DNA from: Polytrichum commune
Taxonomy: Eukaryota; Streptophyta; Polytrichopsida; Polytrichales; Polytrichaceae
Direction of reading: 5' to 3'
Assembly (NCBI GenBank): GCA_950295325.1
Contig: OX485804.1
Location: 13,516,001 to 13,580,000, forward strand
DNA length: 64,000 bases
The position numbers were made by a program, and so were the translations under genes. Under the pieces are notes generated by a model. That model saw only the letters and a program-made list of their open reading frames with translations, searched no databases and had not been told where the DNA came from. Each line of letters opens with the position of its first letter. Position 1 is the stretch's first letter. Below are positions 1 through 64,000 of the stretch, in pieces.

Positions 1-230
1 AACCCAGCTCCTTCATAAACCCAGCTTCTTAGCTTCTAACTAAACAAACCCAGCTCCTTCATAAACCCAGCTCCTTCATGAACCCAGCTCCTTAGCTTCT
101 AACTAAACAAACCCAGGTCCTTCATAAACCCAGCTCTTTACTTTCTAACTAAACAAACCCAGCTCCTTCATAAACCCAGCTCCTTCATGAACCCACAACT
201 TTGTAGTTGTAATCCCCAACTACCTCACTA
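1..230. repeat. Minisatellite of AACCCAGCTCCTTCATAAA-like units
   Basis: Short units reading roughly AACCCAGCTCCTTCATRA alternate with CTTCTAACTAAACA from the window edge to about position 195. The higher-order period is about 55-60 bases with few changes between copies. The array probably continues beyond the window. No coding potential is visible. Confidence 0.8.
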
Positions 231-2372
231 ATTATTCAAGCCCTTAACTAATCTTCCTACCTAATTTCCCTAATTCTACTAACAACCCCTTTCTAATCAC
301 ACAATTCTTCTCTAATCCTAAAATCCTAAAATCCTAGAGAGGAGAGGGGGAGAGAGAATTTCCTAACTTCACTAAGACTAACTAATCCACACAAGTATAT
401 TTTTGCACTCATCACAACATCAAGTGCTCAACTCTTAAACATGGAACTTGCAACCACGTGTATTCAAAACATGAACTTAAAGTACCACAAATTGGAATCA
501 TGAATTAACTTTAAAATCCTTCACGTCAACACTAATTCTACCAAGAGGTCAAGCCCTCTTCAAGGCTAACAAGCCTTGGCTCTCAAACTAAAAACTAAGC
601 ACACACATGTGCTCCAATATGGCTTCCCACACCCACACTTATAACTCGTGGGGTGCCTTGGAGCACAAAGGAAAGAGAGGATGAGTGAGGGAAGAATGAG
701 GGATTATATAGTAAGCTTGAGGGGGTGAGCACCCTCAAGGCTCACGATAAGCCCTTGAGATTTCCTCCTACTTAGTAGGCGCCAATCCTATCTTCTAAGC
801 CTTCCTCCCTCAAATGATCAACAAGGATCCTAATTCGAACATTTAACTAGCCTTGGCTTTCTACCTACCACACTTTACCAAACTTGGGATGCTTCAACCC
901 AAACTTAGCCTCCTTCGCTTTCCGCCGCCATAACTTTCTCCCCTTACTTTCCCAAATCGTCGCTCACCACTTAATTCAAACCACGATGCTTAACTCGTGA
1001 TTTGATTGGTGCTTTGAGAATTTGCTTATCCTCCACCTTGCATTCTTCCTTGGGCCTTCCCCATTAAGTGGCCATGATGAGGTGGTCCACTTGTGCGCTC
1101 CATGTGATCCTCCATTCATCCCAATTCGAATGCACTTGCCTCTTGAGTCACTTTGGTTGTCTCCATCCATTTGTACTAGCCTACTCACTAACTACTCAAT
1201 CCAAGTTCTCCTTACCTATCCTCATTCACTCAAATCCTTCCGAAGGTAAAAACACAATAACAACTCACATCCTAGCCTCTTACAACATGGTACTTCTAAG
1301 ACTAACATTTCACTCTTTTTATATTTTTGTGAAGTAACATGCTACTTCAAAGTGCATCAACTAACGTTTCAAGGGTCTAAGACTAAATGTGGGCACCCTT
1401 TTGGGCTCACACCTCGCGACACACACAGAGCACGATCCGCAAACGGTTAGCCTCCCCTTGGAAGGCCCAAAACACCACAATCAATGTGATGGACAGATGA
1501 TTTGTCTGTACCCTAAATATGCTAGAAGTTAAACAATCCCGTGACCAATTGTGCGGGCATTCATATGTGTACACAATATTTAGTGCAACACTCAATATAT
1601 AAAAGTGGCTAGACACTCCCAATACCCAACGCATTGTCTTATATCAAGTCGGTTCACATGTCAACCATGCTCTCATTTTGCTTACCATATCCACATGCTT
1701 GTTTGCACCCAATGTATGGTTCTTGCTTGTCCTTCGTAAATCCATCATCGAGCACTCCCCCATGTATGGGTGGAACATGTAGTGCATAAACGATACGGCG
1801 GAAGCTCCATGTGAATGTTTTCGTTCTGTCTTGCATAACTGCTTCATGGGAAGCTGCCCCTTCATGTAACCTATTTGTCATGCCCAAACTCTTCTGTGAC
1901 TGGACACAACGCGTAGGGCGCCTTTGTCTTGAATGCACACTCCCAGAGGAACAACCCATGTGTGCACCATGTAAATCCGCCCTTAAGGTATAGACACCCT
2001 ATAACCGATAACGATCCCATCACCGACAAGTAGAGTAGCTCATAAACGCGCATGGCTTTACTAGAAGTCGTTATGAATATATATAAAACGCGAGGACAAT
2101 ATGACTGTGGAGGGGAAGTTGTTTCCCATAGATATTGTCGGTCATGTGTGAAGCTATGTGTTGGTTATGGGCTTTGACCGACTTTCGCACAAAGAAATTT
2201 TACACAATCAATTTTGAAAAAAGGGTCATTATTCATGAACCTTATTTTCCTACGCACAAAAAATAACTCCTTGATATTCCAAGATATGCTATGCTGAAAT
2301 GCTTAAGTTTTCGGTTATAGGTATCTGTACCTCACATGTTGAAGCGTTATTCACACTTGTTCGTACTATTCA
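231..2372. other. Intergenic, no supported gene
   Basis: AT-rich sequence with only short overlapping ORFs on both strands that resemble nothing I recognise. No tRNA, long repeat or terminal repeat was evident by eye. The last 300 bases would hold the promoter of the 304-codon ORF, but I could not fix a TATA box. Confidence 0.4.
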
Positions 2373-3287
2373 ATGCCGTGTCAGGATGCCCCTCCCAACC
2401 CGGCCAGTTCCCCCCCAGCTCCCCAGCCAACTGGGTTCGGGGAGGTCATTGCGAGAATGCAAACAGCTGAACTGCAACGCCCGTTAGGCCTCCCAATGGA
2501 AAGGAGGAGTATGGACGACGAGTTTAACAACTTAGCTTCAGATATTGATGTGTGCATGGAACGGTTCATGCAACTACAATCATTTATGACCACTGCTTTA
2601 GATAGATATAAAGGATGCCGCTTGGTTGGAATGGATGCACACATGCTTGGGAGATTGGTGGTATACAGTGCCGATATAGGGCTCACCATCCCACAAGTGG
2701 AGGCACTCCAACAACGTCTCCCAGAGTTGCACTTAATAGAGAACGATATGTGGGAAGCTACTCAAGCAATCGAGCCCCATTTAGATGACTTACTCCGCCG
2801 TGATTCAGAAGACATGTTGAACCATGTCTATGACATCACGGATGAGAACCTCCCAATCACACCATTGTTGGAAGCCTGTCATATTGCCGATCCACAGAAT
2901 GATGAAGGAGACCCAGTGGAACCCACAATGGGGGAGCGTAACATTGATTACGAGTTTTACTACTTAGCATCGCAGATCCATGACGTAACGCGCGAGTTTA
3001 TGGGACTACAGAGGACCATGACAACTGCTCTACAGAGACATACGGGCACTCTTTTGCTCGGCGATCGCATACACCGCCTTTGTATGTTGGTGTTAGCGGC
3101 AGAACACATTGGCTTTGACTCTCAACAAAAAGCCTATCTTGGGAGCAAAATACCGGACTTGGCTTACATGGAGAAAGTTACATGGGAGCAATCTCAGGAA
3201 ATCAAACCTCACTTGCCAAACATCTTTGAGTCCATGGCCAAACAGGACTCCACAATTTGCGAAAGCCAAGGCACAAATGTAGAGTAA
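2373..3287 (+). CDS. Unrecognised intact 304 aa protein with two copies of one domain
   Basis: I do not recognise the family. The ORF is uninterrupted and far longer than chance ORFs around it. After a Pro-rich start (residues 5-20), residues about 43-147 align with residues about 187-291. Shared features, in order, are an acidic start with D..F..LAS.I, F..LQ..MTTAL.R..G..L.G, a hydrophobic LV..A..IG segment, P.L..ME-like residues, and W(E).....I.PHL. The copies are joined by an acidic linker at about 148-186. Both are rich in Leu, Met and acidic residues and look helical. No signal peptide or membrane segment is visible. The start is the first Met in frame; a spliced upstream exon cannot be excluded. 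A transposon accessory protein is an alternative, but no terminal repeats were found around it. Confidence 0.55.
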   Translation: MPCQDAPPNPASSPPAPQPTGFGEVIARMQTAELQRPLGLPMERRSMDDEFNNLASDIDVCMERFMQLQSFMTTALDRYKGCRLVGMDAHMLGRLVVYSADIGLTIPQVEALQQRLPELHLIENDMWEATQAIEPHLDDLLRRDSEDMLNHVYDITDENLPITPLLEACHIADPQNDEGDPVEPTMGERNIDYEFYYLASQIHDVTREFMGLQRTMTTALQRHTGTLLLGDRIHRLCMLVLAAEHIGFDSQQKAYLGSKIPDLAYMEKVTWEQSQEIKPHLPNIFESMAKQDSTICESQGTNVE

Positions 3288-3478
3288 TTCAAGTTATGGC
3301 ATGTTACAGGCATTTATAGCACAATATTCAATCGAGTGGACGCCTCCTAGCATAGAATTGGTGTTTCAATGAAGAGGATTGTGGGTGCAAACCTCCTGTT
3401 CTGTGACAGTCTATGCAAAAGCCCATTGGAAGCAAAGAGTATTTGTCTCGCATGGGCAGGTCCATCCAAAGTGTCCAC

Positions 3479-3524
3479 GAGTTCCCAATGAGTTCCCAAT
3501 GAGTTCCCCATGAGTTCCCCACAT
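3479..3524. repeat. Short tandem repeat of GAGTTCCCAAT
   Basis: Four near-identical units of 10-11 bases (GAGTTCCCAAT, twice, then GAGTTCCCCAT and GAGTTCCCC) run head to tail just downstream of the 304-codon ORF. Confidence 0.7.
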
Positions 3525-3577
3525 ACATCCCAGAAGTCCCAAAATCATCCTAAAGTCCCATAATGTTTAATATCGCG

Positions 3578-6500
3578 TTTTTTAGTCTTATAAGGCGTCA
3601 TCTCCACTCTTTGTGAGTAAGAGGTGGAGCCAACTTAGCTTCACATTGGTGGAGTGGAGTCCCATAAAAATTGGGACACACCTTTAGCTTTCTTTATTGG
3701 GAGTAGCAAATGAACTCCATTACGAGCCGTGGATAGAGCCATCTTCCCATCCAAGGGCTCCCGTCACTTAGGGTTTAGTTGGGTGGGTTGAGTTATGTTG
3801 CCACTTTCTCCGCCATTCTCCACCCCTTTGGTTGCCACCCTCTTGCTCTCTTGGCTTGTACTTTGTAGCCTCTTTATTCATGTAGTGGCAATTAGTGGTG
3901 GCACTTTAAATTGATTGTAGTGGAGTTTAAGAATTTTGAGTACCAAATTTCAAGTTTCAAAGTGGAACGCGTTGGTGAGACTTAAAGGTGCCAACCTCCC
4001 TCCCTACCTACCTATTTGTACATGTATGTGTGATTGTAAGAATAATTTGTCAAAGCAATGATGTTTGTTATGGGTGCATTCTCTTATTCAAGTGGGTTGG
4101 TCCAATCTCTTTGGGTGCAGAAGGTATTACAAGTGTATAAAAGTTTCAATGCTAATCATCTTATATCTGTACAAACTAGTTCAATTATGGTGTAAATTGA
4201 CATTTAACACTTGTTGGCCTAAAATGTTGCTAAACGCTTTAAACGTAAGATATGTGGATGTTGATCCTCTCATAGATTTGCAAACTACTTGAACTTGAAA
4301 ACCTCTAGAGGTTTAAGGGGCTAGTGCGAATTTTGTTGGTGTAGCCAATTTCAATACGTAGCCAACTTCCCCCATTAGTTTGTGTTGTGTGTGGCCACAT
4401 GTAAACTATGAATATACACATGGGGCCACTTATTATTTTATATGTGTTCACCTTATTAAAACATACATGTGGCCTTGTATTTCTTCCATGTGCAATTAGA
4501 AGTCGCCACCCGAATCAACATATAGGTTATGTGCATTCGCCAAATACTTCCTTGATTCATTTGAATGTAGCCACCTTAAACCCCACAAACAATCTTAAGC
4601 TCACCACCTTGACTGCTTCTAAAACTTAGCATGTAGTATGCCAAGCCTACTACATTTTTGAAAACAAATAAGAAGGGTTGACCACGATATTTTATACCCA
4701 CTCTAAATTTCAACCCACAATACTAGGTGTGCTCGGTGTAGTTCTCTCTGTTGATTGATCTTGACGAATACATGCATCCATGAATGAGCTTCACACTTGG
4801 ACACTAAATGTGGTGCCGGTAGTACTGCAATTGAGGCAGACACAAACCTTTGGTGGCTTCAATTGTGATGTCGTTACTGCAACTCTATGATCGGGGAGAA
4901 ACTGGCAGTTAGTTACAGATGAACTGATTGAGTTTGAGAAATAACTGGTTGAAGTTGAAGACTGCAGGAAAATTACCAATCATTTTAGAGGAACTTATTG
5001 ATAATACCCCACTTTAGTAAAGGAAAACCGAAGGATGTCAACATGTAACCGGCTGGACTTACAAACTCTAGGATCCCAACCAATTATGCATGTCCAAAAA
5101 TCTTCCTGATCACTGCTGCAAATTGGTGCCACGAAGGCCCTCAATGTGAAATTCTTGTGGTCCTCATCATGAATGAATCTTAGGGGAATATTAGGTAAGT
5201 CGTCAATATGAGTACTCATATTGACTCTCACGTGTACAGATAAGAGCACAATTCCATTTATCATCTGGAGTTGGTTGATTGGCACTCAAGTTGATTGATC
5301 CAAAAAAACTGTCAGATCATCTTCACCTTGATTCTTGAAGCACACTGGCAGGCTGAATGCCTGTTTGCAGAGATGATTGATTTTGTCTCCGGGCTACTGC
5401 CAGTAGACTTGCAATTCCCTAGTCGAAACTTGAACCTGATAACATGAAAGAAATGTTCAGGGTTGGAGTTTAATCGCACATCTGTCAAAAGTACCTGACG
5501 TTCTAAGGGCTGTCTCGAGGTTATAATTAACTGTGAAACCATAACTTGCAGCTCACGAGCTTAAATTTGCTATTTTTGAACTTGATGTTGTTGAATGACA
5601 TAGCTAGAGGGGGCATTTAAGGTAGTAGGCACACCCAAAATCAACACTAATATTGCAACATTGTCAGACAATTGAAGCCCCAAATTTATATTGATTGTGG
5701 GACACACTTTTGATCGGTTCTTATTCTTACTAATTTTTTTGGAAAGTAATAGGTTGGCCACATGGTGAGTTATGAAGCAACCAATGTGGCGAGCTTGAGA
5801 TTTGTTTGTGGAGTTTAGAGTGGCTACATTTAGATGAATTAAAGGGAGTATTGGGCAATTGCACAGAACCTATCTGTCAATTTGGGTGGCGGCTTTTAAT
5901 TATCCATGGAAAATATTCAAGGCTACGTGTATGCTTTGATAAGGTGAACAATGGCCCCACATATAAAACAATAAGAAAATAAGTGGCCCATATTCATATT
6001 TGCACTATAGATGTGGCCACACACACCACAAACTAAGGGGAAGTTGGCTACGTATTGAGATTGAACAAGCCCATTGAAGTCGGCTACAATAAAAAACTGC
6101 ACTAGCCCCTTGAACCTCTAGAGGCTTCCAACTTTAATTATTTTCCAAATGTATGAGAGGATCAACATGCGCATATCATACATTTCAAGCACTTAGCAAC
6201 ATCTTAGGCCACCAACCCTTTAAAACTTCAATGTGCACCCAAATTGAACCAATTTGCAGACATATAAGATGATCAATGTTGAAACTTCGTACACTTGAAG
6301 TACCTAGTGCATTTCTACATCCAAAACATAGGACCAATGCTCTTGAATAAGAGAATATACTCAAAATGAACATCAATTCTTACAGAGACCACTCATATAA
6401 TCATACATATGAGTATAAATAGGGAGGGACAGAGGGAGGTTTGCATTTGCATTAACATAATTGCATCCAAAGGTGCAATTGCGGTTCCAAAATATTATGT

Positions 6501-7071
6501 TACTAGTAGGTATCAGAATCTCCTACTATTCATATTCAACTCTCAATTCCACTCCTCCCTTTCATGAATCAAAAACCTCATCATAAGGGGAACTGACAAG
6601 GTTGAATTGCCTTTGGGAATATATATACCCACTAAAAGCCCCAATTGAGAATCTCCGCAAGCCACCTTCAAGCATCACCAATGTGCTCCACTCTGGAACT
6701 TGAATTTCAATCCTCAAAGTCCTTAAACTCCACTACAATCAAAACGTAGCATCATTAATCGGCACTACATGACCAAGGAGGCTACAAGGTACAAGCTACA
6801 AGAGCAAGAGGTTGGTGACCAAATGGGTGAAGAATGAACGAGAAAGTGATGAACACCACTCACCTCACTCAACTAAACCTTAGACCAAGTGAGCCTTTGG
6901 ATGGCAGGATGGGCTTCATACACGGCTCATAATGGAGCTCATTGGCTACTGCCATTAATGAAGCTTAGTGGCGGGTCCCAATTTTAAGGTGACTCCACTT
7001 TGTTCATGAGAATTTACTTGGCATCACCTCTTACCCACAAAGAGTGGAGGTGGCACCTTACAAGCCAAAAA
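3578..7071. mobile_element. 3.5 kb long-arm inverted-repeat (foldback) element
   Basis: The arm beginning TTTTTTAGTCTTATAAGG at 3578 is the reverse complement of the sequence ending at about 7071. Matching blocks run inward for about 1.1-1.4 kb per arm: the TCTCCACTCTTTGTG block near 3600 pairs with 7040; GAGCCGTG near 3725 pairs with 6935; ATACGTAGCCAACTTCCCC near 4355 pairs with 6045; the GGGCCACTTATT block near 4425 pairs with 5980. The arms have diverged with many substitutions and indels. The loop (about 4740-5640) has only short minus-strand ORFs that I do not recognise. The architecture is that of a foldback or long-TIR non-autonomous DNA transposon, possibly Mutator-like. I could not establish a target duplication, so the class is inferred. 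Confidence 0.75.
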
Positions 7072-8219
7072 TCTTGTTTTTCTTTAACATGTGTATGTAA
7101 ATCAATTCAATTAACTGTAACAAATGGCTACTAGTAGCCAGGAAAAAAGGGATGACTGCATCCTATCAGATTATGAGCAGTGTAAACTAATAGTGTGTGC
7201 ATTATCAGCAGAACTTCAGAACCCCCAATCCAACTCGAATTTCATGTCACATGTACAATGTGGTCAAAAGGAAAGTACTCAGAAGACATAGGTTCCAGTG
7301 CCAATGAGCACAGATTTTTTCAATATTATGAACTAAATGGGCAATACGGCCACAAGTATGGCTGCATAACCATCCATTACAACCCACCACATCTTACAAT
7401 TCTAAACAGTGTACACTAAACTTGTGTGCTTCTATCTGCCAAAACTTCAAAACTCCTAGATCACATGTACACTGCTGGATGCTTTCTCTAAAAACACAAT
7501 CTTCGGGTCCAAATTTCAGTTGGTTGCAACAGAGATCCAGTTACTTATTAGTTTCCTCCTTTGACATACTTACTAGTGGCGCCTGATCACTCCGCTTCAC
7601 CGAATTCGATGTTCCTAGTAGCTAGCTAATGATCCAGCTAGATTCACCACCATCAAAAGAATGATCCTGCTGGATTTCACGCCTCGAATCATGAGCACAA
7701 CAATCGCCATGTGAGTATTCGTACAGGCATTTGAAATGCCAGAGTTCTGCGATCACCTCCTGCCTTGAGTGATCATGCCACGCAATGTAAACAAAACTGG
7801 TCACTCAACTGACTGGAGGGCACTCCCAACAACTCTCTCGTGCACTTTGCTCTCCTCACAAAGGACATTTCAGACATAACTTATAGTTGGCATCCATGAG
7901 CAAATTGGTTATGTCCCATAGTGGGACGAGAGTTGATGGACGTCTCACTTTTATCACAGCTCATCATTCATTCTTGTCCATTGAACCCACAACCAGTCGC
8001 TCATCCAAGTGAAGAGTAGTTCCAAACAATTTCGGTATGTTTTCCTGTCCACGCATAGAAAAACATTTCATTCATGATTTTTGGTTCTCGTCCATGTGTA
8101 GACCAATTACGCCTCATAAACAGCTCAGATAGGTGGATGTCTTGTTGTTGTCGTCGTAGTCGCAAGTCGAAATCCACTCTCCTAGTCTTGCCGGTTACGT
8201 GATATGTAATCCGTACAGC
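7072..8219. other. Intergenic between foldback element and small gene
   Basis: No gene is supported. A short imperfect duplication is visible: a block containing a gtgtaaactaatagtgtgtgc-like string near 7180 recurs in altered form near 7407. The last few hundred bases would be the 3' flank of the minus-strand small gene. Confidence 0.35.
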
Positions 8220-8519
8220 CTAACTGGCTTGCTGACTGGGCTTCTTTTGCACTTTCTCCTTGATCCACTTGATGCCGTTGCTGGTGCCACTCTTCACCTT
8301 TTGTGCCCCAGTGGTCACCATACTCTTCGTCTTGTCCACACCCACACTCGCCGCAGCTTTCACCTTCGCCAACTTCTCCTTGCCACTCCCCTCAGCCTTT
8401 TGAGACCCGGCCCCTTCACCGCTACCATACTTGTCGTTGTACTTGTAATCCCATTGGTCTGCCCAACCCAGCCCCTGGGTGTCCGATTTCTTGTCATAAG
8501 CATCATATATCGACCCCAT
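8220..8519 (-). CDS. Small conserved plant protein with WADQWD motif (99 aa), copy 1
   Basis: A 99-residue single-exon ORF reading from 8519 down to 8220. The N-terminus is MGSIYDAYD, followed by GWADQWDYKYNDKYG at about residues 18-32. A Gly/Ser/Lys-rich linker follows, then KVKAAASVGVDKTKS and the C-terminal block KSGTSNGIKWIKEKVQKK at about residues 77-94. No signal peptide or membrane span is visible; the C-terminal half is basic and probably helical. A paralogue at 14753-15043 on the same strand shares both ends and is about the same length, which supports real coding. The pattern W-(A/S)-D-Q-W-D with a C-terminal G-x-x-W-I-K-(E/D)-K recalls a family of small plant proteins of unknown function. 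I infer no biochemical role. The start Met aligns with the internal Met of the paralogue. Confidence 0.8.
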   Translation of the reverse strand: MGSIYDAYDKKSDTQGLGWADQWDYKYNDKYGSGEGAGSQKAEGSGKEKLAKVKAAASVGVDKTKSMVTTGAQKVKSGTSNGIKWIKEKVQKKPSQQAS

Positions 8520-8733
8520 ACTTATTCGTAAAACCCTCGCCTAATTTAATTTCCCCCCGAAAAAAACTTCGTCTATTACAAGTCCAACGGGCTTATACAA
8601 ATCTAGCCACAACTGTCTTGACGCTTAACCTTAACTCGCCAATACATTGGTCTAACTGTCTCTTCTAAACAAAACTATAGTTACAAAGAAATAACCATCA
8701 CAACCTGATCACAAATGTCCCAGGATTTCACTC

Positions 8734-9033
8734 CAACTAGTCAGAAATCGTACAAAACCATCTTACGGAAGGAAGGGTGAGTGAGAGCAACGTTCTCAGG
8801 TAATCCAACCTCCTCGATCCCTTGTTAAACAAACTAATAAGTCCTGCCGCTTCTATCTTAACATTGATCTTAACTTTCTCATCAACAACAAAACTGGTGC
8901 TGGAAAACCAAGTGCCAATTGGATACAATTTCTCTGCTAGAATTTTCTACCAACTAGTCAGAAATCGTTCAAACATCAGTCAGGTCACGGAAGGTGGGTG
9001 TGCGAGTGCAATGTGTGCTCAGGTGATCCAACC
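8734..9033. repeat. Direct repeat upstream of small gene copy 1
   Basis: A block of about 75-83 bases containing CCAACTAGTCAGAAATCGT, then ACGGAAGG..GGGTG, then CTCAGGT.ATCCAACC occurs at about 8734-8810 and again at 8951-9033. The spacing is about 217 bases. It lies in the upstream flank of the minus-strand small gene at 8220-8519. Confidence 0.7.
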
Positions 9034-9040
9034 CATCTAT

Positions 9041-9380
9041 CTATGTAGTGGACTTGGCGCCACTCACACACACACATTGCTTGCTTGCTTGGTGCCACTG
9101 ATGAGCACGAGATTGCCTTGGAAAGAGCTGGTTGAGTGAATTGTGTGAGAAGTGATGAGCTTCCTTCCCATCGCGGAACTCAGTGGTGGGGTCTCCGGCG
9201 AAGATCCAGAGTTTCATGGCGATTTTTCGGGCAACAATCAGTGGGGGGCGCATCTGTTGGAGCGTGGACTCCAGTGCGTTCTGGAACATCGGCCACCTTC
9301 CTGCTCAAGTTCCTCCGCGAGTTGACCGTTCAATAGCCTCGTGCCGCTGGGGCCCGCTTCGAATCGGCACTTGCATTTGA
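9041..9380 (-). pseudogene. GC-rich possible gene fragment
   Basis: This stretch is clearly richer in GC than its surroundings and is open in more than one frame. The most protein-like reading is the minus-strand frame starting at 9289, with LQQMRPPLIVARKIAMKLW followed by an acidic, polar tail. A second minus frame just upstream carries a Glu-rich segment. I do not recognise a family. It may be an exon or a decayed gene piece next to the transposon at 9423; equally it may be promoter or 5' leader of the small gene. Confidence 0.25.
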
Positions 9381-9422
9381 ATTATTAACCACACTTATTA
9401 TTAACCACAATAATAATAACCT

Positions 9423-9924
9423 GAGGGCCACTTCACACACGAGACTGACAGCCCGTGACCAGTACACTTCAAGCACTCTCATTGGTCGAACAAGCGGAGC
9501 CGGTCCAAGTTCACTTCACACTACGCTTGAGGGACCAACGGAGTGTGTGAATGCACGATGGATGTAACGTCTACATGGATTCCTACGCGGCATTGAATGG
9601 ATCATGTTTCATGGTCACTTGGACTATTTTCAAAAACCATTTCCTGGAGGTCGGCCTAACACAAAACCCGGAGACCATGGCACTCCAAATGTTCACAACT
9701 GTTGGTTTATTCTATTTTATCATGTGTGAGGACCCACATGAATAGAAATTCATTGAAATAGCATTTCGTTGAGGGGCTTGTCACATATGACTTCAAACTA
9801 CACTAGAGGATCCGTGACCACACTACATGATTTTGGAGGTGTGTTGGGACGGCCTTCCGATACTCTCTTTTGGGCTCCCACAACTTCATGGTCACAACTC
9901 TTGGCTTGTGTGTGAAGTGGCCTC
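9423..9924. mobile_element. TIR element, family member A (502 bp)
   Basis: The left end GAGGGCCACTTCACACACGA is the inverted complement of the right end (reading inward, GAGGCCACTTCACACACAAG), and the similarity continues into the GTGACC block. A second member of the same family lies at 44174-44763. It has no long ORF, so it is a non-autonomous MITE-like element. The flanks show no clear target duplication. Confidence 0.75.
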
Positions 9925-10451
9925 AAATTGCAAGGCTTCGAAGTTGCTTGTATCACTCTCCCACATGTAGTTGCTTGTCAGATTTGAACTGAATAGTATT
10001 TAGGTACTTTTCTTTTGGATGGTCTTTTATGCATATGGAATCACCAGTGCATAGATGATAGATCCTTGGGTGTTTGACTTGATCAATAAATAAAACTCAC
10101 CCTAGTCACCTAAATCAGTATGGAGTATATTCAAAGCAGATATAATTAAGTTGTTGGATTAATAATGAAAGTGTCCATGATTGGAATTCAATGACTTCAA
10201 ATAAAATATAAACAACATTGGGAGGACATTAAGTTCCCCCCACAAACTTTTCGGGGGAGGAATATTTGGGCAGGGCAGCTGCCCGTTCAGAAAATCAAGA
10301 TTTTTTAACCCGATTGAAAATTTTTGCCCGCCCGCCCGACTTTGAAAAAACCATTGCCCTTGCATTCTTGAAGCCACTTACCACAAATCCCATATTGCGT
10401 GCACTTCATCTTCAAGGTTCCAAATCCAATATCTATCTATCTATCTATCTA

Positions 10452-11132
10452 CACTTTCATTGAGTAAGTAAGCAATTAATTGAGATTAAATTTTCAAAGT
10501 GAAACTGTCAATAAAGCATGAAATTTACTTGGAAGTCAAAAATATTACAAAATCCTCATTAGTACTGAGGTTATAATTTATGTGATTTACCATTGAAAGG
10601 GTCTTTGTCATTCTAAAATGGAACTAAAATTAGTGATTTGTTTTTTAATATGTTAAATATTATAGTTTAGTTAATACCTTCTACTATCACAAAGTTTTCA
10701 TACGCATTTAAAGTAATTAAGTGTGATTGAATGTAACTGAGTCTAATTAATTTTGATCAATCTTGATTAATTATAATTAAGCCCAATTAAATCAGAAAGC
10801 ATGCTTACCAAATTAATTAAGCCTAGTTAACTATAAAATGTACTTACTGGAATTAATCATGATTTACTGGAATTAACTCCAGTAAATATAATTTATAATT
10901 AATTAGGCTTAATTAATGTGGTAAGCATGTTTTTTTATTTAATTAGGCCTAATTAGGATAATCAGAATTAATTAGACTTGATTACATTCAATCACACTTA
11001 ATTAGGTTAAATGCATAGGAATACTTTGTGAAAGTAGAAGGTATTAACTAGACTTGCCTAGCAAGTTATTGGTGATTTCACTTTGAAAATGAAATCCCAA
11101 TCAATTGCTTACTTACTGAGTCAATGGAAGTG
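10452..11132. repeat. AT-rich 680 bp inverted repeat (MITE-like)
   Basis: The left end CACTTTCATTGAGTAAGTAA is complementary to the sequence ending at 11132. The pairing continues through CTTCTACT.TCACAAAG, AATTAAGTGTGATTGAATGTAA and a GCATGCTTACCA.ATTAATTAAG block. It meets at a central palindrome around ACTGGAATTAACTCCAGT near 10865-10885. The left arm carries roughly 130 extra bases at about 10525-10655. There is no ORF. A (CTAT)n run abuts the left end. It resembles a MITE or foldback element. Confidence 0.75.
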
Positions 11133-12949
11133 AACATATCTCAATTGAGTCTACTTGCCTAGCAAGTTATTGGTCACATTGGTGAGGGATGGAGCTAATA
11201 ACTATTATGAAGGCATAAAGTTCGAAGTGGGGTGGGTATTTGGATAGGAGGGAATTATGTCTTCTAAGGTTCAGGAGATAATTATAATTGTTAATTTGTG
11301 TGTTGGGGGAGAGGACAAGGTAAAAATGTCTTCAAGTTGCAAGTAGTGTGGTTTTATTCTCAGGGTGTTGGGCATGAAGTATTTCTTTTGTCTTTTTATT
11401 TATTCTTTTGGAAGGTTTTTTGATATGTGTTTGAGTGGTATGGGATTTGGCCAAATGTCACCTCCAATTAGTTTAGGCATGCTTAGGTCTATCATTTGAT
11501 TTATGATTGTGGTTGTTTTGGGTTTCTGAAGCTATATTTTTGCAATCAAGTAGTATTTGATGTAGGTTATGTTGTTGTGTATTATGTTGTTATTGGTTTG
11601 GTAGGGCTTGTGCTATATAGGGGAGGTTATGATTTGTGGGAGGTGGTGTGCGAGGTAGACGTGTGTGGGGAAATAGGGAGAATGATGGTATGTATGATGT
11701 GTGATTTGTGGGGTGTGATGTGCCAATGTGGGTTGAGATTGATGGGAGCTATGTTGTTTATGAGGGGCATGTTATGGTTTTTTTTATGTGGAGGAGATTT
11801 AGGAGCGTAAGGATATATATGAGATTTTTTATTAGTGTGGGTTTGAGGTTGGTTGTGTGATGTGTATTATGTGTGGCTTTGGAAATTCTTGTGATTGTGT
11901 GTACCTTTGTGGTATTGGTGTAGAGTGTTTTGAGGATCTAGAGGCTAATGAAAGTGAGAGAAAATATAAACATATTGGGCTCTTTGAAGATGTTGTGTTT
12001 GGTTATATGATGAGTGATGTACGCATAGATAGTACATAAAACAAATAGAATGAGCCAATGGTGCTTCTAGGATGTGGATTGCAATGTGAGTGACTTGAGT
12101 GTGTTGAGGGGTACTATTTATAAGGGTTGGATTATGGGTTTGTAGTGGGGATTGTGAAGTCATGGGGTGGTAGTTGTAGATGTGTAAGTGTGGATACTTT
12201 GATGCCATAAGTTTTTTGTGTTAATTTGTGGATTTTTGGTGGTTGTGAGGTATTGGGTGGTGGTGGTGATGTGTATGTGTGTGTGTATGTACTAATTTTA
12301 TTGATGTTTTGTGCAGGACTAGTGAGTTCTTGGCTAGGGCATGAGGTGGTTTTTCAGAGTGTTTTCAGATATATTTATTGAAGAGGTGTGTATCCGTTGA
12401 GGCTTTTTTGAAAAATTTAGTCTTTGTTTGCTTAAGTGGATGGCAATTCTTCAAGAAGGTCAGTGGTATTAGGGTTGGGCAATATTCTTCTTTCATAAGC
12501 TGGCTCACCTTGTTGGTTGTTGGGATTGATTGATGATATCTTGGGGTATGGAGTTTTGGTGGAGGGTTTTGGGTTGTTTTTGGAAGGTGCACATATGAGT
12601 GTTGGCGTTGGCACAACTTGAGTGAAGGTTTTGATGAGAGGGTTATGCGGATTGATGGATTAGGTCAATTGGTATGAGAGGTAGATGTAATGGTTAGAAG
12701 AGCTTTTGTGGGGATCTCTTGAGGGGGTTTGAGATTGGCATATTCATGAGCATTTATGGGATCATGGTCGGATTTGAGTTGAAAGTGTTGGATGGCATCT
12801 TCGGATAAGGAGCTTTAGTGAAGGATGTTGAATCACTGTTGGGAGGTGTGCACCGTTGTGGTGGCCGTAGTGAAGCTTAAGTGAGGGGTTTGGTGAATTG
12901 ATCGTGAGAATCTGTTGAAGGGGTTCAGGTCAGGGCAGCACTCCACTCG
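11133..12949 (-). other. T/G-rich region, possible decayed LINE on minus strand
   Basis: The plus strand is strikingly T/G-rich; the minus strand is therefore A/C-rich. Minus-strand frames at 11945-12208 and 12365-12616 are rich in Thr, Pro, His and Asn, much like the A/C-rich coding strand of the LINE at 61817-64000. No reverse transcriptase motif is visible, so a degraded LINE 5' part is only a suggestion. The string ACTTGCCTAGCAAGTTATTGG occurs twice at the left edge, near 11054 and 11152. Confidence 0.25.
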
Positions 12950-14752
12950 ATGACAACAACTTGTAATTCAGCGTACCCTCAACTTCTCTCTTCCGACTCT
13001 TACCAACTTTTGCTCGTAGGGCTTTCACAGGTTCCAAGTTTGCTTCTTGGGGTTAACAGCCATTGTCTTGCTTTTGTGAAATTAATGACAGATATTATGC
13101 CTTTGTTACATTCAAGAATAGAGCATAGATCAACTTAGCCCTTTGAATGGTCTTTGAACCGAAAAGTACGCTCATAAGAACAGAACCGATCCAATAAGCT
13201 TCAATATCTATGCAAGGTTGTCACTATGGAATAATGGGCGAGAGGAAAGTGGATGGCGAGCTGCATCCATCGAATCTTGCCCATTATAAGACATAACCGA
13301 TCTGCTCATAGATGTAACTATTCAGGTTATGAATGAAATGTCCTATTTGTGGATAGAAAAGTGCAATAGAGTTGTTGGAAGCGGCCTCCATTTGCATGAG
13401 TGCAAAAATTCAAAATGATTACTGAACTGCTAGAAATTGGTTGAGTGGAGACATCCAGGATGAACTTGTGTGGGGAGAAAATCCTTGTATAAGTTTATAT
13501 GCTTATTTTGTGGTTTGCCATATTTCTCGTCTACGATTAAAGATGATAAGTAGTATGACAAGAATGTGTGATGTGCACACAATTTGTCCACCACCTCAAT
13601 CATATCCTCAACAGACGAATAAAACATGCCTTAACCACATTACGTTCGCAATCTCAAAATATTTGTGTTATGTTTCTTACCGACTGTTTGTGAGATGCAC
13701 TAATCCAAGTAGAACCTGCGTAGATTCACCTGGTCATTGATCATACTCAAATCAAGGTGACTCCATCAACTTCCACAAATAGGTCACTGTTGAGAGACCA
13801 CAAAGACCTGATCTCCAAAAACTCCGATGAGGTTGTTTGTAACCCTTGTCTATTAAAGAAAATGTCCAGTCAAGTAATCGGCTGCTTATAACAGTGAGAA
13901 AGGATAGTTTATGGTTCGGCAACAGACACTCTGGCACAGAATGAATGAGTCATGCCATACAAAACTTGAAGAGATTTTTGTTAAACTCTTGAGACATGAA
14001 AAGAGTGATGACTTTCAGAAGGAATTAACCCCTTCTTTGTATCTTCCAAAGTTCACAATTGCACTCAAGAATGTTTGAGCTGCTGAATAACAACAATACA
14101 ATTGACATCAACGGTGTAAGAATGTGGGCATCCTCCACACCCTCCATTCTCAAAGAATTTGCAGAGCCTGTAATAATGTGCTAACATCTATAGCGTTTGA
14201 AGAGTGCTCGAAGTTGCGCCCAATTGAAAAACTTCCAAGTACACATTCTCCTTTCAAAGCGCAGATGCTCCATTACTTGCATGTGTGTAGAACTTGTGGC
14301 TGCTCATAGAATACTGAAAGAATATGGGCTAAATCTGGTTGCAACTAGACCCATCGTCATGGTAATTTTGGGACAAGTTCAAGCTTCTAATTTTCCAACC
14401 TCCCTACTGTTCTCCCCTGCTCATTTCGTACATATTATTAAAGAATCCCAACATGTGGGATCATCAACCCTAAAGATTCTACACAGAACTTCCTGCAAGC
14501 TTCGAATCTCACTACTGTACGTCCCTACTGTTCATGACCTTCTACCTGCTCATCTTTTGTACAATAGAAGAATCCAAACATGTGGGATCATTATGACCAA
14601 CTCTCAAGATTCTATGCAGATTCAATCTTAAAATGTGAAGACGGACTACAGGACGGCCTGAGATTTGATGATCCTGAATATTTTGTGATGATGATCATGA
14701 AAACTGATCTGAGTTACCAGATTGTGGTTGTGTTTGCAATTACGTCGAGTAC
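12950..14752. other. Intergenic with a short tandem duplication
   Basis: No gene is supported. A block of about 90-100 bases containing CTACTGTTC, CCTGCTCAT and ACATGTGGGATCAT occurs at about 14402-14470 and again at about 14526-14595, a period of about 125 bases. It lies in the 3' flank of the second small gene. Confidence 0.4.
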
Positions 14753-15043
14753 TCATTGTTGAGGCTTCTTTTGCACCTTCTCCTTGATCCACTTGAACCC
14801 CGTGCTAGTCCCACTCTTCACCTTTTGCGCACCGGAGGTCACAGCACTCTTGGTCTTGTCCACGCCGGCACTCGCGGCCGCTTTCACCTTGGCCATCTTC
14901 TCCTTGTTCCCGTTGTCCCCTTTGCGAGCGTCAGCCTCCTCGCTGCCCCTGTACTTGTCATTGTACTTGTAGTCCCACTGGTCGGCCCAGCCTAACCCCT
15001 GCTTCTCGGAATTATTGTCATACGAGTCATAAATTGCTGCCAT
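14753..15043 (-). CDS. Small conserved plant protein with WADQWD motif (96 aa), copy 2
   Basis: Paralogue of the gene at 8220-8519, same strand, about 6.2 kb away. I start it at the Met beginning MAAIYDSYD (15043), because that aligns with MGSIYDAYD of copy 1; an ATG three codons upstream (15052) is also in frame. It keeps GWADQWDYKYNDKY, a Gly/Asp/Lys linker, KVKAAASAGVDKTKS and the C-terminal KSGTSTGFKWIKEKVQKK. The two proteins differ mainly in the linker and a few conservative changes, so both appear to be under selection. The coding part is more GC-rich than its flanks. Function is unknown; no targeting signal or membrane span is seen. The pair looks like a local gene duplication later separated by transposon insertions. 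Confidence 0.82.
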   Translation of the reverse strand: MAAIYDSYDNNSEKQGLGWADQWDYKYNDKYRGSEEADARKGDNGNKEKMAKVKAAASAGVDKTKSAVTSGAQKVKSGTSTGFKWIKEKVQKKPQQ

Positions 15044-15091
15044 GACGTTCAATCGACTCGATCTCCACTCACCAGCTTAATTGCAGAAGGC

Positions 15092-15572
15092 CACTCCCCA
15101 ACTCCCCAACTCCCCAAAAACTCCCGAACAGCTGCAACTTAAACAGCACCGAACTAGACAAGTACAAAAAGGTGCACAATTCCACGAGGCCTGGACAGAA
15201 ACTTCGGTGGAGCGAACTGCTCGGAGCTGATCAGGAAGCAGAAAACAAGCTGAACCACAAATTGATAGCAAACTTGACTAGTGGCTAAAGATTGCAATAA
15301 AGCGCAGGTTAATTAAGTAGTACTAGGATGATGAAGGTTCACTCAAAATTTCCCAACTCCCGAAAAAACTCCCTGCAACTTAATAAACCGCACCGAACTA
15401 GACAAGTAGAGCAAGACGCAGCTTTGCGCGAGGCTTGGACAGAAGCTGCGATGGAGCGAGCGAACTTAGAGCTCACGAGGAAGCGGTAAGCACAACGCGA
15501 TGGCAACGCAACTCGAGTTGTGGTGGAACATTAAAGCGCAGGTTGGTATTAAGTAGGATGATCGACGATGGT
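15092..15572. repeat. Tandem duplication upstream of small gene copy 2
   Basis: Two units of about 230-250 bases lie in the upstream flank. Shared blocks in order are AACTCCC..AAAAACTCCC, CTGCAACTTAA, GCACCGAACTAGACAAGTA, CGAGGC.TGGACAGAA, GGAGCGA, AGGAAGC, and GCGCAGGTT..TTAAGTAG. Unit 1 is about 15092-15340, unit 2 about 15349-15572. The duplication sits where promoter or 5' leader sequence of the minus-strand gene would be. Confidence 0.75.
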
Positions 15573-17821
15573 TCCCGATTGGGTATGAATCTATAGGTAT
15601 ACAGTCCTCCGCCGAAAGTAGCTCGGAAACACACGAATCAACAATTCGACACGCTTTCCGGAACGGTCTAGCGGATGGAGGCGAGAGGCAGATCTTTGAC
15701 GAGGAGTGGGAAGTGACAACCGGTGGCGGTAGCGGCTTCACTCCTCCAGCCTCCGCGGAAGATACATATATAGGTTGTAACTAAGATACTACCTTACGTT
15801 CCAGGCGTCGCCTCCACATGTCTAGAATGTTCCAAGCCTGCTTCTTGACTGGGTCGCTGCTCACGTACCACTTGCATCACATGCGTGCCACGTGTCTAGG
15901 AAGTATTCTAGACCTTGGACAACTGCCCAAATAACAACTCTAGTTAACTAAATCTTTTTCCATACATTTTACGGAACAATTATAGTTAACTAGAAAAATT
16001 GAAGTCCATATTCAAGAACGACTATAGTTAACTAAAAAAATAAAAATTCAGATAAAATCTTTGTTCTCCATCAAAATCAAAGAAGTTTGCCTCTTGATTT
16101 GCTTTAGTTGAGGGTATACGATCATTCACAGTGTTGGGCTTTGGAACAACCTCCATGTACACCACCAACACAAATAACACACTAGTACACTACTACAACA
16201 TTACAACAAAATCCCATGAACAGGCTATGCTCAACTTTACTTAGCTACATATAACTATAGTTACATGCCCCGATCACACCAACTTTCCGTCAACTTCCGG
16301 ATGCAAAATAGTTGGGGATGCCACCACAGTCGGATGTCAAGTTGTTCACACCAACATCTCGGCTTGTTCAACATTGTTGTTGTGATGTACAATTGCTCGC
16401 CCAGTTGCCCTACCTCTCCAGTGGCTAAAAACATTTGTGCAACAACAAAGCTGGCCATGTGGACAGACCACTACTTTTTGGTGGCAGGCACCACATGTCA
16501 AACACATGTCCACACATGGATGTTAGAGTGTAGGTTATAACCATCTCCGGTGTTGTCTTATAGATTGGACAGTGATGGCCCACCAAGAAAGTCATTGTGA
16601 AAGACTAATACACCTATAGAAAATACACTTTCAATTTGTTATGATCAGGGTTTCACTCTAAGGCCCAGTTCACACGATATCCATCCATGCAATCTCAATC
16701 GTTCAGATAGAACCTGAATTCATGAAGAATGGTCACAAAAATAACCACATCGCACAACCTCCTGTTGCAGCTTCTCCAGCCCCGACTCGTCCCCATGGCG
16801 TTTCTGCCAATCCAACCCTAACCCTAACCCTACCCTCTGAGGTGACGTGGCTGCCTCAGAGGGTAGCATTTCGGCAGGAGGCTCTAGGCCTCCTCCTCGA
16901 AGAATTTCTTTTTCATACCATTGTCAAATTTGAATTGCGGCTTATAAAGGCCTTTTCCTTTCCTAACATATACTAACCACCCCCCACCATTTGTTTTCTT
17001 CATTTGGGAGCATGTCTGAATTTTGTAAGGGTTGCAATTGAAACCATATTTTATTTCTTTCCAAGTGAAGATATTTACTATAAAATCATACTCCATTTTA
17101 TTGTTGCAGCTTGAGATTTGCATCATATATAGCAGAGTATGTGTATTGAGGCTATAGTGAATCAAGTTGGAATAAGAATGAACTGTGCTTTAATTCACAG
17201 TTTTTTAAAATTACCAAATTTGCATAAATTATTGCAACACCACTACATGGCTCCAATTAGTAAGTGACATTACATACCATAAACAATGTAAATTGTGTTT
17301 CATCCAAAATGTCATTGACCACACAATGTCAATATATTGAGTTTACAAGCTCTCGCAGTTGATTTCTTTCAACATGATGTGTCCATACAATCTCCAACTC
17401 ATGGGGGAAACCTTTTATTTTGATTTCTGATTTTCAAATTTCAAATTTTCCAGTACATCACACATAATTAGTGTTATTCTATCCTCCGGAATTGTGCCAT
17501 TGCATGACTTGGGGTCCTATGAGATAAAGAGCACCAAATGGACCACCAAATATGACTGCTTAGGCACTTAGAACTTGAGGGTTAAAATCATGTGACTTAT
17601 CATATCCAAAGTCACTCGCGCACTGTAATTTTGCTGACATGACTAATAACAATTTACCTAGTCCGTTGACAATTAGGACCCATAATATGGCAAATTGCAG
17701 TGGTAGAAGACTTTCATAAGTCCGCATGCGCTTGTAAGGCTGGCTAATTGCGATCTCGTGATGTTAATTTCATTAAGATCGATCCACTAGGTATAATCCA
17801 AAAAGGTTGCTCTACATCCTA
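15573..17821. other. Intergenic, no supported gene
   Basis: No convincing ORF. A short telomere-like run (three CCCTAA units) sits near 16803-16823, next to the inverted pair TACCCTCTGAGG and CCTCAGAGGGTA at about 16827-16866. Several TATAGTTAACTA strings recur at 15935-16035. The rest is unremarkable AT-rich sequence. Confidence 0.4.
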
Positions 17822-18114
17822 TTTCCTCCGTCCCAAAATGATTGTCCTACCTCCCGGATTTTTTTGTCTCCAAAATGATTGTCCGGTTTATCAGCCCGGT
17901 TAGAAATTTGAGGCTCAAAGTCAAATATTTTCGTGCCAAATTTTCATCATCAAGTAGTCTTTCGACACTGCAACTTCGAGGGGGGGGGGGGCGTTTCAGA
18001 GTAGTTGTTGTTTTCCATTTTAAGAGTCATACTTACAACTATTTGGTCAATAGTCAGCAGGCCTTAATCTCGCCAGAATTAAGAACACGGATAATCATTT
18101 TGGAACGGAGGGAG
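17822..18114. mobile_element. Stowaway-like MITE (293 bp)
   Basis: The left end TTTCCTCCGTCCCAAAATGA and the right end (reading inward CTCCCTCCGTTCCAAAATGA) form the inverted repeat typical of plant Stowaway MITEs of the Tc1/mariner group. TA dinucleotides flank both sides (17820-17821 and 18115-18116), as expected. The CAAAATGATTGTCC motif is repeated internally. A run of about ten G residues is near 17980. Non-autonomous; no ORF. Confidence 0.85.
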
Positions 18115-18126
18115 TACTACTACTAG

Positions 18127-18359
18127 CTACACACAAGTCTTGATGCAAAGCTTTTCAATTTGGGAAGTGAGCTTGTTGGAATAACTGATACTGGGCCAGT
18201 CCCCGGTCTGATTATTGGCACAGGCAATGTGCAAGGCTCCATGAATTGATGACGAGGGGTTGCAGCCCAAGTTCCGGCGGTCTCCGGAGCATTTCCATAA
18301 GTGGGTTGGAACACAAGTGAGGTATTGAGACCACGTGCCTTCCTTATTCACATCCATTC
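18127..18359 (-). CDS. Candidate 3' exon of an unknown Cys-containing protein
   Basis: On the minus strand a TTGGTTTACAG acceptor-like site precedes an open frame of about 77 codons that ends in a TAG stop. The frame contains seven Cys, several Trp and many Asn/Ser, for example CVPTHLWKCSGDRRNLGC and ACANNQTGDW, which reads like a folded secreted protein rather than random sequence. I do not recognise a family and could not find an upstream exon. A competing frame on the same strand is also open, so this is tentative. Confidence 0.25.
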
Positions 18360-18381
18360 CTGTAAACCAAGCCCAACCCAA

Positions 18382-19665
18382 GCACTTGTGAAGTTGGGTT
18401 ATTTAAGGTACTAATGTTGTCCTCGTACCAAAGGTGCCCTTTCATTGAGCTTTAGGGAACAAATTTTAAAAGAAAGAGATTAGGGAACATATGACCCAAG
18501 ATTTCGGTTCCTATCCAAGTGTGTATCATTATCAGGTTTCCGGCATATGGGTGTCATCACTACAAGCATGTTCTGAGACTTGGACAACATTCTCTGTCGG
18601 TGAAGAATATATTACAAATCGATCGTTGTAGTATTTTCGGAAAATCTCATTGATGCAGTTAATGTTATCGAATTCTCATGTGCTTGTAGACTTGCATAGC
18701 ACATGAGAAGTTTGTGAATTCATTGGATTACATACTTGAAAATTAGCTATCATTGTCAGCATTCATATTCTAGAGCACAAGTCATGTGCGACTGAGAAAT
18801 TTGCAGGTGTATCGTGGTGGTAGATTTGCAATATTAATATATAAGATAAATTTCAAGAAATATTAATATTGAAGATAAATTCCAATGAGGCACTTGATGA
18901 GGACCCTTACAGATTATGTCTTCTTATTGTATAGCTCAGATATATTTAAAAATCCATCATCTAAACTTGTGCAATTACATCAATCTTGATACCATTGGTT
19001 TCATTTTGGTCTACCCTCCAAACCGACTTTACACCTAATAAAGTAGATTTCAATCCAAAAGTGACCACCTTGGAGTTCTTACATCAAACTAAATTGTTCT
19101 CAGACTACCCAAGTTTAGATTATGAAACACACAGGGGTGACATGTAATAAATTGAAAGGAACTCATAACTAGGATCTACTTATATTTGAATTTTTTTCAT
19201 GATTTTTGGACGATTTCAACTGTCAATATGACATACACTAGATCGTAAAACTACACAAACATGGTGGTTGGCGAACATGAACTACAAGCATTTGAAGTTG
19301 TAGTTGTTATGCTATAGCTTTTGATATTATCATTTGATGTTTTTGTCCTCACAGGTGCACATCCCTTCTTATTTTTGAACAAGTAGTTTATCCAAATATA
19401 CTTAAATGTCAGTTTCATGTGCTTCTATGCACTTGCATGAGCATAAACCCATTCAATATAAAGGAATATTCATGCAATGCAACAGTGGGTTCCTGGGTGG
19501 TGTCCTACGTGCATGTAAGTAGGAGGGTTTTGTTACCCGGGGATTAAGCTTTGTGCAGCATGCCATTTTTAAAGGAGGTCAATATGGGAGGGCTCGAGAG
19601 GGGGAGTGTGAACCAACCCACACATTGATTCCTTGTTGGATGACTACAACCCTGCCTCCAAAGAA
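18382..19665. other. Intergenic, no supported gene
   Basis: AT-rich sequence without a convincing ORF, RNA gene or terminal repeats. Confidence 0.35.
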
Positions 19666-19668
19666 CTA

Positions 19669-20097
19669 AGGTAGAAATACCATAACCCGTGAAAATAAGG
19701 TGATTCGCATTGAAAATTTGGTCTGACAATCATGAGATAATTTTCTAAGATGGATGAGAAGGATTCATCAAGAATACAAGTTGTTTCATATTTTTTAATC
19801 CTACACAAAAAATGCTACAATTTTTCAAAGTGGAAAGTTGTCCAACCCCCTACTCGTTCACTAGGTTCTCCCTACACCGAACACGGTAATCCGCATTTTC
19901 ATACAAAACATTGCCTAAATCGGTTACCTCATGAGTACATTAACACTTGACTCCCATTGGCTACACTAAGTGTACGCACATTGAAGTTGCCACTGAATCA
20001 TGATCGGTTTTAGAAATGGCACTTCACCATTATAACAGCGGTCTAGTGCACGGCTAGAGGGTGGTTAATGGGTTATAGTATTTCTACCTTAGTATAT
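19669..20097. repeat. Inverted repeat of CTAAGGTAGAAATAC, about 430 bp apart
   Basis: CTAAGGTAGAAATACCATAACCC near 19669 is mirrored by its complement near 20072-20095, with one or two mismatches. It may mark a small TIR element just downstream of the rhomboid gene. No target duplication was established. Confidence 0.45.
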
Positions 20098-20152
20098 GGA
20101 TTGTTTTGCCCCAGCCGACCCCCAAAATGTGTGTATGTTTTCCATAGACTAT

Positions 20153-23100
20153 TTAGTTGTGTTTTTTGTGACATGTAGTACCTGTGAACAAGGCGATCAA
20201 CGCCATGGTGATGCCACCGATGAGAAGACCCAACGACAACAACCACGCGATGTTGAGCAAGATCTTGTTCTTCAGAGGCTTCACGGGGATGTCGTCCACA
20301 TCGTGGATCGCGGGTGCTTTCAACCATGCGGGAGGATACCACCCCAAGTTTTGTTGAAGAAAGAACAAGTTCCCGAGTAAGAAACCGACGAACACGCCGC
20401 CCACGTTCAGGAAGTTGTCGACGAGCGGCATGAACCCGTACACGAGGTTCAAGATGATGAAGAAGGTGATGGCGACCAGGGTTTGCGTTCGGTGGCGGTG
20501 GGATTTCCAGTGGGTGACGACAGATGAGAAAGTCGCACCCAACAAGCCCATGAATGCAGCCGAGGCCCCGGTGGAGACACGTCCATGGAGGAAGAGGGCG
20601 GAGAGGACGTTCCCTCCGAATCCACTCAAAACAAAGATGAAGGCCACCTGCATGCAGGTAAGATATCAGGATAAACGGGTCGTAAATGGTTGTTTCCTTT
20701 TTTTCCCAGATTATTCCACTTCTTCCAAGATATTGAACAAGTGAATGATTAACAAATCCAACTTCAGTCCATAGCCAATTTTCTTCATAATTTCTGGAGT
20801 ACACATGAATATTTCATCAGAAGTTGTCAAAGTGAAGAATCTCGTCCTTCTTGAATGATCATATAGGGCCACATATTATGATGCTGGCTATGGAACCTAG
20901 ATCAGTTAACATACTTTGAGCACAGTTTTTTTATGTACAAATGATCAGCAACTTGCCTAAAGTCCTGAACTTGAACTGGTCATTTCTCAGACTCAAACGG
21001 CTATCTGTAACTAGCGGTCAGATCTCCCCGTTTGTGGTGGCCTACCACTCAAATGTGGGTGTCCGATCTAGGAACTGAATTAGACATGCTTAACTTATCT
21101 ACATCAACGGTTGCTTGGCTCGTGAAAGGTTTTACAGACCTGTGGTCAATGGGAAACATATAAGGTAACCAAGCCTAATTTGGTTACTTATTTTGATTGG
21201 ACACCTATATTAGAGTGGTTTGTGGTCTGGTGTGGATATTATAAACTTTTGTTAAATTTTCCTCATATTCTGGGAGTTCAAATAAATGGCTTGTTCAGTA
21301 TCACAATGAAAGTTCTTGTTCTTCTTAAATGAATGTATAGGTCCCCTCAAATTATGTTGACTATTAAACATAGATTAGTTAACACATCTTTTTGATGTCC
21401 GTTCATAGCTCACTTTTTTTTTTCAACACATGCCATTTTTGGTGTCCATTCTTAGAGCATGCGCCATGCCCACCATGATGGACAAATTTTCTTGCTATCA
21501 TTTGCTTTTGAGACTTTATGGGATTTGATGGTATGCTCATCTCTTTGTTTAAAACCAAATTTGCTCATTGTCCACCAATAATGTTATCATTTCATGTTAT
21601 TGTTTCAGTGAACGCATGGTTCTACTAATCCACTGAAACTCCTCTCAACTTGACTTTTTTTGGTATGATATTTACTAGCTTCTAAATGTTTGTAATTTTC
21701 ATTTTTTTAGTTTCAGTGCTAGACATAACTTCGGATATAAATAATATCGCACTATTTGTTACCAAATGCAAACATCTTGTGAGACGTTGTTTGTACATGT
21801 GACCATTTGCCAACATGCAGTGACCAGAATTCATATGCCTAGGTATTTACGGAGTCATCAAATTAGCAGGAAATGTAGTACCTTGAGGTAACCTATTTGG
21901 CGTTCGAGAGGAATACCAAAAACAAGTAACCCCATGAGGTTCCCAATTATATGGAAAACTCCTGCATGCAACCACATCGAAGTGAGCAAGCGCCAACCCT
22001 CGTGAGCTTTTGTCACGAGCTCTGCTTCCAAAGCTCCCATTCCTATTAAAGTCCTCCCTGAAGATCCCAATAGGGGATTCTCGCTCCACGGTTGAAAGGA
22101 AAATTTTCCAAGTGTCGGGAGAAGGCATAAATTTTTGTTGACGGCATTCTCGGGGCAGTTGTTGTGCTGCATGGTCATGATGAAGATGATTGCGTAACTG
22201 ATTGTGAGTGTCACAGAAAGCCATGGCGTGTGTGTTTTATCATCTGAGTCGCGACCAAAGAATCCGAGTCCGGGTGTAGGGCAAATTGCTCCTGCGTACA
22301 TAAGCATTGCAAAAAAATTGATAATTCTGTTGAACAAAATGATGAATAATCTGCCTCCATTGCCATATTGTTTGGATAATTAGATATCAAAATGCAAGTG
22401 ACTAGTGTTCAATGTTGAGTCAGTGTCGATACACACCGGTCGGGGTTTACTATCTTTTCAGGGCAAACTCATCATTTAGCTAAATTTGCAGTTTCATTCA
22501 TCATGGATTCGACTCATAATTCAGGGTCCTAAGTCTTGCAACTATAAAACATAGAAACAAAGATGAAAATTGCAATCCTATAGATGTTTGCGTGTCCATG
22601 CAGTGTTGTGGTTTGATATGATTGAATCAATGTGAAATTGGAATTGTTATTATATGAATTTAGAGGTTTGTGATGCAAGTATTTTTCCTCAAACACAAAT
22701 CTGCAATGGTGAAGATATGGAGCTAGTTGAAAGCTGATGAGGGCGTTTGGTTCGCTAGAGACAACTATTAACTAACTCCCTACATACTTGAGCCGCAGAA
22801 CATCATAGTCTAATTTATATTTCAGTGACTGTTCAAATATGTGCGACGTAGTTTACGTGGAGTGCAAGCCTCTTCAAAACAATCAAAGCTCCTTGCAGGC
22901 AAATATACATCACAGCATCTTACAGAGAAATTTGACTCACTGATTTTGAAACCCTAAAAAGCCAGAATACTCGGTCACGTATCTTATTTTCCTTCATTCT
23001 ATCCATCACAAACCTCAAAACTCACAAACCAACAATAATCTCACATTGATTCAATCACATCAAACCAGAACATGGAACCAACGCCTACGTATCAAACATA

Positions 23101-23747
23101 GTCCGGTAACTTGTAATGTCAATCATTTGTTTGAATTCCATTAAGATTGCAACACCTAAAAAGGTCAAGTCAGAGTATAACTGAATCAATGTTGATGAAC
23201 TGGCGTAGACATTGATGAGTTAGCACTGGTCCAATGAAATTAAACCCTGAAGGAGATGATGCATCATCAACATCGAACAATGGTGACTCTCTTGCATTTT
23301 GAGATCATGTAGCAAAGATGATGACTGACCAGCAATTTGATTCTGCAGTGTACCGGATTGATCCCATCGTCCGTTCGGCAGATAAAGTGGCGGTCCTATG
23401 GATGTGCCAACGGATGTGCGCATGGGGCTAAAGTAAAGAGGAGGGCCACAACCATGGATAGCTTTCCAATCTTCCGGAGGGTAAGGGTTGCTCAATGGTG
23501 TCAATCCTGTCGAAGTTTCAGCGTACGATGACCTGCTTGATGGCAGGCATCCTGATGCCTTTCCACCAACAATCTTCGGTGCACCTTGATGATATCCCTC
23601 CTTCTCCCTGTACAGCTCGTACATCGGAGGAGCGTTCGATGGTGTACTAGCCCCGATCGGCTGTTGCCATCGTGGCCAACTCTCTTGTGCATCAGAATTT
23701 CCTGGAGCAGGTTGTTGTACCGGTCCTCTCAGAGCCAGGTTGTTCAT
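20153..23747 (-). CDS. Rhomboid-like protein (RBL family), probable pseudoprotease
   Basis: Proposed exons: 23747-23330, 22291-21882 and 20647-20153, giving about 440 aa. Exons 2 and 3 join in phase 0 (CTCAAG|GTACTA to CATGCAG|GTGGCC), restoring GYLK-VAFIFVLSGFGG. Exon 1 is a Pro/Tyr/Ser-rich cytosolic-type N-terminus; its donor (TG|GTCAGT, phase 1) is less certain, with TCCG|GTACAC an alternative. The rhomboid core is clear: first membrane segment LSVTLTISYAIIFIMTM, then WRLLTSMWLHAGVFHIIGNL, then GASAAFMGLLGA with the nucleophile Ser in place, then VDNFLNVGGVFVGFLLG. In active plant rhomboids this last segment reads VDNFAHIGG, where His is the catalytic base. Here it is Asn (codon AAC, one base from CAC), so proteolysis is not expected. 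A GT donor near the C-terminus (ACAG|GTACTA) may lead to another exon that I could not find. Confidence 0.8.
21170..21350 (+). repeat. Interspersed repeat family, copy 1 (inside rhomboid intron 2)
   Basis: Contains GGTTACTTATTTTGATTGGA, CACCTATATT, GGTTTGTGGT and, further on, GAACAAG and an ATGTATAGGTCC-like block. These match, in the opposite orientation, sequences at 28640-28870 and, in this orientation, at about 45060-45330. Probably remnants of one transposon family. Confidence 0.5.
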
Positions 23748-23935
23748 TGTTGATGCTTAAATGCTATGTCGAAACCCACTGCTTCGGAAAACTCATCGGT
23801 ACGGGATGCCAATTGATGTTGTCTCTGAGGAGGACTGAATGTGGAGGTTGATTCTTAATTATCTACACGATCATGGACCGATCGAAACCTGCTGCAACAT
23901 TGACGGAATTGCATTGACCGAGGAATGAAGCGCGA

Positions 23936-24170
23936 CATTTGAGTCAGAAGATCATCAATATCGGTGTAGGCCTTGAAACCCGTGGCACGACATTTGAGTT
24001 TTGTTGGTGATGCTTTGTTGATTCGAGGAATAGAAGATCAAGATTGGTGTAGGCCTTCCAAAACCATGGTGGCACGACATTTGAGTATGTTGCGAAACGA
24101 TGATGACTTGTTACATCTGAACAGAAGATCGAAATTGGTGCAGGACTTCAAAAACCATGGCATGAGGACC
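23936..24170. repeat. Three imperfect tandem repeats upstream of rhomboid gene
   Basis: A unit of roughly 85-90 bases recurs three times. Its core reads AGAAGATCA..ATTGGTGTAGGCCTT..AAACC.TGGCACGACATTTGAGT. It lies 190-420 bases upstream of the proposed rhomboid start codon, so it may be in the promoter or 5' leader. Confidence 0.7.
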
Positions 24171-27100
24171 TGCAAAGTCCAATCACGACACTATTTAATC
24201 CGTTGAGAACCTCGTTGCTCCCAGACATCATCAATTGACGTGACGTGTCCCAATGCAGAATTCCATCGTCGACGAGACATTAAGATTCCTCCAAGGAGAG
24301 GACAACCATCAAGCTTGCAAACTAAGAAAATCCAGATACGCGTGAAATTTATCCAGGATGAAGAAAATGATGAGTTTCTACTTAGAAGGTGTGTAACCGG
24401 TACAATTCCACAGCGCAAGACCATGTGCCAGATGCAGAGAAGGATGGAATCTGTGTGTTGCATTGAAGTTCCTAGAGCAATTCAATGCAATGAATTCGGT
24501 TGGGAATGACATTTTGGGGTTCGGAGGGGAAGAAGAGATCGAGGAGGTGGCAGATCTTGTGTCCCAAGACAACCACCTCCGTTCCCTCAACTTCCCATCC
24601 CATCCCTATGTGGGTTCTATATATAGTAACACATTCGCACCTTCGCATCTATATTAATCTATATATAGTAACATACCTATTCTCCTTTACCATTTTCAAA
24701 AATTCACCTATTGATTTAGAGTCGCTTGGACATAAACATCATAAAAGGTATATACACATCGGCAATTACATATGCATAAGTTTTATTTACGCAAAAGATG
24801 AAAATTTAATAGTTTAGAAAGTTTTTTCTACTCTACCTCGCATGAGCCCCTGACAAGAATGTTAATGAACACTTTTGGTGTCCATTTTCACTTTAATATA
24901 GTTGCACTAGGTTGCCTTCCTTCCAGGGAAGAGCTTGCCATGCGATAGCTAGGCTTATTATATAAGTAGTGTGTTGCAATAGCCATTAGCCCTTGTCGAT
25001 GTTGCCTTCTAATAGAAGAGGGCTCCTTCCAATGGCATGTGGCCCACTTTGCCACTTATTGGACTCGAAAACTAATCTAGGCCTGTTGAGGGCCGACTAG
25101 GGAATTCCTCGGGAAAGGAAATGCCGCCTTGGTGCTCTTGGCTAATTAACATGAGAACACATTACTTATTGTTACCCACACCATCAATGGATCCCCTACA
25201 ACAAATCATGTAATTTGTTAGTGAATAGAAATTCTTACAAGGGTGCAACATTGATTGAAAGATCACTACATACACTAACCTTATGAAACTCTCTCTCTCT
25301 CTCTCTCTCTCGTTCTTCCCTTGCATTATGAGAAGATTTGGTAAACTTCAATTATCTCATGCTCATGTGGTGTGGACCAATTTATTGCCCAAGTGATGTT
25401 GAAGATCTGAACACTCCATGAGGTGGAAATCATATTCACTCACAACTTTTTTGACTCAAACTTGGAGGTCATAAATTATTTTAGTAGCTACTAAACTTGA
25501 AGAAAGCACTTATATATCAAATAGTTATTAATTCTTTGAAACATCCAAGCATTCAAAATAGTGAAGCAAACAAGTTAGACATCTAGGCACATAGTGTTCA
25601 TCGATGGTTACACACATCGACTTAAAATGTCAAATCCAAGTGCAAATAATTTTTATAAAAGTTGAAATTCAAAAGATAGAGTGCAATAAGCTAAACAACA
25701 TTCATACCAAACTAAATATTCTTGAACCCTTGTATAGAATTTTGTGGCTCTTGAAACATTTGAGGATTTGTACAATGGGATAATTTCAAATTAATGCACA
25801 CATGACCATAGATTCAACCTAAATTTGGACAAGTTAGCAAAGGGAGACAAATTATAGAAAGAGAACATTGCATGTGACAATGGGGAACAACATGTCAATC
25901 AAGCAATTTTTTGTAGACCTTAGTTGATAGCAACTAGCCAAACCCTGGAAGATCAACGAAATGATGTTGAATTTAATTTGTTGAATTCCATGAAACATGA
26001 TGAAGGACCGCTTAGAGCCAAAGAAATTGTTTGATAGTAAAAAATTTATTGAAAACATTCTTTATGAGTTTGCTTAGAATTTTTACTTTGGGGGGTATTA
26101 GCTTAGAATCGGAGAATAGAGATGGCCCGACCAAGTGTGGCAACTGCACAAGCTAAGCTTAAATCAAAACTCAATCTTCCTGCTACTATTCTCCCTCTTT
26201 AGTATGGCACGGTTGGGAAACACACAAAAAAATCGTACTATGAAGGTGTCGTCTTCTCGTCAATATGACAAATGGCGTAAAGTTGTCGTATGATTGAGGG
26301 AATACGGAAACATAACATGAGCTTACAAATATACACAACAAGTATAAGCAATATAGATGGTATGGAATAATAACTTATAACTCCAAACAAATACAAATAT
26401 TCTCAACAACTCTTAAAATAGGAGTCCAAAGATCTCTAGTGTTGCCTACCCAAGTTAGCAACTCTCATTGTATCTAAATTCCCTACTCACTTTTGAAAAC
26501 TAATAATTTCATTAAAAATATAAAGAATTATTTAATAAGAAACTACACAACAATGATGCATTACATTTAGCATCAAGATACCGATGATACTCTATCACCC
26601 ATGTACAAGGCAACATATTGGGCAAGAGGCCACTCTAACCCTAACCATGTCCATTCTACACTAGTAACCCTAATTATCATCAAGATCCCGATGATAAGTG
26701 AAGTTCCCAAGTAGTTCCCAAGTGAAAATGGATGTATTTTAAATGTACATGACATAGATGAAAGGAACTTTAACATTGACTACCTCTTTAATATGACGAA
26801 GCGGAGATTCTAAATGTTGCATTACCAAATGTCGTAGTCGTATAAAAGAGGGAGTTTTGAACCAAAAAGTTTCGTCTTGCAAAAATGTGTCATAATATCG
26901 AGGGTGTCATATAAACGAGTGTCGTATTAATGAGGTTAGACTGTACATGCGTATGGGAGATGGATGACCCCCCTCCCCACACCATCCATTCAACCCTCGA
27001 TCCATCCAATTAGAATTCATCCTGATATTCTGTTCATCCATCATCATCTGCTCCTGTTCCTGTGGCAATCCGAGCGATGTTTTCTCCTGGAGTCACCGCT

Positions 27101-28010
27101 CGCTTCGCCATCTTCCGACGCTTCGATCTCACGGCCACCAATCCCCCTCCTTCCCCAATGTCGTGCACTCCTGGTAAGGATCAACTTATCGCCTACTTCC
27201 CTCCAACTCCGCTTTCAATCTTTTGTTGTGAGTCGGAGGCCGCAGTTCGTGGCTGAACCATGTCCTGTGCGAATTCGGAATGGAAATGAAGCAGCTCGAA
27301 GTTCTGTACAGGATCGCTCTCAGAAACTCGAGGTGACGACCTTCTAAAGAAAATACAGAAGATTGAATTTTTACGCAGGAACCCCAAATTCTGGTCGCGA
27401 ATTGCACAGAGTGTGCCTTAGAAGGCAATCTGTCGGCTTGGCCTGGCTTGGCTTACTGGGATTTGGAAATTCGGGAATTTGGGTATTGATTGTTTGGGGG
27501 AAAGGAAAGGAAAGCCGGTGTGAAATTTATTTGTATTTCTGAGGATGCCTGTGTATTGGGGCGATTTTGTCCAGAAAAAAATGATCTACAAAGTGACGAG
27601 TTTTTTAAAGTGTTAAAGCGTTAAAGTGCAGAAAGAGCACTATGGATTGACATGCGTATGTGGAGGCAGTCAATCATCAACATCTCTGGAGGGAGAGAAT
27701 GCACTAGTTTTTTTTTTTTTTTCTTATTTAGCAGGTTTTTAACCTAGCAGCTGTGGTTGTTGGATCGGATTTCCAGATGCGAACATGGTGAATTGTTGGA
27801 AGGAGAAGTTTGAGATGCATCCCACTGGCTGAGCCGGCGTGTCTTCCTTTGCCTCCTTGCATTCAACTGTATGTGAATCTTTTTGGCAGCCAGAAATGTG
27901 AGGGAGGTATAAATCAAGTTTACTATGTGGCGGCCATAGCCGGGGGAAAGAAGCGTGAGGGTTTGAAACTCTTAGAGCAGGATTTTTCTGTTCCTCGAGG
28001 TGCAGCAAGA
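24171..28010. other. Intergenic between divergent rhomboid and DUF1997 genes
   Basis: No gene is firmly supported. A (CT)n microsatellite is at about 25289-25311. At 27077-27173 there is an ATG-led open segment of 32 codons ending in a strong donor (CCTG|GTAAGG, phase 1). It could be an alternative first exon of the DUF1997 gene, because the acceptor at 31037 has matching phase. A long T-run followed by TTTAGCAG at 27709-27735 is a plausible splice acceptor for a 5' leader exon. Confidence 0.4.
25289..25311. repeat. (CT)n microsatellite
   Basis: A perfect CT dinucleotide run of about 11-12 units. Confidence 0.9.
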
Positions 28011-31000
28011 ATGGCTGTGGCGGCAAGAATGAGGAATTATTGTGCTCTGTCCACTGCTTCGACCCCAACTGCAATGATTTGTTCTCCATTAACCAATGTA
28101 AGGTGTCAAGCATGTCTCATATTTGCAATATGTTAAGAAACTGCAAAGTGCTCGCATTAGTTAATGAATTTTCAGCTAAAATGTCACCACTCACATTAAA
28201 TCTGGAAATAATTCAGAACCTCTTTTGCTTAAGAACATGTGGTTGAGTGTATGATGACTGATAAGCTTATGGGAAGAGGCAGTGAAAAGAAACCCTTCGC
28301 CTTCTTTGCCATCATTATGAGCTTCTAGTCAGGGTAGGTTTTTAGCTCCAATGCAGCCACCAAAAATTTCATGTAAGTTGAATAATTAACTCTGGTGAAG
28401 TCTGTACACAGACTTGGCCTGGGCCAAAGAAAAAAGGCCAGGAAATAGTGGTTAATGTTTAAGTAAATAGTAGAGTCCTCATTGTAATGTAAGGTGTGTG
28501 GGTGTTATTCGGTACGTTTTTCATGTTCTCTAACCTCTACCGACTAGATATGCACAACAAAACTTGTGTTGCAGTCGCAAATCTACGACAAAGCATCAGC
28601 AAAAATCAGGCCTCTCATGATTTAGTTTTGGTTATTGAAAGCGCACGTTTGTTGATTCCTTAACTGAATACTTAGGTCCTCCCAATCGTGTTCAGTATTG
28701 AGTGTGGAGTAGAACGTGAGTAAAATTTGAAGACGTAGTCCGAACTGTGTCTTCATGGTGTTTGTTCTTTGGTCCTCACCTAACCACAAACCAATCAAAT
28801 ATAGGTGTCTGATCAAGAAAAGTAACCGAATAACTCTCGCATACCTTAGAGCATGCAGATATAATGGATTTACGTCATTCATTAGGTCAACACATAAGAG
28901 TCCAGGGATGGATGAATGAATCTCCTCCAAGCTCATAATCTTTGATAGGTTTGCATCAACTTATCAACCTGAGAGCCCTATCTATTTTAGTTACTTCTTG
29001 TGCTCGAGTCCTTTGCTTTTGCACCCGGAAAATATTATTCATTAGAATCAATCATAATGACTACAAAATCAAAAGCCAGTCCAACCAACCTGGCCTTTTC
29101 TATGAGAAGGCATACGTGCTGCCACACATGCATGAACCTTGGGAGTTTGATGACTCGAATGACAACTAGAGACATCTTAATCTTTGTTCGCCTAGAACAC
29201 CTATGTTATTGCTCAGTTTGCAAGTATTGCTATTCTTAGTAAATGATGACCGGAAGTTAAAGACATTGGCCCTTTCCTTGCAGAGAGTATTTAATTGGTC
29301 TGGAAGCACCTTTTTGTGTACTGGAGCCAAGTTTGCTACAAGCTCATCACAAAGGTGAACAGCATCACATTTCTCCCTGTTCCATGTCCAACTTGAACTA
29401 GCTTTCTTAATCTTTGTGAATGAGAAACATCTTTCACATTTATGTTGCCAACGTGGGGTAAGGGATTGCTTGGTGGAAGAGTCGACATGTTTTTTATAAT
29501 TACACAAGCATATAATCACTTAGATAGGATCAAATATAACTTGTAAACGCCACCATATTTCAGACCTAGTTTAGGATCACTGTATGGTTTTTAAGTGCTG
29601 TATGTTGAGATGGTTTTAATCTTCTTCATTCTTGGAATGGCCGATCCTACTGCAGAATATGGCAAAAATAGGACCCAAATTGTTTTGAGTATCCCCAGTG
29701 TAGAATCTGGCTCATCTTGATCTTCCAGTGCTCAGAAACCTCAAAGTTAGTACAATATGTAGTGAAGTCAAATCATCAATGAGGGTATTCACAATCAAGG
29801 GCGTTTACACATAACTATCGTTCCGGTGGTTGATGGTTGTAGTTACTTTCTTTGTCTTTATTTTTGAGGGATAATGAGGGATAGGGTGCATTGGTGACAA
29901 CTATTACAACTACTCTTACTTGCCCAACTACAATCCAAGGTGTAGTTGGGAGTGGTTGCGATGGTTGTAATTTACTGTCTTTGGTCCTATTTTGTATGTA
30001 ATGCCTATGTGGCACCAGGTGAGAACTTCAAGGCCAATGTATGTGGAGGATGCAATTACTCTTAGACAAACTTTTCGCTAGAATCCATAAGTTGTTTGTC
30101 TCCATCACGGATTGCACCAATAGGAAAGACGATAATTGAGGTCAAATCCACCCTTCAACTTCAGCTACACCTTGTGGTGGTAGGCTTGATTATAAAGGGC
30201 AATTACATTACGTCATCTGTGTCAAATAGAACCATGTGAAGCCAATATGCATAAAGATTCGCAGAATAGTAGATCTGCAGGGTATCAAGGGTGGCTCAAA
30301 CTCAAGGCCCTAATCCTTGATCTCATGGGAACTCCAAGGTTATTCCAGCTGAGGCCGGAATAGTACTCAGATGGGTGTGCCCTTCATAGCACTTGATTTC
30401 CAGGGCACCCTACCACCTATGGTCCACCCAATCATAGTGGGAGTATCCAAGTAAATTGAATATTCTCAACCAACCACTTGGGAACGTAGGGGCTTGCCCT
30501 TGGGGAGAGGCAAAGGTGTAGGCCAACTTGTCCATGCCCATTCAACATGTTCATCCTTGAAAGGAGGCAATAGTCTCTGGGGGCCCTCTAACTCTAGTGA
30601 TGCCCGCTCGGGATCACATATAGACTTACACCAACTCGAAGATGAAGCAACACCATAATTTATGCCGGTGGCAACATAGGAGTCATCTTTCTTTCTTTCT
30701 ACAAGATAACAAGAAGGGAAGACAAAGTTTTCTGCTCAATCATAGTGGGGTAATCCAGGTGAACTAGATATTCTGAACCAATCACGTGGGATCCTAGGGG
30801 CTTGCCCTTGGGGGGATATAAGTGCAGGCGAGCTTGTCCGCACCCATTCAAGGTGTTCACGTTTGACAAAGGCAGTAGTCTCTGGGGGGCCTCTAATTCT
30901 GGTGATGCCCGTTTCGGGATTACATATAGACTTGGACCAACTCAATGCAAGATGAAGCAACACCATTTTGGACACCGGTGGCAACATTGGAGTCATCTTT

Positions 31001-33169
31001 ATTCTTTCTTTCTTTCTGCCTGCAGGACATCAGCAGGAAGGGAAGGAAAAGTTGTTATCACAGCTTCGCAACGGAGGGCAAACTTGTCTGTGAGGAAGAA
31101 GGAGCGCGTGCCACTTCCAACTTTGACTGATCCTACAGGAATGCCACAACATCTGAGCGTGTTTCTTCAACAACCGGCAGGAACACAATCCATGCTCAAC
31201 ACCAAGGCTTTGCAGAAATGTGAATACTTGGGTGACGATGTGTTTCGGTGCTACTTGCCAAAGCTCACCCTCTTGAACTTTGAGGTGGCCCCAATTGTGG
31301 ACCTTTTTGTGGCTGCAAGTGACATTGATTGCCAGGTTGAAATGAGGTCGTGTATGGTGGGTTTCTCAAACTTGCCACATTTAAAATGGATTTTAGCAGT
31401 TTGGAGGCATCTGGAGTTGCTGGGTCCAGCAAACAGTGCAAATATGCCTTCTGTATCAATTTTCCACCATAATGATTTATTGACTTTAAAAATGCTTCGG
31501 CTTTGATTCTAGAGTTTCTTCAACCTTGAGGTTCATGTGGTTTTGGATCCTCAACTCTCGTTCATGTTTGGTGGTCTTTTCCTGCAGTTCTCAGGTTCCA
31601 AAGCTGTGGAAGACCAAAATGACCGTTTTTCTGGTACCTCTGCACTCTTGTCTCCCCACAGTAATTCTGGCCTAATCGTATGAAAGTTGTAGCTAGGTGG
31701 GGAGGTATGAGGAAATCACGGGGGACAAAATTTAGGGTCTCATATAATCTTTGAACCTAAAAAAAGTTATATATAAATATAGGATCCAATCAATTTAATT
31801 AGAGAATACAAGTAGAATATCTTGGGAATGTTCGTCAATTGTGATGAATATTCTAGGAATATTTTATTACGTATAGCCCTCATGAAAACACCCATTTGTC
31901 TTTGTAGTATGAACATATAGTGCAGCCCATGGGAGTTGTACTATGCTCTTTTTGTCATGGGACATGGTATGGAAAGCTTCTGTAGGAATGTCATGTTTTG
32001 CAATTTGTTTTGGAGGATCTCTGCATTTATGCAATGTTTCCTTCTTTTTTTCAAATTGTCTCTTTTTCTAAAACTTCTCCTTGCACTGATGTAGTGTCTT
32101 CAATTCAAGTAACTTGAGATGTTGGTGAAAGCTAGAAGAAATATGTTCTATTAATAGATATATATTGGTCGTAGATATATTCAGGTTTATGTGTTGTGTG
32201 TATGTAGCCAGCTTGAGGAACCATTTGACATGGCAATATACAAGCGAAGGCGATCAGGTGCTAGATCTAGACACAGAACTAAAGGTATCGTTGGAGGTAA
32301 GCCATGTACCATGACGTTGTCCTTATTTTTATCATTTGACTTCTGTGAGCCTTGACATATGTTGTAATTTATAGTCAAACTCACTGTTATCAGTTATTGT
32401 GACAAGTATGTGTTAAGAGAATGATAGCTGCCAGGTTCTTGTGAGACAGACATAACAGACTCAAGTTCTTTTCCATTTGAAGTTCTTGTGAATTAAGATC
32501 TGTCAACGCCAATCTTGACCATGCCAATTGCAGCTAACAAAGAAATCAAGAAAGAGATTTTCTCATGCATACAATTCTAATCACATTGTGGGTTGTCAGG
32601 TCTACACTGTTCCTTTCACAATGTTACCTCTGTCAGCTGTGGAAGTACCTGGAAACACGTAAGTAGTTTGGCATTCCAGCCCCTTTTTGTACTGCATACA
32701 TTATCATAGGACTGTAGTTACCAAAAATGATGACTCTACCTTTCAAACATAGCTACGGTATTGGACCTCAAATAGATCATAACATTCTTCAGGTGGAGGG
32801 CTGGGTTTGGTGGGGCTGGCACCCATATCCTAGCTTCAACTAAGGTTTGTTCACATAAATCCGCCATCTCATTTTGAATCTGAGATGCGGATGGTCTAAT
32901 GCTCGTGTCAAGATTGTCAAGGGTTCTTGAGACAGAAATATTGAAGCCATTGCTGATTGGTTTGGTGTTGCACTAACAGAATCATGCAAGCAATGCTGGA
33001 TCGGCTTATTCCATTGTTCCTAGATCACCTATTTATTGACTACAAAAAATGGGTGGATGAGGAGGCGCTGAAGGTGAACCTTCCAATGAACACCATCAAC
33101 CTTTCAGATTCTTTGCGAACCTCAAATGATGTGCCTGATTGCCTGCACAGCTTAGAGGTCTCATCTTGA
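28011..33169 (+). CDS. DUF1997 family protein, probably plastid-targeted
   Basis: Exons: 28011-28102, 31026-31356, 31588-31633, 32208-32296, 32600-32658 and 32980-33169; 268 aa. All splice phases agree (2, 0, 1, 0, 2). The protein follows the plant DUF1997 plan (e.g. Arabidopsis At5g04440): KKERVPLPTL, LSVFLQQPAGTQSMLNTKAL, FRCYLPKLTLLNFEVAPIV, then SGSKAVEDQNDRFS, ASLRNHLTW, LDLDTELKVSLE, VYTVPFTMLPLSAVEVPGNT and IMQAMLDRLIPLFLDHLFIDYKKW near the C-terminus. The biochemical role of DUF1997 is unknown to me. The first 30 residues (MAVAARMRNYCALSTASTP..) are rich in Ala, Ser, Thr and Arg like a transit peptide. The first exon is the least certain part: an ATG exon at 27077-27173 can also splice in frame to 31037. 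The first intron (2.9 kb) holds repeats. Neighbouring gene 33956-37800 is convergent. Confidence 0.85.
28640..28870 (-). repeat. Interspersed repeat family, copy 2 (in DUF1997 intron 1)
   Basis: Carries AACTGAATACTTAGGTCCTCC, GTGTTCA.TATTG.GTG, GTGTCTTCATG, TCCTCACCTAACCA, TATAGGTGTC and GCATACCTTAG in an order that matches the reverse complement of 45060-45330. Part of it also matches 21170-21350. Confidence 0.65.
30430..31047. repeat. 308 bp tandem duplication covering a splice acceptor
   Basis: Two units begin with AATCATAGTGGG (30430 and 30738). They share GGGGCTTGCCCTTGGGG, TAGTCTCTGGGG, GTGATGCCCG, CATATAGACTT, GATGAAGCAACACCAT, GTGGCAACAT.GGAGTCATCTTT and a CTTTCTTTCTTTCT tract. The second unit contains the DUF1997 exon 2 acceptor (TGCCTGCAG); the first unit has a mutated counterpart (TACAAGATAACAAG) with no clear AG acceptor in that spot. 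Confidence 0.85.
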
Positions 33170-33955
33170 GTTGAAACTGTACAAGCGGGTTACAAGTGGT
33201 GCACTCCTCTGTAGAGTTTTATGTTCCCTTTTAGCACACATGATCATTACAAGTTTGTAACCCTATAAACAATACATGTATGACATGATAATTTAGGTAC
33301 ATTGGCATTGACACTACAATGTGTGTTCAAGCCAGCAACTTTAATTTAATGAGTTCCAGGATGAGTTCTCTGGAGATTCTCCCTAATTAAGGGGCAACAA
33401 TGCACAAACTTTCCCATTTTGTGGCAAATAAATGGGTGTGAAGTGGTTACTTTTGCACATTAGTATTATGATGTGCTTTGGTGAAATGATAAAAGTGAAG
33501 TTTATCAGAAGCATATCTTTCTTGCAAACAAAGTCATATATTCACATTCACGGGTTATAAAAATTCAACACGTTTCCTTAATTACAAGGCCGCACAATTA
33601 GGATAAGGAATTAACACTATGATTTAGTCCCAACATAGAAACTTCCTTGAATGACTCACATATTATGGATAACACTCATTGTATATCTTTGTATTAAAAG
33701 TTGTATATTCAATTTCAGCGACATGATCAGGAATTTACAATTTCTGTATTTTCTTGCAAATTCCCATACCAAGCCCTGTTTCAGAATCGTTTATGCTAAA
33801 TGTACTACTGTCAACACCGTCCTGCAGATGATAAGGTTTCACAATTTTTCAAGGCCAACCTATGAGAGTCTCAGTAGCTGTACTGAGGCAAACAAAGCAG
33901 AAAAGACTGTAATGTCCCCTACACAAGGGATTCTACATTTTAAACGTCCATAATT
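33170..33955. other. Intergenic between convergent gene ends
   Basis: The 3' flanks of the plus-strand DUF1997 gene and the minus-strand S1-domain gene face each other here. It should hold both 3' UTRs. Short ORFs only. Confidence 0.5.
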
Positions 33956-36900
33956 CTATTCGCGTGACACTGTGCTTTCACCATAATCTAACCAGTCACG
34001 ATTCGCAATGGGCTTTTGGGGTCTTTTATAATCTACCCGCTGCTTGACATCAGCCTTTACCACACGAGTCCAATTCTGATTTGCTTCCCTGAAAGCTTTT
34101 GCTGTCTTTTCAGCTTCTCTGAAGACCCTCTGCAGATCCACCCAGAAGTCCCCAGGGCAAAAAATCAAGGTAAATAAAAATCAAGGTAAAGACTCTTCTT
34201 CTGAATTGCTTATTGACCATCCTCATATGAAACCTACCAATATTTTTAATGAGCTCCTATCATGTCAGTACTTTAAAAAAAAACAAAGAACCGGCAAAGG
34301 TTATTTGACTGGGTTTTCTTAGAGCCATGGTTATGAATCAAATCCAGATATTTGAGAATTTGAGAACTGTGGTTATGAATTTAAATGAAACAAAGGTCAT
34401 AACAATCTAACAGGGGCTTGATAGATGCAGAAATACTTGAATGCTACCATAGAATGATGCCTCACCTGCTTATCACGAAGCATGAGCCCTTTCTCACTTT
34501 CCAGGTCAGCAGTGCTGCAAAACCAAACAGTGATGGCACCAAGTGAGGTCTATATCTTACTGAGCTTCTTTGACCCAAAGAAAATCTACTTGATAACAGG
34601 AAAGGACACAATTACGTAGGAAAGTCGTCACAAAAACCTATGAACTTGTGATATGATCCAAAATTAGTGTGAGCATCCTTAACTCCATAGTAATTTAATC
34701 CCAGAGGCGCTAGTATGTCAAAAGAACCAAAACAGAGCAATCAGTACCTGAATGCAACCCGATTAAGGACTGGGGATTCAACTACCATCATTTTTATTTG
34801 TTCTCCAATCTCAAACACATCTGATACTTGATGGATGAGCCCACGGGCAATGTTACTGATATGTATCAATCCACTGCCACACACCAAATAGAAAAAGATA
34901 TCACAATTACAGCAATCCAGTTACTGTATATTTCATGAAGTCCAGTAGCTCCCTCAAACAAGGATAACCACCTTCTTAAGTAACATGCATTTCAATATGC
35001 TTAACCGTGCAAATTAGTAACCAGCAAGAATGCCCAAAAGATTACTTACTTCGATTCATCCATTCAGATATGTGCAGTTTTTCACACTTATTGTACACCC
35101 CTACAGATCATCTATCTTGATAGGCAAGAACCAGCCAACAAAAACCTTTTACCTTACATCCGTTCCATTCACTTGGACTCGAGCACCAAAGTCAAAGATC
35201 TGAACTACAGTGCCCTCATGGAGAGTCCCAGGAGACAAATTTCTTCTTGCCTGCAAGAAGCATGATAAAGACTTACCATCAAGAATATGATCAATTCATC
35301 ATTAATTTAAGAAAGAAAATTGCCACCTTTTGGTACTCATGTAGACATCCAAAAGGTTTAGTTACAACAAAACAATCAACTTACTCAATTTTTTGAACAA
35401 ATCAAAATTGCATGCCTTCACACTTATCTTACATAATGTATCTCAAATGCATCAAATAAGTTGTGGGGTCTCAGAACCACCCCAAGTGACAAATACATGG
35501 TGATAATATAAGCATGTGCAAACACCTTTAGGACATGTAATGGGCCAATTTTCCAAGCCCTGAGTTCCTAGAGGAAAACTAAAACACAAGACCACTCATT
35601 TCTACACAGATGTACACAGAATGAAGGGAGTGTTGTGCAACATACCCATGCTTGCCTTTCACTAAGCACTAGATTTCCACGAATCTCTTCTGCGACTGTT
35701 ACCATCACCCATAGTTTCCTACCCACCTTTTACATCCAGAAAGGTAATGTCAGAAGTCAATATGCAACGCTATCACATTAGGAGCTCTAAATACAGTAAG
35801 AGCTGACATATACATCCAAACATCAATGTCATCAATGAGTATTGCGTTTGCACCCACTTACAAAATCTTCAAAAGTCTCGTCAATCTCTTTGTTTGGAAA
35901 CTTGGCAAACTCAACCAAGGGTAAAAAAGCCCGCAGCCCCTGCATTCAGATAGGAGTCCTCCTCCAAATAAGTTTGTGAGATTTAATGTTCAAGGAGTAA
36001 TCCCTTCCTTTACAGATTACAAACATTCACAGAAAGTAATCCTCAATACTCATTCTCTACCTTGTATAAGAAAAACTCTATAGGTTTATGAACAACTCTC
36101 AGTCTATCACGCTACTGCAAGCTCAGGGGTTGACAATGCACCTCAATCCTGGATATAAGGCCTGCCTCGTTCCATTCAGTGATCTCAATCTCAATTGGTT
36201 CATTTTCCTCCTTGATCTGTAAACCCGGCAAAGTTTAGTAGACAAACACACCACAAGTTAAGTGAGAATATCTCCTCCATATATTGAAAAACAACACAAT
36301 CGATCGAGAGAAGGCATAGCATTCTTAAGTGGTGTAGTGGGTGATTCCCTAGATGAACACCTTGGAGAGTATACACTCAGTAAGATGCATTTTGGCAAGG
36401 TCTTTAAGTTGAATCTTGGTAGATGGGAGAAAGCTTTGACCGAAGATAGGTAACAATAGAGGTGTGGACTAATGAGAGCTTGCCACTTGACTATGCTTGG
36501 CATTCATGCATGTAATGGACCTTGTTTCTTGGAAGTTTAGTCTTGAAGCTCGAGTAGAAAGAAAATGTCCTTACAGATGCTTAAGAATCTATAGGCAGAG
36601 CTTTTTTACCTGCCGGACACGTTCCCATGCAACCCGTCGCCCAGATCGGCGAGCTGAGAGAAGAGCATTTCCACCCACAGTCTCTCCCATTACTTCCAAA
36701 TCCAGCACAGTTCCAACATCAATAGCAAGGGGGCCAGCCTCTTCAAGAGCAAAAATCTCATCATCATACACAACACGAGGATGGCCACTCGGTGGCACAG
36801 GATTTTTTCCTCCCTCGACATCCTCCGCCGGCAGCTCCCACTGGTACTCTTCAAGTTGGAATTTGTCAATGGGTAGAAGCTCCTTCACATGTAAGTGTCC

Positions 36901-37800
36901 AAGTTTTGCAGCTCCAATGTCTATATCGAGTTTTGCATGGTTACCGGACACCACCACCCCAATGACACGATGACCACTTTTCGGTTCATAATATTCAAGA
37001 TCATCCAACCCAATGGGCGTCGATTGCAAGGAGTTTTGCAACTCTACAGCATGATGGTCATTGACATGATGTACTGGAGCTCTTGACTCCAAAAGACTCT
37101 CCTGTGTCACCATCGTCGTTGGAAGGTTTTCATCTTCAGTGACATTGATCGATTCTGCGGCCTCAAGTGTAACACTGTCTTCTCTCAAGGGTGTCATAAT
37201 GGGAGCTTCATCTTTGCGACCTGTGCCCAAAGCAATGGAATCAAAGAAATCATCAACTTTACTTGAATGATTCACTGATGCAGAGGTTTCATGGAGTTTA
37301 CCAAGGGTTTCCACATTGGTCCTGCTAGAAGCATCGTGACCATTGGTGATAACAACTGCGCTGGAAGTTAGTGTGGATTCAGCTTCCACAGAAGGATAAC
37401 AACTCACATCACCAATAGAATTGCGGCTAGATGTGCGGTCATCTCTGCACACAAGACCCAATCTGGAACCTTGGTCTTGTAATTTTATTTGTGCAGAATC
37501 TTTAGATTCTGTGAACTCAGCACGTGGACCTGACCACCATGGATGCCGATGATGCACCGCTACCAACCTTATGTGCCCAAACCTGAAATCTCCATTGAAA
37601 ATTTGGTCTTCTCCTTTAAGTCCTCCTCTCCGTTTAAGACTTGGGCTAATTCTTCTTCTTCTAAGGACAACAGATGATGATGATGATGATGATGATGAAG
37701 ATGCTTCCTTCCTTGTTGTTCTTCTTGAATGCTGATGGTTACCCTGGTGGCAGAACAGGGAGGCGCCCTGCCACTGTTGGAAACACGCCCGGGCCAACAT
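33956..37800 (-). CDS. PDE338: Plastid S1 RNA-binding domain protein, PDE338-like
   Basis: Eight exons: 37800-36610, 36216-36142, 35939-35862, 35726-35646, 35250-35153, 34873-34748, 34514-34466 and 34129-33956; 623 aa, every junction GT-AG with agreeing phase. It matches the chloroplast S1-domain protein of Arabidopsis At1g71720 (PDE338): YYEPKSGHRVIGVVVSGN and DIGAAKLGHLHVKELLP in exon 1, LLSARRSGRRVAWERVRQ, IKEENEPIEIEITEWNEAGL, GLRAFLPLVEF, NLVLSERQAW, then a clear S1 motif GTLHEGTVVQIFDFGARVQV through SGLIHISNIARGLIHQVSDV to VAFSTADLE, and a basic C-terminus. The family binds RNA in plastids and is needed for pigmentation. The N-terminus (Arg/Ser/His-rich, with ten consecutive Ser from a (GAT)n tract) looks like a transit peptide followed by a long low-complexity region, which makes it longer than I expect for the family. 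Start chosen as the first Met of the open exon; a small upstream exon is possible. Confidence 0.9.
37676..37702. repeat. (GAT)n microsatellite inside coding exon
   Basis: A GAT trinucleotide run, read on the minus strand as serine codons (TCA/ATC register), encodes the Ser10 tract near the N-terminus of the S1-domain protein. Confidence 0.85.
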
Positions 37801-38700
37801 TTATGATGAAATCCTTCCAATTCTACACGAAATCGGTAAATCTACATGAGATTCACTTATGGTGCAAGGTTCATGGTCATTGACGACCGAATTTGAATGT
37901 TTTGGACCCTTTCCTACATACAAAAATGCTAATGAGTTGTCAAATCCGAAATTGGCCACCGCCGTCTGAAAGACGTGCATGGGTACAGGGTGATGAATGG
38001 ATGACACCATCCGCCATGGAAGACGTATAAGACATGGAAAAAGGGTATAGGTCACATGGAAAATTCCTTCGGGCGTGACAACCTATGGATGTGTAAATAT
38101 AACTTCCCCCAAGAATCACCAAACACCGTGGGCTTAATAAAATTGGATGAACTGAAAAAACACCTTGAAAGACAAAAACAGGGGAGGGGCAGCTTCGACA
38201 GCCACGACAAAAAAAAGGTTTCACAATAACAAGAGCATGGGGTGAGATAGACTTAAGATTCTGTGAAGAGAATGACTGCAATTATGCCATTGACTAGGAA
38301 CTACCTATTACGAACAATTAACACTCATCCCTGTTGATGATGCTTCCTTTTTTTTATGTGCATTCCAGAAATGAAAAAATGAACTCACTACCTACAGACA
38401 CTCAAGCTCTATGCACGAATATAACCAAGAATTGCAAAACATGCTTAAACTAACCCTACATGTTCGCACCTTCTTCTCTGTCTACACCAAAAGATGGGGG
38501 CAACTTCCTCACACACATGATGAACTGCAGAACTAAAACAGAAACTTCAGAGAACGCTAAGTTCACTTCGAGGTATCCTAAAATGACAGAAGAGATTGTG
38601 AATCCATCGAGCCAAACAACAGACTTTCCGCCTTGAGAGGCTGTTGCATGTTTGACGAACCTCGAAGCATGCATTCCCTGGGGGCCAAATGTTGAAGCCC

Positions 38701-38720
38701 GGTTTAGGGTTTAGGGTTTA
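38701..38720. promoter_or_regulatory. Telomere-like repeat (possible telo-box)
   Basis: Two and a half TTTAGGG units sit about 900 bases upstream of the S1-domain gene start. Such telo-boxes are known in promoters of plant translation genes, but the distance makes a regulatory role uncertain. Confidence 0.35.
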
Positions 38721-38877
38721 AGATCTACATGCTTTCCTAGATTTGTGTTTGGATAGTAGGAGGCATCAGCTATCTCGCCCTATTCTAGATCTGGGTGGGA
38801 CGGGCAGCAGTGAAGCTGGGATTCGTGGCGCCATGTAAGGCGTCCGTTAAGCTTGTCCTAAGGATAGGTTTGCGCTT

Positions 38878-39830
38878 GATTACCGTAGTTTCCTAGCAGG
38901 TTAGGCAACTTGCTGCCAAATATTTAATTAAAGTTCAAAAAGTAGGTTCGCCACCTAAAAATAGTATATTCATATTTTCAGCAATTTTCTCTTTTAATTT
39001 TTAAAAATTCGGCTTACATTCATTTTTTATTTTTTATTTCAACTTATATCTTGTACATCTCTCTTGCATTGAATGACAAGTAAGATGTGAGTGAAGAGTT
39101 GAGAATGCTCTGTACTTTATGCAAGTAGAGTGGAGTTGTGTTCAACAATGCATATGGGATATGTAAACTTTGAGGTGAAGCACCTAGTTAGACGTCATTT
39201 TTATAACACGCATAACTTTTGCATAGAGTCTTCAAATGACATAAAATTTGTTGGAGGTGGAAGATTACTTGATTTCTAAACTTTGCTTAGACCAACAAAA
39301 TTCCAAAAAAGTTGATCTTCTATGCACAAATGAGCTCCAAAAAACTGTTATGAACGCATTTTAATTTTTTAATCTTTACACGGCTGCAATGTTTTGTCCA
39401 TATCTTTTGCATAAAGACTTATTTTGACACAAAACTTGTTGGAGGTGGAAGAAGGATTGATTTCTCAACTTTTGTTAGTTGGACAAAATTCTATAAAACT
39501 TCATCTTCTATGCTCAATTGGACTCCAAAAATTTGTGTACAACACATTTGAAAAGCCTCGCCTAGAGTCTTGCTACTTCTTAACCCATATTCTTTGTGGA
39601 CTAATGTACGTGAGCTTGATTACAAAACGAGCACCTTCTCCCCTTCAAAATTCACATATGCTTCCACTGTAAGTAAAACTCTACTGAGAAGTAAAAATTT
39701 CTTACTTTTAGGCAATTTTGAAAAATAATTAATTTTAAATTCGGCAAAAAATGCCAATAATATTCCAAAATTTTAGGCATCTATTTTTAGAATTATTTTG
39801 TGCCGAACCTGCTATTAAACTACGGTAATC
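38878..39830. mobile_element. 953 bp TIR element with internal direct repeats
   Basis: GATTACCGTAGTTT at the left end is mirrored by AAACTACGGTAATC at the right end, and the next block TAGCAGGTT.GGCA also pairs. Inside, a unit of about 195 bases containing CTTTTGCATA.AG.CTT, TTGTTGGAGGTGGAAGA, TTGATTTCT and TTCTATGC.CAA occurs twice, near 39205 and 39400. No long ORF, so it is non-autonomous. Confidence 0.65.
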
Positions 39831-40008
39831 CCAATTTAATTTCCATTAAGAATTGATTAAGGTTTACGCATGTTATTTGGATAGTCTTCTCTCTACACTC
39901 CAGTTCTCGTAGGATGTGAAACACGTAATTAGTGCACGATGATTAGGGCTTCTAATTTATTAAAAAAAATTAAATCCAAATTGTACATGTAATCATTTCT
40001 CTCATAGT

Positions 40009-40264
40009 TATAAAGGGCTTTTGCGCAAGAGTAAGGCTTCTTTTATCTTATCTTGTGGTTGGGTGGTTCATGCCATAAGACACTTAGAGAGTTCTCAATA
40101 GTTCAAGCTAGGCTAGCTTGTTATATTGAACCTCGCTCTAATACTAATATAACAAGCTAGCCTAGCTTGAACTAGTGAGAACTCTTTAAGTGTCTTATGG
40201 CATGAACCACCCAACCATGAGATAAGATAAAAGAAGCCTTACTCTTGCGCAAGAGTCCTTTATA
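40009..40264. repeat. 256 bp near-perfect hairpin (MITE-like)
   Basis: Two arms of about 115-125 bases pair almost perfectly: TATAAAGG.CT.TTGCGCAAG, AGTAAGGCTTCTTTTATCTT, GGTTGGGTGGTTCATGCCAT, AAGACACTTA.AGAGTTCTCA and TAGTTCAAGCTAGGCTAGCT. A loop of roughly 20 bases lies near 40130-40150. Only a few mismatches separate the arms. TATA-like sequence borders both ends. It fits a MITE; transcribed, it would give a long double-stranded RNA. Confidence 0.85.
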
Positions 40265-42269
40265 TACCTCCCCACCATGCATGGTTGTCTTATGTTTAAC
40301 TAAAATAAAAGCATGTTCATAATTAGCAACTATAATGAACCCTACTTTGTGCTTTTAATTTAAACTCATTCTAGACTACTGTTATAGTTCGCTTTAATAT
40401 TTTATTCGCTCTCAAAGTGAAAATTCTCATGGTTATTAAGTGGTCATATAGTCCCCCTACGGAATCATAATGACCATTGAGGCTAGAATTGCCACTCACC
40501 GCTCAGCCATGTCCATCCAATGACCATTATCAAATACTTGAGTTCACTAACTAATTCCACGTCTTTGATTTTAATCCCATAGTCAAATTAGTTTTTTCTT
40601 GAAGTGAATCTATAAGGAGTTATTTAGATGGCCACCACAAATCTTTGGCCCAACAAAGAGCCTTCTACAATAGAGGGACTAAAATGTCTAAGGTGTCCTC
40701 TCGAGGCTTCTCATATACATCTATGTGCTACTCCACCAAAGCATGCATATTTTTTTGTCATTATCGTCAATTTTGCACTATCTTCAACAACTATACTATT
40801 TATTGCATCCTTCTTCAACAAATAACGATGGTAGACTTTACATTGGATTTACCCTTTCATAATATCTCACTTAATAAACACAAATATCTTTGTCCTTCAA
40901 GGGTTTACATCTACCAATTGACCATTTTCCAAATGATCAATTTGGTTTGCTCAAGGAAGGTGCCACATGAGCACGGCTTCATTTTGGCTTAATAGTCATA
41001 TACTCAAATCATGTCATGTTTTACTATTTCTAATGGTCCAATTATTGAATTGTTGGTGTTGTGATTCAGTGTGGCTCCAACCATGTTCTTACATGCTAAA
41101 ACTTGAACTCTTGACATCCCTACAACATTCTTGGGCACCACCTCTGCACCAACATCGTTGATCATAACATTAATCATTGTAAGTATATCTCCTCTCTCCC
41201 TCAAGCTTCCTCAATATACATCTATTGGGTCTTCGCTAGCCCTCATATATGTTGTATTCAAGTAAGCTCAAATGAGATTCAAGATCACGACTATGTATTC
41301 CAATGGAAAAACATAGCAAAGCAAGAAACAATTGAAAAAGAATGAAACCTAGGAATATAAAAGACATGTAACTACCCATTAACACAAGAAAAACATCATT
41401 GACAACTTTGAATATCTAATGCATCTTTTTGATTTAATTTCAATGATTGCGATTGTTCAAGGAATGCACACATGACCTCTTAGGTCCCTTTGTCCCTACC
41501 CCAATTCTTCTAGCCTTATCCATAGCTTCCATACTCCTCATCGCCCTTTGCTCTCATACATTATTGTGGTTTTGAAAATTTTGAATATTTATGGGGCTCT
41601 TCAAACTAATGACCCCAAATGAACCAAGACCCATATATTTTGGTGTATAATAAGTTATATAATTTTTACACTACCTATCAATTAAGTTATCAATATCATC
41701 CACACTTCATCATAAGCAAGTTGCTATCCAAGAAATATTATGGTTGGTTACACCTACATTTTATTCATCAAATTGAATAGTCACAAACAATTTGCTTACA
41801 TGAAATGCACTACAATAGGTGAAAATGTATCAAGAATTATTGTAACAACATGGGTGTGATGTATACTTAAGTTGATCTAACAAAATTGTGCTATCATACA
41901 ACAATCCCAATAACTCATAACTCGCTAAAAGTAGCCCCTTATGCAAATGAATTATCCATGGCATGGAACTTGGAGAGTCCAATCTCCAAATTCTCATTAG
42001 ACACAAAGTTGCATGCTTTCACCACAACGGGGTGGTAGTTGAGGTGCCAACTTGGATCAATTTGCTATCCCCAAACATCAAAGCTTCTCAAGGTCAAAGG
42101 TGTGGGGACACATCACCAAGGCATAGCGTCACATGTTGTGTTCATTGATTCATATATGGGACATGAAACATAGTCAATGATTTCATGGCAAGAAGACCGT
42201 GTAAAATTTGGACTCCTTGACACTAAGGCAAGGGATTGGGACCTCATCACACAGTTAGTCATGCATGAA
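40265..42269. other. Intergenic, no supported gene
   Basis: AT-rich sequence with scattered short ORFs that resemble nothing I know. It may contain further decayed transposon sequence, given the LINE remnant that follows. Confidence 0.35.
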
Positions 42270-43300
42270 ATGGCATAATATCCCCGAAAGGGATAAAGAG
42301 AAGGTCAGACTTGGAACATGGATTGGGTTCCTTACGGATCACCTTTCAGACTCGGTGGTAGTTTTTTTAAATGAAGCCGCACTTGACCTCATTGCATTCA
42401 AAAAACCTGATTGACCCTTCCAATCCCAATTCCATATTTTAAGGTCAACCCACAACCTAGATGTCTTAAAGAATGAAAAAATCGGAAGGAGAATTTGAAA
42501 GGGCTTACCATGAAGTTATGATTATCAAAACCATTAGAGGCCAAAAGAAACACGAGGTCTCGTTCTTCTACGGCAAAAAGACATCCCTTCAATAAGACAT
42601 GGACGTATGCGTTTGGAAAGATGCCACACAATTTTTGGACTATACTAGCAAGATAGGCGGGAACCTCCTCGACCCTCCACTCATCACTCCGATCATCCTC
42701 AATGAATGGAGAAGGCTTCTCCCGGATACCTACCAACTCAGATGTACAAGTATTTGGGACAAAGGAAGGGTTGGTAAGGAGGCAACCTTCATTTGGTTCA
42801 TTTGGCACAAGGTAGTGGCAGTCAATGAATGACGTGTCAAGATATCCGCTTAATGCTCCAAATGTCTCCCCTTCACCAAGGAGATCCTCAAACATATATT
42901 ATGGGATTGCATCCAAGCCCAACATATTTGGCGATGGGCTTTACAAATCCTCTTTTGAGCTTAGCGGCACCTAACAACACCTGCCTATTGAATTTAACTG
43001 GCAAAACGATATGTTTGGTCACGACATCCAAAAGAAATACAAACCTTGCTTTCAAATACAACATCTTCTCTGGGGCATTGCCTTGTGGATTATTTGGATC
43101 GAACATAATGACAAGGTTTTCAACCAAAACCAATGGCATAAACTCAAGGTTAAGAGCCATGTATGGGAAGATTGTATTTATTTATGGCAAAAGCCTCTTG
43201 GAAAAAGACTCTCAAACTCATTGAGAAATGCCTTCCTGTGAAGGACTTCATTATTGGGGAATTCACTCGGGGGGGGGGGGGGGGATCCTATGCCGCCACC
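42270..43300 (+). pseudogene. LINE remnant: C-terminal zf-RVT region
   Basis: On the plus strand, broken frames read like the C-terminal part of a plant LINE polyprotein (zf-RVT region): FIWFIWHKVVAVNEWRVKIS, then a Cys/His segment with ILKHILWDC..AQ.IWRWAL, then GIALWIIWIEHNDKVFNQ.QW and a Trp-containing tail. Reading it needs several frameshifts and passes stops, so it is dead. A run of about 15 G lies at 43269-43283 near its 3' end. No upstream reverse transcriptase domain was found next to it. Confidence 0.6.
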
Positions 43301-44050
43301 ATGGACTCACGGTCTCATGGAATTAGAAGATCATGGCCACGTACCCATCTTGGCCTTGGGGAATAGGTGGGTAGCTCTTACCCTTGGTTTGTAGTTCATT
43401 TGAAATTAGGTTTGACAAGGTTTTATAGGTTGTTTAACACTTTGATCACTGTGGCTTGGGGGTTGTCCTTGGTAGGTGCAGTCATGGTGGTCCTTGGTTG
43501 GGTGGCTTGGGAGGTTGTCATTGGTGAGGTTCTTGTTACTTGGTTCTTTATTACTTTTTACGTGGCAGTGTGGCGCATTTGAGGAGCTCCGCCTCCACTC
43601 GCAGTGGACATGTATTTGGTTCTTCATGCATTTGACGTCCACATTTTGGCCTTTTGTCTCAAAAAAAATCCATTAGAAAAAATACAAGAGTCCCATATTT
43701 GGTTAAACACAATTAGATTGTTTTTGAAAGTGTCCAATTCCTCTAGATACAAAATTTATACATTTGTAAGGAAGTATACCATTGGAACCATAACATAAGA
43801 TTCGCATAGTCAAAGAGAATCTTCCAAATAAATGTTATTATTAAAATAATAAATAAATAATAAAACGTTTGAGACTATCTTGATCAAACTGCCTTTTCAT
43901 ACGGTGAAATTTGGTTTGTAAAGTTACCAAAATGTACATAAAGTCGCTGAAATGAGCCGAGGATACCAATTTTGGCAGGCTGGACTTACTGGTAAAGCTT
44001 ATTTGGGTCTAAGTTGACCATTACACAATATTAAAATAAATAAAAACAGC

Positions 44051-44070
44051 ATTATTATTATTATTATTAT
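44051..44070. repeat. (ATT)n microsatellite
   Basis: About seven perfect ATT units. Confidence 0.9.
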
Positions 44071-44173
44071 TTATCCAATAGGTATATGTGATACGTAACA
44101 GCACATGTCTACAAAAGCTCTACTCATGCACTTTATCGGTGTGGGGCCATGTTTACATGCACATGTGACTATT

Positions 44174-44763
44174 AGGACCACTTCACACACAAGACTGAAG
44201 GCCCGTGACCATTGCAATCTAAGAGCTCTCATTGGTCAAAAGGGCATTGATTGTCTAAGTTCACTTCACACATGAAGGTGAAGGTTTAAAGGCTCAAAGA
44301 AGACTTCATGGATGAAAAGTCTACATAGAGTTCTACACGGTGGATTATGGATAAGGTTTCATGGTCTCCCGGAATTTTTGTCAGGCCCACTTCCAAGAGG
44401 TGGGCCTGACGCAAATTCCAGGAGACCATGAAACCATGAATTTTTTAATATATATTGTCCAACATGTTAGATTTCAAAACATATTGCAAGGCAGATTCCA
44501 GAATAGATTTTAGGACAGACAAACATCACCAAGTAATTCTCTCAAATTGATAGAGTTTGAGACATATTATATTAAACCAAATCCTCCCCTCTTTTTCCAC
44601 CAACAAAATATGCAATGGTCCCATTCTCACTGCACAGTATGCTTGAGGGCCCATGACTACATAAAACGGCTTTCCCAACACCCATGGTCCGGCCTTTGGA
44701 TGAGGGTCAAGGGTCCTCACCATTACAAGGTCACGGCTCTTGGCTCATGTGTGAAGTGGCCCT
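44174..44763. mobile_element. TIR element, family member B (590 bp) with inner palindrome
   Basis: Ends AGGACCACTTCACACACAAG (left) and, reading inward, AGGGCCACTTCACACATGAG (right) are inverted repeats of each other and match the element at 9423-9924. Inside, 44357-44435 forms an almost perfect hairpin: GGTTTCATGGTCTCC pairs with GGAGACCATGAAACC, and GTCAGGCCCACTTC pairs with GAGGTGGGCCTGAC. No ORF of note. Confidence 0.75.
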
Positions 44764-45059
44764 TCGTGTGGTAAAATTTTGTCTAACATAACACCAATAA
44801 TAAATATCCTCATTTTGATTGACAAAAATGAATGTGAATGATTAATGTCAGCAAAGCAAGAGTTGTTTTCAAACATCTTCAGAGACTACATATCCTTACA
44901 AGTATTGATATAGGACTGAAGTAGAACTTACAATGAAAGTTCACTGTCCATATCTAAAGCATGCTGACTACATGGTGCCTCAAGACCTCCTGTTCATCCT
45001 TTTGATTCTCTGAATATAGTAGATTGAAGTTAAGCAACCAATTGCTAAGTTATGTTGGC

Positions 45060-45330
45060 TGATTCTAATTTACAAGAGACCTTGTGCAAAATTTGGACCC
45101 AACTGCTTACGAATTTTGGACTCTATTCTGCCCCGTTTTCAAGAGGAATCTGTACCTAAGGTATGCAGGTGTTACTTGATTACTTATCTTTACAGGACAC
45201 CTATAGTTGATTGATGTATGGTTAGGTGAGGATCAAAAATCAAATCATAAAGACACGTGTTCAAAAGAGATTGAACCACAATAGTGAACAAAGTTGGGAG
45301 GACCTATGTATTCAGTTATGTAAGCAACAA
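45060..45330 (+). repeat. Interspersed repeat family, copy 3
   Basis: Matches the reverse complement of 28640-28870: CTAAGGTATGC, GACACCTATAGTTGATTG, TGGTTAGGTGAGGATCA, AAGACAC, and GGGAGGACCTATGTATTCAGTT. Also resembles part of 21170-21350. Confidence 0.65.
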
Positions 45331-45866
45331 ACATGCAATTCCTATAACCATACCTTAGGTCTGATTTTCAATCTGGTTTCTGTTGATATTTCATCTTAGA
45401 TTCACTAATGCAACACAAATTTAGAGATGTACTGTAAATCTGATCAATGGAGAACAAGAAAAATAAACCAAAAAACACCCGCATACCTTATCAGCTAAAT
45501 AATTGCAAAATTTAAAACTCATAACACCTTCTCAAGAGTACAACAATGCTCAACAATGCTCAACAATGTTCGCCACAATTAAAAACTCTGAATGGACATG
45601 GAGCGCACAGGTTTCACTCAGGTTAGAAAATCGTATAGCATTGATGTTCCATGTATAGTATCCTCATCTACTTCACCAATCGACATCCAATCTTCTGGAC
45701 AGGTACTAACTATATTCAGAGGACATGACGTAATCTACTTTCTCATGCTATAGTACATGTTGTGCTGCACAAAGCTCAAATATGCCGTACATCGGTGTGT
45801 ACAATAATTTACAACCTCATTCGAAGCAGTTCATTTGTTTCTGAAAAGGACTCAATTTTGGGCACT

Positions 45867-48179
45867 TTAGGTGCTCCTGCCTTTCCCTCTACTTCCTGAC
45901 AACTGTGCAACCACATCTGGCGGCATGCCTTTCTTCATCCTTATACCCCCACAATTGGAACACTGCAGAAAAATCCACATTTATTTGGGTCAGATTCAAT
46001 TTATCTTCCACTCCATAAACATTGAGTCTTTAACTCACATAGGTAAACCTCAAAAGACGCCCAAAAAGCAGGTATAATGATACATAAGAAACTCAAACAT
46101 CCTCCATGCTCCACTTAGTCGGCCAAAATGTTGAACAACTTGGACCAGATGTTTGAAAAGCTTGAAGTATTGTTCAGTAGCTCTTACTAAACCTGCTTAA
46201 GGAAATAAGTCTCTCAATCTGCAAGGTTATTTATGTATACAAAATGTAAGACTAAGTGGAGAAACATCAACAGAGACACGGCCAGAATGTTATACCTTTT
46301 TCACACAGCTACCAAAGCATAGAGGGCAAGGGTCAGTGTGGAGCAATTTTCCTTCCCAGACAAGAATGCCCTGGCCTTTACAAACATGGCATTGTTGCAC
46401 TCCATAACCATCACACTTCTCGCACACTTTCTGTGACCCACATACACAAGTCCATCTCAACATTAATATTCATCTGAGCAATATGGCTTGTAAACCAGTT
46501 CAGTCAGAATCAGCATTCAAGTGATAATGTCAGGAGGAAGGTAAATAAAACCATTGAAGGTAAAATTCATGTGACAACATCTCAAAAAGAACAAGAACCT
46601 TGCCTTATTGGTATGGTCAAAGAAACTGGTTAATCACCAGAGTGCAACTAAAGTGTGTGAAGACACTAATATATCAAACGAAAAGAATGGAGTGTGAACA
46701 ACAAGATCACACCTGTGGGGTGTTGGGCAGCAATCCTTGCTTCTCGGCTGCTGTCTTGAGCCCCAGAGCTGCAACTGCTAGTGCCATTAAAACCCCTGCT
46801 GGCCCTGAACCATGGAACCAGTATACGTATGCATGTTATACTTAAAACTACAAATCAAGATTCGGTTGCCTCTACTAATTTATAACTACAAGCTTAGAAT
46901 CTGAAAGATCAATTCCAGAAACATCAAGAGTTCCAAAGACACTGCACAGGTTCACATTCAGGTACATTCAACCATACCTTCTGCTCTACCAGTTTATAAC
47001 TACAAGCTTAGGATCTGAAAGATCAATTACAGAAAAACTAGAGAGTTAACAACCGGTTGCAAAGTTACACATGGGAGGTTCATTCACCGATACCTTTGAT
47101 CTTGCCACTACTTAGAGGCCGTCCAACTGCACCCACCGTATGGGTGACAGCATGCCTCCCAGCTGTGGAGAAAGTTTGTGACAATGACATGGACGGAGGC
47201 CTGGCTCTTGGACTCCTCGCAGTCCTCGCACCCTTTTTGGCCTCCAAATCATGTCCAGCCTCTGCCACAAACGAAAACCATCTGAAACGTTGAAATTTTA
47301 TCCTCGACGAAACCACTTGAGAGGTCAGGGTCCTTCCAAAAACGGATTCCTACAATGCTAGCCATGTGAGCCACTGAAACTTTGTAACCACAAACCTGCA
47401 ATTTTCTCCATCAGAGTGTCATCCCCATACGCAGCTGCTATGGGATCCTCCGGTGAAGTACTCAAATCATCAATTCCCTCTTGTCCTTCATCAGATCTCG
47501 CACCATGTTGTTCCCTACTTGTACCCAAATTCTCAGATGCTGGACCAAGCAGCACATTACCTGAACGAGATATCGTGTTCAGTTTGCTGGAGTTGTTGGT
47601 ATCCTTTGCACTCCCTGCACCATGACGTGACTTATGTTCCTTACTTTCAAAACTCTCCACTAACGGTGAGTAATAAGACCTGCATTCCAACCCACAGAAG
47701 AGAGTCAAATTCAGCGAGCTACACCATGATGAAAAAAGGTTAAGATGGAACACCGTTATGGTAAAAACACAGGAATGCACAAATTCATGATGTGACACAA
47801 GAAATCCTGTGGAGGACCCGCCCCGCCCCTATACACACATCATCCACTTAATGCATCTCATGTGCACATTACAAGGCACAATCCATAGAGATAAGAGACA
47901 TGCTTAAGCAATTCAACCCAATTGAATAGAATTGCATTCCACTGCTTGAGCAATCCTTCATTCCCAGTAAAAAAATAAGGAATTGAAGGAACACCTTGCC
48001 ACGTTCATGCTTCTTGAATGTTGCTTTCCGCCCCGCTTCGTATCCATCCTTAGGCTAAGCCCATTTCCGGCGAAAAATGAAGACTCCGAGGAATCAAAGC
48101 TGCCGAAACCTGGTGATGCAAAAGTACCACAACTGCAGCATCCAGTACACCTCTGCATGTCCCATACACTTGCTGCCAT
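45867..48179 (-). CDS. Plastid-type protein with DnaJ-like Cys-rich zinc finger, no J domain
   Basis: Six exons: 48179-47995, 47679-47396, 47261-47094, 46804-46713, 46430-46296 and 45962-45867; 319 aa, all GT-AG with agreeing phases (2, 1, 1, 0, 0). The start ATG sits in a GCCATGGC context. Residues 1-60 are rich in Ser, Cys, Arg and Gly and lack a membrane span, like a transit peptide. A long polar Ser/Glu region follows, then a short hydrophobic stretch AGVLMALAVAALGL. The C-terminus has four CxxC pairs: CEKCDGYG, CHVCKGQG, CPLCFG and CSNCGG, spaced as in the DnaJ zinc-finger domain. There is no J domain. In plants such DnaJ-type zinc-finger proteins (BSD2, LQY1, PSA2 classes) act as plastid thiol or assembly chaperones; I cannot assign this one to a class. 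GC-rich sequence upstream (48180-48950) is probably its promoter and leader. Confidence 0.85.
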
Positions 48180-49569
48180 GGCCGCCGACAATTCACCAAA
48201 ACTTCGCAACCCAAAATCAACCCGCACCCAAAACCTCCCCCAAACCTCCTCAATCTCCACCCAAAATCACTCCAAACTCCTTGGCCCCGGCAAAGATCAC
48301 CTGCCCGGGGGCCTGAGATCCCCCAAACCCGTGAATCTGTACCCTAAACCTGCGAGCTTGCAACAAACCCAATAAATTCTGGGAGCGGTGGAGCTCGGAG
48401 ACGATAACAGCGAAGAAGGCACCTGGAGGAGGAGGACAAGAAGAAGAAGAAGATGGTGGTCGGTCACTCTGGCACTCTTCCTCTAACAAATGAAAAGTTA
48501 CAAAGTGTTGACGTGCTGTTGAATTGAAGCAGGAGCAGGGGAAGGAGGCTATGTTCGATCTAAAGGTATTTGACACCACTTACCCCTGCCCTGCCGTGCC
48601 AGCAATAACGAAGCGACGTAAAGAAGATATGCAATGAGGAGAGCAAAGCAGAAGAGGACAAGGGAGGTTGGATAGATTGGGAGTCGTCAGCCTAATTGGG
48701 TAAAATGGAGGATTGCAATGAGAATGTCTAATGTGCAAAGGACGGGTGGGGAGGGGAGGGTGTGGCCAGGAAGTAAAGGCTGCGAGGCACCCCGCGTATC
48801 CAGATTTTCTTCTTTGTTTCTGCGAGTGGGAAGACAATCCAAGGACTTGGGCGCCAATGGTGGCCTCGCCTCCTTGCCACGGAGACGGCGCCTTGCTGGC
48901 ACCAACTGACGAATGGGCTCTGGTCGTCGTCTTCCTCGTTTCTGGAGCCTTCTAACACATGCGGGCCTAATTCGGTTACTTATCGTATCGTAATCAATCA
49001 CCCGTCGAAATGGGTGTGGTGGGGTGGTTATAGCATGCCCACAATAGGACTAGCGACTAACCCACACCAGTGAGAAATTCTTCAATTTAATAGGAGATTT
49101 TGTCTTGTATGTCTCAGTGAAGTGATAAGGTAATAAAATTGCATCACAACATACCTACACCATTCCTGGTATCTAGTGTCATGTCTTATTTGGAGTTACA
49201 TTGTGCTACAACTTTTTATTATGAATCTCATGTTTTATCCAAAAAAATTACTTAAAAAAATTCAAATAGGTTGTTTGGACACTATATAACATTAATACCT
49301 TCAATTGGAAAGAAAAAAAATCATCAATAATAAAAAAAATTAGCAAGGTGTGATTCTGAATAATAAGTGATACAAAATACCATAAACATTGTAGTGAGGT
49401 TATTATGAGTAAGACAAAAATATTGACTAAGAGTGGTAAATTTTGGAAACATGTGAACTTCCTCATGCAAGCTCATCTTGACATATATCACCTTATCAAC
49501 AAAAAAAAAAAGGTCTACCCATGCAATTCCCCCGCTTAGAAGGCACTTACGTCTAGACATACAAAACAT
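48180..49569. other. Upstream flank of zinc-finger gene, then AT-rich spacer
   Basis: 48180-48960 is GC-rich with overlapping open frames on both strands, as expected of a plant promoter and 5' leader; no product is recognisable. 48960-49569 is AT-rich and contains no supported feature. Confidence 0.4.
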
Positions 49570-51121
49570 TACCCACATTGCCTAATGTATCCCCGCCCCC
49601 CCCCCACCCACCCACCGAGAATGATCCACAAGCAATTTGCCTTTGGCTAGCCAACCTAGCAACTACTGCCAAAAACGCTAAAACCGAAGCCCATAAATTC
49701 ACAAACTCACCAACAACTCATAATCGTTGCAAAGCCATCAGAAAAAACATAGATCTCTACTAAAAACAAATCCCGAAAAATTTGCATTAACGAAAATTCC
49801 ATCCATGCCACCATACTACCTTATAAACAAAGACGGTGACTTAGCAACACTCCCATACGCCATCACAACAATCACACATACCATTCAAATTGCATGCTTC
49901 AAAAGACAAGCCCCCTTATGCTCGGACCCGACAAACCACTCCACTGATTGTGTATGTGCAGTCCGCCAATATCCATGGCAAACTACATATAGCTTCATCC
50001 TAGAAAAAATGACCTCCACACCCCTACCACTACTAGCCTGAGCCTCATCATTCACAAAAATATCTACAACACAAAAGCCTATCCAACAAAAAATCCCCAC
50101 GACCAAATGATATGCTCAATGATATCCTCAAAGCATTACCAATTCACTTTCACGACATGATGTATCTTTCTTTTCTCCAATGTTACCACCAAAAAATCAT
50201 CCCTAGTGAATGGAAGGATAGCACCACAATATTGCTCCACAAAAAAAACGATCCCATTATAATGACAACTATTGATTGATCACCTTGGTGAGCACCATAT
50301 ATAAATTACTTACAACCACAATCTAGAAGGGTTCTATCCAATGAGAAATATAGCTCGACAAATTCAATGAATCATTGCTACTCTAAAAGACACCAAAGTC
50401 ACAAAAATGACATATACCACACTTATACAGACTTTAAGAATGCATTTGATTTCATAGACCACCCACAATCCCTAGCGATCATTGGAACCTTGGTTACGCT
50501 ATAGCATTAGTCAACAATATGTACGTTGAATCTTCCACCTCCTTCAAAGGTGCTTACTTCACCATGACTCCTCCTATCTTAATTAGCCGCAGAACAATCC
50601 AAGGCAATACATTGAGCCCCTATCTATTCATCATCTTCCTCAAGCTTTTACTCCGATGGCTAGAAAAAAACCAACTAAGCTACCATTTTAACATATTGCC
50701 GAATAGCATCACAACCTCTGCGGATGACCTTACCATCCTCACAAATAACATCAACTAGGCAACCACAAGTAAACAAATTTAGTAGGTACTCACTCAAAAT
50801 GGACCCATATGGACCTAGGGATAAACAAACATGTGGTAACAAGTTGCTTCAATAAGTCAAAAATTCAACCAATTGCTTTCAACACTTATCAAAAAACACA
50901 AACAATCGACTAAAAGAACCAACAACTACAAAACCTCTCAAAAAACAGACCATAAATGTACCTAGGCATCAAGCTAGTCCCATCCCTTGAATGGGTCATC
51001 CAAAAAGAAATTACAACTGCAAAAATAAAAAGTAAAGCACAACCTTCCTCCTATCGCCAACCTTCTTACAACAATAAATCAAAATCCTCAACACAATCAT
51101 CCGCCCATGTATGAAACATGC
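49570..51121 (+). pseudogene. LINE, 5' half: decayed reverse transcriptase
   Basis: Broken plus-strand frames read as a non-LTR reverse transcriptase. At about 50100-50250 there is ALPIHFHDMM, QCYHQKIIPSEWKDSTTILL and HKKNDP. Later, at 50585-50755, RTIQGNTLSPYLFIIFLKLL, LRWLEKNQLSYHFN and a catalytic-loop remnant SADDL (normally YADD) appear. It ends at 51121 in ILNTIIRPCMKHA. The frame then stops because another element is inserted; the continuation FYATPFSVLD resumes at 61817. Stops and frameshifts show it is inactive. The coding strand is A/C-rich. Confidence 0.75.
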
Positions 51122-51560
51122 TGTCGGAACATGGGATCGACAAAAACATCCGGTTAAGCATTTTTAGTGCTTTAATCCGACTGTCCGGATGATCCGAGTA
51201 TCATTCCAGGGACCCTGTGAAGTGTAAGATGGTTGCTCCTCTCCTTCCTTGGTTGAAAATCAACCACCGGGCAGAATGGCCTTTCCGTTTCCGGATGGTC
51301 AATTGGAAATCCTCACTTCCGGGACTTGCCTTCCAGATGAACCACTAAAGCTAAGACTTACTCCTACTCCTACCTCCTCTATTCCTACCTCCGATGGTGA
51401 TGTGGCTCATCCGAGAAAGATGCCCCAATCTTGCCACTTTCCGGTCTTTCCTCACAACCAATCCAGATCAGTTTAATCCAGCCTAGCAGGTCACATAAAG
51501 AATCCGTAATGTGTGCCCGGAACTACAACGACAGATTGATATGGATCCGCCAGGGTCTAT

Positions 51561-52095
51561 AAATCCGGGATAATTGGGCGACCCGTACCGCTCTTCGAAC
51601 TACCCCTCCCAGATACTGTGGGACCTCATCAGAAGGTCCGATGGCGTAAGTTCGAGTACCCCTCGCACCCCTTACCCATTCCTAACAGCGGCTATCCCAC
51701 ATAGAAGATATACAGGCAAACGAACCAGCGAGGCTTCACTCCCACTACACCTCATAAGTGATCAACCGGATCCGGAATCCTAACCTATCCGGTTTCTCTC
51801 CCTCTTCCGATAGACCTTTCCGGCTACAAGTGAATGGGGTCCAGTAAATCCGGGATAACTGGGCGACCCGTACCGCTTTCCGTACTACCCCTCCCATATA
51901 TTGTGGGACCTCATCAGAAGGTCCGATGGCGTAAGTTCGAGTACCCCTCGCACCCCTTACCCATTCCTAACAGCAGCTATCCCACATAGAAGTTATACAT
52001 GCAAACGGAACAACGAGGTTTCACCTCCCACTACACCACAGAAGTGGTCAACCCAATCATGTAGTCGGATCCGATCCGGGCCTTTCCCTCTCGTG
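51561..52095. repeat. 285 bp tandem duplication within the nested element
   Basis: Units start with AAATCCGGGATAA at 51561 and 51846. They share GGGCGACCCGTACCGCT, GTGGGACCTCATCAGAAGGT, CCGATGGCGTAAGTTCGAGT and CCATTCCTAACAGC, with about 90 percent identity by eye over the first 175 bases. The high identity suggests recent origin. Confidence 0.9.
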
Positions 52096-52289
52096 TTATC
52101 ATGACTTCCTAACTCTCATATTCTCCATAATCCTTGAACACACTCCGGACTGCTCATGCATAAACACACTAGGGCTATAGAGAATCAGATTTTTATTGAG
52201 TTAGAAAGCACAAACACTACTACAAAAACATGGCTTATATGACTGGACATATGACTACTTTGAGTTTACAAAACACTCAAATATATTTT

Positions 52290-52780
52290 TACTTCCTAGT
52301 CGTTTCAGGTTAGTCTAATAAGGCATAGTCAAATGTTACGTAGTCTAAAAAACATGGTGTACATTAGACTATGCTTTTGAACTTTACATTAGACTATAGT
52401 CAGTCAATAAAACATTGATACATTAGACTACATGTAGTCACAAGTAACAAAGTACATTAGACTACGGGTAGTCAAAACACATAGAGACATTATACTATGG
52501 GTAGTTAATAAAACACACATAAGTAGACTATGGATGGTCAAATAAACTACCGTGATGATTCATCTTGACAAACATTCTGAGACATAATAGACTACTCCTA
52601 GTCAATAAAACATAGTTTGTTGTGGCGTTGTTGACTACTTGGTGTATAGTAATTGACTATATTATGGTAGGGTTTATTAGTCAATAAGAACATGACTTAT
52701 ATGGTTAACTGACTATCGTTTGTGTACGATATATGATGTTGGGCATAATTGAATAGTCGTTTGTCTACTTGGAGTGCAAA
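52290..52780. repeat. CACTA left subterminal repeats
   Basis: More than fifteen copies of TAGTC or GACTA cores, often as TTAGACTA or AGTCAATAAAACA, in both orientations. Counterpart repeats lie at 57640-57890 by the right end. Confidence 0.85.
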
Positions 52781-53696
52781 GAACTTCAACATCACATCAT
52801 CTTACAGTAAAAAAAGAGCATATTGCACTGGGTTCTTTTGCAAATTGACTAAGAAAAGATGGCAAGTTGTATTTTTTAAACCAATCAAACACATTCATAA
52901 GACTGAAATTAGTCTCCATTAGAGTCAATAAAACTTGCAACATGAGGCTAGGTAGACAAAAAAAAGGTATGTGGACCTTTACTATATATGAAGTCATGAC
53001 AGTCTACAATGAGTTCCCTAATCCACCAAGAAGAACCAGATCCTCTTTTCTCCACAAAATTGGTGCAAATTGAGAGTCTTTCATCCGTACTTGTGAAGGA
53101 TTCCCCGCAAGGTTTGGATATTACAATTTCGCATCTTGTACCTACACTTTGTTTACCAAAACACTAAAACATCATTCTGGAATTTCATCTCCGTTGTAGT
53201 TGTCACCTGGACAACCTGCAATTTGTCCTTGAGCAACTAAACTAAAATTCGGATCCATTATATCCACACCTGCACACCCCTTCTACTGCATACATCCACA
53301 AACAAATCACATGTTAGTTTCAAGTGAATATTCTCTTCCAATGTATTTGAGCAATTGGTATTCAAATACTCGAAACAACCCAGCTGATTATCTTTCTGCC
53401 TATCTCTCAAACTAGAAGACAAACATCAATATGAATTAGCACGGCCAGGAATACAAAGTATACAAAAGTATATGGGTTTATGTAGAGAGCCTCCCATTCT
53501 ATGAACTATCTATTGAGCAGCTGTATTTGAGTGGTGTGTGGTTGAATGAATTATCTATTGAGCAATTGTATGTGATTTGTAGGAAGAGTTTCTGCACATT
53601 TGGAAAAAGAGGAGCAAAGTGAAGAATCCTAGAGGAAAAATGGTACCTAACAAAAGAAAATCACATGTGGATCACATTTGGAATGATTTTTGCTCT

Positions 53697-54340
53697 TGCC
53701 TCAAACCCTTGCCTGCCTCTTGAAGTTCTTTGAGATGATTTCTGCTCTTGCCTCAAACCCTTGCCTGCTCTTGCTTCAAACCCTTGCCTGCCTTGCCTGA
53801 TTGTATGTCCTCAAACCCTATCCACCCTTAATGTTTCATTGTCTGATTGTATGTCCTCAAACCCTTGCATGCCTTGCCTGATTGTATGTTCAACTCTTGT
53901 TTGAGATGATTTATGGTTTGTCTTGTTGAAACCCACAATCTAAAACCCTTAGAACTATCACTTAAAAACCTTGTCTCAAACCCTTGCTCAAACGCTTGTC
54001 TCAAACCACTTCAGATATCAAAACCCTTGTCTCAAACCACTTCAGATCTCAAACCCTTGTCTGAAACCCTCAAACTACCACTTAGAAACCTTGTCTCAAA
54101 CCTTTGCTCAAACGCTTGTCTCAAACCACTTCAGATCTCAAACCCTTGTCTCAAACCCTTACTTGCTTGAGATGATTTCTGATGATGTCTTAAACCCTTG
54201 TCTAAAACCCTTAGACTCAAACCCTTGCTTGCTTGAGATGATTTCTGAGATGATTTATGAAACTATTGTTTGAGATGATTTCTGCTATCTTGTTGAAACT
54301 CAAACCCTTGTCTGAAACCCTCAAACTACCACTTAGAAAC
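53697..54340. repeat. Tandem array of CTCAAACCCTTGTCT units
   Basis: Irregular repeats built from CTCAAACCCTTG and TGAGATGATTTCTG, with a higher-order unit containing CAAACCACTTCAGATCTCAA and AAACTACCACTTAGAAACC. It lies in the 5' part of the CACTA element, upstream of its genes. Confidence 0.85.
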
Positions 54341-54410
54341 CTTTAGTAGGAAACCCTCACTTACAAACTCTCACTAGGAAATCCACAATTGTCCACCCTT
54401 ACTGTTCCTC

Positions 54411-54522
54411 ACTGCATTCTTGCATTCCTTGCTTCACTTGCAATACATCTTGCATTCCTTGCTTCACTTGCAATACATCTTGCATTTCTTGCTTCACTTG
54501 TAATACATCCTTGCATTCCTTG
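54411..54522. repeat. 30 bp tandem repeat, three to four copies
   Basis: Units of TTGCATTCCTTGCTTCACTT followed by GCAATACATC, with one or two substitutions per copy. Confidence 0.85.
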
Positions 54523-54864
54523 TTCCACTTGTTTCACTGGCATTTCCCGCCTCCATAGAACCATGTTCCCGCCTTTTTTTAAAACGTTCAAATTTTAAAT
54601 ACCCTATGTAGTCAATAAGTTACCTTTTGACTCACAATATGTGACATCCAGTCAATAAAAAAATATTTATAAGCACCTCTGTGACTTATGTAGTCAATTA
54701 AGCACCTATTGACTAACCTTAGTATACATGGCAAAGACCTATGTATTGCAATATCCTATATGGCAAATAGTGTTTTAATTAATTTTGTGGCATACTAATA
54801 TGTATATTAGTATAATGTATCAATATAATTATTATGGTATTATCTAATAATTGTTACAGCAAAC

Positions 54865-55255
54865 ATGGTGGAAGGGAAACTTGATCCCAACACCATGGAG
54901 GTTGCCATTTGTGCTAGAGAAGAACTACAAGCAAATCGTCTTAAGCTGCATGAATATCGTTGTCCATGCAACAAATGTCATGGTTCTCAAGTGCTCAACC
55001 GGACGACGATACGAGCACATCTCCGAAAGTTCAAGCGTGACGAATTCTTCACACAATCAATTCTGGTGAGTTTTTATTTATTCATACAATGTTGATAGTT
55101 GGATCAATTTCATTGTTTGCAACATAATGTAGATAACATAGACATCAAAGCTTGATGTTTTGCATTTATGTATGGTGTAGGATAAACATCGCCTGCAAGT
55201 GAAAAAATCAATGAGTTTGGCATTAAAGGCTTTTCTTAGAGAAGGCTTTTGCCAA
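54865..55255 (+). CDS. CACTA transposase N-terminal exons (zinc-binding Transpos_assoc-like)
   Basis: Exon 54865-55065 starts with ATG and encodes 67 residues. CPCNKCHGSQVLNRTTIRAHLR (shown here by its ends: C-P-C-x-K-C ... L-x-R-x-x-I-x-x-H-L) matches the Cys/His pattern of the domain that precedes Tnp2 in plant CACTA transposases. A good donor follows (CTG|GTGAGT, phase 0). A second exon at 55181-55255 (acceptor GGTGTAG|GAT) adds 25 residues in phase, KKSMSLALKAFLREGF, and runs to a possible donor (CCAA|GTAAGA). If that donor is not used, the frame continues to the A-run at 55261-55263, where one extra A would separate it from the SET ORF. Confidence 0.6.
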
Positions 55256-55262
55256 GTAAGAA

Positions 55263-55784
55263 ATGTCAGCTTCATTTGTGCCTAAGGCCATAACCCAATT
55301 GGTCAATTTTGACGTGGGGAAGAACTATGGCCAATGGCCTACTCTACCAATCCCACGGATGACCCCCTTCACATGGTGGAACCGTCAATGGGAAATTAGA
55401 ATATCCACATTTCCGTACATGGGTTGGGGTCTATTTACACTTCAAAATTTGGAAGCAGAAGAAGAATTGATTCCATTTACGGGGCCTTGCTACACAACCA
55501 ACCAATACAAAAAGATGCAAGGTTATTTTCCAAGAGTAAAATGCTATGCATTGAATGCGGAAAAAACATTTTACATTGATGGGGATGTGGAAAAAAAGAA
55601 TGTTGCAGGCTATATCAATAGCTCTATTGATAGGCGTGAGGAGATTGAAAATGTCATTTGGGAATATCATGATGTGGATCCTAGACCATGGAACAAGAAA
55701 GAATGGAGATATGTAATGACTAGGTCAACTAGGCCTATCAAAGCAGGAGAAAAACTATTTGCATACTATAAAGCAAGATTTTGA
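55263..55784 (+). CDS. SET-domain ORF inside the CACTA transposon (173 aa)
   Basis: An uninterrupted ORF with the SET-domain order of motifs. Residues 54-58 are GWGLF (the SAM-binding GxG motif, usually RGLFA), and residues 68-74 give EELIPFTG (usually E.I.EY.G). Then come FYIDG at 103-107, NVAGYINSS at 113-121 (usually N.ARFINHS) and IKAGEKLFAYY at 159-169 (usually I..GEEL.YDY). The fold signature is convincing, but the NHS His is Ser and DY is YY, so activity is uncertain. The known role of SET domains is lysine methylation of histones or other proteins. It lies between the transposase zinc exon and the Tnp2 domain, in the same orientation. A phase-0 donor (TTTGAG|GTTAGC) lies four codons after its TGA stop, and a phase-0 acceptor (TTTGGCAG|GGA) opens the Tnp2 exon, so SET was plausibly part of one transposase protein. 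Confidence 0.75.
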   Translation: MSASFVPKAITQLVNFDVGKNYGQWPTLPIPRMTPFTWWNRQWEIRISTFPYMGWGLFTLQNLEAEEELIPFTGPCYTTNQYKKMQGYFPRVKCYALNAEKTFYIDGDVEKKNVAGYINSSIDRREEIENVIWEYHDVDPRPWNKKEWRYVMTRSTRPIKAGEKLFAYYKARF

Positions 55785-55905
55785 GACTTTGAGGTTAGCA
55801 ATGGACCAAATAACCTTTTTTTACTATAAATTTCAAAACATTTTATTTTTGTCTTGGTTGACTTGAGAACTTTACACTTTATTATTTAATTTCAAAATTT
55901 GGCAG

Positions 55906-57435
55906 GGACCGGATCCCGAGTTGGCGCCATTGGGTTGTGATCCTTATTCACTGTCAAATCGTGAATATCCCCATACATTGGGTTGTCATGGCAATCGAAT
56001 TCAAGCACCTTGTACATGTTCATTCAATGAAAGCATAGATCCTGAAACTGAGTTGCATCGCATGTGTAATGAAGCATTTATCTACTATGACGAAGTCCAT
56101 GGGAATAGCTCACGCGAAGATGACATCCCTGATGAGGTGGAAAATGATGAGGATGGGCATACATTGGACTCAGGAGATCCTGTGGTGGACCCCAATTTGG
56201 ATGAATTACTTAAGTGGGCTAACACTCTTTTGTATCCAAGGAGTAAAGTGAAGCTCTTACAAGCTGTGTTGCTTATTCTTAATACATGCACAGTGCATAG
56301 TACTACGAATGGCCATATAGATGAGTTATTAACTCTCCTTTCTGAGGATATATTGGAGCCGGGCAATTTATTGCCGAAATCAAGATATGAAGCCAAAAAA
56401 ATTCTAAGAAACCTTGGATTGTCCTATGACTCTATACACGCTTGCGAAAATGGATGCATATTGTATCGAGGGGAGCACAAGGATCTTGACAAATGCTCAA
56501 AGTGCGATTGCAGCCGATATGTGAAAGGGTCGTCCACAGTCCCGCGAAAAGTACTTCGCCACTTCTTTTTTATCCCAAGACTTAAACGAATGTACCATTG
56601 CAAATCCATAGCTGGGCTTATGCAACATCATGCACATAATCGACCAAAAGATACAGGATCTCTTGAAACAAGTGCAGAAAATGAGAATTTGGTGCGATCG
56701 GTAGCAGATTCCAAGGCTTGGAAGCACATTGACAGTATGTGGCCGGATTTTGCTGTTGAGACCCGTAACATACGATTGGGTCTAGCTACAGACGGGATGA
56801 ACCCATTTGGTGATTTCAACTTGAAACATTCTACATGGCCAGTGGTACTTTTAAACTATACTCTACCTCCATGGCTTGTGACAAAAAGATTTTTCGTCAT
56901 GTTGGCTCTCATCATTCCTGGGAAAGATGCGGTTAAGGATCATAACTTTGATGTTTATTTAGCACCTGTCATTGAAGAATTTCTCCAGCTATGGCAAGGA
57001 GTGTGGGCATATGATGTTGCTGCAATTAATGGTAACCATCGCTTCTTGTTGCGAGTTGTTTTGATGTGGACCATACATGATTTCCCAGCCCTAGGTCTTG
57101 TTTCAGGGTGTGTAACCAAGGGTTACAAGACTTGTCCAAATTGCCGGCCAAATACAATTGCAAGGTACTCGAAACCTATGCGGAAAATGATCTATACCGG
57201 TCATAGATGCCTACTCGCTCGCCCACATCCTTACTGAAAAAAGAAAAGCTGGTTTAATGGCAAGATAGAAAAAAGGACAAAACCACAAGCACTCTTGACA
57301 GACGAGATTATAAAAAATGCTACAGAGCGGGATGAATGGATTGCTAAAGGGGAAAAACCTAGAGCCATAAATGACCCTGTACACTTAGAGGACAATTCAG
57401 ATTACCTTGGAATTTCATCTTCAGATGAAGAATGA
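55906..57435 (+). pseudogene. Tnp2 (Transposase_21) domain, interrupted and C-terminally truncated
   Basis: From the acceptor at 55905 the frame is open to a TGA at 57235-57237. The sequence matches plant CACTA Tnp2: an acidic N-terminal region, LLSEDILEPGNLLPKSRYEA, RNLGLSYDSIHACENGCILY, then DKCSKC, VPRKVLRHFFFIPRLKR, LATDGMNPFG, STWPVVLLNYTLPPWL, DVYLAPVIEEFLQLW, WTIHDFPALG and GYKTCPNC, ending HPY. In the family HPY is followed by R then KKK..FNG. Here TGA replaces the Arg codon and the frame continues KKKSWFNG to a second stop at 57433-57435 after ISSSDEE. The remaining C-terminal part of Tnp2, including the last conserved acidic residues, is absent, so this copy cannot make a full transposase. 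Mobility would depend on another copy. Confidence 0.85.
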
Positions 57436-57639
57436 ATGTCATACCGGCTTGTGTATCTCATACGTACAAAGTAGTTATTACAAGGTGCACATAGCCATGC
57501 TTCTAATTCAATTTGTATTTGATATGCCCAAACTTTATGTAGGATCATGTGCCATGCATGCATACAAATTACTGAGTAAAAAAAACAACATATGCAATAG
57601 ATAGGTTGCTTGCTACCAATAATGTATGAACCCTCAAGT

Positions 57640-57890
57640 TTTTAAGACTGTAGTTAGTCTAAATGTGTGATTGGGTCTTGAGTCAAAAAAACATATTCAA
57701 TGCATAGTTTGCTCGCTCCCAATAATGTATGCCTCCTCTGACTTTGTGGACTATGTTTAGTCAATAAGTGCGATTGGATTGTTGAGTCAAAAAAACCAAG
57801 GGTGATTTGGGACTATGGTCAGTCACAAAAACCACCCTGACTATGAGGTCGGGCTACCTCAGTTAAATAAACATGGATAGTCAATTGTGC
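57640..57890. repeat. CACTA right subterminal repeats
   Basis: Copies of TTAGTC, AGTCAATAAG, GAGTCAAAAAAAC and GACTATG match the left subterminal array. They end about 30 bases before the right TIR. Confidence 0.8.
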
Positions 57891-58291
57891 CGAGACATTA
57901 AGCCATGTTTTTGTAGTAGTGAAAACAACACAAAGGGGGGAAAAGACCCCTTCCCAAACTTCCAAGCCCCCTAATAAATAGTGGTCTTTGACCCCAAACT
58001 GAAGGGGCGGAGCTGTTGGCCGCTCTACCCCACCCTAACTGAGAGTGTCATGGAATCGACGCGTTTGCGGAAATTCCGGATCTCAGATCCTACTTTCACG
58101 CTAACACAAAATTTGAACTACCACTTCCCTGCACGACCTCCTACTCCTGACTATCCAACTGTCTAACTACCTAACTTAGGTGGTTCGGTGCTTCTCGGTG
58201 TTGTTCCTGCCTTGGACTGGCTGGCCATCCCTGCTGGCCCACTGATTTCGGACACCCCTTCACCTGGGGTCAGGAGCCTCCTCTCCTGAAG

Positions 58292-58612
58292 TCAGGTGAA
58301 GATCTTGCACATGTTGGGAGAGGGGGTGACCTCTTCCTCAGACTCCTCTGCTGCCGAAGGCCCTGTCTGTTCCAACGATATGTCATCCGAGCCAAAATGC
58401 TTTGTGCTCTTCCTTCGAATCGGAGGTGACCGGGCCCTTTCCGGCTCTAGATTCTTCTCACGATCTGGAACTCTACCGGATTCCTGCTGCCTTGATGTCC
58501 CTGCGACTTGGCTGGGCCTGGCAGTGGCCTGGGCAGTCGGGACGAACTCCACCTCGCCTATCACTTCGTAAATCATGGTCGTGGGCGATTTGGGCAAGCT
58601 TGAATCCGTCAT
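58292..58612 (-). CDS. Unrecognised 106-codon ORF of the nested element
   Basis: Minus-strand ORF rich in Glu, Arg, Ser and Pro, with an acidic run EESEEE near its end. It follows the gag-like frame of the same strand by about 85 bases and may be a continuation after a frameshift or intron. No family recognised. Confidence 0.3.
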   Translation of the reverse strand: MTDSSLPKSPTTMIYEVIGEVEFVPTAQATARPSQVAGTSRQQESGRVPDREKNLEPERARSPPIRRKSTKHFGSDDISLEQTGPSAAEESEEEVTPSPNMCKIFT

Positions 58613-58886
58613 CCGCCTTGGGGGTCCGCGCGGGGGTAGGAGCTTCTAAATTTCCTTTAACAGGCCTTTCATTGACATGGAGTACTTAACCAAGATCTAC
58701 ATGGTCTGCCGGGCCGAGGAGGGATTTGCCGTCTCCATGAGCTTGTCATACAAATGAGCTTTGTTGACGATCTTTCCTCGATGTCCGACCAGTTCCCGGA
58801 CTCGGTTCAGTACCACTATCTGCTCCGCCTGATAGCGGCGGACCTCCTCACTCTTACGCGCAAGCTCCAGGGTCATTTGTCGCAAC

Positions 58887-59850
58887 CCTTGCTAACCCCC
58901 CTTGACAATCTTGCCAATTTTCGTTTCTAGCAAAGGTTACGAGCGCTAACCCTTCGCATTCCGCCATGCTAATGGTTAGCTCCTCCTACCCCGGACCCTA
59001 TAGTTCATAAGAGGGGAACCAACCCTCCTACTTTGATTTCGGGACTCACCCCTTAATCGGTAACCAATTCTTAGATGTGGACTTCCATCCTTGGAAGTCC
59101 ACCCTTATGTTGATCATCGCATTGCCTAAGCAACACTACAACAACCCGAAGCATACTAGGCAACTATGGCCTCACATTGGGCCAAAGCCCATGAAGGCCG
59201 TGCCGTTCGGCCTCGGATGGGTGAGGCCACACCACCTCACCCATATAAGCCTCTAGGACTCTACGCGGGGCCCCTACCCCACCGTCAACCAACCTCTTGT
59301 CTCTCTACCAAGAGTTGGGGCCAAGTAGACATTTTCCCTTAGCTGCTGGGCCTAGAAGCCCCTAGCAGCTTCAGACCATCATAACTTCCTTGTATGATTT
59401 CTGATGCTAACAATCAACCACTCCATCTTCATCTACGCTTCACGTAGATACCGATGGACTCCTCACTTTACCCATTCAGGCAAGTACCGGTATTGGTGAA
59501 GTTATGCCTGTTTGAACCTTGGCAGTCCCGGGAATCACTCCCAGGCACTGCTGTACCAGGGCTCTGTCCCGGGACAGCGCCCCACTCAAATTGCCATAAC
59601 TCCTAGCTCACACCTCCGATTGAGGTGTTCTTGATCATTCTAGAATCACCACGCCATGAGCTACGCATAGCTCATGGCCTCACCCTTGTGCCTCCTAGTC
59701 TTCGTGGGTGGGAGGCGTTCCCAACGCCCGGGGCCCTCACCCACACTCGGATCACTTGGGCCCTCTCACCAACGGCGCCACAAGTCCCGGGTGTCACTCC
59801 GGGGTCCCCCTTGTGCCCATGGTGTTTTGGGCACTCCTCATGGAGAGGTG
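58887..59850. mobile_element. 964 bp GC-rich insertion with 6 bp target duplication
   Basis: CGCAAC occurs at 58881-58886 and 59851-59856, and deletion of the segment plus one copy restores the coiled-coil reading frame. The inserted sequence is more GC-rich than its surroundings, includes a CATATAAGCC TATA-like box near 59240, and has no long conserved ORF. A solo LTR is possible, but the ends are not TG..CA, so the class is open. Confidence 0.65.
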
Positions 59851-60711
59851 CGCAACATCATTGTTGCCACATGCGTGGCCAATTGGGCCTTCTCAGTCTC
59901 CAGAACGTCCACGTACCTTTGACCAGTCCATCTTCTTGGCCAGTTCCCGGAGGATGTTTCCAGGTCTGCAATTGTCCAGGGCCCTGCTTACGCCCCGGGT
60001 AATATGCTCCAGCCGTAAATAATGATTCTGGAGGTGGGTAAGCTCCTCCCGGACTCGCTTGAAGGGGGTCTCTGGATATTCGAAGGAGGACACGTCGATG
60101 TCCCTCCGCGGTTTCCTACTTGGGCCGGCTTCGTTTCGAGGATGAGGAATGGCCGTTCTCCATGAGTCAGGTGTGGGTGTTGTCGGAGGCGGTTCAGGGA
60201 CGGTGGGGTCGCTCAATGACTCCTCCGTTCTGGCTTCTGTCAATTCGACCTCCGTTCCCAGCTTGTAAACGACTTCGTCCTCTGCAATTGTTAAGGCGTC
60301 TTCCTCCGTCTCGTTAATGCACCCATTCCACTGGTAAAGGTGAAGAAAGTAGGGGGAGAGAGGAGAGGGTTTCTTGCCAATGTGAGGGATTGACTTCTCC
60401 ACCAATTCCTGGATGAGCCGTCCCCATTTGACTGGCCGCGTTCTGGACAGGGCTCCGAAGATGGTATTGGCCATTGTAATGCTTAACCTCTTGGGTTTCT
60501 CCGGGTAAAGAATGGGGAGGAGATATTCTATCACCCTACGCTCCCTAGGGTTCCTGCAATCACTCGGATGGAACCCAACCTTCGGATCGTGCTCGGTTCT
60601 GAATTTCCTTATGAAGTAGGTGTCCTTTCGGTTCGCCCACCCGTCTCCCTTCCTCGGCGAAAACCCATAAACGTCATCCCATACCTCCGCGGTCCGTTGT
60701 TCCGGAACCCC

Positions 60712-61116
60712 GGGGAGTGCACTTAAAGTTAAGATTAGGAATACACGTGAGTGCATTTTAATGGCATACCCCCTACAATACTTGGCCTTAAAATAGTTTT
60801 TAAATTAATAAATTTTAAATGCCAAATCATTACGTATATATCTATCACTTGTTATAAATTTTAGGACAATTTTTTTTAAATTATTAAAAAAAATAGAAGT
60901 TTGAACTAAAATGTGTTGTTTTTTGCTTCAAAAATAATTTTAAAAATATTTACATTTTATTTTTTTAAATTTATACAACAAGAACTTTAGATTGTGTTTA
61001 ACAACTTCACATTTGTTTTTACAAATTTTAGATGATTTTTTCGTACATACATAGGGGGGGGGGGTCAAAAGTGCGCACTCACATGATTCCTAGTCTTAAC
61101 TTTAAGTGCACTCCCC
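60712..61116. mobile_element. 405 bp foldback (MITE-like) insertion
   Basis: GGGGAGTGCACTTAAAGTTA at 60712 pairs with the complement ending at 61116, and pairing goes on for about 55 bases (AAGA.TAGGAAT, GTGAGTGC). The middle (60780-61050) is very AT-rich. It separates the two gag-like pieces. A run of about ten G lies at the inner edge of the right arm near 61055. Confidence 0.75.
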
Positions 61117-61816
61117 GAGTCCGGAACATGCCGCATTGTCCTCTCCCACTGATTCCCTCTCTCAAACAAAAACTCCCTCAATGTGGCCTCGCTCCGCAAA
61201 TTCCAGGGCTTCGCCAGAAGGCCCTTGCATCCCATCCGGGTGAGGTCCTCTATCAGCTCCTTCAGCTCTGGCTCCCGAGTCAAAATGGCAAGCGCTACAT
61301 TTTTAAGGGGAATCGGAACAAGATCCTCGTCCTCCCGCACTTCCGGCATTGTGCACTAATCCATGTCCGTCCTAAAGCATAATCTCAACAATCCAACTGC
61401 TGATGATTCGACAAAAAGAAAGCTCCTCACCACTCTTTCTCTTGGCATTGTCACACTACACAAATGGCTCAAGGGGAGGGTTGATTTCCCTTAAGTGCCC
61501 CCGTCCTCCTCGAGTTCGACCCGTAACCGCCTAGGGTAACCATTTATGGTAACCGCCCTATTCCCATGCAATTGCCATCATTCCAGTTGGAGATGGCAGT
61601 TATTTAACGGTATTTTGGGTTCAGGCCCGGTTCGGTTAAAGGGCCGTTTTAGCCATTTTATTGCGTTTGGTCGGACGTACTTCGAGTTATTTCCTAAAAC
61701 AGCTAAGCTATGCTAAAGTCTCTTAACTTAATCAAAACAACCTACCTACTTCCTTACTAAAGACTGGTTTGGCCGGTAATCCGGACTTCCTTGTAATTTC
61801 AGGCTCCCACACATAC

Positions 61817-64000
61817 CTTCTACGCCACCCCTTTCTCAGTACTTGACATAAGAAATATGAACAAAGTACTTATAAGACTCACAAAATCCATATGCAATAT
61901 TCACAAAGACTCCCTTAATAACCTTCACCCAACTACCTCAAGACACATTCAGAATAAAAGCATTCTCCCTCCTCCCAAAATACACCACCACACTTAGTGA
62001 ACAACTAACACAAACACTCAATGACCTAGGCCCACTTGGACAAATATACCAAGGTCTAGTCAAATACGTTGTAAATAAACATGATGGAGTTGAACACCTC
62101 CTACAATTAGAATACCAAGCTTGTTCTAGATCCCCAATCACCAAAACCCTCCACATCTTAAAACATTTCCACATACACATAGACTTGATAGATACCACCT
62201 TCCCCCTAAACAAATGTATACTTCACAAAGGTGGGTATAAAAGCCCATTCTACCCATCCCTCACCCTCCACCAAAAATCCAATACGGAAAACATGTCATC
62301 AAACTTGCATTCTTTAATATTTGATAGCTCTCCCTCAAATCCAAGAATATACCAATACTTGCATCCTCACCTTCAAAGAATTCCAAACTATATACCACAC
62401 AAAATCAAAAACAATAAAATCTAAAATGCCCTTTAACAAGCCTCGGTTATCTTCCCACCACTCACATACATGCAACACACACCCCCACAACCATGTGCTC
62501 CACCCCCGCCCCCACCCCCATCCCCCAAGAGAAAAAACCAACCACCACTGCTACCATACTCTCACAACAATCTACACCCACACAACCATTAGACACCCCA
62601 ATTTCATCCATCTCCACATTCATCCCCACCTATAGGAAAGACAAATGGGCCCACACACACATACAAATCCATTGCATTGGCACTCCCCACAACAAAGGGT
62701 TCAAAATGGATCTCCCAAACACATATCTTAAACTCCGTCAACTTCCTCTACAAACATAACTTACTTCTCATCACAAAGATGTCACAACATACAATACAAC
62801 AAACCATAAAAAATAAAATGCTCGAGAACCACAACACCCGACAATCATGCAACAAATCCTCAATTCACATGAATCTTTCCATCCTGCACCTTACTCTTCA
62901 TATCCAAAAATGGAACCCATACAAAGACATCGTTACAACATCGCCAAAAATACAAATACACCACCCCCCTTTTCACCCAGATGCACAACAATAAGTAACT
63001 TCCAAACTTCTATCACAATGCAAAGGTTGATGTGGCTATGGGAGAGATACTCGTCATACTCCCCCACAACCAAACAATTTTTTTCCCCACTGATCTAAGA
63101 CTTTGCCACATAAATACTTCTCAAATTGAACCAGTACATAAAACCACTACCAAAGAAAGAACCACCTACCATCTTTCTCATAAATAATCGTCTCACTCTT
63201 CCACGACCCATCCTAGATAACTCTATACAAACTTTTTAACTAACACACTCAAATTTCTCTAGTCCACTCTCATGCCTGATATCCCTCACACAATATCATT
63301 CACCACATGAGTGAGACATGATATTTCGCTCTTCGGGCCCGGCCTTCTCTACATGATGGGCATGCAATGGCTACGTTCATCTAATGGACTACTTATTGCC
63401 GTGGAACATACTAAAAAACTCAACATTGACATGTACATATTCACAGACATCCTCAATAGTATATACCTCCTCCTCAACCACATCAGAAGCCCCTCATCTC
63501 AAATATAACCACTTTGACAAACTACTCATAGCCCACATCATACATATAATAAACAACTCATCCCACAACAACCTCATTTGTAAAGTTAGAGCCACACTAA
63601 CATCCTCAGCAATGATGAAGCTAACAAGCTAGCCAAACAAGGAGTTGAGGCCCCACGTGTCCCAAACACACTATTCCACCTCATTGGACATCAAACCCCA
63701 TATTGGCCTTTTACCACCCCCCCCCCACCCTCCACACAACATGATGGCTCCATATGCAACTTAAAGGATTTACATCAAAAAAGAATACAAAAACGTACTT
63801 ATTGCACATGCTAAGAACTCACTACAAATTGTTGATAAGTGGCACTCCAACAGAGACATCCACCCATAATGGTCCAAACTATTATAGGATGCTCCCTAGA
63901 TCACATACTCGCAAATCACACAAACTCTCAAATCTAGATATGGCCAATATCTAGGTAACTACCGTAAAAAATATATCCTCAAACAAAACATACCCCAACA
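61817..64000 (+). pseudogene. LINE, 3' half: thumb region and RNase H
   Basis: Continues the LINE of 49570-51121: FYATPFSVLDIRNMNKVLI and RLTKSICNIHKDSLNNL directly after the insertion, then LNDLGPLGQIYQGLVKYVVN and ACSRSPITKTLHILKHFHIH. An RNase H-like part follows near 63380-63640 (YIFTDILNSIYLLLNHIRSP, NEAN-like segment, KLAKQGVEAP). The window ends in QITQTLKSRYGQYLGNYRKK. The frame shifts repeatedly and passes stops. The element runs beyond the window. The coding strand is markedly A/C-rich, with a C-run at 63716-63728. Confidence 0.7.

Follow-up and report, generated by a model that had tools for sequence, protein, structure and literature searches.

A CACTA element with a SET reading frame

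The window, that is the whole 64,000-nucleotide stretch of DNA that was analysed, contains a CACTA transposon of 5707 bp on its forward strand, bounded by perfect 23-bp terminal inverted repeats (TIRs) and by a candidate 3-bp target site duplication. Its features are given below by window position; ranks refer to the 116 donor and 146 acceptor sites scored in the window, and TAD denotes a Transpos_assoc-like zinc-binding block.

52212..52214: AAA, left copy of the candidate 3-bp target site duplication
52215..57921, + strand: CACTA element, short non-autonomous type
52215..52237, + strand: left terminal inverted repeat, 23 bp, perfect match to the right end
52253..52914: left subterminal region, 22 of the 32 TAGTC/GACTA motifs (raw counts)
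54865..55065, + strand: exon 1 with TAD, predicted phase-0 end (PF13963 22.7 bits, cutoff 27.7; donor rank 1 of 116)
55066..55180, + strand: predicted intron 1 (T 42%)
55181..55784, + strand: predicted exon 2, leader and SET to its stop, with a one-base offset in the leader (acceptor rank 2 of 146)
55263..55784, + strand: SET open reading frame, 173 codons, from ATG at 55263 to TGA at 55782-55784 (PF00856 34.5 bits)
about 55422-55769, + strand: SET domain proper (PF00856)
55782..55784, + strand: TGA that ends SET; 15 of 16 close copies have a stop at this codon
55794..55905, + strand: predicted intron before Tnp2 (donor rank 2 of 116, acceptor rank 1 of 146; T 44%)
55906..57432, + strand: exon 3 with Tnp2, predicted phase-0 start (PF02992 206 bits, about 56686-57231)
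57655..57882: right subterminal region, 6 of the 32 TAGTC/GACTA motifs (raw counts)
57899..57921, - strand: right terminal inverted repeat, 23 bp, perfect
57922..57924: AAA, right copy of the candidate target site duplication

The TIR begins CACTACTACAAAAA. Short TIRs, a 3-bp target site duplication and a Transposase_21 domain assign the element to the CACTA superfamily, which PMC10741241 defines by short TIRs (mostly under 50 bp) starting with CACTA or CACTG; the transposase is thus of the CACTA type and not of the Harbinger type. Within the window, neither further TIR copies with up to three mismatches to the first 19 TIR bases nor a second copy of the element were found. Besides the two subterminal regions, three TAGTC/GACTA motifs lie at 54609-54715 and one within the gene, so that by raw count 31 of 32 are outside the gene. 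Diverged tandem repeats occupy part of the 5' region of the element (53699-54531), and a direct repeat of about 215 bp (51553-51767 and 51837-52053, 91% identical) is located just outside its left end.

A preliminary description of this DNA, made from the sequence alone, had placed a 173-codon SET reading frame between the zinc-binding exon and the Tnp2 domain of a bounded CACTA element, all in one orientation. Domain searches bear this out: SET matches PF00856 well above the cutoff of 22.4 bits (E 2.8e-8, profile positions 1-104 of 105), and Tnp2 is matched by PF02992. The length of the reading frame alone is weak evidence, as a stop-free run of at least 174 codons arose in 3 of 300 shuffles of the element. 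A chance origin of the SET frame is excluded by the PF00856 match together with the presence of the same three blocks, in the same order, in all 16 close relatives described below.

SET-bearing and SET-free relatives in the genome

The genome (assembly of 408 Mb, 64 contigs) was searched with the window SET protein as query. This yielded 150 scored matches among 196 candidates, down to 30% identity; 95 of the 150 cover at least 140 of the 173 residues, of which 64 are stop-free and 31 contain stops. Group A consists of 17 full-length rows including the window copy, the other 16 being 78-95% identical to it, while SET identity to the window is about 55% in group B, 50% in group C and 36% in the distant group D. 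The other 16 full-length rows of group A were fetched with 10 kb each, along with six loci of groups B-D. SET lies upstream of Tnp2 in all 22 relatives fetched at length, and TAD, SET and Tnp2 follow in the same order and orientation in 16 of 16 close group-A copies. Both TIRs were present in the fetched stretch in 7 of the 17 group-A copies, the window included, with identical 3-bp flanks in every case (7/7); none were found in the stretches fetched for the six B-D loci.

Eleven copies were read beyond Tnp2. In seven (L012, L013, L014, L015, L017, L020 and the window) Tnp2 ends with a TGA followed by the same short end, and in the other four (L021-L024) reading continues beyond this TGA position. 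In the window the TGA (57235-57237) breaks Tnp2 in frame, and the PF02992 profile resumes weakly beyond it (11 bits, below cutoff). By tblastn, DUF4218-like and DUF4216-like sequences are found downstream in six of the 17 group-A copies (L016, L021-L025); no match to either was obtained in the window element, in which the canonical autonomous gene set (TAD, Transposase_21, DUF4218, DUF4216) is incomplete. Because the Tnp2 TGA and the short tail are common to seven copies, with DUF4218-like sequence downstream only in others, the window copy belongs to a 3'-deleted lineage. It is a decayed deletion derivative within a short non-autonomous lineage that still carries SET. In L021, L022 and L023 about 400 extra bases lie between SET and Tnp2 relative to the short copies.

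More complete gene sets occur in the other groups. L027 (group B) and L029 (group C) carry, respectively, TAD at 21.3 and 20.7 bits (both below cutoff), SET at 39.0 and 41.0, Transposase_21 at 247 and 217, DUF4218 at 125 and 118, and DUF4216 at 29.0 and 29.4 against a cutoff of 30.6. L031 (group D) has a TAD-like match of 19.1 bits (below cutoff), SET at 24.9 bits and then Transposase_21 in two exons (76.6 and 48.3 bits); SET and Tnp2 pieces are arranged likewise in L032. All these SET scores, and a further one of 41.7 bits, exceed the PF00856 cutoff, as does that of the window. The 7.9 kb compared between L027 and L028, which lie on different chromosomes, show 98.3% identity.

Some minor matches were seen along the way. 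The TAD exon of L027 (3125-3322) matches the U-box profile PF04564 above cutoff (23.1 versus 21.4 bits), with Transpos_assoc below its own; the window, L029 and L093 give U-box matches that fall short of the cutoff. Ahead of SET in L029 (3403-3996) there is a PF15524 match of 19.9 bits (cutoff 25), probably due to chance. A neighbouring SET-bearing element is located about 15 kb past the window end (C2:13595370-13595843), with a SET frame of 198 open codons, 49% identical to that of the window, and Tnp2 downstream at C2:13597209. No relatives of SET or Tnp2 were found in viral contigs, nor of SET in prokaryote contigs; two exact matches of the 19 TIR bases in viral contigs are taken as chance.

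A Tnp2 domain search of the genome, with 150 matches scored among 643 candidates, generalises the arrangement. A same-strand SET lies 903-2411 bp upstream (median 1345) of 73 of the 150 scored Tnp2 matches, with the same placing and orientation in 73 of 73; other SET-Tnp2 arrangements within 6 kb number 0 of 150, the mean under random placement being 0.2. The preliminary description had named the absence of SET from other family members, the lack of a profile match and a one-off gene capture as outcomes that would refute it; none of these occurred, SET being present at the same place in 16 of 16 close relatives and upstream of 73 of 150 scored Tnp2 matches. A one-off capture of a host gene is likewise ruled out by the genome search. 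SET is a real, multi-copy and selected feature of one CACTA assemblage.

The remaining 77 of the 150 scored Tnp2 matches have no detected SET, SET-free meaning here that none of the 150 scored SET matches (from the 196 candidates) lies within 6 kb upstream. Transposition therefore does not need SET. Three such regions (L093-L095) were read, and no SET-like reading frame was found upstream of Tnp2 in any of them. In L094 and L095 TAD (26.2 and 34.7 bits, cutoff 27.7) is part of one open reading frame that reaches the start of the Tnp2 domain. In L093 TAD (21.5 bits) is joined to Tnp2, from the corresponding point in TAD, across a predicted 203-bp phase-0 intron, using the best-scoring donor and the second-best acceptor, the sole open join of six tried. 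This suggests that the SET exon occupies an intron also present in a SET-free relative, and that TAD-Tnp2 is the ordinary transposase.

The history of SET was traced on a Tnp2 tree of 40 of the 77 SET-free and 20 of the 73 SET-bearing matches, plus the window, L024, L027 and L029, with group D left out. SET presence requires five changes on this tree, at least four of them forced by starred branches, and the single SET-free rows L040, L043 and L044 sit within SET-bearing branches. A single acquisition of SET does not by itself account for these five changes, which imply either several losses or several gains.

Constraint and motif residues of the SET domain

The SET domain is under purifying selection between subgroups, with dN/dS of about 0.25: values are 0.23-0.27 for L024 against L012, L014, L022 and the window (four pairs), and 0.24 for L014 against L029 (groups A and C), at a dS of 1.58. 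In the other four pairs between groups A, B and C, dS is saturated and dN is 0.32-0.40. Over 55 pairs within subgroup A1 dN/dS is 0.70, and it ranges from 0.52 to 1.18 in five other close pairs; these values are near those of decay, as would be expected of decaying copies. The comparison of dN/dS between copies that the preliminary description had suggested thus points to constraint between subgroups but approaches decay within A1. When six parts are compared within each of the two near-identical pairs, SET differs least in both, with 1 difference in 603 positions versus 9 in 1578 for Tnp2, and 4 in 594 versus 31 in 1488, these being small counts.

Seven aligned SET sequences of groups A-D share an invariant GxGLF, cofactor-motif Asn and final Tyr, and in all seven Ser replaces the usual His. 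The preliminary description had noted altered NHS and DY motifs and for that reason left activity open. The change of His to Ser is indeed present, but it is family-wide (7/7) and no mark of decay in the window copy. A SET domain dead by virtue of altered NHS and DY motifs was rejected on the same grounds, the alteration being common to seven sequences of four groups in which other key residues are invariant. A profile of the seven sequences, compared with solved structures, matched MLL1 (PDB 2w5y, 3.2e-6) and ASH1L (PDB 3ope, 2.3e-5) best, and EZH2, NSD2, SETD2, SUV39H2 and the bacterial effector SET LegAS4 more weakly. Unlike MLL1 and ASH1L, the element SET has Ser for His in NHS, and no post-SET part was seen. 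Structure prediction from a single SET sequence was unusable (mean pLDDT 32.8).

The SET motif is given as H/RxxNHxC in PMC4146578, according to which PR domains do without many of the same residues, yet activity has been reported for several of them, which co-purified proteins may explain in part. Loss of the Tyr lowers the activity of PRDM7 (PMC4919437). Methyltransferase activity of the element SET is plausible; it is unproven, because the catalytic-site His is Ser throughout.

Reading frames, a proposed exon choice and known transposons

Splice sites were predicted with simple plant weight matrices. The two top donors (55066 and 55794) and the two top acceptors (exon starts 55906 and 55181) alternate and frame SET, and such alternation with both introns of 70-200 bases was obtained in 3 of 1500 shuffles. 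T content is 42% and 44% in the predicted introns and 24-27% in the coding blocks. By these predictions, groups A, B and C all have phase 0 at the end of exon 1 and at the start of both the SET and the Tnp2 exon. Not every site is intact or strong: the intron-1 acceptor in L014 and the acceptor before Tnp2 in L016 and L018 are changed, the SET acceptor of L029 is outside its best seven, and the Tnp2 acceptor of L027 and L028 was placed by eye outside the scored range.

In the window copy the three-exon join is closed, since the start of exon 2 is in a different frame and SET stops at a TGA ahead of the donor. The leader of exon 2 is in frame with SET in 15 of the 16 close copies, two of which (L025 and L026) have a stop inside the leader, and the extra base that breaks the frame is common to L018 and the window. 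The preliminary description had proposed that the upstream exon could be joined by removing one A from a homopolymer; the offset is real in the window copy, but alignment with the relatives places this base behind a run of T and not within a run of A. Its phase-0 intron between SET and Tnp2 needs a similar correction: the acceptor at 55905/55906 is indeed a predicted phase-0 site, but the donor is 55794 and not 55797, and the in-frame TGA precedes it. Of the 16 close copies, 15 have a stop at this same codon immediately behind SET and L021 is shifted by one base, and a stop ends SET within eight codons of the domain end in all six loci of groups B-D. Among five close copies written out, the predicted TAD-SET join is open in L012, L014 and L022 and interrupted by stops in L013 and L017; in L027-L030 the predicted TAD-SET and TAD-Tnp2 joins are both open, as far as the pieces were read. 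Removal of SET by way of a donor at 55256 gave the best of 20 open forms in the window, but was rejected, as GT is present there in 0 of 16 relatives (GC in most).

Given the conserved stop after SET and the phase-0 junctions, exon choice is the simplest reading, and we propose that SET is probably a cassette exon in the transposase gene, the use of TAD-SET or TAD-Tnp2 being set by exon choice and SET marking chromatin near element copies. The SET exon would lie within the intron that separates the N-terminal TAD exon from that of Tnp2. Splicing of TAD to SET would yield a TAD-SET protein that ends at its own stop after about 265 residues, and skipping of SET the TAD-Tnp2 transposase; donor 55794 falls after the SET stop, and exon skipping has no need of it. 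The common TAD head could then bring a lysine methyltransferase to the DNA bound by the transposase, where its marks on histones, or on some other protein, in or close to element copies would most likely counter silencing or prepare targets. What the sequences show is the gene order, the presence of SET throughout the family, the reading frames, the conserved stop, purifying selection between subgroups and the existence of near-identical copies; that the exons are spliced in this way and that TAD does the targeting are inferred, as are the activity, the substrate and the benefit.

The preliminary description had called a single ancestral TAD-SET-Tnp2 polypeptide plausible, in which the transposase itself would contain a methyltransferase domain. 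Its first half stands, in that TAD and SET share one frame (leader in 15 of 16 copies), but the conserved stop separates SET from Tnp2, and we now consider the full fusion unlikely. It would account for the framing of SET by the best two donors and acceptors, an arrangement found in 3 of 1500 shuffles, and most close group-A copies, as well as the two C loci (L029 and L030), have a GT at the end of SET, before the stop, from which Tnp2 could be reached in phase 0; this GT scores 5.3 bits in L012, and the window has GC there. The position of the stop argues against the fusion both in group A (same codon in 15/16) and in the six B, C and D loci where a stop also ends SET, as does the fact that in L027 and L028 (group B) no GT lies between SET end and stop. 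Moreover, the SET Asn motif is kept in 4 of the 20 open splice forms of the window, all four of which lose the end of SET. SET could instead be a separate gene nested in the transposase intron, beginning at an ATG of its own (55263 in the window) and having no TAD part. This would suit the window copy, where the SET frame is complete from ATG to stop despite the broken leader frame, an offset shared by L018, but in 15 of 16 close copies SET continues the frame of the leader, the ATG is missing in L024, L025 and L026, and in L027-L030 the open frame begins at the acceptor, in phase with TAD. A nested gene is accordingly rather improbable.

A last alternative is that SET is a passenger, captured once, carried without use and decaying with the copies. 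The dN/dS of 0.70 in A1 (55 pairs), the stops in 31 of 95 near-full-length matches and the 77 of 150 Tnp2 matches without detected SET would all be expected of such a passenger. They have to be set against dN/dS of 0.23-0.27 between subgroups, the 64 of 95 near-full-length matches that are stop-free, the position of SET as the least diverged part in both near-identical pairs, and its same place and orientation in 73 of 73 SET-bearing Tnp2 matches, so that we regard a mere passenger as quite improbable. The cassette exon remains our preferred reading. It is tempting to extend it, tentatively and with somewhat more doubt than conviction, to a widespread CACTA lineage in which one gene gives rise to both a transposase and a self-targeted histone methyltransferase, the two sharing a DNA-reading head and the latter marking the element's own ends, splicing balancing marking against jumping.

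Related arrangements are known from other transposons. HarbingerS and Phytophthora MuDR transposons carry SET histone methyltransferase genes (cited in PMC12730594). They are, by description, likewise DNA transposons with a SET methyltransferase, but belong to other superfamilies, whereas the present element is CACTA, with its SET exon between TAD and Tnp2. The canonical plant CACTA gene order is TAD, Transposase_21, DUF4218 and DUF4216, with an ORF2 bearing Transposase_24 or Peptidase_C48 (PMC8978399). TIRs, 3-bp flanks, TAD and Transposase_21 are common to that type and the present family, and DUF4218 is found in L027 and L029, but the canonical type is without the SET exon that sits here between TAD and Transposase_21; the word SET was not found in the main text of PMC8978399, whose CACTA domain sets do not include it. 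The maize element En/Spm and SmTRC1 produce several proteins from one transcription unit by alternative splicing (PMC2613891, PMC1636069). As CACTA elements with multi-protein splicing, which is predicted only in the present case, they resemble our model, but they are without SET, and in En/Spm it is to subterminal repeats that the second protein, TNPA, binds. A TET/JBP dioxygenase is carried by EnSpm and Plavaka transposons of fungi (PMC12730594); these are, as here, EnSpm-type elements with a gene for a chromatin-modifying enzyme, although that enzyme, in fungi, serves DNA demethylation and is not a SET protein methyltransferase.

In the open-access literature searched by title and abstract, which leaves subscription journals, Repbase Reports and preprints outside its scope, no report of SET in CACTA was found. 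Within that scope, an enzyme-type SET domain would be new to the known CACTA superfamily; SET in other transposon superfamilies was already known. Host silencing of transposons acts via chromatin marks, and SET inside a transposase gene suggests that elements may write such marks themselves. With a selected SET-type domain in near-identical copies, one could test directly whether transposons deposit such marks as a means of evading silencing or of selecting targets, and SET-bearing and SET-free sister elements in one genome form a natural control pair. If the TAD head common to both products is confirmed, the element would offer a natural sequence-guided methyltransferase.

No Rfam families were found in the window at gathering score. 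A large inverted repeat with arms of about 1 kb (3580-4634 and 5760-7071, 74-76% identical) is perhaps a foldback or long-TIR element, and self-complementary, MITE-like stretches are located at 10664-11054 (79%) and 40009-40264 (90% identity to its own reverse complement). A weak reverse-transcriptase fragment is present at 50450-50755 (PF00078 22.2 bits, below cutoff). A rhomboid protease gene, probably of the host, lies in two pieces on the - strand (20156-20665 and 21861-22379; PF01694 53 and 47 bits).
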